Of a stretch of DNA of 47,733 nt, positions 1 to 47,733 are shown piece after piece (the first letter of the stretch is position 1; each line of letters opens with the position of its first letter). A program made the translations under genes and the position numbers. The stretch covers positions 1 to 47,733 of the IMG/VR virus record IMGVR_UViG_3300031226_000002; one strand, given 5' to 3'. The stretch comes from a virus. The notes below the pieces were generated by a model that saw only the letters and a list, made by a program, of their open reading frames with translations, was not told where the DNA came from and searched no databases.

Positions 1-66
1 CCTCGGGACCAAATATCGGCTAGTTACAGTATCCGACCATGACATAACGATACAGACCGACGTATC
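1..66 (+). promoter_or_regulatory. Leader upstream of the late operon
   Basis: No gene is visible here. The stretch is more AT-rich than the rest of the window and precedes the first structural gene, so it is the natural place for a late promoter or a packaging (cos) site. I see no convincing -35/-10 pair or strong ribosome binding site. Its role is inferred from position only. Confidence 0.3.
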
Positions 67-609
67 ATGCCCAAACCTACCAGTAAGACCCCAGCGCTAA
101 TCGCACAGATGACGGCGCTTCATCAGGAAGGGGCATCCGGTCGGGAGATAGCGACAGCGCTGGGCTTGAATCACGGGACCATTACGACCTGGCTGCGCGA
201 CCTGGGACTAGAACCGAACGGGGGACAGGGGCCGCGCAAGACTCGAAAGCACCAGCCCCCGGGGGCCGCGCAAGCTGCGGCGGCTGAAGCGCATCGGGCG
301 CTTGCCAGGCTGACCGTTGTCCCCCCTTCTTCCGACGTCAGCGAACCGATCGCAGTCCTGCGACACCATCAGGTCATCGCGAATCGCCTAGTAGAATACC
401 ATTTTCAGAAAGCCAGCGAAGGGGCTACCGCGGTCAATGAAATCGCTAAGGCCATGCAGCTGGAAGATCAGATCGCTGTTCGTATTCAAGAGCTAACGCC
501 AATCGCGCCAGCGGATCCGGAAACCGATCCGGGGAACATCGAAGCGGCTGCGGAAGTGCGCGCGCGATTTGCCCGACTAGTTGAGTCAGCGGAAAGGGGG
601 AAGCGGTGA
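67..609 (+). CDS. Putative terminase small subunit (HTH protein)
   Basis: Predicted 180-residue protein. Residues about 10-50 form a helix-turn-helix of the homeodomain/resolvase style (GREIATALGLNHGTITTWLRDLG), followed by a basic Lys/Arg-Pro linker and a helical C-terminal half (about residues 80-175). This layout is usual for phage small terminases, which bind the packaging site and recruit the ATPase. It is the first gene of the rightward structural cluster and lies about 0.8 kb before the large terminase, which supports the call. It overlaps the next gene by four bases (GTGA). The identification rests on position and the HTH; no family-diagnostic motif exists. Confidence 0.65.
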   Translation: MPKPTSKTPALIAQMTALHQEGASGREIATALGLNHGTITTWLRDLGLEPNGGQGPRKTRKHQPPGAAQAAAAEAHRALARLTVVPPSSDVSEPIAVLRHHQVIANRLVEYHFQKASEGATAVNEIAKAMQLEDQIAVRIQELTPIAPADPETDPGNIEAAAEVRARFARLVESAERGKR

Positions 610-857
610 AAAGTCGCAAAGTGTGCAACGCCATTTGTCACAAATGCGCAAAACTCTGCAGCAAAAAGCTAGAGACCGGTTCGCGCGCGCATAGTGCGAT
701 GTGTTTGCAGTGCAGCGTTCGCCGCGCGTGCGACATGTTCTATAGCTACGACCCCGCTACCAGTAGGTCGAAGGACGTCACTTTATTTTGTTCCCAGCGC
801 TGCGCGGCGAAGTTCGGAATTCAGCGCGCCGTCGAAGCAGAACGGGGGAAGCGGTGA
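606..857 (+). CDS. Small zinc-finger protein
   Basis: 83 residues starting at a GTG that overlaps the stop of the preceding gene; a G-run ribosome binding site (GGGGGAAG) sits just upstream. Cysteines are arranged as C7, C11, C14, C18, then CLQC near residue 36 and FCSQRC near residue 66. The last motif resembles the TRASH/MYM type of treble-clef finger. No HNH histidine triad is visible, so it is probably not the HNH endonuclease often found beside terminases. Function unknown; likely a structural zinc-binding protein with a role in packaging or regulation. The 3' end repeats the G-rich stop/start junction seen at the end of the upstream gene. Confidence 0.6.
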   Translation: MKSRKVCNAICHKCAKLCSKKLETGSRAHSAMCLQCSVRRACDMFYSYDPATSRSKDVTLFCSQRCAAKFGIQRAVEAERGKR

Positions 858-1039
858 AAACGAAGCGACTAGCCGAACTGAAACCGGGCGATCGGATCTG
901 GTTCGAAGGGACGGAGGAAACGATAAAGAAGATCATCAAAGGGCTAGGGCCCCTCTACCTGATCACGTTTGAGAACGGGACCCCTGACGGCTGGTTTTGC
1001 GGCGCGTGCGAAGAAGGCGACTGGCAGGTCCCCGAATGA
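854..1039 (+). CDS. Small acidic hypothetical protein
   Basis: 61 residues, starting at a GTG that overlaps the previous stop and is preceded by GGGGGAAGCG. It begins KTKRLAELKPGDRIWFEG, reminiscent of a small beta-barrel (the ...LKPGDRIWF... turn is typical of SH3/KOW-like folds), and has one Cys pair (FCGACEEG) near residue 50. The chosen start avoids a long overlap with the upstream gene. Translational coupling with its neighbours suggests co-expression with the small terminase. Function not recognised. Confidence 0.55.
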   Translation: MKTKRLAELKPGDRIWFEGTEETIKKIIKGLGPLYLITFENGTPDGWFCGACEEGDWQVPE

Positions 1040-1045
1040 AAACTA

Positions 1046-1114
1046 GCCCGCGTAGGTCGGCACCTATCCTCGGCCTGTATCCGAGCAAACCAGGATCGAC
1101 ACCTGGCGCGGGCT
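1046..1114 (+). tRNA. Degenerate tRNA-like cloverleaf (apparent anticodon TGT)
   Basis: A 69-nt stretch folds as a cloverleaf: perfect 7-bp acceptor stem (GCCCGCG/CGCGGGC), a short D-like arm (TAGG/CCTA around six bases), a perfect 5-bp anticodon stem (CTCGG/CCGAG) with a 7-nt loop CCTGTAT, a 4-nt variable loop and a perfect 5-bp T-stem (CCAGG/CCTGG) with loop ATCGACA. Departures from canonical tRNA: the D arm is short, the base before the anticodon is C rather than T, and the T-loop starts with A instead of T. No CCA is encoded. It could be a divergent phage tRNA-Thr or a tRNA-like structural RNA. Confidence 0.45.
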
Positions 1115-1327
1115 CTATTTCGGTTCGCCCTTCGGGGGTTCCGCCGGCAAGTGTTCCGGGTGCGGTGGGGGCCCGGGTCGTTCACTCGGCGGTCCATGTC
1201 CCGGGTTCTCGCCACCATGCCCCGGGGGTTCGCCACCATGGCCAGGATTGTCGCCTCCATGTCCGGGGGGCGGACCAGGCTGACCAGGGTCTTCGGGTTT
1301 CGCCTGCGGCTGCGCTTCTTCTTTCAT
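1115..1327 (-). CDS. Small Pro/Gly/His-rich protein with GHGG repeats
   Basis: A leftward 70-residue ORF embedded in the rightward structural region. The start chosen (MKEEAQ...) has AAAGG nine bases upstream; an alternative ATG at 1336 abuts that sequence. From residue about 20 the protein is low-complexity, with four or five PGHGG(D/E)NP-type repeats, and it ends in a Pro/Glu/Lys-rich tail. No fold or function can be assigned; it is probably intrinsically disordered. It sits between two tRNA-like hairpins of opposite orientation. It could also be a non-coding region whose repeats keep a frame open by chance. Confidence 0.4.
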   Translation of the reverse strand: MKEEAQPQAKPEDPGQPGPPPGHGGDNPGHGGEPPGHGGENPGHGPPSERPGPPPHPEHLPAEPPKGEPK

Positions 1328-1353
1328 GGTCGTCATCCTTTCGCGATTGGATG

Positions 1354-1422
1354 GGGCGGGACCTGGAATCGAACCAGGAAAACCGGACGTATGAAACCCG
1401 GGTGCGACCTTCGCTTCCCGCC
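1354..1422 (-). tRNA. Degenerate tRNA-like cloverleaf (apparent anticodon CAT)
   Basis: On the minus strand the acceptor stem GGCGGGA/TCCCGCC pairs over 7 bp. The T-arm is canonical (CCTGG, loop TTCGATT, CCAGG). The anticodon arm is CGGGT/GTCCG (two G-T pairs) with loop TTCATAC, so the anticodon reads CAT (Met, or Ile if modified). The variable loop is five bases. The D-arm is aberrant: GCGA/TCGC closing only three bases, and positions 8-9 are AG rather than TA. A CCA-like sequence follows but is out of register by one base. The strong T-arm makes tRNA ancestry likely, while the reduced D-arm makes function uncertain. Confidence 0.5.
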
Positions 1423-1450
1423 TAGGCAAACCTAACACGGGGGGGGCCCC

Positions 1451-3016
1451 TTGCATCAATCGCACGATCCGGATTTCGAACGACGCTACCAAACGGCCAT
1501 CGCAGCCGCGCGCGATTACTCGCGAACACTGGAAGGTCCCAGCCTGGCCGAACGATTCGCGCGCCTACCAGCCGCCGATCGCGATCGGATCCTGGCCGAA
1601 TTCGGAACCATGGACCTGGCCCGTCTTCGTCATGACTGGGCATTGTGGGCGCGGCCCAAACAGGATCCGGATCTGTCGTCGGTCCCCCATCGCGTGTTCT
1701 TCCTACTCGGCGGTCGCGGGTCGGGGAAGACCATCGCTGCGGCCCATCGTGTTCGCCGCAGGGTCGAAGCGGGGGCCCGCTCAATTGCGATCGTCGGACC
1801 GACCCTGCGCGAAATCGAACGCTACCAAATCAAGGGCGAAGGCGGATCGGATGGGATCCTAACGGTCTTCCCGCCGCATCGCAGGCCGGAATACAAACCG
1901 CATAAGGCGTTAGTATTTTTTCATCGCCCGATCTGCGCGGGGTGCCCATCGGCGGAAGGATGCGGGGGGGCGATCGCCTATATCAATTCAGCAGAGGACC
2001 CAGAATTTCGCGGCCCAAACTTAGATTCTGTCTGGTGCGATGAACCAGCGAAGTGGCGTTACCTCAACACCATATGGTCAAACATCGAACTAGCGACACG
2101 GCTGCGGTCGACGGTCCCGCTCGAAATCATCCTGACCGGGACCCCCCGCCCGCTTCAGCTTTTCCGCGAACTGATAGCCGACGAAGAAACCGTCACCATC
2201 CTGATGGCCCAGTCGGAAAACGCATCGAACCTAGATGCCGGTTACGTCGCGCGCATGCAGCGAAAATATGGGGGGACGCGGCTGGGCCGTCAGGAAATGG
2301 ATGGGGAGATTCTAACGGATAACCCTGACGCGCTTTTCCAGGCTTCCGTGATTGATGCGACACGCGTTGAATTTGCGCCCGCTATGGATGAAGTAGCCGT
2401 AGCTGTCGACCCTGCGATCGCGACGAACCCGGAGAACGACGAAACGGGAATCATCGCGGGGGGGCGGGACGCGGCTGGGCATATCTACATTTTGGCCGAT
2501 GTGACGTCCCGATCCAAACCCGAGAAATGGGGGGCCGATGTCGTCGCGACCTGTGCACAGTGGCAATGCGACACGGTCGTAGGCGAGCGAAACCGGGGGG
2601 GGGACCTGGTCGCAGCGAACGTCCGCGCAGCGAAGGAACGACGTCACGGGCCGATGGCTGCGAAGGCATTGCGCATCGTCGAAGTGATCGCGACACGTCG
2701 GAAAGAAATCCGGGCCGAACCGGTTAGCACGCTGGCGGATAAGGGAATGATCCACATCGTCGGTCGGATGCCCGAACTGGAACAGGAGCTAACCGAATGG
2801 AACCCGAAGATCGGCGGGGTCAGTCCAAACCGATTGGATGCACTGGTCTGGCTGGTCTGGCACCTAGCCGGTTTGGGGAACGAAGAACGAACCGACTACC
2901 GATCCGGTTTCTCGGGTCTTACTGCGGCGGCTGCGTCGCTCCGTTCACCTTCCCCGCAGGGGGCGACGGGACTGGCTGCGGCGTTACCCCGTTCACAGTG
3001 GGGGGGGAAACTATAG
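1451..3016 (+). CDS. terL: Terminase large subunit (packaging ATPase/nuclease)
   Basis: 521 residues from a TTG start preceded by a run of seven Gs. It drives DNA into the prohead and cuts concatemers. The ATPase domain has Walker A GGRGSGKT (residues 87-94), Walker B LDSVWCDE (191-198) and coupling motif LTGTPRP (about 228-234). The nuclease domain begins near residue 312, with acidic VAVDPAI (D320), GERNRGGD (378-385) and a final NRLDALVW motif. An unusual Cys cluster (ICAGCPSAEGC, residues 161-171) sits inside the ATPase domain. The gene's last 98 bases overlap the end of the convergent portal gene. Length and motif order fit Mu gp28-like large terminases. Confidence 0.93.
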   Translation: MHQSHDPDFERRYQTAIAAARDYSRTLEGPSLAERFARLPAADRDRILAEFGTMDLARLRHDWALWARPKQDPDLSSVPHRVFFLLGGRGSGKTIAAAHRVRRRVEAGARSIAIVGPTLREIERYQIKGEGGSDGILTVFPPHRRPEYKPHKALVFFHRPICAGCPSAEGCGGAIAYINSAEDPEFRGPNLDSVWCDEPAKWRYLNTIWSNIELATRLRSTVPLEIILTGTPRPLQLFRELIADEETVTILMAQSENASNLDAGYVARMQRKYGGTRLGRQEMDGEILTDNPDALFQASVIDATRVEFAPAMDEVAVAVDPAIATNPENDETGIIAGGRDAAGHIYILADVTSRSKPEKWGADVVATCAQWQCDTVVGERNRGGDLVAANVRAAKERRHGPMAAKALRIVEVIATRRKEIRAEPVSTLADKGMIHIVGRMPELEQELTEWNPKIGGVSPNRLDALVWLVWHLAGLGNEERTDYRSGFSGLTAAAASLRSPSPQGATGLAAALPRSQWGGKL

Positions 3017-4481
3017 GGGGGGGCGCGTTGCCAAGCGCTTCCTGTTTCGCACTGAAGGCCGACACGGTTAGCAGCCCATCCGGATCAGCCGCGCCACCCT
3101 TCATCAGCGGGCCCAGCCCGGCACTAGCGCGCGCCTCGTTCACCAGAACGACCTTCGCCACGTCCGTAGGCGCCAGCGTCACAGTGGGGGCCCTATCGCT
3201 TTGGCTGGGCAAGGTCGGTTCCACCACGCCGAAATCATCGGATACGCGGTGTAGATATTCGGGCGTGACGTCAAACCCGTTATCCTTCGCCGATTTGATA
3301 GCGTCGTAAAACGCCTTCGTCCGATCGGCCAGGGACTTTCGCCGCGCGTCTTCGTCAGCATCGGGCATCAGGTAGACCCGATCGGGCGCTAGCGACGAAT
3401 CGCCGAAGTTCAGGGCGGCCCATGGTTCGATCACGCCCGTCCGGATCCCACGTTCGATCGCGCGTAGCGATCCTTCGACGATGTCATTTCGAACGCCGAA
3501 CAGGTAGCCGACTGCGTCCCCCCCCGCCGACGACATCGATACGTCATGCCCGAGATAGATCCGATCAGCCGCTTTATCGCCGCTGTCCACTATCTCTTTA
3601 AAGATTTGCCAGGCCGACGAATTATTGACGATGTAGTCCAGCGTCGACCCGAACGGTTTGATCCCAACGGGAACTTCAGCGCTGGCGACCGCACGAAGCA
3701 GATCCATGAACGCGGCCCCTTCGGGCGACAGCACCCCCGACGAATCCTGAAGCGCCAGACCTTCGGGCATCGTTCCCACGATCTTCGCGTTGCCGTGTGC
3801 GTTCGCAGCCCTTGCGCGGTCCCGGACCCCGAAAGCATGATCGGCCCATAGCATCGCGATCGGGAGAATGGCGCCATGCTTCCAGGGTTCCCATTCGTGC
3901 TGTTGGTAGATAACCCAGCGCCCATCGCCATGGGTGATGCATTCTGTCGGAAGACCTTCGATCGTCGTGGTGAACGCCCGCAGCGCAGGATCCCACGTGA
4001 CGAATTCGATCGGCCATGACTTGTGTTCGAAGTCGACCCTGGACCCGTCATCGCGGGGTGTCACCACGTTCAGCCCAAACGCCACGCCATGGTTCGCTAG
4101 GGTCCCGTCGATGTCGGCCAGCGTGTCCGGATGGATCCCAACGCCGCGGGGACCGAACAGGGCGGACCCTTCTGCCACCATGCGCAAGGCGCGCGCGCTG
4201 TCGACGGGTGGCGTCAGCTTGACGGGTAGCCCCCGCTGCGGCGCGAGACGATTTAGGAACGAAGCGAAGATCGCGTAGTCGGTCCGGGTAGCTTCTGCGA
4301 GGCGCGCGGGAAGCAGGAAGCGGCCGATCATTTGGTGTTCGCGCGCTTGGCGGATGGCACCCAGATCCCAACTATACAAACCACTGTTTCCCTTAGGGGG
4401 GCGAAATTCTGCGGCTAAGCGCACTAGATCGAATTCGTCCGCTTGCCTTACTTTCTTCGCGCGCTTTGAAGGTGCACCCAT
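2919..4481 (-). CDS. Portal protein, Mu gp29/DUF935-like, inverted
   Basis: About 520 residues, encoded on the strand opposite all other head genes. The portal forms the ring through which DNA passes at the vertex. Motifs such as DALRAF-like WDPALRAFTTT, GRWVIYQQHEWEPWKHG, LDYIVNNSSAWQIFKEIVD, LGHDVSMSSAGGDAVGYLFGVR and RAIERGIRTGVIEPWAALNFG match the general pattern of the Mu gp29-like portals. The start is the ATG at 4481, preceded by GGGGGGG five bases upstream; a GTG at 4517 would add 12 residues but lacks such a site. The Pro-rich C-terminus is encoded antisense to the end of the terminase gene. The inverted orientation requires its own promoter in the 90-bp divergent gap to the protease gene. 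Confidence 0.85.
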   Translation of the reverse strand: MGAPSKRAKKVRQADEFDLVRLAAEFRPPKGNSGLYSWDLGAIRQAREHQMIGRFLLPARLAEATRTDYAIFASFLNRLAPQRGLPVKLTPPVDSARALRMVAEGSALFGPRGVGIHPDTLADIDGTLANHGVAFGLNVVTPRDDGSRVDFEHKSWPIEFVTWDPALRAFTTTIEGLPTECITHGDGRWVIYQQHEWEPWKHGAILPIAMLWADHAFGVRDRARAANAHGNAKIVGTMPEGLALQDSSGVLSPEGAAFMDLLRAVASAEVPVGIKPFGSTLDYIVNNSSAWQIFKEIVDSGDKAADRIYLGHDVSMSSAGGDAVGYLFGVRNDIVEGSLRAIERGIRTGVIEPWAALNFGDSSLAPDRVYLMPDADEDARRKSLADRTKAFYDAIKSAKDNGFDVTPEYLHRVSDDFGVVEPTLPSQSDRAPTVTLAPTDVAKVVLVNEARASAGLGPLMKGGAADPDGLLTVSAFSAKQEALGNAPPPIVSPPTVNGVTPQPVPSPPAGKVNGATQPPQ

Positions 4482-4571
4482 GTCGACCCCCCCGGGTAAC
4501 GGATTAGCGACAGCCACTGGCTAGTTTAAAGTTATTGCTAATGACCTAACCATTGCGCCAATTTCCGATGA
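4482..4571. promoter_or_regulatory. Divergent gap between portal and protease genes
   Basis: About 90 bases separating two divergently transcribed head genes. The centre (roughly 4520-4560) is distinctly AT-richer than its flanks and contains TTTAAAG and TAATGA-like boxes and an ATTAGC/GCTAAT inverted repeat. Late promoters in both directions are expected here, but I cannot point to a convincing consensus. Confidence 0.4.
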
Positions 4572-5816
4572 ATGGCAAGCGCTCGCAAAGGCCGATCCGT
4601 CAGGGCGATGACCCTTTCGATTTCCTTTCTGGGTGACGCGCCCCCTGGCGAATTCCGCATCTTCGCAGCGGGGGAAAACGCCACAACCAAGGGAACGTTT
4701 CTATTCGATGCCGCCGCAGCTGCGCAGGTAATGGAAGCGTATCAGCGACACGGGACCGATGTGATGGTCGACCTGGAACACCTGTCGCTGGAAAGCCCGC
4801 AGGAATCACGGAACTTCGATCCGGATGCGCGCGCATGGGCCAAATTAGAACTTCGAAATGGCGAGCTTTGGGCGACGGGTGTGAAGTGGACACCTGACGG
4901 GGAAGCGCGCCTACGGGACAAGCGTCAGCGCTACGTGTCGCCCGCCTTCGAATTCGATCGGGAAACCCGGCGCATCACCAGCCTTTTGAACATCGCGATC
5001 ACTGCACTGCCAGCGACCGACAATCTAGCGCCACTGGTCGCAGCGAACGCCATCGAACCGGCCTACGTCGAAGGGGAGAAATCGATCATGAGTCCCGAAC
5101 AATTCGCACAGATTGCGGAAGCGCTGGGCCTAGGTGCTGATGCCAATGTCGAAGACGTCTTAGCGACTGTCGCGGCTATGGTGAAGAAAATTCAGGATGC
5201 TGCGAATGGCGAACCAGCGAAGGACGCACCAAAGGACGGCCCCCCGCCCCCCGACGCAGCCGCTGCGGCAACGGCGGAAGCGGCCCCCCCAGTCGTCGCT
5301 GCGACGAAGATCAGCACTGCGGCCCATGCGCTTGCGCGGCTGTCGGGAAAAAAGGACATCGGCCAGATCGTCGAAGAAGTCACGGCCTGGCGCGCTTCCC
5401 ACGTCGCCCTAGAAGCTGAACGCGAGAAGCTGGCGAAGGAACACGCGGTACTAGAAAGCGGCGAACGTCGTCGGCTGACGGGCGAGCTTGTGAAGCTGGG
5501 TGCTGAAATCCCCGCCACTGCATGGGCTGACGAAGCGGGAACGAAACCCGCCGAACCATGGGCATCGATGCCGCTAGATCAACTGCGCGCGCGGCTGGTG
5601 AAGCTGTCGAAGGCGAAAGGAATCACGCCAGCGCCAGCGCCGAAACCCGCCGTAACGCAAACGGCTGGGGGCGAAACGCCCGTCATCGTCCAGGGGGAAA
5701 CCGTCATGCTTACCGCTTCCGAAGTCGCGGCCTGCACGGAAGCCAACGCGAAGATCGAAGACTACGCCGCGAACAAACTGATCCGATTGCGCGCACAGAA
5801 GAAGCGCACGGGCTGA
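4572..5816 (+). CDS. Mu I-like prohead protease with C-terminal scaffold
   Basis: 414 residues. The N-terminal half resembles the Mu gpI prohead protease family (FRIFAAGENATTKGTFLFD, VMVDLEHLSLES, RDKRQRYVSPAFEFDRETRRITSL, NIAITALPATDNL). These proteases cleave scaffold and themselves during capsid maturation; the His in DLEH and the Ser in YVSPAF are candidate catalytic residues by family analogy. Residues from about 175 on are a helical, Ala/Glu-rich scaffold region. The start is uncertain: ATG 4572, or ATG 4608 (MTLSISFLG), which better matches the family N-terminus. It is followed 12 bases later by the decoration protein gene. Confidence 0.85.
   Translation: MASARKGRSVRAMTLSISFLGDAPPGEFRIFAAGENATTKGTFLFDAAAAAQVMEAYQRHGTDVMVDLEHLSLESPQESRNFDPDARAWAKLELRNGELWATGVKWTPDGEARLRDKRQRYVSPAFEFDRETRRITSLLNIAITALPATDNLAPLVAANAIEPAYVEGEKSIMSPEQFAQIAEALGLGADANVEDVLATVAAMVKKIQDAANGEPAKDAPKDGPPPPDAAAAATAEAAPPVVAATKISTAAHALARLSGKKDIGQIVEEVTAWRASHVALEAEREKLAKEHAVLESGERRRLTGELVKLGAEIPATAWADEAGTKPAEPWASMPLDQLRARLVKLSKAKGITPAPAPKPAVTQTAGGETPVIVQGETVMLTASEVAACTEANAKIEDYAANKLIRLRAQKKRTG
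5088..5816 (+). CDS. Internal in-frame scaffold product (Mu Z-like)
   Basis: Within the protease gene an in-frame ATG at 5088 is preceded by AAGGGGAG at a good distance and begins MSPEQFAQIAEALGLG. Translation from here would give a 242-residue scaffold without the protease domain, exactly the nested arrangement known for Mu genes I and Z and lambda C/Nu3. The product is Ala/Glu-rich with predicted helices (KLAKEHAVLESGERRRLTGE region). That the site is used is inferred from the ribosome binding site and from family precedent. Confidence 0.6.
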   Translation: MSPEQFAQIAEALGLGADANVEDVLATVAAMVKKIQDAANGEPAKDAPKDGPPPPDAAAAATAEAAPPVVAATKISTAAHALARLSGKKDIGQIVEEVTAWRASHVALEAEREKLAKEHAVLESGERRRLTGELVKLGAEIPATAWADEAGTKPAEPWASMPLDQLRARLVKLSKAKGITPAPAPKPAVTQTAGGETPVIVQGETVMLTASEVAACTEANAKIEDYAANKLIRLRAQKKRTG

Positions 5817-5828
5817 CGGGGGAAGACC

Positions 5829-6356
5829 ATGGCTAACGCGCAAAACAATCTGATCATTCAGTCGGTCGGGCATGAGGGATACATCTTCGATCTTCCCGTC
5901 GATGCGGGGACCCATATCTACGAAGGGACCCTGATTTCGCAGCTGACCGCTACGGGTATGGCCGTCCCCTATTCGACTGCGTCCAGCGAACACGCGGTAG
6001 GGGTAGCCCAGCACGAACAGGACGCGACGCTAGGGGCTGATGGCGATAAGCGGATCCGTGTCGAAAGCCATCGCATGTATGCATTTGCGAACGGGCTGAC
6101 CACCGATGCCTTCGCTGATACCGACATCATCGGGGCCCCCGTTTATGCGACCGACGATCACACGGCTGCGAAAACGTCGGGGACTGGCGCACGCAAACCG
6201 ATCGGGTTTTTCATGGGGTTCGAAGCTGATGGCCGTGTTCGGGTCTTCGTCGATCCGATGCTGGCCCGGCTCTATGCGTCGCTGGGTGGACTGACCGACG
6301 CACCCGCCACGGCGGACGCACTGCGCGACAATATCGTAGCGAAGGTATCGGTTTAA
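5829..6356 (+). CDS. Head decoration/cement protein (DUF2190-like)
   Basis: 175 residues, ATG preceded by GGGGGAAGACC. Beta-rich sequence with features of capsid cement proteins (HEGYIFDLPVDAGTHIYEGTLISQ, AVGVAQHEQDA, GARKPIGFFMGFEADGRVRVFVDP). It lies directly between protease/scaffold and major capsid genes, the usual place for the decoration protein that stabilises expanded capsids. No trimer contacts or catalytic residues can be assigned from sequence alone. Family call is by resemblance and position. Confidence 0.7.
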   Translation: MANAQNNLIIQSVGHEGYIFDLPVDAGTHIYEGTLISQLTATGMAVPYSTASSEHAVGVAQHEQDATLGADGDKRIRVESHRMYAFANGLTTDAFADTDIIGAPVYATDDHTAAKTSGTGARKPIGFFMGFEADGRVRVFVDPMLARLYASLGGLTDAPATADALRDNIVAKVSV

Positions 6357-6383
6357 CCGAAGGGGACGGGGGGGGATTAAATC

Positions 6384-7361
6384 ATGGGTTCTCTTTATAC
6401 GAATGAGCTACTCCCGACGACTTCGGAACAAGCGATCCGAATTTTCGACGAACGCTACCTAGCGGGGATTTCATCGGTCCAGCCCCCGACATGGGCGGAA
6501 CAGCTGGGGGACAGCGTCGCGATGGGCGCCCCCCGGATCACGTTTCCGATCGGGATGCTGTCGACGAAATACATCGAAACGCGCGAAGTGTCGGGCCGCT
6601 TCCGCACCATGCAGGAAGAAAGCTTTGATCTCAAAGTCGTCGAATATGACGCGGGATACGAAGCGAAGCTGATGGATCTGACCACGAACACTTACGCCTA
6701 TCGCAAATGGACGGAAGTGCCGGGCCGCTTTCTGACGGCAGAAAAACGCCACGTCAATCGCGCGATCGCCACCCTACTGGAAACCGGTACCGTCGAAACC
6801 TCGCCATGGGACAACGTCGCGTTCTTCAGCGCATCGCATAAGGCGAACCCTACGGGGGACCCCGCCACGACATGGAGTAACTATCAGGCTACGCCCGCCG
6901 ACTGCACGGACATGGCGAAGCTTCTGCAGGAAGTCACTGCAATGCAGGGTCAGGTACTGGACGAGAACGGGGAAAAGCTCGGCGCTGACCCTGACACCAT
7001 TCTCGTTTCGACCGCCAAATATGAACCCCTGCGCGTTCTTCTGGCGCAAGCAATGATCCTGGTAGGGGCCAGCACCGCGCCTATTTCTAACCCCTACATG
7101 TCAAAGTTTAACGTCATCCATGTCCCGGAACTTACGGACGTGAATGACTGGTATTTGGTCGACAGTAAGCTGATGGCTGCGCAGGGGGTTCCCCCGTGGC
7201 TGGCGGCTAAGTATCAGCCTGCGTCCGATCTGGGTCTTCGTTCGTTCGATGAGTCTTCCGACTTCTTTAAGGACAGCGGGAAGATCAAAGTTTCATCCCA
7301 TATTTGGTACGGGTTCCGGCTGATTTTTCCGCACGCTATTCGTTTGGTGCGCGGCGCGTAA
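6384..7361 (+). CDS. Major capsid protein (Mu gpT-like)
   Basis: 325 residues; ATG follows a run of nine Gs (GGGGGGGGGATTAAATC). The pattern matches Mu gpT-type HK97-fold capsid proteins: N-terminal MGSLYTNELLPTTSEQAIR, an E-loop-like region with YIETREVSGRFRTMQEES, central TILVSTAKYEPLRVLLAQAM and C-terminal NVIHVPELTDVNDWYLVD followed by KVSSHIWYGFRLIFPHA. It self-assembles into the icosahedral shell. The preceding gene pair (protease/scaffold, cement) and the following connector genes confirm the context. High predicted expression fits the very strong G-run ribosome binding site. Confidence 0.88.
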   Translation: MGSLYTNELLPTTSEQAIRIFDERYLAGISSVQPPTWAEQLGDSVAMGAPRITFPIGMLSTKYIETREVSGRFRTMQEESFDLKVVEYDAGYEAKLMDLTTNTYAYRKWTEVPGRFLTAEKRHVNRAIATLLETGTVETSPWDNVAFFSASHKANPTGDPATTWSNYQATPADCTDMAKLLQEVTAMQGQVLDENGEKLGADPDTILVSTAKYEPLRVLLAQAMILVGASTAPISNPYMSKFNVIHVPELTDVNDWYLVDSKLMAAQGVPPWLAAKYQPASDLGLRSFDESSDFFKDSGKIKVSSHIWYGFRLIFPHAIRLVRGA

Positions 7362-7378
7362 ATGCAAGGGGGATTTTC

Positions 7379-7999
7379 GTGGGGGATGTGTATGCTACGC
7401 GTGCGGACCTTTTCCGCTACGGATTGCCTAGGGGGTTACTCGCGAACCCTGGCCGTCTGTGTGCGTCCGCAGTAGCGGCTACCAACCTTTTCACACTTGA
7501 CGGGCATGGCTTCGAAGACGGAACCCCCCTGCTGTTCCGTGCTGAAACGGGCGGCATCTTGCCAGCGCCGATCGTGGCGGGAACGATTTACAACGCCGTC
7601 CGGGTAAGTGAAGCGACCTTCCAAGCGTCGGGGGTGACGCTGACGGCTGACGGGGTGTCCGTGGTCGTATCGACGGCGCTACCGATCGACGAAGTTCTAG
7701 AATTCTATTCACGCTTCGTCGATGGGTTTCTTCCCGCCCATCGCGTTCCCCTTGGGGGCCCCCCTTATCCGCTGACGGTTACGGCGCTGGTCGCTGAACT
7801 TGCCGCGAAGAAGCTTCTTCTAATCGCTCGCCAGTCGTCCGCCACGATGACCGAAATGGAAGTCAGCGCGAAGGCCCAGCTTACCCGCTGGGTTGCCGGC
7901 ATCATCGTCCGGGAAAGCGACAGCGACCGCACCAACCTTGCTGTTACTGATGCCCTCGCCACGCCGCGCGACTGGGGGACAGGGGGCACTATCCCATGA
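7379..7999 (+). CDS. Head-tail connector, DUF1320/Mu gp36-like
   Basis: 206 residues from a GTG preceded by AGGGGG; an upstream in-frame ATG at 7304 lies inside the capsid gene and was rejected. The opening VYATRADLFRYGLP is the hallmark of the Mu gp36/DUF1320 family, and the C-terminal half (LVAELAAKKLLLIARQSSATMTEMEVSAKAQLTRWVAGI) matches its helical end. Between them (residues about 35-110) a beta-rich insertion (TNLFTLDGHGFEDGTPLLFRA) resembles the small domains found in fibre or sheath proteins and makes this protein longer than usual family members. Stop overlaps the next start (ATGA). Confidence 0.72.
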   Translation: MGDVYATRADLFRYGLPRGLLANPGRLCASAVAATNLFTLDGHGFEDGTPLLFRAETGGILPAPIVAGTIYNAVRVSEATFQASGVTLTADGVSVVVSTALPIDEVLEFYSRFVDGFLPAHRVPLGGPPYPLTVTALVAELAAKKLLLIARQSSATMTEMEVSAKAQLTRWVAGIIVRESDSDRTNLAVTDALATPRDWGTGGTIP

Positions 8000-8403
8000 G
8001 TGCCGGGCTAAAGGGCGACTACCGAAAGACGCGCGAACTGGAAAAGCGGATCAGCGATCTGCCGCGGATGCTGGGGATTGAAGTCGCCAGGTCCTGCGCT
8101 GACATCATCAGCCGACTGGCGCGCGCTTCGTTTGATGCCAGCTGCAATGCTTTCTACGACCCCTGGGATCCAAGCGCCAAAGGGGAAACCGTCACCCTGG
8201 TCAAGTCGGGGGCCCTTCGCAGCGGTATCCGCTACGTCGCGATCGGGACCCGCCTTCGCGCGCAGCTGGGCCCGAAGTATGCAAAGTATCAAGTAGGCAA
8301 GCGCGCCGTCTTCCCGACCAGCGTCCTACCCCCTGCGTATAAAAAGGCCATCGACGAAGCAGCCGCGAAGATCATAGCCGCGCAGCTGGGGAAGGCGGCC
8401 TAG
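7996..8403 (+). CDS. Tail completion/virion morphogenesis protein (Mu gpG or gp10-like)
   Basis: 135 residues. Helical N-terminus, then LVKSGALRSGIRYVAIGTRLRAQLGPKYAKYQVGKRAVFPTSVLPPAYKKAIDE, which matches the pattern of HK97 gp10/Mu virion morphogenesis proteins (Leu-x-x-Ser/Thr-Gly-x-Leu-x-x-Ser, Tyr-Ala-x-Tyr-x-x-Gly, final Pro-Ala/Pro-x-x). Such proteins join tail to head. It is translationally coupled to the connector gene upstream and abuts the tail terminator candidate downstream. Confidence 0.7.
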   Translation: MSAGLKGDYRKTRELEKRISDLPRMLGIEVARSCADIISRLARASFDASCNAFYDPWDPSAKGETVTLVKSGALRSGIRYVAIGTRLRAQLGPKYAKYQVGKRAVFPTSVLPPAYKKAIDEAAAKIIAAQLGKAA

Positions 8404-8982
8404 ATGCTTTACGCGATCGCCAAAGATTTAGCCGCAGCGCTGAAGGCCCAACATGTTCCCATTCCCGTGGTCTTCGGTCCCGACGTGGACAGCGTTGGCA
8501 TCGACGAACGGATCGTCATCGATTACCGGGGGCTGAACGCTGACACGATCGACCCGCCGACATCGCAGCATTTCAATCCCAAAATGCCATGGCGACGGGT
8601 GCAAGGCGGGCGCATCCGCATCTATGCGCGCAGTCCGGTCGATGGGGCGGCCTGGCATGATCACGCCGAACGCGCAGAACGGATCCTAGATCATGTCGTC
8701 GCTGAACTGGACGCAGTGGTCAAGGTGCGCCGGAATCTTCTGACGTTCGGCCCGGGTGGGTTCGTCCAGCTGGAAGACGAAACGGGAACCGAAATCACGG
8801 CGGGCGCTGTTTACGATCTTGCCTTCAGTGTCGACCGCGGGATTTTCCGAACGACCTGGGAAGGTGGCGCGCGCGGGACTGTCGTGATCGGTGTCGATGT
8901 CGATTTGAACAGCACCACGAAAGTCAGCCCGGGTCCAGGGCCAGCGGGGACCCCGCCACCTGACGCGGAAATTGCCTGTTAA
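8404..8982 (+). CDS. Putative tail terminator (Mu gp37-like position)
   Basis: 192 residues beginning immediately after the previous stop. Content such as YAIAKDLAAALKAQ, VVFGPDVDSVGIDERIVIDYRG, RIRIYARSPVDGAAWHDHAERAERILDHVVAELDAVVKVRRN and a beta-rich C-terminus fits proteins encoded between the gpG-like gene and the sheath that cap the tail tube. The Ser/Pro/Gly-rich last 25 residues look disordered. Assignment is by position and general pattern. Confidence 0.55.
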   Translation: MLYAIAKDLAAALKAQHVPIPVVFGPDVDSVGIDERIVIDYRGLNADTIDPPTSQHFNPKMPWRRVQGGRIRIYARSPVDGAAWHDHAERAERILDHVVAELDAVVKVRRNLLTFGPGGFVQLEDETGTEITAGAVYDLAFSVDRGIFRTTWEGGARGTVVIGVDVDLNSTTKVSPGPGPAGTPPPDAEIAC

Positions 8983-8994
8983 CGGGGGGAAGCC

Positions 8995-10473
8995 ATGGCC
9001 TATTTGCCGACAGCGACGATCATCATTGACGACGAAGCGGGGGCGCAAGCGCAGGGAACGGAAACCCTGACCGTTATCGGCGCCGTTGAAATGAATGGGG
9101 ATATCACGCCGCGGGTATTCGCTTCGACGAAGGCGATTCTGGCGAAGCACGGTTACTCCGAAGCGGTCGATTATTGCGCGCTTCACTTCGAAGAAACGAA
9201 GAAACCGATCTTGTTCGTCGGTCTACCGAAGGCGATAGCTGGAACGATCAGCGCGGTCGAAACGACGGGTAACACCGGCACCAGCGTTATCACAGTATCG
9301 GGCGGGACGAATGGGGTGCTAGACGCTTGCAACGCGTCAGTCACTATCGTCACGGGCGGGACTATCGGAACGGATCAGATCGTATTCGATCTGTCACTAG
9401 ACGGCGGGCGAAACCGCGTCCGGGTGCGGCTAGGGCTGGCGCTTGTCCACGTCATCCCTTATCTCGGGATGAAAATCAATTTCGCCGCAGGCACGTTGGT
9501 TGCGGGCGACATCGCAGCTACGTGGACTTCGACGGCACCCCGGTGGGGAACGGCTGCGCTTTCCGCTGCGCGAGAAGCATTGGCCATGCATCAAAGGGCA
9601 TCGCGATCGTGGCTTATCGTTGGCGATCTAGAAGATGAGAACGACGCTAATACGGTCGTCACTGAAATCAACGCGTATGCAACGGCGAACGATCGATGCC
9701 TGACGGCCCGCACGCAAGTTCACGATCCGGCCGCAGGCGAGCTTGATAGCGACTGGGTCGCAGATATCGACGCAGAATTTGGACCGATCGCAACCGAGCG
9801 ACGGATCAACCTAGGCGCGGGTCGCGGCGCAAAGCTTTCGCCGATCACGGGCTGGCGGCTGCGTCGTCCCGTGCAGTGGGCGGCATCGCTTCGTGAGTAT
9901 CAGCACGATGTCCAGATCCCAACGTATCGGAAATCTGACGGCCCTTGTTCGGGCTGGACGCTGGAAGACACGGACGGGAACACCATCGAACATGATGAAC
10001 GTGTCGACGGCGGACTTTTGCTTGCGCGTTTCACCTGCTTTCGAACGTTCGCAAATGGGCCACTAGGCGCGTTCATTGCGCTCGATCTTACCCGCGCGCA
10101 GGACGGTTCACTGCTTACGCGCAATCACAATATGGCGGTCGCTAACATTGCGTGCAACGTCGCGCAGGCCGAAACAGAAAACGCGCTAGGTCAGATTCTC
10201 GAGGTTAACGCTGACGGGACGGGAACCGAAGCTAGCCTGGCCGTGATCGATGAACGCGTAAACACGGCGCTGGCGATCGCGCTGCTTCAGCGGGGGGCCG
10301 AAGGGGTGCGCGCATCCGATGCAAAATGGGCCGCGAGCAGAACGGACATTCTCAACATTCCGGGCGCTGAACTGACGGGCATCCTGGATCTGCGTCTAAA
10401 CGGAACGCTCGAGAAAATCACAACGCGGGTGCACATACCTGCGGGCGGCGCTGTCGCTAATGCTGGGGCGTAA
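8995..10473 (+). CDS. Contractile tail sheath protein (Mu gpL-like)
   Basis: 492 residues, preceded by CGGGGGGAAGCC. Sheath features include the N-terminal strand PTATIIIDDEAGAQAQGTETLTVIG, the middle domain VVTEINAYATANDRCLTARTQVHD, the conserved LRRPVQWAASLREYQHDVQIPTYRKSDGP block and the C-terminal MAVANIACNVAQAETENALGQIL...DILNIPGAELTGILDLRLNG strands used for sheath interlacing. This indicates a contractile (myovirus-type) tail. An inserted region (residues about 85-180, SAVETTGNTGTSVITVSGG) looks like an added surface domain. The tube gene follows within 12 bases. Confidence 0.88.
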   Translation: MAYLPTATIIIDDEAGAQAQGTETLTVIGAVEMNGDITPRVFASTKAILAKHGYSEAVDYCALHFEETKKPILFVGLPKAIAGTISAVETTGNTGTSVITVSGGTNGVLDACNASVTIVTGGTIGTDQIVFDLSLDGGRNRVRVRLGLALVHVIPYLGMKINFAAGTLVAGDIAATWTSTAPRWGTAALSAAREALAMHQRASRSWLIVGDLEDENDANTVVTEINAYATANDRCLTARTQVHDPAAGELDSDWVADIDAEFGPIATERRINLGAGRGAKLSPITGWRLRRPVQWAASLREYQHDVQIPTYRKSDGPCSGWTLEDTDGNTIEHDERVDGGLLLARFTCFRTFANGPLGAFIALDLTRAQDGSLLTRNHNMAVANIACNVAQAETENALGQILEVNADGTGTEASLAVIDERVNTALAIALLQRGAEGVRASDAKWAASRTDILNIPGAELTGILDLRLNGTLEKITTRVHIPAGGAVANAGA

Positions 10474-10484
10474 GGGGGGGAATT

Positions 10485-10952
10485 ATGGCGTTCGAATATC
10501 CGACATTAAATGGCATTGCGCCTAGCTGGGCAGATATCCGGATCACGCTGTCGATCTATGCGGGACTTTCCCTCGCACCTACTGACGTCGCTTCGATCAA
10601 ATGGAGCGATAAAGTCACCCCCGGGGTAGTGCGGGGAACCAGCGGGGGCCAGAAGAAAGCGCGAACCGTTGGCGAGTATGAATGTGAAGCGTCGATCACG
10701 TTCTACCGTAATGGCTGGGAACAGTTTCGATCCGGGCTGACCGTTCTAAACAAGCGGCTAACGCTGGTCGGTTTCGACGTGATGATCCAACACACCCCGC
10801 CCGGGTCGATCGCCATTCTGAAAACGAAGATCGCAGGGTGCCGCGTCATCGGTCGGACTGCTGACATGCAGGAAGGTGCGGACGCTGACAAAGTCGAGAT
10901 TCCGCTAGACGTCATGCGGATCGAAGAAGGGAACGGCATATCGCTTCTGTGA
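10485..10952 (+). CDS. Tail tube protein
   Basis: 155 residues; ATG follows GGGGGGAATT. Positioned directly after the sheath, as tube genes are in myoviruses. Sequence shows alternating beta strands (WADIRITLSIYAGLSLAPTDVASIKWSDKVTPGVVRG, GEYECEASITFYRNGWEQFRSGLT, ILKTKIAGCRVIGRTADMQEGADADKVEIPLDVMRIEE), consistent with the tube fold that stacks as hexameric rings. It is somewhat longer than the Mu tube gpM, and the family call comes mainly from position and strand pattern. Confidence 0.75.
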   Translation: MAFEYPTLNGIAPSWADIRITLSIYAGLSLAPTDVASIKWSDKVTPGVVRGTSGGQKKARTVGEYECEASITFYRNGWEQFRSGLTVLNKRLTLVGFDVMIQHTPPGSIAILKTKIAGCRVIGRTADMQEGADADKVEIPLDVMRIEEGNGISLL

Positions 10953-10972
10953 TGCCGGGGGAAGGGTTCGCT

Positions 10973-11380
10973 ATGACGGTCGAAGAAATCGAAGCACGCC
11001 GCGCGAAACGGAAAGAAGCAATCGCTAAGGCGCGCGAAGAACAATACGCAAAGGATCTAGAACGGGTCGACCAGCTAGAAATGGAACTGGGTGACGACCG
11101 GGTGGGGGTATTGAAGATGCCTTCGTTCGTCGCGACGCTTCCTACGCTGGTCGTCGTCCGAACCCCATCGTCTTCCGTGTTCAATCGGTTTCGATCGATG
11201 GTACGCGCAGCGGGGCAAAAGACGGTAGCCATCGGTGCAGCGAAGGACCTGATGGCATCTAGCTGCGTCGCTTACCCCGACGAAGAAACCTATAAACGCA
11301 TGTGCGAAGAATGGCCATCGATACACGATAACGTGGGAATCGAAGCCATTCGGCTGGGTGAAACGGAGGGAAAAGACTAG
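10973..11380 (+). CDS. Tail assembly chaperone, short form (lambda G / Mu gp41-type)
   Basis: 135 residues from ATG 10973 (MTVEEIEARRAKRKEA), chosen over an ATG at 10949 because GGGGGAAGGG precedes it. The N-terminus is a charged helix; the rest (VATLPTLVVVRTPSSSVFNRFRSMVR...CVAYPDEETYKRMCEEWPSIHDNVGIEAIRLGE) resembles small tail assembly chaperones with a Phe-Trp-rich core. It lies between tube and tape measure, the invariant position of these chaperones. Its last codons contain a -1 slippery heptamer, so part of translation is expected to continue in the -1 frame. Confidence 0.75.
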   Translation: MTVEEIEARRAKRKEAIAKAREEQYAKDLERVDQLEMELGDDRVGVLKMPSFVATLPTLVVVRTPSSSVFNRFRSMVRAAGQKTVAIGAAKDLMASSCVAYPDEETYKRMCEEWPSIHDNVGIEAIRLGETEGKD

Positions 11381-11423
11381 GCGAGCGCATCGGGGAAGCG
11401 CAGAAAAACGCGATCGTGCTCGC
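11368..11423 (+). promoter_or_regulatory. Programmed -1 ribosomal frameshift signal
   Basis: The heptamer GGGAAAA spans 11368-11374, read in zero frame as G-GGA-AAA two codons before the TAG stop. After a 6-nt spacer a stem starts at 11381: 11381-11388 pairs with 11416-11423 (one G-T), then, after a single bulged C at 11415, 11389-11392 pairs with 11411-11414. This gives 12 base pairs around an 18-nt loop. Slippery site, spacer length and stem match known -1 recoding signals at tail chaperone genes. Confidence 0.85.
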
Positions 11424-11535
11424 AGACTGTTTACTAGCTTGGCTTCCCCCGCCCGAAGGTGCTGACGACGCAAGGGCTGGCGCCATCGTCTTCGCGGAAT
11501 TTATCAACCTAGTTCGTAACGCGCTGAAGAAGTGA
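11374..11535 (+). CDS. -1 frame extension of the tail chaperone (T-like domain)
   Basis: After slippage the ribosome reads R-L-G-E-R-I-G-E-A-Q... for 53 codons to the TGA at 11533-11535, giving a fusion of about 187 residues. The added segment is a sensible polypeptide (IVLADCLLAWLPPPEG, then AGAIVFAEFINLVRNALKK) with no start codon or ribosome binding site of its own and fills the gap to the tape measure gene exactly. Such extensions bind the tape measure protein during tail assembly in lambda, P2 and Mu relatives. Confidence 0.8.
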   Translation, partial: RLGERIGEAQKNAIVLADCLLAWLPPPEGADDARAGAIVFAEFINLVRNALKK

Positions 11536-11541
11536 CGGGCC

Positions 11542-13488
11542 ATGGCTGACGGAACCCAATACCTGATCGAACTGTCGGCCAAATTCACGGGGGGCGATGC
11601 CGCCGTGTCGACACTGTCCGACCTGGGTGATCGGATGCTGAAGGCTGGCGCCAATTCGGAAGCGCTGGAACGCGCCGCGAAGGCCATGGGCGTTTCGATG
11701 GAAGAAGCTGACGCAGCGGTCAAGTCGGCTAACAGCGCACTGGAAGAAGGCGAGCGGAAATACAAAGCGGCCGAAGTGGCTGCGGACCGTGCGGCGAAGG
11801 CTGTCGAACGTGTCGGGGTCCAGGCCGCCGCGCAGTGGGGAAAACTTGATAAAGCGATGGAAGTTGGCGACACGGGCGGCATCGCTGCGGCAGAAGCTGC
11901 GATCGCAAAACTCGCCGCGAAACAGGGCGAACTAGCGGCATCAGCTGCGGCTGCGAAGGAAGCGCTAAAGGGGGAAGCGGCTGCGGTCGACGGACTGAAG
12001 GGAAAAGCGACAGCCGCAGCGACGTCGCAGGACGCACTTAAAAAGGGACTAGCGAACGTCAAGAGCGCCACTGATACCGCGAAGAAGGCGGAAGCAGCCG
12101 CAGCGGGAACGGGCAAACTTCAGGACATCGCGCAAGCGTTTGGCAAAATGGGCGGCCCAGTGGGCGCGACTGGTCAGGAAGTGCTGGGCCTAGCGGGTAG
12201 CTTTGGAAAACTGGGTAGCGCGATGGGGTCGGCCGGTCCCTACGTCGCGGTAGCGCTCGCCATCGTTGCCATCGCTACCGCAGCCATAGCCGCCACGATC
12301 GCGATCGCGAAATGGGGGGTCAGCATGGCGGATGCTAACCGAACCCAGTCCCTTTTGACGGCTGGCATCGCGCGCAGTGTGAAGGGGGGCGAAGAACTAG
12401 AGAAGGAATACAGCAAAATAACCGCCGTTCTTCCCGTCACAAATGACGAACTAGCAGGGATGGCGAAGGGCCTAGCCGATTCCGGTTTGCGCGGGAAGGA
12501 TCTAAGCAATGCGCTGGAACGATCGGCGGTCGCTGCGGCGAAATTGAAGTTCGGGCCCGACTTCCAAAAGGCGATGCTGGGCCTAGATTTTCAGGCGAAA
12601 AAACTAGACTCCAATCTACAGGACACGTTTGGGGGGCTGAAGATCGAAGGCCTGCTAGGCGGCATCCAAACGCTGATCGCCCTGTTCGATTCCACGGAAG
12701 CCAGTGGCAAGGCGATGAAGTTCCTATTTGAATCGCTGTTTCAGCCGCTGATCGACGGCGCGACCGAAGCCATTCCCAAGATCGAACGGCTGTTTCTATA
12801 CGCCATCATTTGGGCGCTGAAGGCATGGATCGCGCTGAAGCCATATAAGAAAGAAATGGAGGCGATCGCTAAGGTGCTGTTGATTGGCGCGGCGATCATT
12901 GTGGGGGTGCTGATCGTAGCGATCGCGTCCCTAGTTGTGGCGATAGTTGCGGCGATCGCGATCATCGGCGCGCTGGGCTATGCGCTTTATAAAATCCTGG
13001 AAGTGCTGGTGCTGATCACGGTCGGTCTAGTCAAAGGCCTTTACATCATGGTTACGACGTTCGCGACTGCGGGCTATGACTTCGTCGCGGGGTTAATCAA
13101 AGGAATCCTTAGCGGCGCGACTGCGATCATCGATGCCATGGTCGGGGTAGTAAAGGGCGGCTATGACGCAGTATCGAAGTTCCTGAAGCGTGGGTCGCCT
13201 TCGAAGCTGATGATGGAAGTCGGCTCGGATGTGGCGGAAGGTTACACGGGCGGGGTCGAAGACGGATCGGCGGATGCACAAGGCGCGATGGAAGCCATGG
13301 TCGCGCCCCCATCGACGACAGCTAGCGCGGTCAGTGGCGCGGCTGGGGGCGCTTCGATCGTGATCCAGCAAATGACCGTCACGGGTGAAGGGGCGAAAGA
13401 ACTAGCGCTGGACTTCATCGATCAAATCACACGGCTGCTAGAGGGCGATGCGCGCGCGCTTGGCGGGGGAGAAACGGCCCATGCCTAA
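11542..13488 (+). CDS. Tape measure protein
   Basis: 648 residues with the usual makeup: a long Ala/Lys/Glu coiled-coil N-terminus (about residues 25-190), a Gly/Ala-rich segment with a hydrophobic stretch (VAVALAIVAIATAAIAATIAIA, about 235-256), a central helical domain and a strongly hydrophobic region with two or three membrane-like segments (about 445-505), then GSPSKLMMEVGSDVAEGYTGGVEDG near residue 555, a motif common to phage tape measures. It sets tail length and may enter the membrane at injection. The length suggests a tail of roughly 0.1 micrometre using the usual rise per residue; that is only an estimate. Confidence 0.9.
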   Translation: MADGTQYLIELSAKFTGGDAAVSTLSDLGDRMLKAGANSEALERAAKAMGVSMEEADAAVKSANSALEEGERKYKAAEVAADRAAKAVERVGVQAAAQWGKLDKAMEVGDTGGIAAAEAAIAKLAAKQGELAASAAAAKEALKGEAAAVDGLKGKATAAATSQDALKKGLANVKSATDTAKKAEAAAAGTGKLQDIAQAFGKMGGPVGATGQEVLGLAGSFGKLGSAMGSAGPYVAVALAIVAIATAAIAATIAIAKWGVSMADANRTQSLLTAGIARSVKGGEELEKEYSKITAVLPVTNDELAGMAKGLADSGLRGKDLSNALERSAVAAAKLKFGPDFQKAMLGLDFQAKKLDSNLQDTFGGLKIEGLLGGIQTLIALFDSTEASGKAMKFLFESLFQPLIDGATEAIPKIERLFLYAIIWALKAWIALKPYKKEMEAIAKVLLIGAAIIVGVLIVAIASLVVAIVAAIAIIGALGYALYKILEVLVLITVGLVKGLYIMVTTFATAGYDFVAGLIKGILSGATAIIDAMVGVVKGGYDAVSKFLKRGSPSKLMMEVGSDVAEGYTGGVEDGSADAQGAMEAMVAPPSTTASAVSGAAGGASIVIQQMTVTGEGAKELALDFIDQITRLLEGDARALGGGETAHA

Positions 13489-14014
13489 CCCCGTCGACAA
13501 TGAATCGCTTTACGATTCGATCGTTCTAGATAACAAGCGATCGCCTGGTCGCGTCGCATTGTCGGGCCATGATCGTAAACATCGCTGGGACATTAAAGAA
13601 CCGATAGGCCATGGCGGGGGGACGACGACTTACAAGGGCGAACAGATCGCGCAGTTCACGGCGGAATTCACCCTAACGCGCGACCCGGTCCAGGGCTTGG
13701 ATGAATTCGCGGACTGGGAAAAGTTCGCCGCAATGGTCAAGGCGATGCTTCCTAAGTCGGGACCCCCTAAGGCGCGGTCGATCTATCACCCTGATCTAGC
13801 CGCGAACGATATCAAGAGTGTCTCGCAGGCTGGAATCAGTGGGCTGGTGCACGATGGCAAGGGGGGTGCGAAGGTCACTATTTCGTTTCTCGAATTCCGA
13901 CCGCCCAAAAAGTTCACGGGTCTACCTACGAAGCCAACGAAGGCCGACCCCAACGCGGATCTGAAGCATGAGATCAACGATGTTCTTTTACCGGAAGCAG
14001 CGCGGCCCATATGA
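13481..14014 (+). CDS. Baseplate/tail hub-associated protein
   Basis: 177 residues from ATG 13481, overlapping the tape measure stop and preceded by GGGGGAGAAACGG. Contains GRVALSGHDRKHRWDIKEPIGHGGGTTTYKGE and a C-terminal VTISFLEFRPPKK; the latter phrase is frequent in small baseplate proteins that connect tube and hub in contractile tails. Location between tape measure and hub/spike gene fits the Mu gp43 (N) position, although this protein is much shorter than Mu gp43. Ends overlapping the next start by ATGA. Confidence 0.6.
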   Translation: MPNPVDNESLYDSIVLDNKRSPGRVALSGHDRKHRWDIKEPIGHGGGTTTYKGEQIAQFTAEFTLTRDPVQGLDEFADWEKFAAMVKAMLPKSGPPKARSIYHPDLAANDIKSVSQAGISGLVHDGKGGAKVTISFLEFRPPKKFTGLPTKPTKADPNADLKHEINDVLLPEAARPI

Positions 14015-15084
14015 GTACCGCGATCCTTTCCGGTCATCGCGTGGTTTCAGGGCGGATCTACCTTTCCGCGTGGGGAATCGGCTGGGCTGAAGCTGTTCTA
14101 GACGTGGACGTTCCCGTCAGGGGCCGCGCTGTGCTGACCATTGCCGATCTAACGTTCGTCGGGACCATCATGTCAGGTGGATCCATCCCCCCAGGTCGGT
14201 CTTCCTATACGCTGGCGGCTGGGTTCGGGGGCTGGGGGAAGATCATCCCCCGGAAAAGCTACGCAAACGACGCAGGGATAAAGGCGTCTACCGTCCTTTC
14301 TGACGCGGCTGCGGCCTGCGGCGAACAGCTGGCGCCCAACCTTCCCCTAACCCCGCTCGGGTCGTCATGGGCCCGGGAAGAAGCACCCGCAGCGCGCACC
14401 CTGGAAGCGATTGCGCCCGCAGGCTGGTACGTCGGGGAAGACGGAATCACCCGGATCGGGAAACGACTGGTTCGGGCGCTGGCGCTGGGGTCCGCAGTCA
14501 CATCGATCGACCGGTCGCGGGGGATTGCAACCATTGCCACGGAATCCATCGCGCAGATCGTCCCGGGCGCGGTCGTCGAAGGCCTGGAAGCGGTCGATGT
14601 TTTGCACGAAGTGTCACCCGCGGCGAAGCTTCGATCGACGATCTGGGGTGCGGGGGTCGCCATCACTAGCCGCAGGCTGACCGCGCTGACCCGCATCATG
14701 GAAGCGCTGGATCCAGATCGTCGGTTTCGTGGCGTCTACGAATATCGGATCGTAACGCAGGATCTGGAACGGCTAAACCTTCAGCCCGTCCGTGTGTCGA
14801 CTGGGATGCCCGATCTTCAGCGGGTCTATGTGCGGCCCGGGGTCCCAGGGGTCAAAGCGCTGCACGCGTTGGGGTCCCGGGTGCTGGTCGCGTTCGTCGA
14901 TGCGAACCCTTCTTTCCCTGTCGTGGTCGCGTTCGAAGATGCGGAAGGCCAGGGGTTCGCGCCGCTTCAGATCAATATTGGAAAGCCGGCAATTCTAGGC
15001 GCTGCGCGCATGACTGACACAGTGCAAGCCGGTCCATTCGGCGGGGTCATCACGGGCGGGTCGACGCTTGTAAGGATCGCCTAA
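14011..15084 (+). CDS. Baseplate hub/spike protein (Mu gp44/gpD-like)
   Basis: 357 residues. The N-terminal two thirds resemble the hub proteins of contractile tails (AGFGGWGKIIPRKSYAND..., LEAIAPAGWYVGEDGITRIGKR, IATIATESIAQIVPGAVVEGL). The C-terminal part contains a phrase typical of the OB-fold of spike proteins (GSRVLVAFVDANPSFPVVVAFEDAEGQGF, about residues 285-315). The order suggests that hub and spike functions sit on one chain, with no separate Mu gp45-like gene following. Strong membrane-piercing tip motifs are not seen. Confidence 0.68.
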   Translation: MSTAILSGHRVVSGRIYLSAWGIGWAEAVLDVDVPVRGRAVLTIADLTFVGTIMSGGSIPPGRSSYTLAAGFGGWGKIIPRKSYANDAGIKASTVLSDAAAACGEQLAPNLPLTPLGSSWAREEAPAARTLEAIAPAGWYVGEDGITRIGKRLVRALALGSAVTSIDRSRGIATIATESIAQIVPGAVVEGLEAVDVLHEVSPAAKLRSTIWGAGVAITSRRLTALTRIMEALDPDRRFRGVYEYRIVTQDLERLNLQPVRVSTGMPDLQRVYVRPGVPGVKALHALGSRVLVAFVDANPSFPVVVAFEDAEGQGFAPLQINIGKPAILGAARMTDTVQAGPFGGVITGGSTLVRIA

Positions 15085-15302
15085 TGGCCTTAGACGCAGC
15101 CACCCTAGCCGATCAATTGCGGATCGCATTGCTTGCCGATCCTAAGTCGCAGGCGATTGATAACGATGCGCTAGCCGCAGTGTGCACGGCCATCGCTACG
15201 GCTGTCGTTTCCCACATCGTCGCTATGGGGATAGTGCTTCCCCTGCTGATGGTCGCGCCACCTGGCGGGGGTCCGGTTACCGGGACGGGGGTGATCACAT
15301 GA
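15084..15302 (+). CDS. Small conserved baseplate-region protein
   Basis: 72 residues overlapping both neighbours (TAATG and ATGA). Begins with a helical Ala/Asp-rich segment and ends in a Gly/Pro/Thr tail (APPGGGPVTGTGVIT). Small proteins of this kind often sit between spike and gp25-like genes in prophages; the role is not known to me. A stretch VVSHIVAMGIVLPLLMVAP is hydrophobic and could be a short membrane or beta segment. Confidence 0.6.
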   Translation: MALDAATLADQLRIALLADPKSQAIDNDALAAVCTAIATAVVSHIVAMGIVLPLLMVAPPGGGPVTGTGVIT

Positions 15303-15715
15303 CGATTAACTTCGGCCTGGACATGTCTTCGCTAGAGGACATCGACGAAACCCGAACCGTTACCGGGGTCGAATTAGTTGCACAGGATACGTATTGGCGA
15401 CTGCAAACGCCGCGCGGGATGGGCATCCTGGAAGCTGACGCACCTTCGTACGGGATTGATCTGATGGGCATCATCGGATCGGTTGACACGGAAGCGGACG
15501 CCGCATCACTTCCGGGCCGCATCCAATCGGCGCTGACCGACGACGACCGGATCGCCAGTGCTGAAGTCACGGTTAAGCGCACTGTGCAGGGGGCTATCGC
15601 GGCTTACGAAATCACGATCCACTGTGAAACCGGCGAAGGTCCATTTGAACTAGTCGGATCGGTTACGGCGGATGCGCTGGACCTAGTGGTCAAATTGTTG
15701 CCGGGGGGTAACTGA
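15299..15715 (+). CDS. Baseplate wedge protein, gp25-like (Mu gp46)
   Basis: 138 residues from ATG 15299 (MTINFGLDMSSLED); the longer reading from 15182 overlaps the previous gene and was rejected. Pattern matches the GPW/gp25 family and its Mu gp46 branch: RLQTPRGMGILEADAPSYGIDLMGIIGS followed by IQSALTDDDRIASAEVTVKR and a beta-strand end. It forms part of the inner baseplate wedge and seeds sheath assembly. It directly precedes the J-like gene, as in Mu. Confidence 0.8.
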   Translation: MTINFGLDMSSLEDIDETRTVTGVELVAQDTYWRLQTPRGMGILEADAPSYGIDLMGIIGSVDTEADAASLPGRIQSALTDDDRIASAEVTVKRTVQGAIAAYEITIHCETGEGPFELVGSVTADALDLVVKLLPGGN

Positions 15716-16872
15716 TGGCGCTATCGCTTCGTGAACTTCTAAGCGTCGTCCCGCTAGAAGACTGGAAAACTAAGATCGTCGCGGTCGCGAACGCTGTCGG
15801 CCTGAAAACGGAAAACTGGGTAGAGGGCGGTTATACCCGGACCCTGGTCGCCCTGTTCGCGCAGCTATACGCAACGCTAGGGGACGTCGTTCGCATCGTC
15901 ACAGCGGGCGGATTTCTGGACACGGCAGAAGGCGAATGGTTGACCTTCCTAGCGAAGAACGTCTTTAACGTCACCCGCATCCGTGCGACCTACGCCAGCG
16001 CTGCGAATGGAATCACGCTGACGAATTCAGGGGGCGGGGTCTATACGCTAGAGGCTGGCGATCTGGTCGTCGCACATGTCGACACGGGCGCCACCTATCG
16101 GAACACTTCGGGCGGGACGCTGCACGCTGGGGAAACGAAGTCGTTCGATCTAGCCGCGGAAGAACCCGGCAACGATAGCAACGCTGACCCTGGCAAAATC
16201 ACTGTGATGGTGACGACGTTCCTAGGGGTGACGTGCACCAATACCGTAGCGCTAGCCGGGCTAGATGAAGAATCTGACGAAGCGCTGCGCCAGCGTTGCC
16301 GTGATTCGATGGCTGCGCTTGCCATCGGGGGACCCGCCAGCGCCTACGAATACATCGCGAAAAGCGCGGTCAGGGCGGACGGGACACCCATCGGGATAAC
16401 GCGCGTCTTTCCCATGCCTGCGACGGGCGACGGGACGGTTGACGTTTACCTTGCGACCGTTAGCGGTGCTGTTCCCGCGGAAGACGTGGCGGTCGTTCAG
16501 GCTGACTTTGATGCGCTGGTCACCCCCTACGGTTTCTATGCGACTGCGATCAGTGCGACGAACCTGAACGTTTCTGTCCCGTGCACGGTTTGGGTCCCCG
16601 CTACGATTGGCGTAAGCGAAGAAGCGGCCCAGCTGGCGGTAAAGGCTGCGCTGGAAATCTATGTCACGTCGGTCCCGATCGGCGGAGTCGTCATCCCCCC
16701 GGACACCGGAAAGGTCTACTGGCGCGCGCTGCTAGGCGTAGTCGAAGGGGCCATCCCCGGAATGCTAACAGCACAACTGGCGAGCGAAGTTGATATCCCT
16801 GTCGGGGTCGGACAGGTTCCGGTTTGGGCGGGGTCGCTATCTGAAACGACCGTGATCCAGGTGGTGACGTAA
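15715..16872 (+). CDS. Baseplate assembly protein J (Mu gp47-like)
   Basis: 385 residues overlapping the previous stop (TGATG). Conserved baseplate J features include FLDTAEGEWLTFLAKNVFNVTRIRATYASG-type beginning, TLEAGDLVVAHVDTGATYRNTSGGTL, EEPGNDSNADPGKI, LAGLDEESDEALRQRCRDSMAAL and the TRVFPMPATGDGTVDVYLATVSG block. It makes the peripheral wedge dimers of the baseplate. The order gp25-like, J-like, gp48/I-like is that of Mu and P2 baseplates. Confidence 0.9.
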   Translation: MALSLRELLSVVPLEDWKTKIVAVANAVGLKTENWVEGGYTRTLVALFAQLYATLGDVVRIVTAGGFLDTAEGEWLTFLAKNVFNVTRIRATYASAANGITLTNSGGGVYTLEAGDLVVAHVDTGATYRNTSGGTLHAGETKSFDLAAEEPGNDSNADPGKITVMVTTFLGVTCTNTVALAGLDEESDEALRQRCRDSMAALAIGGPASAYEYIAKSAVRADGTPIGITRVFPMPATGDGTVDVYLATVSGAVPAEDVAVVQADFDALVTPYGFYATAISATNLNVSVPCTVWVPATIGVSEEAAQLAVKAALEIYVTSVPIGGVVIPPDTGKVYWRALLGVVEGAIPGMLTAQLASEVDIPVGVGQVPVWAGSLSETTVIQVVT

Positions 16873-17660
16873 TGCCCACCTTTCGCAATGTCGCGCAAAC
16901 GGTAAGCACACCGCGGCTGCTGACGTACAAAGCCGTCCGTATGGTTTATTCGTTTATCGGCGTCCCTATGGACACGCTGGCGGAAGCCTTTAACCAGGCG
17001 ACCCTGGCGCGCTTCCCGATGACGGCCCCCGAAGATGCGCTCTTTTTGATCGGTCGCGATCGTGGCATTGTGCGCGGCCCTAACGAAACATCGATCAGTT
17101 ATCGCGCGCGGCTGCTGCTTTGGATCGAAGCGTGGAAAGGGGCGGGGGTCGGTCGCGCGATGCTGGATCAGCTAGCCGGATACCTGACGCCAGCGACTGC
17201 ACGGATCCGGATCTGGACACAGGTGGGGGTGATTTACACCCGAGAAGCTGACGGCGCTTTCACGGTCGAACATGCGACGGGCGCCCCTTGGAACTGGGAC
17301 GGTCATCCCGAACTATGGGCCCGCTTCTGGGTGATCATCTATGCGATCGGCGGGGTCCCCTGGTCGCGCGAACCGACGATCGGAACGGCTGGGCACACGA
17401 TAGGCGAGCGCATCCCAACGGGCGGATCGATCGGTTCATCCGCTACGACGTCGGAAGTTCAGGGCATCAGGTCGCTGGTGAACACATGGAAACCCGCTGC
17501 GTCGAAGTGCGTTAACATTATGGTGTCCTTCGACGCTGCGGCGTTCGCCCCATCCGACGCTTCCCCGCCGTTGCCTAACGGACACTGGGCCGACTACTGG
17601 GACACGGCAACGGCTGCGGCACATCGCGACACACGCGCTATCTATTGGCAGGGGGTTTAA
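16872..17660 (+). CDS. Baseplate/tail protein, Mu gp48 or P2 I-like position
   Basis: 262 residues starting in a TAATG overlap. Contains MTAPEDALFLIGRDRGIVRGPNETSISYRARLLLWIEAWKGAGVGRAMLDQLAGYL, a phrase seen in baseplate proteins encoded after J, then a Trp-rich beta region (GAPWNWDGHPELWARFWVIIYAIGG) and a C-terminal part rich in Ala/Ser (LVNTWKPAASKCVNIMVSF). It is expected to connect wedge and tail fibre. Longer than P2 gpI; homology is by pattern only. Confidence 0.65.
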   Translation: MPTFRNVAQTVSTPRLLTYKAVRMVYSFIGVPMDTLAEAFNQATLARFPMTAPEDALFLIGRDRGIVRGPNETSISYRARLLLWIEAWKGAGVGRAMLDQLAGYLTPATARIRIWTQVGVIYTREADGAFTVEHATGAPWNWDGHPELWARFWVIIYAIGGVPWSREPTIGTAGHTIGERIPTGGSIGSSATTSEVQGIRSLVNTWKPAASKCVNIMVSFDAAAFAPSDASPPLPNGHWADYWDTATAAAHRDTRAIYWQGV

Positions 17661-18571
17661 TGTCTCACGCATACGCAGGGAATCCAGTCTACCCGGGAAC
17701 GATCACCATCCCCGACGATGGCGACATCGATGCCGCCGCATCCTACGCCGTAGCCTTCGAACAGCTAGCCGATCGCTGCGCAGCGCTGACGGGTGGCGGG
17801 GTCGGGGGGTCGTTTCTAAACCCCATCCTGACGAACGCGACATTTCATGGGCTGACGACGTTCCTAGATGGACCCGCGGATGGTGCGATTACCGCATCCG
17901 TCGCCGGAATCGATTTCGAAGCTGGCACCTTTATCGAAATGACTGCCCTGGACACAGTGTATTTTGCAAGTGGCGCGGCATTCACGATCGAAAGTAGCGC
18001 GCAGCTAGTGCTTAGTGCGTCGTCATTCGTGCAGCTGATGGGCGGCATTGTCGAAGTCAGTTCTTCGCTGGTGTCGATTGGCGCACCCACTGCCGCGCTT
18101 ACCCTATACGCCAACGATGTCAGCATTTCGGCGGACACTATCTTGATTGAAAAGGATGGGCCTACCGCGATCACCATCGCGAACAGCGTGACTATCACTA
18201 GCAGCGGCGAACTTTATCAGTCGGGGTTTACCAGTCTAGAAGGCGTTGTTTGCTATAAGTCGCAGAATCGAACAGCGGGGGACGGTAGCGCCATCGGGGG
18301 CAATACCACATTTTTTGAATACATCTTGCCTATCCCCGGGCTGATCACCAGCATCGCTCTAGATAGTGCGGGGGCCCAGCTAGGTCAGCGGGTGCGATTC
18401 AACGCGCAGAAGAACACCAGCCTTAACCACTGGAACATCACCACGGGCGGACACACCTGGCAATTGCGCAACGCCACGGGCTACACGGTCGCAGTGGAAT
18501 TTGTGTGCGATGGGTCGGCCTGGATAGTCGACGAATGGGAAGAAGGCGGGAAAGCGATTCGCAACGCCTAA
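17660..18571 (+). CDS. Tail fibre/receptor-side structural protein
   Basis: 303 residues, ATG in a TAATG overlap with the previous gene. After an N-terminal helical segment (AASYAVAFEQLADRCAALTGGG) the protein is almost all Ser/Thr/Ala/Ile-rich beta, as in triple-stranded fibre shafts (residues about 60-205). It ends in a globular part: GLITSIALDSAGAQLGQRVRFNAQK, then NHWNITTGGHTWQLRNATGYTVAVEFVCDGSAWIV. The DGSAW/DGTNW phrase recurs in the following gene, so both may carry related head domains. Likely a short fibre or tip protein. Confidence 0.6.
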   Translation: MSHAYAGNPVYPGTITIPDDGDIDAAASYAVAFEQLADRCAALTGGGVGGSFLNPILTNATFHGLTTFLDGPADGAITASVAGIDFEAGTFIEMTALDTVYFASGAAFTIESSAQLVLSASSFVQLMGGIVEVSSSLVSIGAPTAALTLYANDVSISADTILIEKDGPTAITIANSVTITSSGELYQSGFTSLEGVVCYKSQNRTAGDGSAIGGNTTFFEYILPIPGLITSIALDSAGAQLGQRVRFNAQKNTSLNHWNITTGGHTWQLRNATGYTVAVEFVCDGSAWIVDEWEEGGKAIRNA

Positions 18572-18589
18572 GGGTTTAGGGGGGGAATT

Positions 18590-21214
18590 ATGGGTCACTG
18601 GCTGGACGGTTTACTAGACCCACCTACAGGGGCGGGGGGCATCACGATCGAATGGGACGGCGCTGCAATGTCGGCCCGGGGAATTCTCTCGTTCGGCGAA
18701 CAGTTCCTATGCATCGACGACAGCGTAGGCAATCGGACCATGGTGTCCATCCGGCACATCGCAGCGGATGGGGACGTCATCGGTTCCACGGAAGACCTGC
18801 GGCTAGTACAAATGCGGGGGGCGGAAGACGGGGAAGACGTCACCATCTTCGCGGGACGGCTGCACTGGGATCCAAGCGTGTCCGCAGGGTCGGCCGAAAT
18901 CAGCCTATCGGACACTGACGCGGGTGCGCTGCGGGTGCGCCATCAGTCCACGACGACCGCCGTATTTGCCGCATCGGGCGCCATCATCGGGGACACGGCG
19001 GGGATCCAAAAGATGCTGGGGGGCCATCGCTTCAGCCTTCGCGCCATGGGTTCCGGCATCCTGGACACGACGACGAAGGACACGATCGCCTGGATAGACG
19101 CGACCGGGGAACATACTGTCACCCTTCCCCCCGCATCCGTAGGCCGAACCCTGCTGCTTCCGTTCGTAGGGGATAACCCCCCGACCCTGGCGCGCGCGGG
19201 GACCGAACTGATCAACGGTCTAGCCGCTGACTTCGACATGGTGGGGGATGCTAACGGCGGACTGACGATCGCGATCAGCGATGGAACTAACTGGGTAGCC
19301 CGTTCGATTGGCGCGGGGGGCGGGGGTGCGACCGGGCTGGTGGGGGACGTCAATGGCGACACGGATGCTAATTACATCACCCAAATTACCGGCAATAGTT
19401 ACCCCGACCCCGGGGGGGAAGTGCTGGTCAATGCTGGGATCCTGATCCTGAACGAGGCTTCGACGTCCCTTCAGTTCCCGCAGGCCGAACTTTTGGTTTC
19501 AGGCGAGACAGAAGGGGCGATTTCGATCACCCATGACGGGACCGAAGTGCTTCTAGCTAGCAGTAATAACCCTTCCTTCGGCGTCAATTTCTCGCAAACG
19601 AGCCTACGTGGGGGGGTCCGCCTTCAAACGCGCAGCATTGCCGCTAACATCACCCTGGACACGACGACCCGGGACGCCATCGCATGGACCGATACGTCAT
19701 CGCTAGACCTAGATCTCACGCTACCCCCCGCTACCGCAGGCCGAACGATCTTTATCCCCTTCGTAGGCTTTGGGATCCCAACGCTGAAGCGCGCAGGGTC
19801 CGAACTTATCAACGGCGCTGCGGCCGACTATCCCCTAGAAGGCGATGCGATCGACGACTACGGGGGGGGCATTGGTATCGCATTCTCTGACGGAACTAAC
19901 TGGATAGCGCGCACCATCCGAACGGTCGAAGGTGGCGGGGGGGTCGACCCTGCGCGCGCGATTAACACGACAGCGCCCCTAACGGGTGGCGGGGACCTGT
20001 CGGCCGATCGCACGATCGGGATTGATCCAACGGGCTATGTGGCCCCCACCCGGTCGATCAGCACTACGGCCCCTTTGACGGGCGGGGGGACGCTAGCCGC
20101 AAACCTAACGCTGGGGATCAATTCTGCCGCATACGTGGCCCCCACCCGGTCGATCGCGACGACAGCACCCCTAACAGGTGGCGGAACCCTCGCAGGCGAT
20201 CTAACGCTGGGCATCACCACGACAGGATTTGCAACGTCTACGCGCATCATTTCCACGACAGCGCCACTCACGGGGGGCGGGGACCTTAGCGCCGATCGAA
20301 CGATAGCCGTCAGCGATGCGACTACCGGAGCCAAGGGGGTCGTTCAGCTGGCGGGAAACCTCGCAGGCACTGCCGCACTACCTAGCGTTACTGGTTTGCG
20401 GGCGGACACGATCACAGTTTGGAACACTGCCGGGTCAAATAAAGGTGCATGGTCGAACAGCGGCCTACGCATTGGTGACGGTACACTCCCGACCTATACG
20501 CTAGAAGTGCTAGGCACGGCGCAATTTGGAGCGAACACGGCGAAGGTTTATCTCGGTGGGCAAGTCGGGCTAGAGACGACGACGTCCGCTATTTGGATGA
20601 CCCCGGGTGGCGCGTTCACGCCAAGCGCCGCAAATTACGCGCTTCACTACGATTCGACATCCCTTCGCGTCAATGCACAAGGAAGCACCCGCGTTTCATT
20701 TCGTGCGGGTAACTCGATTCTAGGCGAGATAACCGGCACAGGTTTGCGGCTATCGTCTGACGGCGGAACCCCTTCGCGCAGGTTGGAAGTGGACGGCGCT
20801 TCGAATCTCGCGGGTCAGGTCATTATCGGCAAATCCGACAATGTAGCGTCCCACGTCCTATGGGGCGGACTAACCGTTGCCAATATTAAAACGGTAACCG
20901 TTGGTACGTATAACATCGACACGACGACAAAGGACCTGATTTATCTGTGCGACACGACGGGTGGGCAAGTTGTTCTCGTTTTGCCAACGAGCACGGCGGG
21001 TCGAATGATTTATATTAAGCGAACGGCTGGCAGTACGAACAACGTACTCATCACGAAAGGGGCCGCGACGTTTATTGAAACGGCAACGTTCGTCAGTTGC
21101 GCGCTGAACACTGACCCCGCATCGTCGAACATCCAGCCCTATGTGCAATTGATGGGTGATGGAACCAACTGGAAGATTTTCCGGCATTTCTCATGCACGC
21201 TTGCAACGTCATAG
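18590..21214 (+). CDS. Large tail fibre protein with two repeat families
   Basis: 874 residues, strong ribosome binding site AGGGGGGGAATT. Three copies of an approximately 85-residue beta domain occur (about residues 157-239, 352-443 and 773-865), each opening with (L/I)DTTT(K/R)D and closing with DGTNW. Between them (about 455-575) are four copies of a 31-residue repeat with core TTAPLTGGG(D/T)L, followed by ATTGAKGVVQLAGNLAGTAALPSVTGL, typical fibre shaft phrases. It is the last and largest of the tail tip genes and the best candidate for receptor binding. Fibre length and modular repeats suggest recombination-driven variation. Confidence 0.8.
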   Translation: MGHWLDGLLDPPTGAGGITIEWDGAAMSARGILSFGEQFLCIDDSVGNRTMVSIRHIAADGDVIGSTEDLRLVQMRGAEDGEDVTIFAGRLHWDPSVSAGSAEISLSDTDAGALRVRHQSTTTAVFAASGAIIGDTAGIQKMLGGHRFSLRAMGSGILDTTTKDTIAWIDATGEHTVTLPPASVGRTLLLPFVGDNPPTLARAGTELINGLAADFDMVGDANGGLTIAISDGTNWVARSIGAGGGGATGLVGDVNGDTDANYITQITGNSYPDPGGEVLVNAGILILNEASTSLQFPQAELLVSGETEGAISITHDGTEVLLASSNNPSFGVNFSQTSLRGGVRLQTRSIAANITLDTTTRDAIAWTDTSSLDLDLTLPPATAGRTIFIPFVGFGIPTLKRAGSELINGAAADYPLEGDAIDDYGGGIGIAFSDGTNWIARTIRTVEGGGGVDPARAINTTAPLTGGGDLSADRTIGIDPTGYVAPTRSISTTAPLTGGGTLAANLTLGINSAAYVAPTRSIATTAPLTGGGTLAGDLTLGITTTGFATSTRIISTTAPLTGGGDLSADRTIAVSDATTGAKGVVQLAGNLAGTAALPSVTGLRADTITVWNTAGSNKGAWSNSGLRIGDGTLPTYTLEVLGTAQFGANTAKVYLGGQVGLETTTSAIWMTPGGAFTPSAANYALHYDSTSLRVNAQGSTRVSFRAGNSILGEITGTGLRLSSDGGTPSRRLEVDGASNLAGQVIIGKSDNVASHVLWGGLTVANIKTVTVGTYNIDTTTKDLIYLCDTTGGQVVLVLPTSTAGRMIYIKRTAGSTNNVLITKGAATFIETATFVSCALNTDPASSNIQPYVQLMGDGTNWKIFRHFSCTLATS
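19955..20310 (+). repeat. Four tandem 93-nt coding repeats in the fibre gene
   Basis: Four imperfect in-frame units of about 31 codons, each containing the core Thr-Thr-Ala-Pro-Leu-Thr-Gly-Gly-Gly. The DNA copies differ by synonymous changes, so selection acts on the protein repeat. They would form a repeating shaft segment and are potential sites of copy-number change. Confidence 0.8.
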
Positions 21215-21226
21215 ATGGGGGGAACG

Positions 21227-21547
21227 ATGCCTACGCAAGTCCAGATCGACGATGTATTAGCGAAGGTCGCCACGTATCAGCAGAAGAAGGCCCTTAGCGA
21301 CGCAGCGGTAGCCGCAGCAGCCACGGCAGTAGCGGCACTAGACGCAGCGCGCGCAGCATGGGAAACGGCGGTCAATGAAGGGGCGCACTGTTCCGAGCTA
21401 ACCGCGACGCTGCTAGGCTATATCGATGCGTCGACCGATTCCACGGCAGTCCGGGCCACTGCGGACGCTGCGTTAGCTGAAACCCAGGAAGCACGGGACG
21501 CCATGAACGCAGCCGTTACCGCACTGACGAACCCGCCTACCCCATAG
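21227..21547 (+). CDS. Ala-rich helical hypothetical protein
   Basis: 106 residues from the ATG at 21227, which follows GGGGGGAACG; an ATG at 21215 is part of that G-run context and less likely. The protein is almost entirely helical and Ala-rich (KALSDAAVAAAATAVAALDAARAAWETAV...ADAALAETQEARDAMNAAVTAL), suggesting a long coiled coil or a helical bundle. It lies between the fibre gene and the lysis genes and may be a fibre chaperone or accessory tail protein; no family was recognised. Confidence 0.6.
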   Translation: MPTQVQIDDVLAKVATYQQKKALSDAAVAAAATAVAALDAARAAWETAVNEGAHCSELTATLLGYIDASTDSTAVRATADAALAETQEARDAMNAAVTALTNPPTP

Positions 21548-21592
21548 GCGCGCGCTGTATGGTGGGTGTATACAATCGAAGGGGGGCCGCGG

Positions 21593-21754
21593 ATGACAAT
21601 CTATATCTATGTCCTGATGGGCTTGGCGCTGGCGCTTGTGATGTTCGGCTGTTTCAAGTTCGGCGCTGAATTCTGTCCCCCGACCGTGGTGATCCAGCAC
21701 GAAGACGGTAGCCAAAGCGGGGTGCGCCTAATCCGCGATGGGGGGCGCGAGTGA
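21593..21754 (+). CDS. Small membrane protein (holin or spanin candidate)
   Basis: 53 residues; the start at 21593 has GGGGGGCCGCGG upstream, whereas a GTG at 21566 would precede that site. One membrane segment at residues 2-22 (TIYIYVLMGLALALVMFGCF), then a short polar tail with two Cys (CF, FCPP). It overlaps the lysozyme-like gene start, so a role in lysis (pinholin-like or spanin-like) is plausible, but the single short segment gives no proof. Confidence 0.55.
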   Translation: MTIYIYVLMGLALALVMFGCFKFGAEFCPPTVVIQHEDGSQSGVRLIRDGGRE

Positions 21755-22212
21755 TTCCCGCGGCTGTCGTGGCCATTGCGATCGCGCATGCGGCCCCCAC
21801 CCTTCCCCCCGACACCCGGGACCGGTACGCGCAGGACATCGCCGCAGCGGTCGACGACATCGAAACGGGCATGGCGCTGGTAGCCACGGCTGCGATCGAA
21901 TCTCGTTTCAGGGTGTCGATCGAACGTTGCCACTGTGAGCGATGGGAGTGTGATGGGGGGAAGGCCTTTGGGATCTACCAGCTGCACCAGCACTGGCTGA
22001 TGGGTCACTCCCGCTTTGAAGTGTGCGCTGATAACCGGCTGTCGACCGAACTAGCAGCGAAGGCGATCGTGGCCCTTCGTCGCAGGGTCGGCCCGCTGCG
22101 CTGGGATAAAGTCTTCGCGCGCTACGTGGGGGCCCGGCTGGACGATGATCGGGTGATGGCGCGGATGAAGCTTTACGAAGAACTGTTGGGGCTGGATCCG
22201 CCGAATAGCTAG
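21751..22212 (+). CDS. Endolysin: lysozyme/transglycosylase-like
   Basis: 153 residues from a GTG overlapping the previous stop (GTGA). An Ala-rich hydrophobic N-terminus (IPAAVVAIAIAHAAP) looks like a signal or signal-anchor sequence, so export may not need a classical holin. ATAAIESRF (Glu50) and GKAFGIYQLH (GIYQ, residues 74-77) match the catalytic Glu-Ser and Gly-x-x-Gln motifs of the soluble lytic transglycosylase/goose-type lysozyme fold. Between them lies a Cys-rich insert (CHCERWEC). It would cut the glycan strands of peptidoglycan at the end of infection. Confidence 0.78.
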   Translation: MIPAAVVAIAIAHAAPTLPPDTRDRYAQDIAAAVDDIETGMALVATAAIESRFRVSIERCHCERWECDGGKAFGIYQLHQHWLMGHSRFEVCADNRLSTELAAKAIVALRRRVGPLRWDKVFARYVGARLDDDRVMARMKLYEELLGLDPPNS

Positions 22213-22430
22213 GTGGACGACTGCAAACAGCGCTGGATAAAATCCTCTATGTCGGTCGACCGATAACAAACGCGGCCCGGTTTCTTCCCGCGCTGGTACT
22301 TCACAAAGGGGGGGCCTACTCCGATCGTTCGCCAGCGTGAAAGCGTGTTAGCGCTGATTCGCAAACGTTCGGCCGCTTCCTGGGTGGTCAAGAGAAACCA
22401 CGCGCGATCGTCGGTCTTAGGCTTAGCCAC
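22209..22430 (-). CDS. HTH_17/excisionase-like DNA-binding protein A
   Basis: 73 residues, GTG start overlapping the stop of the gene upstream on the same strand. LLTTQEAAERLRISANTLSRWRTIGVGPPFVKYQRGKKPGRVCYRSTDIEDFIQRC is the classic MerR/Xis-like winged helix of the HTH_17 family: recognition helix with TLSRWR, wing with Gly-x-Gly-Pro-Pro and the final Asp-Ile-x-x-Phe-Ile helix. A close relative lies at 23104-23331 and two others elsewhere. It overlaps the endolysin stop convergently by four bases. Could be the excisionase or a transcription factor. Confidence 0.75.
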   Translation of the reverse strand: MAKPKTDDRAWFLLTTQEAAERLRISANTLSRWRTIGVGPPFVKYQRGKKPGRVCYRSTDIEDFIQRCLQSST

Positions 22431-22890
22431 GGCCCAACAATACGATCGTCGCTGGTTTCGCTGGCGCGTAGACTCCCTTCCCCACCCGCACCAGCTTCCC
22501 GCCCTTGTAAAGCGTCACCATGGTCGCGCGAAGGCTTTGCCGGTTCGTGTGCCCGATGGCTTCCGCGATGGTATCAAGGTCCGCTTCGTGGCCATCCGTC
22601 GCCCGGAAGAAGTCCAGCACCTTCGCAGAAAGCGTCTTCCACTCTTGGGGCGCTTCCTGCTGCGCGACCTTCGCAACCTTCGGGGGCCGACCCCTTCCCC
22701 GCTTTGGTTTGGCTGCTGCTTCCGCTTCGTCTTCCGCGTTGGGGTCATCCCATGGGCTGAATAGTAATTCGTGTTCCTTCTTCAGTTCTGCGATCGCTTG
22801 CAATAGCGGCCTGACTTCCGCTTCCAGTTCGCCGATCTTCCGACCGATCGCCAGTGCGCGCGCTGCTTTCGACATGGGTTGACGGGCCAT
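22423..22890 (-). CDS. Winged-helix/AT-hook-like regulatory protein
   Basis: About 155 residues; first Met of MARQPMSKAAR chosen, although no clear ribosome binding site is present. N-terminal coiled coil (IGRKIGELEAEVRPLLQAIAELKKEHELL, about 14-45), then an AT-hook-like basic patch KPKRGRGRPPK (about 65-75), then a winged-helix ending in VTLYKGGKLVRVGKGVYAP. This looks like a chromosome-binding or regulatory protein of the H-NS/AT-hook style. It is divergent from 22917, sharing a short gap containing a palindromic operator-like motif. Confidence 0.6.
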   Translation of the reverse strand: MARQPMSKAARALAIGRKIGELEAEVRPLLQAIAELKKEHELLFSPWDDPNAEDEAEAAAKPKRGRGRPPKVAKVAQQEAPQEWKTLSAKVLDFFRATDGHEADLDTIAEAIGHTNRQSLRATMVTLYKGGKLVRVGKGVYAPAKPATIVLLGRG

Positions 22891-22900
22891 CCGTACGGCG

Positions 22901-22916
22901 GTAGTCAGGCGACACC
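22901..22916. promoter_or_regulatory. Operator-like palindrome, copy 1 (12/16 to consensus)
   Basis: GTAGTCAGGCGACACC lies in the 26-bp gap between the divergent genes at 22890 and 22917. The left half is intact (GTAGTCAG), the right half degenerate. It ends one base before the ATG at 22917, so binding would block transcription of the rightward gene. Confidence 0.5.
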
Positions 22917-23120
22917 ATGGCGTCAAGTGACGAAGGGGTCAGGGGGAAGGCGGGGACATGGATTCGCTGGGACGGGGGAAGTCTGCTGACGTGCGAGCGC
23001 TGCGAAAAGTCTTACGGGATGGCGCTACCTGCACCGATCGACATCGTCGCAGCGATCATCCGCGCTTGGTTTGACCTACACATAAACTGTCAGTCGATGG
23101 ATCATGAACGCCATGGGTAG
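22917..23120 (+). CDS. Small Cys-rich putative zinc protein
   Basis: 67 residues. LLTCERCEKSYGMALPAPIDIVAAIIRAWFDLHINC has a CxxC pair followed by a helix and a His...Cys, a pattern seen in single treble-clef or zinc-ribbon phage proteins. It overlaps the downstream HTH gene by 17 bases and is preceded directly by an operator-like motif, with no G-run ribosome binding site, so leaderless translation is possible. Function unknown. Confidence 0.55.
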   Translation: MASSDEGVRGKAGTWIRWDGGSLLTCERCEKSYGMALPAPIDIVAAIIRAWFDLHINCQSMDHERHG

Positions 23121-23331
23121 CGCGGCGCAGCGGACCCCCGCCAGTAAGTCGCCGCTGTGCACCCCGCAGCAGGCCGCAGCATATCTAACCGTCAGCGTCG
23201 ACACCCTGGCCCGTTGGCGGACGGTAGGCCGTGGCCCCCGGTTTCTGAAGTTCACCCGAGCAAAGCAGGGGATTGTCCGTTATCGCCGCGAAGACCTGGA
23301 CCGGTTCATTTTGGAAAGGCTGACGTCATGA
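23104..23331 (+). CDS. HTH_17/excisionase-like DNA-binding protein B
   Basis: 75 residues. CTPQQAAAYLTVSVDTLARWRTVGRGPRFLKFTRAKQGIVRYRREDLDRFILERL matches HTH_17 and is clearly paralogous to the protein encoded at 22209-22430 (shared Gln-x-Ala-Ala, Thr-Leu-x-Arg-Trp-Arg-Thr-x-Gly-x-Gly-Pro). Start ATG 23104 overlaps the upstream gene; a second ATG at 23113 is possible. The stop overlaps the next gene (ATGA). The two paralogs face opposite directions around the regulatory gap at 22900. Confidence 0.72.
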   Translation: MNAMGSAAQRTPASKSPLCTPQQAAAYLTVSVDTLARWRTVGRGPRFLKFTRAKQGIVRYRREDLDRFILERLTS

Positions 23332-23603
23332 GTGGTCAAGGTTGGTTTGGTGCTTCGTGGGGGGCCCCCTGCTGCGAACCTGATGACCACGTCCCGACCC
23401 CTGTCGGCCGGAAGTGCCTGCACTGTTCGAAGCCAATCGAGGCGACCGACCAGGGTTTCGTTAGTCCCTACGTTCGAAGCGAAGACGGGACAGGGAAAGG
23501 GTCGATGGTCAGCAGCCTGGAACCGACGCACCTGGATTGCTTCCTAGCTGCGATCCTGCCTTGCAAGGGATGCCCGAACTGTCAGCCCGAACGGTTTCAC
23601 TAG
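23328..23603 (+). CDS. Zinc-binding protein, WFG-WG-PCC family A
   Basis: 91 residues in ATGA overlap with the HTH gene. Opens GWFGASWGAPCCEPDDHVPTPVGRKCLHCSKPIEATDQGF, then HLDCFLAAILPCKGCPNC near the end. Several Cys/His pairs (CC, CLHC, HLDC, CKGC) suggest two zinc sites. The same opening (WFG..WG.PC....TPVG..C..C) occurs in the leftward protein at 25398-25781, so this is a duplicated family here. Function unknown. Confidence 0.62.
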   Translation: MSGQGWFGASWGAPCCEPDDHVPTPVGRKCLHCSKPIEATDQGFVSPYVRSEDGTGKGSMVSSLEPTHLDCFLAAILPCKGCPNCQPERFH

Positions 23604-24062
23604 ATGGCGACCGACGTCAAAGCAGTCATCGCTACGCTGATCGAACTGGGTCGGCCCTTCATCCGGGAACTAGCGCTAGCCATCGTCGAACAAATGAATT
23701 CAGGGGCGGTCGACGAAGAAATAGATCAGCGTTCAGCGGCTGCGCTGCGGGCCCTACGGCTGTCCCCGCGAAGGTTTCTGGAAGCAGCGCGCGAAGGTTG
23801 CTTCCCGTTCGAAAGAAGGGGCCGCAGGACAGTGGCGCGGCTGCGGGACGTGGAAGCCTGGCGGACCAGGAAGCGCGAAGAACGAAGGCGGGAACGCTAC
23901 GTCGCAGCCCTATCCCCCGCTGATCAAATGCGGGTGGAACTGGGCTACCGCCCCAAGGGCGAACCGTACCTATCGCCTGACGACGAAGAACGGATCCACC
24001 TAGGCCTGCGTCCTAAAGGCGAAAGACAAAAAAGGAACGGCGAACCAGGGGTCAAGTCCTGA
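23604..24062 (+). CDS. Helical protein with HTH_17-like core
   Basis: 152 residues directly abutting the previous stop. After a helical N-terminus, RLSPRRFLEAAREGCFPFERRGRRTVARLRDVEAWRTRKREERRRERY resembles a winged-helix excisionase domain (about residues 50-90) followed by a very basic helix. The C-terminus has two copies of an L-G-(Y/L)-R-P-K-G-E phrase (about residues 113-120 and 131-138). Its 3' end carries the hairpin that terminates the facing leftward transcripts. Likely DNA-binding; role unknown. Confidence 0.6.
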   Translation: MATDVKAVIATLIELGRPFIRELALAIVEQMNSGAVDEEIDQRSAAALRALRLSPRRFLEAAREGCFPFERRGRRTVARLRDVEAWRTRKREERRRERYVAALSPADQMRVELGYRPKGEPYLSPDDEERIHLGLRPKGERQKRNGEPGVKS

Positions 24063-24073
24063 TCCGCCGTTCC
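24028..24073 (-). terminator. Rho-independent terminator for the leftward lipoprotein operon
   Basis: On the minus strand a perfect 9-bp stem GGAACGGCG/CGCCGTTCC (24065-24073 with 24034-24042) encloses a 22-nt loop and is followed by six Ts (24033-24028). It lies about 90 bases past the lipoprotein stop. Confidence 0.8.
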
Positions 24074-24166
24074 AAGGGGCGACACGACAAAGAGGCGAAC
24101 ACTCCCACATCCCACAACCAACCCAGCCACGGCCCCCCATCAAAGGACCGCAGGGGTGCGACTATA

Positions 24167-24826
24167 TCACGGGCCGCAAATCTTTCCCTGCGCGCAGCCC
24201 ATCGAACATTGATACCAGGGGACCCATTGCGACCCGGACATGCTTCCCGCCAAGCGCCATTGGGCCGAACGGCAAACCATGGGGAACGTCGTCACCAGCG
24301 AACCGGTCCAAACGCCCCCACACTTTCGGTCAGCTTCGGGCGTGCACGGCTGCGGGAACGTCGCACGGATCAAAGCGTCATCTTCCTGCGCTGACGTGCA
24401 CGCTGGCACTGCGACGTCACAGACCGGGACGACGACCCCGGTATCAGCGGCGGCATCGGTCGACCCTGCGTCCCGTACGTCGCTCGCCACATCGACAGCG
24501 CGATCGGGTGCAGCGTCCTGGCTGGCCGTGTCCGCCCCTACGACGTCCGCCAACGCAGGCACATCGGTCCGGACATCGACACCCGGGGGCAAGCCATCCG
24601 GGCCCGCATCGGTCGCAGGGGGGGCGGCATCGGGGGCTGGTGCGTCGGTCCCCGCTTCAGGTTCCGGGCCCCCATCCGGCGCACTGTCCGCAGTGGAATC
24701 GGGGGTAAGGCTATCGGGTAGGTGCTGACCCGCATCAGGCAAGGGACCGGCATCGCTATCAAAAACGATCGGGTCGGAAGACGAACAAGCGAACACAAGG
24801 GGAATCAGACAGAAGGCGTATTTCAT
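24167..24826 (-). CDS. Cell-surface lipoprotein (possible lysogenic conversion factor)
   Basis: 219 residues. Signal peptide with lipobox LVFAC (Cys14), then SSSDP and a roughly 120-residue Asp/Ala/Gly/Pro tract rich in DAG, PDA and DA units, then a globular C-terminus with about seven Cys (CTPEADRKCGG, MVCRSAQWRL, YQCSMGCAQGKICGP) that could form disulfides. The start has CCGGGGACC upstream. This architecture is common among surface lipoproteins of Myxococcota. An operator-like palindrome lies about 40-55 bases upstream, and a strong terminator follows. In a prophage such a gene often alters the host surface or blocks superinfection; that role is inferred. Confidence 0.75.
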   Translation of the reverse strand: MKYAFCLIPLVFACSSSDPIVFDSDAGPLPDAGQHLPDSLTPDSTADSAPDGGPEPEAGTDAPAPDAAPPATDAGPDGLPPGVDVRTDVPALADVVGADTASQDAAPDRAVDVASDVRDAGSTDAAADTGVVVPVCDVAVPACTSAQEDDALIRATFPQPCTPEADRKCGGVWTGSLVTTFPMVCRSAQWRLAGSMSGSQWVPWYQCSMGCAQGKICGP

Positions 24827-24835
24827 GGTCCCCGG

Positions 24836-25132
24836 TTAGACGTCGCTTTGCCTCGTTTCTTTAGGCGTCAGCTGACTACATGCCTTCTCTAGTTCCCGGT
24901 CCAGCCATTGCGAGTGTTCGGCTAGTTCGTCCAGTTCGATCGCTGTGATCGTTTCCTGGGTGACCTTGCGTAGCAGTGCCTTCATACGGGCTAGCCGCCG
25001 CATGTCCCGGGTTAGCCGAACGATGTGCAGGAAGGACCGCGCCATTTGATAGATCGCCCAAACCGCTAGCGCGATCAGCAGCAGAACAAACAGCGCCATC
25101 CCCGACCCCAGCCCATGATGGAGTGCGTTCAC
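24836..25132 (-). CDS. Membrane protein with coiled-coil tail
   Basis: 98 residues from a GTG that overlaps the upstream stop; an internal ATG at 25096 is an alternative. One membrane segment (MALFVLLLIALAVWAIYQMA, about residues 12-31), then a basic helix and an acidic heptad-like helix (ITAIELDELAEHSQWLDRELEKACSQL). Its last codons contain the operator-like palindrome of the lipoprotein gene. Topology suggests a cytoplasmic coiled coil; function unknown. Confidence 0.6.
   Translation of the reverse strand: MNALHHGLGSGMALFVLLLIALAVWAIYQMARSFLHIVRLTRDMRRLARMKALLRKVTQETITAIELDELAEHSQWLDRELEKACSQLTPKETRQSDV
24864..24879. promoter_or_regulatory. Operator-like palindrome, copy 2 (14/16)
   Basis: GGCGTCAGCTGACTAC lies inside the end of the membrane protein gene, 38-53 bases upstream of the lipoprotein start. 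The position suggests an internal promoter that regulates the lipoprotein separately. Confidence 0.6.
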
Positions 25133-25401
25133 CTTCGCCCCAGCAAATCTAGAACCCGAACGGTCGCAGCCTTTCGCGATGCAAACGAATCGTCGGGACG
25201 TGTGTCGAAGTTATCGGGGTCGGGGTTCGCAGTCACGCCGAACATGTCCCGATGGGGGGACCAGTGGATCGCGATGAATAGGTCGGCCTGCTGAACGTCA
25301 AGTAGCCATAGGCCCATGGGGTCCCGTGGTCGTCGCAGCGTCGTGGCCACTTCGGGGAAGGTGTCGACAATTTCCGACAGCATGGTTTCGATCGCGTTCA
25401 A
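25129..25401 (-). CDS. Hypothetical protein
   Basis: 90 residues from a TTG start in TTGA overlap with the upstream stop. Sequence (MLSEIVDTFPEVATTLRRPRDPMGLWLLDVQQADLFIAIHWSPHRDMFGVTANPDPDNFDTRPDDSF...KAATVRVLDLLGRR) is a compact alpha/beta protein without Cys. No family recognised. It is translationally coupled on both sides, so it belongs to the leftward 24836-26280 operon. Confidence 0.58.
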   Translation of the reverse strand: MNAIETMLSEIVDTFPEVATTLRRPRDPMGLWLLDVQQADLFIAIHWSPHRDMFGVTANPDPDNFDTRPDDSFASRKAATVRVLDLLGRR

Positions 25402-25781
25402 TTCACGGCCCGTGCATGCTGCGCTTTCATGGCTTCCACCCGTTCCAGAAAGTAAGCCGCCGCTAGGTTTGCGTCCTGACGAACCGACAGCCCCCGCAGA
25501 TCGTTACACGATCCATCCCCGCCACATTCCCCGCGCTGATGCTGCACGGATCCGAAGCGCTGACGGATCATGCATTCCGCGTGAATCGGATACTCCCCCT
25601 GATGCGACTGCTGAAAATCCCCCGCAGCGTCCACGGTCCCCATGATGGCGAGAAGAATGCCGCCTAGGTCCCCCGCTTTGAAAGCTTCGTCGCAGTAAAT
25701 GCACTCCTGTCCGACCGGGGTTTCGACCTTTTCCCCGCCGTTGCAAGGCGGACCCCATGGCGCCATCCCGAACCATTTCAT
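25398..25781 (-). CDS. Zinc-binding protein, WFG-WG-PCC family B
   Basis: 127 residues; ATG preceded by GGGGGGATC. Opens KWFGMAPWGPPCNGGEKVETPVGQECIYCDEAF, closely like the rightward paralog at 23328-23603, then IHAECMIRQRFGSVQHQRGECGGDGSC, completing a possible Cys/His zinc site, and a helical C-terminus. The pair flanks the lipoprotein region in opposite orientation. Function unknown. Confidence 0.62.
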   Translation of the reverse strand: MKWFGMAPWGPPCNGGEKVETPVGQECIYCDEAFKAGDLGGILLAIMGTVDAAGDFQQSHQGEYPIHAECMIRQRFGSVQHQRGECGGDGSCNDLRGLSVRQDANLAAAYFLERVEAMKAQHARAVN

Positions 25782-25954
25782 GGATCCCCCCTGCTGCGAT
25801 CTGCGCGACGTTCGACCAGCACCAAACGAAGGCGATTCCTATCGGGCCCGGGTCGGACGCTGGTGATTTCTTCGTCGCGATCCGTCGTTCGAAGATCGTC
25901 CTTCCTGCGTCGGAAGTCGTGGCGGATCCGTGACTGCTTCTTCCAGTCGCTCAT
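25778..25954 (-). CDS. Small basic hypothetical protein
   Basis: 58 residues (MSDWKKQSRIRHDFRRRKDD...), ATG in a TAATG overlap with the upstream gene, stop overlapping the next start as ATGA. Extremely rich in Arg and Asp, so it may bind nucleic acid or be disordered. The perfect coupling on both sides is the main evidence that it is a gene. Confidence 0.55.
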   Translation of the reverse strand: MSDWKKQSRIRHDFRRRKDDLRTTDRDEEITSVRPGPDRNRLRLVLVERRADRSRGDP

Positions 25955-26280
25955 TAGTAGGACCTGGCCCCTTCGACACCCATCCGGAAAAGTTCCGCTT
26001 CGCTTAGCCGGTACGTTTCCGACGTGATGACGTGTTCCACCATGAACGCGCAGTAGCTAGCGCCGTCCCGATGGGTCCTGATTTTCTCGTCCAGATCAGC
26101 AAGCGGCGATCGCATCGATCCTTGGCTCACCATGTCCCTAGGGTCCATCGTCGATGCTAGCGATTCCCGCTGACGCAGATACCCCGCCAGTTTTTCCGTG
26201 TGCATGTCAGCCCGGCGCTGAAAACGCGCCTTAACTTCGACCCCCGTGATGTCGATGTGTAGCCCCTGAATCATCGTCAC
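25954..26280 (-). CDS. Hypothetical protein, first gene of the leftward cassette
   Basis: 108 residues from GTG 26280 with AAAGGGG six bases upstream. Contains IDITGVEVKARFQRRADMHTEKLAGYLRQRES and GASYCAFMVEHVITSETYRLSEAELFRMGVEG; mostly helical with a beta start. No family recognised. It is divergent from 26361, sharing an 80-bp gap with a nearly perfect operator-like palindrome, so both operons are probably under the same repressor. Confidence 0.6.
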   Translation of the reverse strand: MTMIQGLHIDITGVEVKARFQRRADMHTEKLAGYLRQRESLASTMDPRDMVSQGSMRSPLADLDEKIRTHRDGASYCAFMVEHVITSETYRLSEAELFRMGVEGARSY

Positions 26281-26322
26281 ACCCAGCCCCTTTCTTACGG
26301 CGCGCTTTTCTTACCGCAAACT

Positions 26323-26338
26323 GTAGTCAGCTGACAAC
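26323..26338. promoter_or_regulatory. Operator-like palindrome, copy 3 (15/16), divergent promoter
   Basis: GTAGTCAGCTGACAAC sits in the 80-bp gap between divergent operons. A TTTATGTT box just to the right is a candidate -10 for rightward transcription, which would place the start site within about ten bases of the ATG at 26361, giving a nearly leaderless mRNA. Confidence 0.68.
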
Positions 26339-26360
26339 GCTTTATGTTAGACCGCTGCGC

Positions 26361-26693
26361 ATGGCTAAGAACCCCACGCTGGAAGAAATCAGGGCGATGC
26401 TGGACCGCGGCGAATTGCCCGTCTTACCCGGGACAACGATGGCCGACCTTCAGCGATCGGCTGAAGAAAAGTTCGCGCGCATCGTTGCCGATCTGATGGG
26501 TGTCCCGGTCGAACGAATCACCGCCCGCATTATCGAAGACGTGGGAACGCCTGGAAAGATAGGGCTACAAATGGATTTCGATCCGGAACTAACGCCAGCC
26601 GAACAGCCGATCTATGAAGCGGCTATGCAGGTCGCGGCTGGTCTTCTCGGGTCCCGCCCGCCCTTCCGGATGGCGAAAGCTGGTGACGCATGA
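26361..26693 (+). CDS. Hypothetical protein, first gene of the rightward accessory operon
   Basis: 110 residues. Helical N-terminus (TLEEIRAMLDRGELPVLPGTTMADLQRSAEEKFARIVADLMGVPVERI), then an acidic segment with FDPELTPAEQPIYEAAMQVAAGLL. No ribosome binding site precedes the ATG, which fits a leaderless transcript from the operator-bearing promoter. Stop overlaps the next start by ATGA. Family not recognised. Confidence 0.6.
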   Translation: MAKNPTLEEIRAMLDRGELPVLPGTTMADLQRSAEEKFARIVADLMGVPVERITARIIEDVGTPGKIGLQMDFDPELTPAEQPIYEAAMQVAAGLLGSRPPFRMAKAGDA

Positions 26694-27052
26694 CGACGAC
26701 GCTGGAAGCCATTCGCGCGCGGGTGGTAAGGGCCAGGCAAACGGCAGAAGTCCCCCCGCTGTGCATCAGCGATCGCGAATTTTTGCTGCGCATGGTCGAC
26801 GCTGCGAACGAGACGATCGAAAATCTTCGCGCGAAGCTGGCGGATGTGTCGATCGCGGCCGAATACGTTGACTCCGTTAATCATCGGGTCGACAGCCTGG
26901 CCGAAGAAAACGGCAAGCTAAAGCAGCGTCGCAACGATCGGATTGCGGAACTAGAAGCGACCTTAGAACAGGTGCACGGCGCGCTTGGCAGTGTGCTGGC
27001 CGATGTGACGAAGCTAACCCAGCTGTTTGGAAGGAAGATGGAGGGGCCATGA
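26690..27052 (+). CDS. Coiled-coil hypothetical protein
   Basis: 120 residues. PPLCISDREFLLRMVDAANETIENLRAKL is followed by a long coiled coil (SVNHRVDSLAEENGKLKQRRNDRIAELEATLEQVHGALGSVL). Coupled on both sides by ATGA overlaps. The coiled coil suggests a self-associating or adaptor role; nothing more can be said. Confidence 0.6.
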   Translation: MTTTLEAIRARVVRARQTAEVPPLCISDREFLLRMVDAANETIENLRAKLADVSIAAEYVDSVNHRVDSLAEENGKLKQRRNDRIAELEATLEQVHGALGSVLADVTKLTQLFGRKMEGP

Positions 27053-27480
27053 TGACGATCGAACGGATCACCCAGGTCGCCAGCGCATGCGCGAAGCTGG
27101 TGCACGATCACGCGGAACTATTGAAGGACGTTCTGGAAGGGAAACGGATCGAAGCCAAGCGGCTGAACGATGCACAGATGTGTAACGAAGGGGCGCCCCC
27201 CTTGCCCGAAACGCTGGCGCACCTGCTTTTCATGTGTGACGAAATCGGGCGGATGGCAGTGGAGGCGAATGACATGGGCGCAGCGGCTGCGGTCGAATGG
27301 TTGAAAGTTCGGCCCGAACCCGCCCGCTGGTATCGCTACGCAGCCCGAAGGGAAAAGGCCATGCGCTGGATCGGGTTCGTGCAGGGTGCGCTATGGGCGT
27401 TGGATGCTGCTTCGATCTTCCAGCTGAAGCGGATGAACGCACCCGAAGATTCGCAGCCCGAACCCGCACCAGCCGCTTGA
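27049..27480 (+). CDS. Hypothetical helical protein
   Basis: 143 residues in ATGA overlap with the coiled-coil gene. Mostly helical: ITQVASACAKLVHDHAELLKDVLEGKRIEAKRL, then CDEIGRMAVEANDMGAAAAVEWLKV, and RWIGFVQGALWALDAASIFQLKRMN. The last phrase is typical of small phage proteins in early operons (WIGFVQG-like). Pro/Glu-rich end. Role unknown. Confidence 0.58.
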   Translation: MMTIERITQVASACAKLVHDHAELLKDVLEGKRIEAKRLNDAQMCNEGAPPLPETLAHLLFMCDEIGRMAVEANDMGAAAAVEWLKVRPEPARWYRYAARREKAMRWIGFVQGALWALDAASIFQLKRMNAPEDSQPEPAPAA

Positions 27481-27522
27481 CTATGCCGGGCCGCCTATCC
27501 CACGATTCAAGGGGGGCGCAGC

Positions 27523-27711
27523 ATGGAAGGCGATCGGTTTCGCATGACGGTCAACGATCGTCTTCGCTACGTCATCACCATCCTGACGAACGGCCCCCCC
27601 CGCTGGGGTAATGATAAGTGCGGCTGCGACAATTGCGCTGAACTGCGAATCGCTGCGCGGATGGCTGCGATGATGGCCGTGAACGAAGTGATCCGGGACC
27701 TAGGAAGATGA
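27523..27711 (+). CDS. Small CxCxxC protein
   Basis: 62 residues, ATG preceded by GGGGGGCGCAGC. A short Cys motif (KCGCDNC, about residues 31-37) lies between two helices (RLRYVITILTNG and LRIAARMAAMMAVNEVIRDLG). Could hold a zinc or act as a redox or adaptor protein. Stop overlaps the following membrane protein gene. Confidence 0.58.
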   Translation: MEGDRFRMTVNDRLRYVITILTNGPPRWGNDKCGCDNCAELRIAARMAAMMAVNEVIRDLGR

Positions 27712-27974
27712 CCGACACCCATCCGATCTACGTCGTCGAATTAGCGAACGTCATCATTTTCGCGATTGGCTGCATCGCGCTGGTGCTGGCGTTCATGTCG
27801 ATGATCAGGGCGAAACGGTACCGCGACAGCGCGAAGGACTGGGCCGCCGCTGCGCGCCTTTTGAAGGAAAACGCGGAAGAAATGGAACAGAACGCCAGCG
27901 AACTATTGGCCAAATGTCGAGAGCGATATGGCGTCAAGGTGGTAGCGACGAAGAAGGACGAGAAGCGGGACTAG
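27708..27974 (+). CDS. Membrane-anchored coiled-coil protein
   Basis: 88 residues. N-terminal membrane helix (VIIFAIGCIALVLAFMSMI, about residues 13-31) then a helix with heptads (AAARLLKENAEEMEQNASELLAKCRERYG). Typical layout of phage inner-membrane proteins such as Rz-like spanins, but the gene is far from the endolysin and under accessory control, so an exclusion or host-interaction role is also possible. Confidence 0.57.
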   Translation: MTDTHPIYVVELANVIIFAIGCIALVLAFMSMIRAKRYRDSAKDWAAAARLLKENAEEMEQNASELLAKCRERYGVKVVATKKDEKRD

Positions 27975-27983
27975 GTGGGCGCC

Positions 27984-28211
27984 ATGCCATGCGGAGGAAT
28001 TTGGCCAGTCGACCCTGGTTTTCAGGATGGCCTGCGTTGGGAGTGCTGGGTGTGCCGCAGTAAAGAAGCGGATCACTACTGCGAAGAATGGGACTGCGGC
28101 CTATGCGGGAAGTGCATCGCGGCGTTTCTCGAAACCGACGAAGGCCAGGTAGTGATCAACCATGGACACGAAGTTCGCCGCTATACCGAAGTCCTGCACG
28201 GGGGAACGTGA
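27984..28211 (+). CDS. Zinc-finger-like Cys-rich protein
   Basis: 75 residues. Chosen start is ATG 27984 after GGTGGGCGCC; a GTG at 27975 is possible. CWVCRSKEADHYCEEWDCGLCGKC contains three CxxC-type pairs, a probable double zinc site. Short acidic C-terminus with VVINHGHEVRRYTEVLH. Overlaps the following membrane gene by TGA/GTG. Function unknown. Confidence 0.58.
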   Translation: MPCGGIWPVDPGFQDGLRWECWVCRSKEADHYCEEWDCGLCGKCIAAFLETDEGQVVINHGHEVRRYTEVLHGGT

Positions 28212-28339
28212 ACGCGTTCGGGGTAGCGCTGGCGCTGGTGATGATCGGATGGGCGATCCTGTTCGACCGGGCGAACGCCGTCCCGCTGGTAGCGATGGCT
28301 AGCATTCTGTTCTTTCACGCGACGAAGCGGGCCGTATGA
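28208..28339 (+). CDS. Tiny membrane protein
   Basis: 43 residues from a GTG that overlaps the previous stop and follows GGGGAAC. One or two hydrophobic helices (FGVALALVMIGWAILF and AVPLVAMASILFFHA) separated by an Arg, with a basic end. Shape resembles small phage membrane proteins; function unknown. Confidence 0.5.
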   Translation: MNAFGVALALVMIGWAILFDRANAVPLVAMASILFFHATKRAV

Positions 28340-28665
28340 CCGGACATCGATGGAGCGGGTGGCCCGGCGCATGGTGCCTGGATTGCGGCGCAGAAGATGA
28401 ACGCGAGATTTGCGTAGCGGTGCACAATGCGTCGCTCATGTGCGTTCTGGGGCACTGGTGTTGCTTCGCGCATGATCCGCTTCCCTGTTCCGTGCACTAC
28501 AATCGATCGTGCCCCTGTCCGGGGGAAGCGCTGGCCGACCCCTACCAGCTGAACGAGAAACGGCGCGAACTGATCTACCTGCTAGTGCGGCGGCTGGGTG
28601 ATGTGCTGGATCAGCAGGAATGCCCGGCTTCCTATTTCGGTCTAGACCTGGAAGACGATCCATGA
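28336..28665 (+). CDS. Cys-rich zinc-binding protein
   Basis: 109 residues in ATGA overlap. WPGAWCLDCGAEDEREICVAVHNASLMCVLGHWCCFAHDPLPCSVHYNRSCPCPG carries nine or so Cys and four His, enough for two or three zinc sites, followed by a helical end. It belongs to the same style of small zinc proteins seen at 23328, 25398 and 27984. Function unknown. Confidence 0.58.
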   Translation: MTGHRWSGWPGAWCLDCGAEDEREICVAVHNASLMCVLGHWCCFAHDPLPCSVHYNRSCPCPGEALADPYQLNEKRRELIYLLVRRLGDVLDQQECPASYFGLDLEDDP

Positions 28666-28814
28666 CTTCGGGATGCGAGCTAGCCGCGTTCTTTCTGGGG
28701 GGCGTAGTCTTCCTAACGATGTTTTGCGTAGGGTTCACGGCGGGGGTTCTAGCCGAACAGCGAAGGATCAAATGGGAACAGGAGAACACGACGACGACCG
28801 CCCCCCCGCCGTAG
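28662..28814 (+). CDS. Small membrane protein
   Basis: 50 residues from ATG 28662 (MTSGCELAAFFLGGVVFL), ATGA overlap with the gene before it. One membrane helix (residues about 7-31), followed by a basic stretch and a Thr/Pro-rich end. Stop overlaps the next GTG. Unknown role. Confidence 0.5.
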   Translation: MTSGCELAAFFLGGVVFLTMFCVGFTAGVLAEQRRIKWEQENTTTTAPPP

Positions 28815-28984
28815 TGAAGGGGGAAAGCTTCAGCCTGGAAGAAGCGGACGCAGCGCTAGACGCACTGGACGAAGCGGACGACATCCCCGAACTGACCGCC
28901 GAACAATTGGCCAGGGCTAGACCTGCATGGGCCGCGTTCGCCGCGCGTGCTTTCGGCCAGTGGGTGTTTCGCCTGAGCCACTAG
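28814..28984 (+). CDS. Small acidic hypothetical protein
   Basis: 56 residues from GTG 28814 in a TAGTG overlap, GGGGGAA not immediately upstream. Strongly acidic helical start (ESFSLEEADAALDALDEADDIPELTAEQL) and an amphipathic end (RPAWAAFAARAFGQWVFRLSH). Last gene before the non-coding region next to the integrase. Confidence 0.5.
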   Translation: MKGESFSLEEADAALDALDEADDIPELTAEQLARARPAWAAFAARAFGQWVFRLSH

Positions 28985-28986
28985 AC

Positions 28987-29002
28987 GGAGTCAGCCGACC
29001 AC
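28987..29002. promoter_or_regulatory. Operator-like palindrome, copy 4 (13/16)
   Basis: GGAGTCAGCCGACCAC begins three bases after the stop of the preceding gene and lies at the start of the non-coding stretch before 29287. Confidence 0.45.
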
Positions 29003-29286
29003 GGTAGAACGGCGCGAGTGAAGGCCCAGCACGGTTTGACTAGGTTTGGCTCGCGTCAATTTCCGCATGCCCGTTGTCCGTTCGCAGGGAAAAACTAGGC
29101 CATCCCAAACGGGTAGCGTCGGACTGGTTCGAAGTGATTCCGAGTGGTTTGATCAATGGCTCCGGTCTCGCCGGCGGTCGCGGACATGCGGAATCATTCA
29201 CGAATTCGGACGCTGTCTAACCAAACGTCAAACCCTGCTAGGCTTCCTAGGTGGCATTTCGCCACGTGAAAGAAGGAACTAGCCGT
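29003..29286. other. Non-coding region next to integrase, candidate attP
   Basis: No gene is visible. The left part holds GGTTTGACTAGGTTTGG (29033-29049) and the right part CCAAACGTCAAACC (29221-29234), whose complement is GGTTTGACGTTTGG, so these are inverted copies; another GGTTTGATC is at 29146. A CTAGGCTTCCTAG palindrome follows at 29238, then GTGGCATTTCGCCAC. Inverted arm-like repeats beside an integrase are what attP regions look like, but no core was identified. Confidence 0.4.
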
Positions 29287-30024
29287 ATGAAACAGACGAC
29301 GAAACGAACCCCCGCAGTGTTGGCCATCATCGCGCGCGACATCTATACCGCGGCCCATGATAACGCGATCGACACGGTAAAAGAGAACACGACGAAGCAG
29401 CAGCGGGCCGCCCTTCCGAAGCACGGCGGATCGGATCCGAAGTTCGCCGATATGTATTGCCTGGACCTGCACCCTGAATTTGCTGGGTGGCTGCGCGCAT
29501 CGGTGCAAATGGTGCTGGACGATTGCGGTGGACGGGCCCATCGGGACTACGGGTTAGACCGCCCCTTGACGTCGAACCAGTCCGAACAGGTGGCCAGGCT
29601 GATCGCTGCGAACCATGGCGTGGACGTCACCACTGCGAAACCGAAGAAGATCGCCAAGCGTACCACCCGCGTAGTGTGCGAACAGATGGCGGGGGATGGC
29701 GTGGAAACCGTTACCCAAATGGTGCAACTGGCCGATGAAGTGATCGGGCTGCAAATCGTTCAGCTTGCCAGCGAAATCATCGACGCAGCGAACGAGAACG
29801 CCGCAGCGATGGGCGCCAGTTCGATCCATTTGTTGAGTGGCGCAAGCGGTCCCGATTGGAACCGGTCCGACCTGTCGATCGCGCTGCGGCTGGGAACGGT
29901 CAGCGCATGGTGGGTCGTCAAGCTGGGGGGCGCAAGCTTCGAAGCGCCATCCGTGATCGAAGCGCTGCGGGGTCTTCTCGCGATCGTCAAGCGCTTCCGG
30001 GCGACCACCGAAAGGGCGGTGTAA
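29287..30024 (+). CDS. Unknown protein encoded upstream of integrase
   Basis: 245 residues from ATG 29287 with AGAAGGA upstream. Helical; phrases such as LAIIARDIYTAAHDNAIDTVKENTTKQQRAALPKHGG, QVARLIAANHGVDVTTAKPKKIAKRTTRVVCEQMAGDGVETVTQMVQLADEVIGLQ and GTVSAWWVVKLGGASFEAPS. The region about 100-130 is basic and could touch DNA. No known excisionase pattern. The integrase starts three bases after its stop, so the two proteins are made together and this may be an integration accessory factor. Confidence 0.55.
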   Translation: MKQTTKRTPAVLAIIARDIYTAAHDNAIDTVKENTTKQQRAALPKHGGSDPKFADMYCLDLHPEFAGWLRASVQMVLDDCGGRAHRDYGLDRPLTSNQSEQVARLIAANHGVDVTTAKPKKIAKRTTRVVCEQMAGDGVETVTQMVQLADEVIGLQIVQLASEIIDAANENAAAMGASSIHLLSGASGPDWNRSDLSIALRLGTVSAWWVVKLGGASFEAPSVIEALRGLLAIVKRFRATTERAV

Positions 30025-30026
30025 CC

Positions 30027-31190
30027 ATGGCACTGGTACCCCGTCAGCGAAAAAACAAGATCGTTTTCTACGTCGCGAACAAGCAAGGCAAGGTCCTGAT
30101 CTGGGAAAAGGTCGGGACCGATCGGCGGGAAGCGATGCGCCGTGACGCAGCCATGCGGAAGGAAATCAAGGCTGGCATTTATCGGGGTCTTCCGACGGGC
30201 GCCAAAACGGTAGGGGCACAGATGGAGATCTATCTTGCCGCGCGCCAAACCCGAACGGTTGACGACGACCGCCGAAACTACCGCGACCACGTGGCAAAGC
30301 GCTGCGCTTGGTTCACCCGGCTGAAGCTGGAAGACGTGCGGGTCGCTCACGTGATCCGGCTGGCGGAAGAACTGAAGGCCCCCTACGTGAACAAGAAAGG
30401 GGAAACGAAGTCACTCGCCGCGAACAGCCATAACCACATTTTCCGATCGCTACTCGGCCCGTTCTTTCGCAATTGCCGCATCCATGATCTCATGATCCGC
30501 AACGTCATGGAGCTACCGAAGGGGCTGCTTAGCAGGCAAGCCAAACGCCGCGTTCCCTACGATGCGACGACCGTGATCGCGATGACGACCGACGAACGTC
30601 TACCGCTGCACTGGCGGGTCGCGTTCACCCTGCTGTTTTACACCGGCATCCGGACGGGGGAAGCGTGCGGCCTGAAGTTCGGCGATTACGACGCTGACCC
30701 GGTCCCCTTCGGGTCGCTGACGATCGAAAAACAGTACGTCAACGCGCCGCTTAAAACGGCCGTAACGGTGGGCGACGAACACACCCGCTGGGTTCCCGTT
30801 CTCCCCTTCCTGCGCGACACGCTGGCCGAATGGTGGGCGCATGGGTTTGAGCGGACGCACTGCCGCAAACCCACGAAGGCGGACTACGTGATCGCCCGCA
30901 GCGATGGCGCGGTTTTGCGATGCGTGTCGGGGCACACGATCTACCGTTGGTTTCTGGCTGCGCTTGAAATCGTAGGCGTGGAAAATAAGACCGTGCACGC
31001 GACCCGGAACACCTTCATCAGCCTGGCAAGGCGGGCGGGCGCCCGTGGGGAAGTGCTGGAAAAGGTGACCCACAACGCGAAGGGGTCGATCATCGACTGC
31101 TATACGAACTTCGACTGGGCCCCCCTTTGCGATGCGGCTGGCTACTTCAATCCCTACACAGCGGGCCCGAAGATGCGCGCAGTCGGCTAA
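30027..31190 (+). CDS. int: Tyrosine integrase
   Basis: 387 residues. N-terminal arm-binding region, a core-binding (SAM-like) domain about residues 58-165, and the catalytic domain with all conserved residues: Arg209 (YTGIRTGEACGL), His324 and Arg327 (HATRNTF), His349 (VTHNAKG) and nucleophile Tyr359 (DCYTNFDW). It integrates the phage into the host chromosome by strand exchange at att sites. ATG follows GAAAGGGCGGTGTAACC. Candidate arm sites lie 0.8-1.0 kb upstream and a strong terminator follows. The start was set at 30027 because longer readings overlap the gene upstream. Confidence 0.93.
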   Translation: MALVPRQRKNKIVFYVANKQGKVLIWEKVGTDRREAMRRDAAMRKEIKAGIYRGLPTGAKTVGAQMEIYLAARQTRTVDDDRRNYRDHVAKRCAWFTRLKLEDVRVAHVIRLAEELKAPYVNKKGETKSLAANSHNHIFRSLLGPFFRNCRIHDLMIRNVMELPKGLLSRQAKRRVPYDATTVIAMTTDERLPLHWRVAFTLLFYTGIRTGEACGLKFGDYDADPVPFGSLTIEKQYVNAPLKTAVTVGDEHTRWVPVLPFLRDTLAEWWAHGFERTHCRKPTKADYVIARSDGAVLRCVSGHTIYRWFLAALEIVGVENKTVHATRNTFISLARRAGARGEVLEKVTHNAKGSIIDCYTNFDWAPLCDAAGYFNPYTAGPKMRAVG

Positions 31191-31213
31191 CCCGTTCCGA
31201 ACGAAACGCGGCG

Positions 31214-31245
31214 AAGGCGTCTACTCGAAAGGGTGGGCGCCTTTT
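31214..31245 (+). terminator. Strong rho-independent terminator after integrase
   Basis: A 13-bp stem (31214-31226 with 31231-31243, including G-T pairs) closed by a GAAA tetraloop and followed by a short T run. Ends integrase transcription just before an operator-like palindrome and a new promoter. Confidence 0.85.
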
Positions 31246-31247
31246 CC

Positions 31248-31263
31248 GTTGTCAGCTGACTAC
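31248..31263. promoter_or_regulatory. Operator-like palindrome, copy 5 (15/16)
   Basis: GTTGTCAGCTGACTAC, directly after the terminator. A TTTATG box follows at 31265, as at the 26323 copy, so operator and -10 overlap in the same way. The downstream gene encodes a repressor-like protein, so this may be an autoregulatory site. Confidence 0.68.
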
Positions 31264-31285
31264 GTTTATGGGAGTGTCCCCCGCG

Positions 31286-31582
31286 ATGGGGCGCCAGGAA
31301 TGGGGAACGCTACAGGACCGCATCAGGTGGATCCTGATGTATCGGCTGACGACCGCGACCGGGGAAGACATGGGCCTTTCCGCGCTGTCGCTGGCGGCTG
31401 GGCTGTCCCGCAGTCACGTCGGGGTGTTCATAGGGGACCCGCGAAGGGTTGACCTGACGACCGGCACAGCGCGCGCAATCGCCTACGCTGGCCAGGTGTC
31501 GCTGGCGTGGCTGCAAACCGGGGAAGGGACCCCCAATGATCCGGACATCCCCGCGGGTCTACCCAAACGGGTGCGCCCATGA
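31286..31582 (+). CDS. Repressor-like HTH protein, paralog 1
   Basis: 98 residues; start at 31286 has GGGAG upstream (an ATG at 31268 adds six residues). LQDRIRWILMYRLTTATGEDMGLSALSLAAGLSRSHVGVFIGDPRRVDLTTGTARAIAYAGQVSLAWLQTGEGTP matches a lambda-repressor style HTH with the closing W-L-x-x-G-x-G-x-x-P signature shared with the proteins at 32025 and 40571. An operator-like motif lies 23 bases upstream. No protease or oligomerisation domain is present, so it may be a Cro-like partner or an anti-repressor. Confidence 0.66.
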   Translation: MGRQEWGTLQDRIRWILMYRLTTATGEDMGLSALSLAAGLSRSHVGVFIGDPRRVDLTTGTARAIAYAGQVSLAWLQTGEGTPNDPDIPAGLPKRVRP

Positions 31583-31887
31583 ACCCGCTGGGGGCCATCG
31601 TTTGGAAGAAAGAGGGAATGCCCGTCGAACGCTTGGCGCTAATCGGGGAACAGCCTGACCCCGAAACAGACGTCGTCATGTGGGTGATCCATAATCGGCT
31701 GACCCTAGATTTCCCTGGGTTTTACGTCATGCGGCGGCAGTGGATCCACGCTGGCGAAATCGTGATCGAGCTTACTGCGGTCGCTAGCGTCGACATCGAA
31801 ACCGTTCGCGCGCAGCTACCGGCCGGGCTTGTGTGCATGCCGCCGCACCCGGGGGACGATCACACGATCGAAGAAGTATGGATCTGA
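31579..31887 (+). CDS. Hypothetical protein
   Basis: 102 residues in ATGA overlap with the repressor-like gene. Alpha/beta sequence (VVMWVIHNRLTLDFPGFYVMRRQWIHAGEIVIELTAVASVDIETVRAQLPAGLVCMPPHPGDDHT) with no Cys motif. Family not recognised; it belongs to the operon started at the 31248 promoter. Confidence 0.57.
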   Translation: MNPLGAIVWKKEGMPVERLALIGEQPDPETDVVMWVIHNRLTLDFPGFYVMRRQWIHAGEIVIELTAVASVDIETVRAQLPAGLVCMPPHPGDDHTIEEVWI

Positions 31888-31899
31888 AATGGGGGGGGG

Positions 31900-32028
31900 A
31901 TGGACATACCGTTCGGCACCTATGACCTGGTCGCTTTCCCATGGTTCAAACGGCTGGCCTTCGCTGCGCTGATCGTGAACGCCGTTTGCTTTCTGCTTCT
32001 GGTCGCTCGGAAGGGTCGACCCCTTTGA
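31900..32028 (+). CDS. Tiny membrane protein behind a G9 tract
   Basis: 42 residues (MDIPFGTYDLVAFPWFKRL...). The ATG directly follows nine consecutive Gs, an extreme form of the G-run ribosome binding site used here. One membrane helix (AFAALIVNAVCFLLLV, about residues 21-36) with basic residues behind it. Overlaps the next TTG start. A tract this long could vary in length and tune translation. Confidence 0.5.
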   Translation: MDIPFGTYDLVAFPWFKRLAFAALIVNAVCFLLLVARKGRPL

Positions 32029-32630
32029 AAGCGAAGCAGCCCCCCAGGTCCCTAGCCGATCGGGTTTGGTACCTCTACCACTGTCTACCCCGCGACGAAC
32101 ACGGGTCCCCACCCAGCTTTCGCGAACTGGAAAAGGCTGCGGGTCTATCCGCTTCGACGATGTCCAGAACGGTTAACGGGGTACGTAGGCACCACGGACA
32201 CGAGACCTTCGCGCGCATCGCCAAAGTGCTGGGGGTGTCGCCCGATCTGCTGCGGACAGGTGTCGGGGAATGGCCAGCCCCTACGGGAAACATTCCGCCA
32301 GTCGGTTACATGACGACTCGCAAGCGGAAGACGAACGGCGAACAGAAGGAACGGCGGGACTGGTTCAATGGATTGGAAGGGGGGCCGATGCGGGCGGAAA
32401 CGGGAACGATCAAATTTGGGGACGACTGGCGGGGGGTGTTCATCCGTGGCGATGACGCTTTCGGATACGCGGTGCACCTGCGTCGACTGCTGTCGCTGGG
32501 GTCCACGCCACGGATCGCAGCGCAGATCCTAAAGGGGGTTATCGACCTACTCGAGTCAGCCGATGAAAGACGCCGCGACGATGGCGTGCAGCGGCTGAAG
32601 GCCTTCGAAGAATGCAAGGCGGGGGACTGA
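32025..32630 (+). CDS. Repressor-like HTH protein, paralog 2
   Basis: 201 residues from a TTG start, GGAAGGG eight bases upstream, overlapping the previous stop. SLADRVWYLYHCLPRDEHGSPPSFRELEKAAGLSASTMSRTVNGVRRHHGHETFARIAKVLGVSPDLLRTGVGEWP is a helix-turn-helix repressor domain, closely related over about 60 residues to the protein at 40002-40571. A basic linker (TTRKRKTNGEQKERRDW) leads into a C-terminal helical domain of unknown type. Could be one of the switch regulators of this phage. Confidence 0.66.
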   Translation: MKAKQPPRSLADRVWYLYHCLPRDEHGSPPSFRELEKAAGLSASTMSRTVNGVRRHHGHETFARIAKVLGVSPDLLRTGVGEWPAPTGNIPPVGYMTTRKRKTNGEQKERRDWFNGLEGGPMRAETGTIKFGDDWRGVFIRGDDAFGYAVHLRRLLSLGSTPRIAAQILKGVIDLLESADERRRDDGVQRLKAFEECKAGD

Positions 32631-33133
32631 TGAAAGACGACGCTGACGCTAGGCGCTGGCTAGAAGACGTTCAGCGCGCGCGCGCTACCTGGCCCGAAGG
32701 TCCGTGGACCGACGAACCTGACCGGCTAGAGTGGCGCTATCGGGGCATGCCTTGCCTGATCGTGCGGTCGCCCGTGACGGGTGCATGGTGCGGCTACGCT
32801 GGGGTAGCGAAGGGCCACCCAGCCTATGGGGTTCCATGGGCCGACCTTCCCCCGCTAGCCGTTCATCGCGGGGTGAACTTTGCCGATCACTGTTTCGGCC
32901 CGGTTTGCCACGTCCCAGCCCCCGGGGAAACCGAAGACGTTTACTGGATAGGGTTCGACTGCGCGCACTGTTTGGACGCTGTGCCCATGACGGGCGTGAT
33001 CGATGCCATTCTAGGGCCGCGCGTAAAGAAGACCAAAAGAGCGTTTCTCACGGGGGAAACCTATCGCGATGTCGCCTATGTGAAGGCTCAAGTGGAACGG
33101 CTAGCCGCGCAGCTGGCAGAGATCAAAGCCTGA
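32630..33133 (+). CDS. Hypothetical protein with Cys/His pairs
   Basis: 167 residues, ATG in a TGATG overlap. Contains LEWRYRGMPCLIVRSPVTGAWCGYAGVAKGHPAYG (a compact beta region with two Cys), then HCFGPVCHVPAPGETEDVYWIGFDCAHCLDAVPM with more Cys/His pairs, then a helical end (YVKAQVERLAAQLAEI). Motifs like WCGYV..P..HP are common in small phage proteins of unknown function. Likely zinc-binding. Confidence 0.6.
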   Translation: MKDDADARRWLEDVQRARATWPEGPWTDEPDRLEWRYRGMPCLIVRSPVTGAWCGYAGVAKGHPAYGVPWADLPPLAVHRGVNFADHCFGPVCHVPAPGETEDVYWIGFDCAHCLDAVPMTGVIDAILGPRVKKTKRAFLTGETYRDVAYVKAQVERLAAQLAEIKA

Positions 33134-33342
33134 TGCCCATCGGCCCGGGAAAGTATGACGACCTGTGCACGTACGTCCGCGAACAAGCGAAGGCGGAAGG
33201 CGTGATCGTGCTGGTGTTCGGAGGCGAACGCGGGAACGGGTTCGAAGTGCAGGCGACCCTATCCATAACGCTGGGCCTACCCGAAATTCTTCGCAGCATG
33301 GCGGATAAGATCGACGCTATGCACGGAAAGGGCGAACTATGA
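33133..33342 (+). CDS. Small hypothetical protein
   Basis: 69 residues in a TGATG overlap. GKYDDLCTYVREQAKAEGVIVLVFGGERGNGFEVQATLSITLGLPEILRSMADKID looks like a small alpha/beta protein; the phrase FGGERGNGFEVQ is seen in small early phage proteins. Function unknown. Confidence 0.57.
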   Translation: MPIGPGKYDDLCTYVREQAKAEGVIVLVFGGERGNGFEVQATLSITLGLPEILRSMADKIDAMHGKGEL

Positions 33343-33560
33343 AAGACACAAGCGGGACCGACCTAGCGCCCGATGGTCAGGTTTGGGTGTGTGGTGCATG
33401 CGGGAAGCGCGCGCGCAGTCCGTTCGGGTTCGACGCTGCGGGGAAGTCGACGAAGCTAGACCGCGGCTGGGATGAATCGTGCATGTTAAACGCCGTGCTT
33501 TGCTACGCGGAAAAGCGCGATGGCGTCTACGTCGCAGTCGAGAAAGCCAAACCAAATTGA
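33339..33560 (+). CDS. Small zinc-binding protein
   Basis: 73 residues in ATGA overlap. VWVCGACGKRARSPFGFD contains a CxxC knuckle; another Cys pair (CMLNAVLC) lies near residue 48. Typical of short phage zinc proteins with one treble-clef like site. Role unknown. Confidence 0.58.
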   Translation: MKDTSGTDLAPDGQVWVCGACGKRARSPFGFDAAGKSTKLDRGWDESCMLNAVLCYAEKRDGVYVAVEKAKPN

Positions 33561-33745
33561 CGGTCGAAGAACTGATCGCGCTGCTGCGGAAGGCTGACCC
33601 GGTCGCGCGGGTGTTCGTCGCCTTGCCCGATCAAACGTGGCGGGACATCGAATTGACCGTTAGACGCTGGGATGATTCGACCGTTCTGATCATGACTACC
33701 CCGCCTTCCGCTGCGCCAGCCACGACGTCACGTCCCGACGACTGA
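33557..33745 (+). CDS. Small hypothetical protein, TTG start
   Basis: 62 residues from TTG 33557 in TTGA overlap. LTVEELIALLRKADPVARVFVALPDQTWRDIELTVRRWDDSTVLIMTTPP is a beta-rich small protein. Its last 50 bases overlap the end of the convergent HTH gene. Found as the last gene of the rightward operon. Confidence 0.5.
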   Translation: MTVEELIALLRKADPVARVFVALPDQTWRDIELTVRRWDDSTVLIMTTPPSAAPATTSRPDD

Positions 33746-33965
33746 AGCGCCAGCATCGACCCACCCGCCGAAGTGTGGGAAGACCTTCGCTGCGAACCAG
33801 CCGGGGAACGGTATGCGGGTGCACGCCTATCAGCGCAGCGGCCTGGCCGCAGGTCATCGTGTCCACTTCCTTCCGGGGGCCGACCTTCGCCAGCGCTTCC
33901 GCCACGCCATCCGCAACGATGGCCCGCAGCTGTTCGGCGGTCGTCACTACGATCGGATCTTTCAT
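33696..33965 (-). CDS. HTH_17-like DNA-binding protein C
   Basis: 89 residues from ATG 33965, which overlaps the upstream stop (ATGA); ATG 33974 would add three residues. After a helical N-terminus (EQLRAIVADGVAEALAKVG), MTCGQAAALIGVHPHTVPRLVRSEGLPTLRRVGRCWRFSRRDVTSWLA matches HTH_17/excisionase. It is the third or fourth such protein in the window. Last gene of the leftward recombination operon; could be the excisionase. Confidence 0.7.
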   Translation of the reverse strand: MKDPIVVTTAEQLRAIVADGVAEALAKVGPRKEVDTMTCGQAAALIGVHPHTVPRLVRSEGLPTLRRVGRCWRFSRRDVTSWLAQRKAG

Positions 33966-34921
33966 GATGCCCATTCCGGTTTGGGGAAGCTGACTTTCTT
34001 CCCAAGTTCACGTTCAATCGTGCGGACGAAGATCGTTTTAATTTTGCCATAGGCGGGGGACCGGTCCCGTTCGGTCAGGTTCCGGCCGACCAGCCATTCG
34101 ACGAAATCGGAAGTCGCCGACAGGGCGATCAGGCACTTGCGAAATAGGTCCTTCGACAGCTTTGGCACCTTCGCGGAATACGCGGTCAGCACGGTCCGCC
34201 GATAGATCCACATGCAAAGCGTCATGTTCAGCAGCCCCCAAAGGCGGGCGTATTCCTGATCGCGACCCCACGCTTTATCAGCGGCTAGAAGGAATTCGAC
34301 GCAGTGGGCCGCTTCTTCCGTCGACAGCGACCGCAGCATATCGATCGACGATTGGCCGTTGGCGCGCGGCGTTGCGTGCACTGCACCCGTCCACGCCCGC
34401 AGCAGCATCGATGCGGATATCATCGGCGCATGCGGACCCCTGCGGATCTGGTCGTAGCCGACGAAGGGACACAGTTCGCGAATGTACTGTAGCCCTTTGC
34501 TGGTTCCTTCCAGCCCCCGAAGGATGTCGTCAGGCCGCATCTTCACCAGCTGCGAATTCAGCCTGACGAAGTCTTCCGCCATTTCGGCCATCGTTTCATA
34601 GTACCGATAGCGAACGTCTGTGAACCCTTCCGCTAGTTCGGACAGTCGGAACGCTTCCACCCGATGCTGGCCGTCGACGATATACGTGGCCCCTTCCAGG
34701 ATTCCGATCGTCAGGATGCCGGGCAATACCCCGCCGTCCATGCGCAGGGTTTCGACCAGGTCCAGCACTTTCGAATTCGTTCGGATCGGGCGCTGAAACG
34801 GGGGAACCTTCCAGGTGGAGATCAGTGCAGGGGACACGATGATCGTATCGACCCGCGTTTGAGTCTGGCGCTGGGGGCCGCGCATGGCGGACACCCCCCC
34901 TTTGATTGCGGTCATCGTCAT
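33962..34921 (-). CDS. DGQHR-domain protein (ParB/DndB-like)
   Basis: 319 residues, ATG with AAAGGGG upstream. The motif YIVDGQHRVEAF (residues 80-91, DGQHR 83-87) preceded by PFQRPIRTNSKVLDLVETLRMDGGVLPGIL is the signature of the ParB/sulfiredoxin-like DGQHR family, which includes DndB-type regulators and ParB-like nucleases. The C-terminal 200 residues are helical (LRSLSTEEAAHCVEFLLAADKAW, FVEWLVGRNLTERDRSPAYGKIK). It lies in an operon with recombination proteins, so a role in DNA modification, repair or partition is possible. Exact activity cannot be fixed from sequence. Confidence 0.72.
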   Translation of the reverse strand: MTMTAIKGGVSAMRGPQRQTQTRVDTIIVSPALISTWKVPPFQRPIRTNSKVLDLVETLRMDGGVLPGILTIGILEGATYIVDGQHRVEAFRLSELAEGFTDVRYRYYETMAEMAEDFVRLNSQLVKMRPDDILRGLEGTSKGLQYIRELCPFVGYDQIRRGPHAPMISASMLLRAWTGAVHATPRANGQSSIDMLRSLSTEEAAHCVEFLLAADKAWGRDQEYARLWGLLNMTLCMWIYRRTVLTAYSAKVPKLSKDLFRKCLIALSATSDFVEWLVGRNLTERDRSPAYGKIKTIFVRTIERELGKKVSFPKPEWAS

Positions 34922-34937
34922 CGCGTCCCCTTTCTGT

Positions 34938-35180
34938 TTAAAACGGTGGCTGCTGCGATTGCGCCCGCGCTGCGTCGATGGCTTCGATTAGCTGGCGTGC
35001 ATTGAAACCCGCACGGTCTTCCTTTAGAAGACGGCCGATAAACTCGATCCGTTCCCCTAGTTTATTGTCGATCCGATCCAGCCGCGCTGTCATGGCTTCC
35101 ACCTTTAAGCGCAGTGCTTCAAAAGCCTGACGCGATCCGTCGTCCAGTGTTACGCGCAGCGCTGTCGGTTTCGTTTTCAT
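34938..35180 (-). CDS. Small coiled-coil protein
   Basis: 80 residues in ATGA overlap with the annealing protein stop. VTLDDGSRQAFEALRLKVEAMTARLDRIDNKLGERIEFIGRLLKEDRAGFNARQLIEAIDAAR gives one long amphipathic coil, then a Gln/Pro tail. Likely an oligomeric partner of the neighbouring recombination proteins. Confidence 0.55.
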   Translation of the reverse strand: MKTKPTALRVTLDDGSRQAFEALRLKVEAMTARLDRIDNKLGERIEFIGRLLKEDRAGFNARQLIEAIDAARAQSQQPPF

Positions 35181-35998
35181 GGCTGCACCTTTCCGACTGC
35201 GATGCGCTTCCCGTCTTCCGATGGCGCTGCGGGTGCAGGGGCGGGCGCTGCGAAAGCTTCGTCGATCGTCAGGTCGTTCGCTTTGATGGCCGTCCCCAGT
35301 CCGATCAACGTTTCCAGATCGTCTAGCCCCACATCATCGGGCCCGGTCTTCCCCAGCCGCAGCAGGATCCGATCGGTCGGAACACCCAGCTTATTCAGTC
35401 GCGCGATGACTTCGGTTCGCCTGGCCCCCAGGGTCTTCGCATCGCCTACCGCGACCAGCCGCACCCGATCGTAAATGACATCGACATAAGCGCGGGGGAT
35501 GACACGAAGGATCGCATTGCGGATCGCTATACTGACCGCGGCATTGCCCGTCACTGTGACCATGTCATCCGAGTAACGGCGTCCCGCTTTGTTCGTGATC
35601 CTTCGTCTCGTCTCTACCGTTACCCGCAGGTTTTTTTCCAGGTCCCACGCCCCACCCTGCGCAGTGATTTCCTTTTCATCTTCGTCGATGATGCGGCCCC
35701 CCACGTGCAAGTTCCCGTAGGCGCTGGCGCAGATTTCCGCTAGCCGCACGGATGGGCCCGTGATCATTTTCTGTTCGCCCTTGTCCATACGCGGAAGGGA
35801 ATAAATGCAGGACTCTGCTACTTCCTGGGAAATGGTGGCCATCGATAAAGCGTCCGCTTGGAAGCGCGTAATCGAGCGCCGGTATTTGTGGGCGGCATCT
35901 AGCTGCGCTTCGACTTCGCTGCGAACGATGGCCCCCATGGCCCCCTGCTGAACATGGACGATTTCCTCTACCCCGTCAGTGGCGAGATCATTACCCAT
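35177..35998 (-). CDS. Putative single-strand annealing recombinase
   Basis: 273 residues, ATG with GGGGGTAGTT upstream. The block PSVRLAEICASAYGNLHVGGRIIDEDEKEITAQGGAWDLEKNLRVTVETRRRITNKAGRRYSDDM, then VTGNAAVSIAIRNAILRVIPRAYVDVIYD, resembles phage annealing or recombination proteins encoded next to a Cas4/RecB-like nuclease (pattern S-x-R-x-A-E, A-W-D-x-E, A-x-R-x-A-I-x-x-V-I-P). An Ala/Pro-rich linker ends the protein. With the nuclease gene just upstream it forms a Red-like recombination pair. Family call by pattern and neighbour. Confidence 0.6.
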   Translation of the reverse strand: MGNDLATDGVEEIVHVQQGAMGAIVRSEVEAQLDAAHKYRRSITRFQADALSMATISQEVAESCIYSLPRMDKGEQKMITGPSVRLAEICASAYGNLHVGGRIIDEDEKEITAQGGAWDLEKNLRVTVETRRRITNKAGRRYSDDMVTVTGNAAVSIAIRNAILRVIPRAYVDVIYDRVRLVAVGDAKTLGARRTEVIARLNKLGVPTDRILLRLGKTGPDDVGLDDLETLIGLGTAIKANDLTIDEAFAAPAPAPAAPSEDGKRIAVGKVQP

Positions 35999-36019
35999 AA
36001 CTACCCCCTTCGGACTGCG

Positions 36020-37135
36020 TTAGATGCGCTTTGCCTTTAGGATCGGTTGCTCTTTAAGCTGAAGTGCGCCCGCTGCTTCCATCTGTGCCATCAGCGCGCG
36101 GACTGCGGCGGCCCCTTTGCCCCTTCCGGCCTTCGTCGCGACCACCTTTTCAAGTGCACCGATGCGGAAGTCCACGGCTGCGGCGAAGTCCTTCGATTCG
36201 AACCCGGCATCTTCCAGTAGGGGCCACGCCCGATCGGCTACGACTTCGCGCCGCTGCTGCGTTTCGATCGTCAGCCGTGTCCCGTCCGCGATGATGTCCC
36301 CGCGCGCGACCACATGGGCCTTAATCGCCGCGCGCACCCGGGTGGCCACGTCGGAAACAGAGTCAGCCTTCCGAAGAAGATCGACGATGGCATCAGGTCG
36401 CATCGTGGCTAGCGTCGATTCGATGCGTTCGCCTAGTTCCACGTCGGTCATCGCTGCGACGTCCCGCCGAACCAGCGCGTTATGGGCCGCGCACTCATGC
36501 GACCGGGGGCAATAGCCGCAGTGTTTCCCCGGATGGTAAACGCCGTCCCATTGCAGGACACGGGCTTGCAATTCGCGCAGCCATTCGACGACATGCAGGC
36601 GATGCATCGTGTAATTCTCGATTTCGCCAGCCCGGATCCAAATGATCGTGATCGTGACTTCTGCCAGGTCGGGGTTTTCCAGCATCACTAGCGCGCCATA
36701 CGCCCGCATTTGCGCCGAATAATCCGAGTCAGCCCGTCCCGTCTTCCAGTCCGCAGCGCGCGCGACGTTGTCACGGATGGAGAGTAGGTCAGCGTGTCCC
36801 GTTAGGGTGATGCCGCCCCCCAGTTCAGCCTTTAGCGGGACTTCCGTCAGACAGTCCCTGAAGCTTTCCGCCAGGCTGGGCCATAGGTTGCGCGCCATGC
36901 GGCACAGCATCAGGACATCATCGGCCTTCGCCCCATGTGCCGTTGCGATCCTGGGGATGTCATGCCATACGACGTCACCCCGTTCGGCCAGCGACCGAAG
37001 CGCTTCGTGGGTCGCGATGCCTAGCGCTGCTTCTTCGCTCGATTCGCTGATCGGAATGGCGGGCGGTATCGTCGACCCGGGACACGTGAACGCTAACGGC
37101 ATACGGCTAGCGCGTAAGCTGATCTCGGGCGCCAT
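36020..37135 (-). CDS. Cas4/RecB-like exonuclease (PD-(D/E)XK)
   Basis: About 371 residues, ATG 37135 in a TGATG overlap; the site AAGGGTGAAG is upstream (GTG at 37138 possible). Catalytic motifs of the RecB family: His44 in GIATHEAL, LTGHADLL (Asp116), AADWKTG (Asp129, Lys131), then QMRAYGALV. One N-terminal Cys (FTCPGS, Cys18) and three C-terminal Cys (Cys206, 209, 215 in KHCGYCPRSHEC) match the iron-sulfur cluster of Cas4/AddB nucleases. It would resect DNA ends and supply the annealing protein encoded next to it. Confidence 0.82.
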   Translation of the reverse strand: MAPEISLRASRMPLAFTCPGSTIPPAIPISESSEEAALGIATHEALRSLAERGDVVWHDIPRIATAHGAKADDVLMLCRMARNLWPSLAESFRDCLTEVPLKAELGGGITLTGHADLLSIRDNVARAADWKTGRADSDYSAQMRAYGALVMLENPDLAEVTITIIWIRAGEIENYTMHRLHVVEWLRELQARVLQWDGVYHPGKHCGYCPRSHECAAHNALVRRDVAAMTDVELGERIESTLATMRPDAIVDLLRKADSVSDVATRVRAAIKAHVVARGDIIADGTRLTIETQQRREVVADRAWPLLEDAGFESKDFAAAVDFRIGALEKVVATKAGRGKGAAAVRALMAQMEAAGALQLKEQPILKAKRI

Positions 37136-37437
37136 CACTTCACCCTTCGCAGGTGTCCCATTCCCCCGATAGACGCCAGCAGGGGGGGAACGCCGTCGAT
37201 AGGGCGCGGCCTAACCGCTTCCTTTACCCATGACACGAGGCGCGAAGGTTCGCGCGATCGGAAGTCTTCGCGGGGTTTCAGCCCGTCGATTACCACCAGG
37301 TAATCCACATCGATCCGGTTTTGGTGCTGTTCAAACGATGTCGTCGACAGCCGGAAGGATCGATATTCGGATCCGGCAATGATGGCGCGAATGGCCAAAT
37401 GCAGATCCGCATGCGTGATCGGTTCGCCCTTCTTCAT
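37135..37437 (-). CDS. Hypothetical protein
   Basis: 100 residues from ATG 37437, preceded by GGGGGAAACG and overlapping the upstream stop. Helical start (ITHADLHLAIRAIIAGSEYRSFRLSTTSFEQHQNRIDVDYLVVIDGLKPREDF) then a basic, Pro-rich end. No recognised family. Its position just upstream of the exonuclease suggests a recombination or repair accessory role. Confidence 0.55.
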   Translation of the reverse strand: MKKGEPITHADLHLAIRAIIAGSEYRSFRLSTTSFEQHQNRIDVDYLVVIDGLKPREDFRSREPSRLVSWVKEAVRPRPIDGVPPLLASIGGMGHLRRVK

Positions 37438-37724
37438 CGTTTCCCCCATCGCGTGTGAAGGTCCCTAAGATTCCGACAGTCCGCGGCGCGTCTTCGCAGG
37501 TCTTCCACAAGATGGCCACCGATGCCGGCGGACACATACGCGGCGCGCACCTGATCGAACAGCGTCGCAGCTGTTTCGTAGGCTTTTACGTCAAGTGCAT
37601 CAAACGCCGCGCGGCGAATGTGGGCGGTAGCTGCGGCGACTTCTTTGGCCGCTGCGTCCATCGCGTCCGCTAACGGCAGTAGCGACGACTCCACCTTCGG
37701 ACGATTCCCCAGATCGTCGACCAT
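37434..37724 (-). CDS. Helical hypothetical protein
   Basis: 96 residues (ATG 37724 chosen; GTG 37733 possible). Ala-rich helices: AMDAAAKEVAAATAHIRRAAFDALDVKAYETAATLFDQVRAAYV then EDLRRRAADCRNLRDLHTRWG. Could be a small helical bundle. First gene of this transcription segment, with an operator-like half-palindrome 50-60 bases upstream. Confidence 0.53.
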   Translation of the reverse strand: MVDDLGNRPKVESSLLPLADAMDAAAKEVAAATAHIRRAAFDALDVKAYETAATLFDQVRAAYVSAGIGGHLVEDLRRRAADCRNLRDLHTRWGKR

Positions 37725-37771
37725 GCGCGGCACCTTACCGCGGCGAACTAGATGACGTCAACAGGCTACGC

Positions 37772-37787
37772 GTAGTCAGCTACGACA
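37772..37787. promoter_or_regulatory. Operator-like half-palindrome, copy 6 (10/16)
   Basis: GTAGTCAGCTACGACA keeps the full left half and the centre of the motif but not the right half. It lies in the gap upstream of the leftward gene that starts at 37724. Confidence 0.35.
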
Positions 37788-37794
37788 AAGAACG

Positions 37795-38247
37795 TCAGCG
37801 CACAGAGGACCACACTCCCGACGCAGTCACGCACCTGGGTCGACAGCGCTGCGCATCAGCGAACCAGGGCGGGACGAAGGGCGAAGGCTGATCGTGTTCG
37901 GGCATGGCGAGATGACCGGCTAGCCGATAGATGTCAGCAGCCGCCGCAGGTGCTAGCCGCGCTTCGACCACGACGACCATGGCCAGCCCGATGAACGCGT
38001 TTACCCCCCAGTCATCGGGGTGCCAAAGCGCCGTGACCAGCCGCCCGTGGACTTCGGCCCGGAAGGTCGCTTCTGTCACCGATCGGAACGCGTAGCCCAG
38101 TGCGACGATGTAGCGACGGGGGTCGACACCTATCCCTAGGCCGGTCCGGGCGATCGCATCGCTCGCCAGTGTATCGACTGCACGGCCCCCCGTCCTTTGA
38201 AGGGCCGCGGAAATTCTATCGCGGCTAGCTCGCATACGGACGCGCAC
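37795..38247 (-). CDS. Hypothetical protein
   Basis: About 150 residues, GTG 38247 or ATG 38235, no clear ribosome binding site. Sequence (LQRTGGRAVDTLASDAIARTGLGIGVDPRRYIVALGYAFRSV..., WHPDDWGVNAFIGLAMVVVVEARLAPAAAADIYRLAGHLAMPEHDQPSPFVPPWF) is helical, with one moderately hydrophobic helix. A terminator with an operator-like palindrome in its loop lies just upstream, so this gene probably has its own promoter. No family recognised. Confidence 0.5.
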   Translation of the reverse strand: MRVRMRASRDRISAALQRTGGRAVDTLASDAIARTGLGIGVDPRRYIVALGYAFRSVTEATFRAEVHGRLVTALWHPDDWGVNAFIGLAMVVVVEARLAPAAAADIYRLAGHLAMPEHDQPSPFVPPWFADAQRCRPRCVTASGVWSSVR

Positions 38248-38297
38248 TGTCCGCCAAAAGACCAGCCATGAAAAGATCTAAAACGCTTCACACGCAC

Positions 38298-38353
38298 AAA
38301 AAAACGCGCGCAGTGTGACGTCCGTTGACTACGTACGTCGCGACCTGCGCGCG
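38298..38353 (-). terminator. Terminator whose loop contains an operator-like site
   Basis: On the minus strand, CGCGCGCAG (38353-38345) pairs with CTGCGCGCG (38313-38305) and is followed by seven Ts (38304-38298). The loop of about 31 bases contains an operator-like motif and inner GACGT/ACGTC complementarity. It would end transcripts of the gene at 38367-39008. Confidence 0.7.
38317..38332. promoter_or_regulatory. Operator-like palindrome, copy 7 (12/16)
   Basis: GACGTCCGTTGACTAC has an intact TTGACTAC half on one side. Read leftward it is GTAGTCAACGGACGTC, very like copy 8. It sits within the terminator loop, 70-85 bases upstream of the gene starting at 38247. Confidence 0.45.
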
Positions 38354-38366
38354 CGAAATGGATGTC

Positions 38367-39008
38367 TTAGGCGGATCGTTTCAGTGGCTGCGGTCGTTCC
38401 TTCTTCCCGCCGTGCATGCTGGTCCATTCGTCGACGATCATCGACAGCGCTTCACCGTTGGATGCGACCTGAAGGGTTTCCCGTGCGCTGCGCATCTTGC
38501 GCATAAACGCTGTGTACTTGCTCAATTTGAGCCTGAAACCGAGCGGGCGGGACTTCGTGTCGGATCCAAATTCCGCTTCGATCGCTTCTTCGAATTCGCA
38601 GCAGGACATTTCCCGCGCCTTGCCCACCCATCGGTTCATGGCTGCGCCGTCCTTCAGCCGCTTGGAAATCTTGGCGAGCTGACGCAGCTTCGTGATCGAA
38701 TGGGGTAGCGTTCCTTCCGTGAAAGAACGGCGAACATAAAGTTCTTCGTGCAGGACGACCAGCCCCCGGGCCGTGGTTTGGTGCATCCCTAGTTCATGTT
38801 CGGCGTATTCGTCAAAGTCGTCATGCCCCCACGCGACCACTAGGGGAAGTTCTTCGTTACCGCGGCGGACGTATCCGTAGCAGGCTTCGAACAGTAGCTC
38901 AGCCACGGCCAGGTTCGCCTTCGTATGCGCCGTCATCGCGGTCGCCAGCTTCGTCCGCAGTGACGTCGCCTCGATTTCGCTGTGATTGATCCTTCGTTCC
39001 TTATCCAT
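38367..39008 (-). CDS. Hypothetical protein with HTH-like segment
   Basis: 213 residues, ATG with AAGGGGAAGAAC upstream. N-terminal helix, then AELLFEACYGYVRRGNEELPLVVAWGHDDFDEYAEHELGMHQTTARGLVVLHEELYVRRSFTEGTLPHSITKLRQLAKISK, which reads like a DNA-binding helix-turn-helix of the kind seen in KorB/ParB-associated or replication-control proteins. C-terminal part helical and basic. It sits in the leftward operon between the two-HTH regulator and a terminator; specific function not recognised. Confidence 0.57.
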   Translation of the reverse strand: MDKERRINHSEIEATSLRTKLATAMTAHTKANLAVAELLFEACYGYVRRGNEELPLVVAWGHDDFDEYAEHELGMHQTTARGLVVLHEELYVRRSFTEGTLPHSITKLRQLAKISKRLKDGAAMNRWVGKAREMSCCEFEEAIEAEFGSDTKSRPLGFRLKLSKYTAFMRKMRSARETLQVASNGEALSMIVDEWTSMHGGKKERPQPLKRSA

Positions 39009-39024
39009 GTTCTTCCCCTTGTTT

Positions 39025-39984
39025 CTAGGTTGATCGTGCGATGCGTAACAGTGTTTCGATGGCTTCGATTCCTACCGCACCCCCTAACTTTTCGGCCAGA
39101 AAGGCGCGCGCGATGTCACCAGGCGATCGGGTTTCTCCCGACACGGTAGGTGGCGATCTGTGTAGGGGGTGCATGGCCGCAGCGACCGCGATGACGTTAC
39201 CTCCATCGGAGAACGGAAGCGGGCGCTGGCGGGGGTCGGGCTGATGCACCAGCGCCGTCGACTTCGGGGGCCGACCCCGCTTCTTCGGTTCGACCAGCCC
39301 GGCAAGTTCGTTATCGGACGGGCCACGCTTGTCCAGGTAGCGCTTCACCCGTTCGAAGTTTTCGGGCCGCATCGCTTTGCCCGACAGAAAATAGCTGATG
39401 GCACTTTCGCTTAGGCCCCCGACACGTCGCGCAAAGGTCCGCTTCGTGATGTCATTCTCGGTGCAGTAGGCTTTGATCCTGACGCGTAAAGGATCCTGCG
39501 CTTCGATCAGGGCCCGATGGGTCGCGCGTCTTCGAACCTTGAAAGACTCCGGCATCGTGCGCGGCCCCTTCTTCCCCCGGCTGACCGTCATGGGTGGGGG
39601 CGGCAGTGATTCCGCTAGCGCGTTCGCCGTATCCGCTGCGCCAGGTGCATCCGCTAACATCTTCTTCAGCCCGTCCCGGATGGTGTTCGCCGTTGGCAGG
39701 GTTGACCCCCGCTTGCCGTTGTAAATGTTCCCGAGAAAGGAAGCGCTTATCCCGGTCAGTTCGATCAGCTGGGACATGGGGAACTTTACCCCGTGAATCT
39801 TCGCAGCTTCGAACCCCGCCCGCATGTCCGCCCGTAGCGCGGTAACGTCTTCGTCGCTCAAACGCTTGTGCCACACTGGTCCGCCTTTCATCCCCGCCCG
39901 TGACTCTTGGACCTGTTCGGCCCCTTCACTGACGCGCGACACTTCGAAGGTGTCGATCAAATGCGTCTGTGCTTCCCCCTCCAT
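39025..39984 (-). CDS. Regulator with two helix-turn-helix domains
   Basis: 319 residues from ATG 39984, AGGGGGGGCTG upstream. Two separate HTH-like regions are visible: FPMSQLIELTGISASFLGNIYNGKRGSTLPTANTIRDGLKKML (about residues 67-110) and ITKRTFARRVGGLSESAISYFLSGKAMRPENFERVKRYLDKRG (about 180-225). A basic AT-hook-like patch (KKRGRPPKS) follows at about residue 240. Such a tandem layout could let one protein bind two operator half-sites or bridge sites. It is the second gene behind the repressor-like gene and may regulate the recombination operon. Confidence 0.62.
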   Translation of the reverse strand: MEGEAQTHLIDTFEVSRVSEGAEQVQESRAGMKGGPVWHKRLSDEDVTALRADMRAGFEAAKIHGVKFPMSQLIELTGISASFLGNIYNGKRGSTLPTANTIRDGLKKMLADAPGAADTANALAESLPPPPMTVSRGKKGPRTMPESFKVRRRATHRALIEAQDPLRVRIKAYCTENDITKRTFARRVGGLSESAISYFLSGKAMRPENFERVKRYLDKRGPSDNELAGLVEPKKRGRPPKSTALVHQPDPRQRPLPFSDGGNVIAVAAAMHPLHRSPPTVSGETRSPGDIARAFLAEKLGGAVGIEAIETLLRIARST

Positions 39985-40001
39985 CAGCCCCCCCTACCCC
40001 T

Positions 40002-40571
40002 TCACTTCGCAGCCATTGGCTTGCGTGGCCTAGCCCGGAAGGGTCCGCCGTTTGCAGCCTTCGCGGCCTGCGTCGAATATTGCGTTTGCTGCGCGGGGGT
40101 GCTGGTTTCCCACGCGTGTCCTGAAACCCAGGTCGCCAGCTTGTCTGTGATCGTGGCGACAGGGCGAATGATGGGGAAGTCAGCGCCCGCTAGGAACGCT
40201 TCGGGGGGGATGACCTGATGTTCCCACGACAGGGCCAGATCGACAGCGGCGGCCCAGCCCGGCACATCCCCATAGCGTGTCCATCCCTGACCACCCGGTC
40301 GCGGGGGAACCAGTCGCCCCTTGGGTAGCGTGGGTTCTTTCCCTTTGCCTTCGTCCAGCCACTTCGTTGGGACGCGCAGCGCTTCCGCCATTTTGGGGAT
40401 GGTGCCGCGCGCGTGCTGGGTTCGGGTCCCCATAACCGTCTTCGAAAATGTTGCGAACGAAAGACCGTAGGCGATTTCTAAACTCCTGTAGCTGGGTAGT
40501 GCGCCGTCATGGTCGACGGGCAAACAGTGGTAGGCGAACCAAACGCGATCGGCCAGTGTTGGAAGGTGCAC
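40002..40571 (-). CDS. Candidate master repressor, paralog 3
   Basis: 189 residues from GTG 40571. Longer readings would run through an operator-like site, and no ribosome binding site precedes the GTG, so a leaderless repressor mRNA is likely. LADRVWFAYHCLPVDHDGALPSYRSLEIAYGLSFATFSKTVMGTRTQHARGTIPKMAEALRVPTKWLDEGKGKEP is a helix-turn-helix domain paralogous to the protein at 32025-32630. The C-terminal half (VDLALSWEHQVIPPEAFLAGADFPIIRPVATITDKL) is unassigned. Divergence from the replication operon across an operator cluster is the classic immunity-region layout. Confidence 0.7.
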   Translation of the reverse strand: MHLPTLADRVWFAYHCLPVDHDGALPSYRSLEIAYGLSFATFSKTVMGTRTQHARGTIPKMAEALRVPTKWLDEGKGKEPTLPKGRLVPPRPGGQGWTRYGDVPGWAAAVDLALSWEHQVIPPEAFLAGADFPIIRPVATITDKLATWVSGHAWETSTPAQQTQYSTQAAKAANGGPFRARPRKPMAAK

Positions 40572-40581
40572 GGGCGGGAGT

Positions 40582-40719
40582 GTAGTCAGTTGACGTCGCC
40601 TGACACAAGAAAAAACTGGGGACAACTGCGGCGGCTGCACCCCCGGGCCCATCCGATGCACTGTGCAACGTGCAGGGATCTGAACAATGATCGCTGACTA
40701 CGTGTAGCCCGTTGACTAG
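40582..40719. promoter_or_regulatory. Immunity-type operator cluster between repressor and replication operon
   Basis: GTAGTCAGTTGACGTC (40582-40597, 13/16), a half-site CGCTGACTAC (40692-40701) and GTAGCCCGTTGACTAG (40704-40719, 12/16). The right-most copy embeds TTGACT at 40713-40718, a plausible -35, followed about 17 bases later by GTAAAA before the ATG at 40749. The left copy lies 11 bases in front of the repressor start. This resembles an operator region controlling divergent promoters. Confidence 0.62.
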
Positions 40720-40748
40720 ATGTGCTGTGCGGGAGTAAAAGGGTTTGC

Positions 40749-41078
40749 ATGGCTACCGCTAAGGGGAAGCGGCCCGCTGCGAAACGTCGTGTGCTCCTGG
40801 CCCAGTGCCTGGAAGATGCGCAGCGGGACTATGTGAAAAACTCGAAAGCCTCGCATTTGATGGCGACATTCAACGCCACGGATAAGGGGCTGCGCGAATC
40901 GTTCCTACGTATTCTCGGACGCAGCCGCTACCGACGGGCGTGCACGGGGGAACGCGTTCCGAAGAAGGCGATCGAAGCGATCAGAGTCCTAACGAACGGA
41001 CGGATCGACGACCGGCTATGGCGCATCCCCGCGCAGGGGCCGCCCCCCTATCCCTACCACCCAAGGTTTGAACCATGA
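40749..41078 (+). CDS. First gene of the replication operon, basic hypothetical protein
   Basis: 109 residues, ATG 40749 (MATAKGKRPAAKRR) with GGGAGTAAAAGGG upstream. Very basic N-terminus, then helical LAQCLEDAQRDYVKNSKASHLMATFNATDKGLRESFLRILGRSRYRRACTG. May bind DNA. As the first gene after the operator cluster it is positioned like a Cro or early regulator, but no helix-turn-helix is evident. Confidence 0.57.
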   Translation: MATAKGKRPAAKRRVLLAQCLEDAQRDYVKNSKASHLMATFNATDKGLRESFLRILGRSRYRRACTGERVPKKAIEAIRVLTNGRIDDRLWRIPAQGPPPYPYHPRFEP

Positions 41079-41203
41079 TCGGCTGGGCCATCCTAGTTAT
41101 GGTCGTCGTTCTGGCCGTCTGTTTCGTCGCTGAAGAAATCGCCAGGCAACGATCAGCCAAACGCGCAGCCGAACAATATCGCCGCGACCGGGACGGCTGG
41201 TGA
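41075..41203 (+). CDS. Tiny membrane protein
   Basis: 42 residues in ATGA overlap with the gene before it. One membrane helix (WAILVMVVVLAVCFVA, residues 4-19) followed by a charged Arg/Glu/Gln tail (EEIARQRSAKRAAEQYRRDRDGW). Too short for functional assignment; could anchor or signal at the membrane. Confidence 0.5.
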   Translation: MIGWAILVMVVVLAVCFVAEEIARQRSAKRAAEQYRRDRDGW

Positions 41204-41207
41204 TGGC

Positions 41208-42743
41208 ATGTCAGCGGCCCTTGTCCTGTCCGGGGAACGGCGTTGGACGGTCGACGCTGGCGACTGTTTGGAACTGCTGCGCGCGCTTCCTGATGCCTGC
41301 GTAGACGCCATCTGTGCTGACCCCCCTGCGGGGATTTCGTTCATGGGTCGCGCATGGGATGCGAACAAAGGCGGGCGGGACAAGTGGATCCCATGGCTGG
41401 CGGAACGCATGGCGGAAGCGTTGCGCGTCCTGAAACCCGGGGGCCATGGTCTCGTTTGGGCCCTTCCCCGAACGTCGCACTGGACAGGGATGGCGCTGGA
41501 AGATGCCGGGTTCGAAGTGCGGGACCGTATCAGTCACCTGTTCGGGTCGGGGTTTCCGAAGTCGCTGAACGTCGGAAAGGGAATCGACAAGCTGGCAGGG
41601 GCGCAGCGGGAAGACTTAGGGCGCAACCCAAACGTTTCGGAACGTCAGGGCATCGGCGACGGTTACGGCGGTCGAAGCGGAACGACCCGATTAACAGCGC
41701 CAGCGACCGAAGAAGCGCAACGCTGGGACGGATGGGGGACGGCGCTGAAACCTGCGGCGGAAGATTGGTGGTTAGTTCGTAAGCCGCCCGAAAGCAGCAT
41801 CGTTCGCAACGTCTTAGAACACGGAACGGGCGCCATCAATATCGACGGGTGTCGCGTCCCCCATGCTTCCGCTGACGACCACGCCGAACACGCCGCGGGT
41901 GTCGCTGCGATCAAAGCGCGCGGGGGTTCGATGGACCATAGCTGGAAGAATTCTTCCGACCTGGCAGGGGCAAGCGACGTTAGCCCGGGTGGGCGCTGGC
42001 CTTCGCATGTTCTCCTTTCCCACGCGGATGGGTGCGAGCGCATCGGAACCCGGAAGGTCAAGGCTGCGCCATCCTGGAACGATAACCGTAGCCCGTCCCT
42101 GTTCACGGGCGAGACCACGTCACCTGTCCACCATACGGATGGCGATGGGTTCGAAACGGTAGACGCGTGGGACTGCGTCGAAGGGTGTCCCGTTCGGATG
42201 CTGGACGAACAAAGCGGGGACTGTCCAGCGGGCCACTTCCCAGCGCAACGCACCCCGAATGAAATCTACGGCAACGGACGGGGGACGAACCTGACCCAAA
42301 GCGGGGGTCCGCGTTCTCTTACGGACGAAGGTGGCGCTAGTCGCTACTTCACCCAGTTCGCGCCGTTCATCTATGAAGCGAAGTGCGACCGGGCTGACCG
42401 TGAACGGGGGTGCGAATACCTTCCCGCTACCGTCATCGATCCGCAGCATCCGCACGGGTCCATCGGTGCAGCGAACCCCCGCGCAGGTGCGGGCCGAACG
42501 GGCAAGCGAAAGAATCATCACCCAACGGTCAAGAGTACCGACCTGATGCGATGGCTGGTCAGGCTGATCACCCCGCCGAATGGCATCGTGCTGGATCCGT
42601 TCGCGGGTAGCGGGTCGACGGGTGTCGCGTGCAGCGCTGAACGGCTGCGCTTCATCGGGTTCGAATTGAGCGACGAATATGCAGAGATAGCGCGCGCGCG
42701 CATCCTGGGGGATTGCCCATTGCTGAACGTGGGGGGGCTATGA
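41208..42743 (+). CDS. DNA methyltransferase (adenine-N6/cytosine-N4 type, beta-like order)
   Basis: 511 residues. Motif IV is ADPPAG (DPPA at 38-41, a variant of DPPY/W), followed by VWALPRTSHWTGMALEDAGFEVRDRISHLFGSGFPKS; the SAM-binding motif DPFAGSGSTGVACSAERLRFIGFELSDEYAEIA lies near the C-terminus, after HPTVKSTDLMRWLVRLITPP. Order IV...I marks a beta-class enzyme. Between them a roughly 300-residue insert (RAGGSMDHSWKNSSDLAG, TGETTSPVHHTDGDGF, NGRGTNLTQSGGPRS) is unusually long and may be the target recognition region. It overlaps a DUF559-like nuclease gene by ATGA. Probable role: protecting phage DNA from host restriction. Confidence 0.85.
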   Translation: MSAALVLSGERRWTVDAGDCLELLRALPDACVDAICADPPAGISFMGRAWDANKGGRDKWIPWLAERMAEALRVLKPGGHGLVWALPRTSHWTGMALEDAGFEVRDRISHLFGSGFPKSLNVGKGIDKLAGAQREDLGRNPNVSERQGIGDGYGGRSGTTRLTAPATEEAQRWDGWGTALKPAAEDWWLVRKPPESSIVRNVLEHGTGAINIDGCRVPHASADDHAEHAAGVAAIKARGGSMDHSWKNSSDLAGASDVSPGGRWPSHVLLSHADGCERIGTRKVKAAPSWNDNRSPSLFTGETTSPVHHTDGDGFETVDAWDCVEGCPVRMLDEQSGDCPAGHFPAQRTPNEIYGNGRGTNLTQSGGPRSLTDEGGASRYFTQFAPFIYEAKCDRADRERGCEYLPATVIDPQHPHGSIGAANPRAGAGRTGKRKNHHPTVKSTDLMRWLVRLITPPNGIVLDPFAGSGSTGVACSAERLRFIGFELSDEYAEIARARILGDCPLLNVGGL

Positions 42744-43219
42744 TCAACGAAGAAATATATCCGTTCGTTGTCTTCTTCCCAAATCGCAACGGCTGCGTCA
42801 GCACGGACGCCGAACGATCTGACTCACCCGTCGAAGCGATGATGCTGCGCGCGCTGATCGATTGCGGGTTCCGCCAGCCTGCTAGCCCGGCAACGCCTTC
42901 GCTTGGAACGATCTATCAGCAGCATCGGATCGACGATCTACGGGTCGACTTCGCCATCGTCCGCTTCGTCGAAGATTACCCCATAGGCATCGCGGTCGAA
43001 GTCGATGGCTACAACTTCCATCAGCGAACCAGGGAACAGGTCGACCGCGATAACGCGCGTGACAATAAGCTTCAGCGGCTGGGCTGGACGGTCCTTCGCT
43101 ACTCGGGTTCGCGGGTGCACCATGACGCCATGGGCTGCGCGCTTGACGTGGCTGACACCCTGATCGAACGCGTCAACCGGATACAGGGTGGACACATTAT
43201 CGAATGGGTGGACGTATGA
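42740..43219 (+). CDS. DUF559/Vsr-like endonuclease
   Basis: 159 residues from ATG 42740, G7 run upstream, overlapping the methyltransferase stop. Catalytic core of the PD-(D/E)XK type: LRVDFAIV (Asp70), IAVEVDGYNFH (Glu87, Asp89), then RDNARDNKLQRLGWTVLRYSGSRVHHD, matching the DUF559/very-short-patch repair family. An N-terminal helical cap lies before it. The tight pairing with a methyltransferase suggests either a phage restriction or nicking activity, or processing of modified or recombining DNA. No target can be predicted. Confidence 0.78.
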   Translation: MINEEIYPFVVFFPNRNGCVSTDAERSDSPVEAMMLRALIDCGFRQPASPATPSLGTIYQQHRIDDLRVDFAIVRFVEDYPIGIAVEVDGYNFHQRTREQVDRDNARDNKLQRLGWTVLRYSGSRVHHDAMGCALDVADTLIERVNRIQGGHIIEWVDV

Positions 43220-44139
43220 CCTGGGTCCGCCTAGACGATCAATGGATCCATCATCCGAAGTTCTACAACGTCGGGGACCATGGCCAATTGTGTTGGCTTA
43301 AAGGACTGACACATGCGTCAGGTCTGCTGACCGATGGCTTCATCCATGATCGCGCGACGTCGTCATTCCTGCGCAGCCGTCGACAGCTTAAGAGCGCGAT
43401 CGCTGAACTGGTCGCAGCGGGGTTATGGATCCCTGTCGAACACGGTTACCGGATCCACGACTTCCAAGATTATCAGCCGCTTAAGGCACAGGTTAAGGCG
43501 GAAAGAGAAGCGACGAACGAACGGGTTAAGCGCTGGCGTGAGAGGCAAAGTAACGGCGTTACATTAGCTGTTACCAATCCTGTTACTAACGGTCTTGTTA
43601 ACGGTCTACGCGGGGGCGCGCGTGTCGGGCCGGGATCTGATCCGGATCCGGAGGGGGTGCAGGGGGGGACGGTCGTCGCTGTCGAATCGGGTTACGATCT
43701 GGCGTGGCGTGTATGGTCCGACCTTTGGCGGGGGAAGTACCGGACGACGTACCAGCGAACGATCGACCAGGGACCGAAGGGGGACGATCGGGTTTTGCAA
43801 CGCATCGGGGAACTAGCCCGCGCTTGCGCCGATCCGGAACCGACCTTGCGCCACAAGCTTCGCCGGTTCTTCGAAGACCCAGGTCCATGGCTAGTTCAGA
43901 ACCGGCATCCGCTGCGCGCGTTCGAAGCGGATTGGAACAAGTACGGCGAACCGTCGACCCCGCCACCTTCGACCCCGCCCGCTGCGCCCATCGTGGAAGC
44001 CGCACCCATGTCGCCCGAACAGATCGCAGCCGCGCGCAAACGACTGGACGAAAAGAACGCGCAACGCGCAGCGGCCCGTGGGGGGCGTGAACAGATCGCA
44101 GCCGACCTAGACCGCAAACTTCGGGAGATCAAATCATGA
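43216..44139 (+). CDS. Replication initiator/helicase-loader-like protein
   Basis: 307 residues from ATG 43216 in ATGA overlap (the ATG at 43204 lies inside the previous gene). N-terminal winged helix typical of phage replisome organisers: VRLDDQWIHHPKFYNVGDHGQLCWLKGLTHASGLLTDGFIHDRATSSFLRSRRQLKSAIAELVAAGLWIPVEHGYRIHDFQDYQ. A linker with VTLAVTNPVTNGLVNGLRGG and a C-terminal domain with Pro-rich end (STPPPSTPPAAPIVEAAPM) follows. The origin is often inside such genes. It is immediately followed by dnaB, the pairing expected for an initiator and its helicase. Confidence 0.75.
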   Translation: MTWVRLDDQWIHHPKFYNVGDHGQLCWLKGLTHASGLLTDGFIHDRATSSFLRSRRQLKSAIAELVAAGLWIPVEHGYRIHDFQDYQPLKAQVKAEREATNERVKRWRERQSNGVTLAVTNPVTNGLVNGLRGGARVGPGSDPDPEGVQGGTVVAVESGYDLAWRVWSDLWRGKYRTTYQRTIDQGPKGDDRVLQRIGELARACADPEPTLRHKLRRFFEDPGPWLVQNRHPLRAFEADWNKYGEPSTPPPSTPPAAPIVEAAPMSPEQIAAARKRLDEKNAQRAAARGGREQIAADLDRKLREIKS

Positions 44140-45482
44140 CGGCGCTTGTCATCGTCCCGCCCGAAGGTCAGCCAATGCGCCCACTGCCGTGCGACGTCGA
44201 AACGGAAAAGCATTTGCTGGCCGCTGTGATCGAAGTCCCCGACAATCTCGGGCTGGTGTTGGGCAAGCTGGAACCCCGGCACTTCTTCGCAATGCCGCAT
44301 CGCTGGATCTTCGAAGCGGTGATCGACCTGACGAAGAACGATCAGGGTGTTGACTACGTCACGATAGGCGCTTGGCTGCGCGACCACGAACGCCTTGCAC
44401 AGATTGGCGGCGCGCTTTACCTGAACGAACTAGCTTTTCTTCCCGCCGTTGGAAACATCGAAGCGAAGGCCGAACGGTTGATCGAACTGGATCGCGCTCG
44501 CCAGCTTCTCGCGATTGGACAGCGCATCGAAGCGCAGGGGTACGCGGTCAAGGCTGAAGGGGTGCGCGCTTACATCGACGAATCGGAACGCGCCGTGTTT
44601 CAACTGGCGCAGCAGCGCGAAGACCGGACCGACGTGGCCCCTATCTCGTCGGCTACGACCGAAGCGAATCATCGGATGCTCGCCGCATGGGCCCGCAGTG
44701 GCGCGGTAGAACTGTCGACGGGTCTAACCGATCTGGACAAAGCCATCGGCGGACTAGGCCGGCAACGCGTTACCGTCTTCGCTGCGCGGCCTGGCATGGG
44801 GAAGACCGGGCTAGCCGCGTTCATGGCTGAAACCCTCGCAGGGTATGGCGAGCTAGTTGTTTTCTTTTCGATCGAAATGCCGCGATGGCAATTAGCCCTA
44901 CGCATGGCATGCGCGCGGGTGGGGGCGAACGCCTTCCGAGCTATGCACGGGCAAATGGGTGATCAGGAAAGGGCCCTTGTCTTCGGGTCGGCTGCGGAAC
45001 TTTCCGAGCTTCCGATCTGGATCGACGAAACCCCGACCTGTTCCCTTCAGCACATCCGGTCGAAAGCACGGCTGGTCGAAGCGAAGGCAAAGCGAAAGCT
45101 GGGGGCCATCTTCGTCGATTACCTTCAGCTGATTCGCGCCCCACGTGAACGCGGCGTAACGCGCGACGAACAGCTATCAGACGTCACGGCTGGGCTGAAG
45201 CGGCTAGCGAAAGAAATGGATTGCGCCGTGGTCTACCTGTCGCAGCTAAACCGCGAAGTCGAGAAGCGCGCCGATAAGCATCCGATACTTTCCGACCTGC
45301 GCGAATCGGGCGGCATCGAACAGGACGCGGACGACATCGTGTTTATCTATCGGCCCGATTACTACGACAAGAGCCAAAGCCCTGGGACCGCCGAGCTTGT
45401 GATCGCAAAGCAGCGGAACGGCCCGACCGATACCGTCAAAGTCAGATTCAACGCGGCAAGCGTCGCCTTTGGTGACCTATGA
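44136..45482 (+). CDS. dnaB: Replicative DNA helicase (DnaB-like)
   Basis: 448 residues in ATGA overlap. N-terminal DnaB domain (VETEKHLLAAVIEVPDNLGLVLGKLEPRHFFAMPHRWIFEAV), linker, then the RecA-like domain with Walker A ARPGMGKTG (217-225), SIEMP (245-249), Walker B IFVDYLQLI (325-333) and SDLRESGGIEQDADDIVFIYR (about residues 387-407), the DnaB arginine finger region. It unwinds the phage DNA as a hexamer ring. Slightly shorter than chromosomal DnaB, as usual for phage copies. Confidence 0.93.
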   Translation: MTALVIVPPEGQPMRPLPCDVETEKHLLAAVIEVPDNLGLVLGKLEPRHFFAMPHRWIFEAVIDLTKNDQGVDYVTIGAWLRDHERLAQIGGALYLNELAFLPAVGNIEAKAERLIELDRARQLLAIGQRIEAQGYAVKAEGVRAYIDESERAVFQLAQQREDRTDVAPISSATTEANHRMLAAWARSGAVELSTGLTDLDKAIGGLGRQRVTVFAARPGMGKTGLAAFMAETLAGYGELVVFFSIEMPRWQLALRMACARVGANAFRAMHGQMGDQERALVFGSAAELSELPIWIDETPTCSLQHIRSKARLVEAKAKRKLGAIFVDYLQLIRAPRERGVTRDEQLSDVTAGLKRLAKEMDCAVVYLSQLNREVEKRADKHPILSDLRESGGIEQDADDIVFIYRPDYYDKSQSPGTAELVIAKQRNGPTDTVKVRFNAASVAFGDL

Positions 45483-45709
45483 TCCACGCCGCGGACACGA
45501 TAGCGATCCGAATGTGCCGCATCCTGTCCGATGCCGGATGTGACGTGCGCGCGTACCTGATGAAGCGCGGCGACTGGACCATCGTGGCATCCATCGGCGA
45601 TCGTCAGGTTGGTTTTGGTTTCTGCGTCAGCACGGCCGATCTGCTGACGAACCCCAACGCCTTCGCCGATTACCACGCGATCAAAATGTGCCGGGACCTA
45701 GGCCAATGA
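45479..45709 (+). CDS. Small hypothetical protein
   Basis: 76 residues in ATGA overlap. MIHAADTIAIRMCRILSDAGCDVRAYLMKRGDWTIVASIGDRQVGFGFCVSTADLLTNPNAF is an alpha/beta protein with several Cys but no clear metal site. Coupled to dnaB, so expressed in the replication phase. Function unknown. Confidence 0.56.
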   Translation: MIHAADTIAIRMCRILSDAGCDVRAYLMKRGDWTIVASIGDRQVGFGFCVSTADLLTNPNAFADYHAIKMCRDLGQ

Positions 45710-45855
45710 ATCCCCGACGTCGAAGGTTTCAACGCATGCGCAGGAAGCGCCAGAAGCTGCACGCCGAAATCGCACAGCTGATCAACAGCCCATGGCTAGA
45801 CGCCATCGAACGCTGGATCGAAGAACAAAGGGCGACCGAATGGGGGAACGAATGA
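45706..45855 (+). CDS. Small basic hypothetical protein
   Basis: 49 residues (MNPRRRRFQRMRRKRQ...), ATG overlapping the previous stop by ATGA, stop overlapping the next start. Strongly basic N-terminus that could bind nucleic acid, then a helix (LIEEWIEEQRAT-like). The perfect coupling on both sides makes it a likely gene. Confidence 0.5.
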   Translation: MNPRRRRFQRMRRKRQKLHAEIAQLINSPWLDAIERWIEEQRATEWGNE

Positions 45856-46049
45856 ACAACGCCGAAAGCATGGCGCGTCAGGGCTATCAAGCTTATTGCG
45901 AACACATGGACTGGCAGGAAGCTGATTCCCCTTTACCGAAATGGGAAGAACTTCCCGCGAAGGCTCGCATGGCGTGGCAAGTCGTCGCGGTGCGGATCGT
46001 GAACCTGACGTTTCATCGCCTTCAGCACGGCGTATTGGGCGAACCATGA
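45852..46049 (+). CDS. Small hypothetical protein
   Basis: 65 residues, ATGA overlap. MARQGYQAYCEHMDWQEADSPLPKWEELPAKARMAWQVVAVRIV resembles short phage proteins with a W-x-x-L...R-x-A-W pattern that are common in replication regions. Role unknown. Confidence 0.55.
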   Translation: MNNAESMARQGYQAYCEHMDWQEADSPLPKWEELPAKARMAWQVVAVRIVNLTFHRLQHGVLGEP

Positions 46050-46207
46050 TCGCCGAACTGGATAACCTGGCTTCGTCGATCGTCATCGGCTGCGCGCTTG
46101 GAACCCTGGTCGCGATGCTGGCGATCCTGTTCGCGCTGATCCGGATCGCTGAAGCACTGGAAAAAATGAACGTAGCGATCGCGCTTCTGGATCGGGGGGA
46201 CCTATGA
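46046..46207 (+). CDS. Small membrane protein
   Basis: 53 residues, ATGA overlap. Hydrophobic helix (SIVIGCALGTLVAMLAILFALI, about residues 10-31) after a short polar head, then an amphipathic end (RIAEALEKMNVAIALLDRGDL). Unknown role; several such membrane proteins lie in this genome. Confidence 0.52.
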   Translation: MIAELDNLASSIVIGCALGTLVAMLAILFALIRIAEALEKMNVAIALLDRGDL

Positions 46208-46563
46208 CGACATCGCGTGAACGTGGGATCTGTTCCGTGTGCGGGCTAGACGTTCCCCTTCGGTCGTCCTTCCACCCGCGGCCCGTGGCGTTTCACTATC
46301 ACCCCGAACTATGCCGCACCGTTTGCTACGGGACGGGACTTCCTGCGCGGTCAGTGCGGAAGCAGGTGCGACAGCCCGAACAAGAGCGCCAGCACCCCAG
46401 CCAGAAACATGATTCGACCGACTTCGCCCGCTTTGGCGTTGGTAGAGAAACCGTAAAGCAAACAGCCGGCGGTCATCGTCAGGACAATAATCAACAGGAC
46501 CATGGTGCACCCCCGATCGGTGAAGCTTACCCCATCGACGACGACCCGCAGGGGGCCGCATGA
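46204..46563 (+). CDS. Zinc-knuckle protein overlapping an antisense gene
   Basis: 119 residues in ATGA overlap at both ends. N-terminal ICSVCGLDVPLRSSFHPRPVAFHYHPELCRTVCYGTGLP has two CxxC pairs and a His, a likely zinc site. From residue about 50 the sequence becomes Gln/His/Pro-rich and low-complexity, exactly where a small membrane protein is encoded antisense (46351-46503). The N-terminal part is probably the functional domain. Confidence 0.55.
   Translation: MTTSRERGICSVCGLDVPLRSSFHPRPVAFHYHPELCRTVCYGTGLPARSVRKQVRQPEQERQHPSQKHDSTDFARFGVGRETVKQTAGGHRQDNNQQDHGAPPIGEAYPIDDDPQGAA
46351..46503 (-). CDS. Antisense-embedded small membrane protein
   Basis: 50 residues (MVLLIIVLTMTAGCLLYGFSTNAKAGEVGRIMFLAGVLALLFGL...), with ATCGGGGGTGCACC just upstream, the G-run site used genome-wide. 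Two membrane helices separated by a basic loop. The phrase AEVGRIMFLAGVLALL-like (here AGEVGRIMFLAGVLALLFG) is typical of small membrane proteins in proteobacterial phages. It lies wholly inside the coding region of the rightward gene 46204-46563, so one nucleotide stretch probably encodes both. Its expression needs a promoter on the opposite strand. Confidence 0.5.
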   Translation of the reverse strand: MVLLIIVLTMTAGCLLYGFSTNAKAGEVGRIMFLAGVLALLFGLSHLLPH

Positions 46564-46814
46564 AACGCGAACGGCGAACCGACCCCGCACCCCCGCCGAT
46601 TCCCGACGAACACCCGGACGACCGGAAAGAACGGATCGAATCGGAAGCCTACGGGCGACGCTACGCGGGCGAATTCGTGATGGCGCACCTGGCGCTTGTT
46701 ACCAGGCTGATCGGTCTTTACGCGGACGGCGAAGCGGAAAGCCTGCACACGACGCTACGGGAAATCTTTTGGGGGAAGCTTTGGGAACCGAAGGATCGGA
46801 TCGGCCATGAGTGA
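46560..46814 (+). CDS. Hypothetical protein
   Basis: 84 residues, ATGA overlap. Charged Pro-rich start (RRTDPAPPPIPDEHPDDRKERIESEAYGRRYAG), then helix EFVMAHLALVTRLIGLYADGEAESLHTTLREIFWGKLWEPK. No recognised family; coupled to the VRR-NUC gene by an 8-base overlap. Confidence 0.55.
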   Translation: MKRERRTDPAPPPIPDEHPDDRKERIESEAYGRRYAGEFVMAHLALVTRLIGLYADGEAESLHTTLREIFWGKLWEPKDRIGHE

Positions 46815-47364
46815 AACCGACCTAACCGCGGCGATCGTCGAAGCGCTTAACACCTTGCCCGATGTCATCGCCTTCCGGAACAATACCGGGGTCGCTCGGG
46901 TGCACGGGTCCCATGTTCGCTACGGGCTGGGCAATGGGTCGCCCGATGTCGTCGCAGTCGTGAAACCCTGGGGGCATTTCCTAGGCCTGGAAGTGAAGCT
47001 ACCCCGGGAACGTGCGGAACCCCATCAGCTGCGATGGGCCGATCGGGTGTGCCACTACGGCGCAAGTTATTACCTGGTCCGGTCGGTCCCCGAAGCCTTC
47101 GACGCAGTCGGCCGGGTGCGCGCGCTGCTGACCGCCACGCTGGGCTACACATCGTCAGCCGACTATATGAAGTCTGTCCGGGACATTGACGCTAACATAT
47201 ACACTAAGCACCTGACGCCATGCGCCCGCTGTAATCGCTTCCTAGCGGCATGCGCTACCCGTATGGGCATCGACCCACACACGACAGGTGAAAACGTCAC
47301 AGCGCGCGACGTCGCGCAAGCAATCGCCAATCACACACGAGGGGGACGACAGCATGGGAACTAA
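46807..47364 (+). CDS. VRR-NUC nuclease with Cys-rich extension
   Basis: 185 residues. VRR-NUC core: VIAFRNNTGVARVHGSHVRYGLGNGSPDVVAVVKPWGHFLGLEVKLPRERAEPHQLRWADRV with the catalytic Asp47 (GSPD), Glu62 and Lys64 (LEVK) and Gln74. Such phage nucleases act on branched or recombining DNA. The C-terminal third (about 125-170) adds CARCNRFLAACATRMGID, a Cys-rich helical part not usual in this family. An operator-like stretch ATCGTCAGCCGACTAT (47151-47166, 12/16) lies in the coding sequence and may be accidental. Confidence 0.78.
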   Translation: MSETDLTAAIVEALNTLPDVIAFRNNTGVARVHGSHVRYGLGNGSPDVVAVVKPWGHFLGLEVKLPRERAEPHQLRWADRVCHYGASYYLVRSVPEAFDAVGRVRALLTATLGYTSSADYMKSVRDIDANIYTKHLTPCARCNRFLAACATRMGIDPHTTGENVTARDVAQAIANHTRGGRQHGN

Positions 47365-47659
47365 GATCAACGTGGGACACGAGGGGCTACAGGTTCGGTT
47401 GACGATAGAGGAACCGACCGGGACGGACGAACCCAACGCGGTCATCAGCCGACACTGGGACGTGCCGGTAACCCATGCCCTGATGCTGGCCGCTGGCATC
47501 ACTGGCGAGGTTATCCAGCTGATCCAATCGCAGATCAAAGCGAACACCCAGCCGCCACCCAGCGCAAACGGATTGCCCGTAAGTCAAGAAATACCGAAAG
47601 ACCTACATAGTAAAAAGCGACAGCCGACATCGGGGAAACGTGTAGGCAACGGTCGCTAA
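47354..47659 (+). CDS. Hypothetical protein at the right end
   Basis: 101 residues from ATG 47354, GGGGGACGACAGC upstream; the longer reading from 47288 runs inside the previous gene. Beta-rich start (INVGHEGLQVRLTIEEPTGTDEPNAVISRHWDV) then a helix (TGEVIQLIQSQIKAN) and a basic, disordered end. Last gene before the right terminus. Function unknown. Confidence 0.55.
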   Translation: MGTKINVGHEGLQVRLTIEEPTGTDEPNAVISRHWDVPVTHALMLAAGITGEVIQLIQSQIKANTQPPPSANGLPVSQEIPKDLHSKKRQPTSGKRVGNGR

Positions 47660-47693
47660 GGCGTATAGCCCGAGCGGAAAAAGGTAGGCAGAA

Positions 47694-47719
47694 AAACACC
47701 CCCCCCCCGGTGTCGTTTT
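47694..47719 (+). terminator. Hairpin with C-run loop near the right end
   Basis: ACACC/GGTGT (with flanking A/T pairing) encloses a run of Cs and is followed by CGTTTT. It could terminate the replication operon before the genome end. The 10-base C run is unusual for a loop. Confidence 0.45.
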
Positions 47720-47723
47720 CGAC

Positions 47724-47733
47724 CGTCCGGACG
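47724..47733. other. Terminal 10-bp palindrome CGTCCGGACG
   Basis: The last ten bases of the window form a perfect palindrome and are preceded by GTCGTTTTCGAC, itself a short hairpin. Together with the small terminase starting 67 bases from the left edge, this suggests that the window edges are a natural end or packaging site. No overhang can be seen in a single-strand listing. Confidence 0.35.

Follow-up and report, generated by a model that had tools for sequence, protein, structure and literature searches.

A portal gene inverted between the terminase and protease genes is shared by a clade of phages with Mu-type head genes

The portal gene of the phage represented by a 47,733-nt IMG/VR viral record (hereafter the window, meaning the whole stretch of DNA analyzed) is encoded on the strand opposite to the terminase and protease genes flanking it, and in all 15 records that carry this portal family the portal runs opposite to the protease and capsid genes. 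The inversion of this single head gene is real, inherited and functional, and makes a lineage-specific version of the Mu-type head module. Quite probably the arrangement goes back to a single event in the ancestor of the clade, either inversion of the portal gene or its re-insertion in reverse, and then became fixed, with the portal a working gene read from a spacer shared with the protease gene. This ancestor would have been a tailed phage with Mu-type head genes, from a lineage infecting myxobacteria (Polyangiales). Few traits of tailed phages are as stable as the order of their head genes, in which the gene for the portal, the ring that admits DNA to the head, usually lies between those for the terminase and the protease and in the same orientation. 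Phages that have kept the portal alone inverted over deep divergence provide a natural test of whether head assembly depends on this order and on co-transcription. No description of this arrangement was found in the open literature searched, which is weak evidence of novelty.

Six-frame translation and Pfam searches supported the assignment of the genes at 1451-3016, 2919-4517 and 4572-5816 as terL, portal and protease. The terminase large subunit gene terL (1451-3016, plus strand; PF03237, 8e-15; PF17289; phrog_979) is followed by the portal gene (Portal_Mu, PF06074; 2919-4481, minus strand; 2919-4517 if read from GTG 4517), and the plus strand then encodes the Mu gpI-like head maturation protease (4572-5816; PF10123, 6e-31), a virion structural/decoration protein (5829-6356; phrog_1731) and the gpT-like major capsid protein (6384-7361; PF10124, phrog_371). 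The layout described in the initial annotation, with the portal on the opposite strand, tail-to-tail with terL over a 98-nt overlap and head-to-head with the protease, is confirmed by both the Pfam matches and the coordinates. A candidate terminase small subunit gene (terS; 67-609, plus strand), encoding an HTH protein with matches to HTH/DNA-binding families, is syntenic in relatives. The portal is the sole clear minus-strand gene in the head and tail region (about 67-21,200). Immediately ahead of terL, ARAGORN called a minus-strand tRNA-Met (1353-1422), which is doubtful since an Rfam search gave no match.

The gene was identified as a portal by its PF06074 match (E 2.5e-19, 70.2 bits versus a curated cut-off of 23.9), which spans model positions 2-332 of 336, and by hhalign of its profile against those of six named Mu-type phages (E 8e-27). 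A broader portal profile matched solved portals (8rka, 5e-25) but includes the Mx4 and Riverbug sequences and is hence not independent; a clade-only portal profile compared with solved structures matched no portal, and an AlphaFold model built from 7 sequences was set aside at a pLDDT of 38. Translation most likely starts at ATG 4481 rather than GTG 4517, since an N-terminus resembling MGAPSKRAKK and a purine-rich Shine-Dalgarno sequence upstream of it are both kept in eight genomes. The protease start at 4572 agrees with the alignment to several relatives.

Portal and terL queries retrieved viral contigs belonging to about ten metagenomes, and bacterial genomes yielded two Polyangiaceae MAGs and G045, a further genome of the same order. 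The portal family set comprised the window and 14 records (11 metagenomic viral contigs and 3 myxobacterial genomes), with the near copies L022, L023 and L024 counted separately; a capsid scan based on a single sequence recovered just one relative. Portal identity among the relatives ranged from 36 to 76%, and their sheath gene is also antiparallel to the portal. Fourteen of the 15 records have the window's gene order, the exception being G045 with terL and portal on the minus and the protease on the plus strand. While the initial annotation had treated the inversion as unusual for this genome, the comparison of gene order that it proposed turned up the case it had named as refuting, an arrangement that is standard in the clade and shared by all relatives carrying this portal. 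The surprise drops once the relatives are seen, and the remaining interest lies in the conserved divergent spacer. Several records exhibited features of their own: the G045 portal (L108) bears an N-terminal helix-turn-helix-like extension, the G005 portal (L005:7492-8313) a charged C-terminal extension of ~270 residues without a Pfam match, and the G003 terL (L026:8575-9325) is interrupted by an intein-like insertion (CLVGETMITMGDGSTKRIDAI ... HNC). In the Polyangiaceae prophage L017 the protease and terL frames are broken (8741-9951 and 12389-13881), suggesting decay or sequence errors.

As a control, PF06074 and PF10123 matches in 379 Myxococcota genomes were paired when no more than a few kilobases apart on one contig, and the pairs were tallied by eye from the two match tables. 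This resulted in 30 codirectional portal/protease pairs versus 3 opposite ones (G011, G012 and G045), all of them members of the inverted-portal clade. The annotated portal is codirectional in six named phages (Mx4, Riverbug, MMP7, Mushu, SuMu and HS6), in agreement with the earlier claim that the window departs from the usual Mu-type order. In a portal tree of 35 rows, all inverted portals lay beyond one branch with a support of 100/100, corresponding to one change of orientation; the nearest outgroup, the long-branched L132 next to the clade, carried the codirectional label on this tree although no protease was identified in it. The ancient inversion considered in the initial annotation is upheld by this tree as an old, single event.

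The portal may have been inverted in place, which would account for 12 of the 13 tree members in one step. Tentatively, and concerning the route rather than the present function, the portal could instead have been replaced by horizontal exchange with a backward copy, or a portal-terL block could have been inverted with terL later flipped back or replaced. Such a route would fit L108 (G045; 8873-11928), where terL and portal both run against the head genes and the gene order is terL-portal-protease, as well as the terL genes of L005, L016 and L017, which are more diverged from that of the window than their portals and capsids are. However, the trees do not separate these alternatives, and the terL tree did not settle whether terL was exchanged.

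The substitution pattern points to a gene in use. Between the window and its nearest relative, dN/dS was 0.13 for the portal (0.09 in the first 430 codons) and 0.06 for terL, figures that are rough with synonymous differences near saturation in this pair, and the portal value for L020 versus L021 was 0.13. These ratios indicate that the portal is under purifying selection and functional. The 3' ends of terL and portal overlap antisense by exactly 98 nt including both stop codons (2919-3016, both strands), and one of the two frames is easily dropped during annotation. The overlap measures 98-119 nt in eight close genomes; among deeper members it is 12 nt in L005, 4 nt in L006 and 0 nt in L016, while L017 has a gap of ~1 kb. 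Over only ~32 codons per gene, dN/dS reached 1.6 and 1.1 on the portal side, which encodes a proline-rich tail, pointing to little or no constraint there, and about 0.5 on the terL side, pointing to some. Because the overlap is short or missing in deeper relatives and unconserved on the portal side, the co-encoded C-termini to which the initial annotation had drawn attention are a packing by-product without conserved shared code, as would result from convergent genes packed end to end.

A portal start at ATG 4481 leaves a divergent spacer of 90 nt to the protease gene (4482-4571; GC 0.50 versus a genome value of about 0.6). Halfway from one start codon to the other it contains a conserved motif (CCACTGGCTAGTTTAAAGTTATTGC; 4514-4538, plus strand), a candidate bidirectional late promoter or operator, whose pattern CCANTGG-N7-AAAC-N4-TTGC is present with near-constant spacing in the homologous spacer of 8 close genomes. 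Across seven fully read phage genomes or contigs, 7/9 matches to the corresponding regular expression fell in the spacer, with about one match per genome expected by chance; since the eight motif-bearing genomes are related and their sites not independent, this enrichment is suggestive rather than strong. No such motif was evident in the deeper-branching L005, L006, L016, L017 and L108. A sigma-70 promoter scan detected no site in the spacer, and promoter and terminator counts were at or below those of shuffles. As a standard sigma-70 promoter the motif fits neither direction, and for a sigma-54 site the spacing from TGG to TTGC is wrong. A phage-encoded sigma factor as common regulator was likewise rejected, region 2 being present in only one of 11 records (L005) and region 4 in none. 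The L005 match is an ORF within the portal/protease spacer on the protease strand (L005:5498-5990, minus strand; PF04542, 1e-12).

The motif is probably a shared late promoter or activator site, the direction of reading being inferred. Following a single inversion, the portal would be read leftward from the 90-nt spacer and a transcript in the rightward direction from the same spacer would cover the protease, decoration protein, capsid and tail genes, while terS and terL would have to be read from elsewhere. The extra late promoter that the initial annotation called for could be this conserved element.

The portal forms a 12-copy ring, compared with hundreds of capsid copies, and an adaptive flip in which its own promoter keeps the portal dose low or sets its timing would be compatible with the single inversion, adding a selective reason to it. 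We regard this as possible but unlikely: fixation over deep divergence (portal identity down to 36-45%), the conserved spacer element and the sigma-70 region 2 ORF in the L005 spacer are in its favor, while conservation alone equally fits a neutral frozen accident and codirectional relatives manage without a separate portal promoter. It is doubtful that the divergent spacer acts as a dedicated late bidirectional control point setting portal dose or timing apart from the rest of the head in this MuF-less lineage, with the sigma factor in the L005 spacer as a candidate control gene.

Inversion of a single gene and nothing more might also suggest an invertible segment, with the portal flipping back and forth as a switch. 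This is very improbable, since all 15 records are in the same state, no recombinase adjoins the portal, flanking inverted repeats do not go beyond chance-like 20-mers at about 85%, and a flip would cut into terL through the overlapping 3' ends. A mis-joined contig inverted in silico only, which the initial annotation, having seen a single contig, had raised for about 2919-4530, can practically be dismissed, because all relatives found have an antiparallel portal, the order recurs in independent metagenome assemblies and three bacterial genomes at the portal identities given above, and the junctions are free of long inverted repeats.

Despite its Mu-type head genes, the window phage does not look like a transposing Mu-type phage, judging by a tyrosine integrase-like ORF (29856-31190; weak match) and an apparently fixed left end. 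It encodes a DnaB-type helicase, and no MuA transposase or MuB domains were detected in the part of the ORFs that was scanned. The left genome end (1-66), a probable cos-type terminus, lies upstream of terS. Six related contigs have their first bases in one homologous sequence (CCTCGG..AAATATCGG) immediately upstream of terS, and in others the junction lies inside the contig. The shared start is consistent with a fixed cos-like end, suggesting that the window represents a nearly complete genome.

The absence of a gp30/F-like minor head gene, stated in the initial annotation, holds: a six-frame search of the whole window record did not find MuF (PF04233), which was also missing from 13/13 members of the clade that were searched, whereas both named controls had it. 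In several codirectional Polyangiales prophages, L137 and L142 among them, the portal adjoins the protease as well. As this adjacency occurs in codirectional relatives too, the loss need not be tied to the flip, and MuF was probably lost separately from the inversion, perhaps before it. MuF fusion proteins often carry C-terminal domains, and those of Mx4 (L008:9680-11089) and Riverbug (L009:9361-10497) do so (an ATLF-like match and a PBECR2 nuclease).

Compared with the Mu-type head order (terL, portal, MuF, protease and capsid on one strand), the window has its portal on the other strand and no MuF. The Haemophilus phage SuMu (NC_019455) has homologous portal (PF06074), protease (PF10123) and capsid genes and the order terL, portal, protease, capsid, but its portal is codirectional and followed by a MuF gene. 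Mx4 (OK085710), a Myxococcus phage and thus one with a myxobacterial host, is the closest named phage by portal and protease and has the same head gene families; in contrast to the window, its terL, portal, MuF (PF04233) and protease are all on one strand, and portal identity is 25%. The Thermus phage Riverbug (PQ109080) and the Meiothermus phage MMP7 (MK071653) share the portal and protease families, whereas in these two a codirectional portal gene precedes one for MuF/head morphogenesis. The prophages of the Polyangiaceae MAGs (WQZB01000018, L016; WQYX01000041, L017) are without a terL/portal overlap of the window's length and without the spacer motif, but have the inverted portal between terL and protease and the same downstream head and tail genes.
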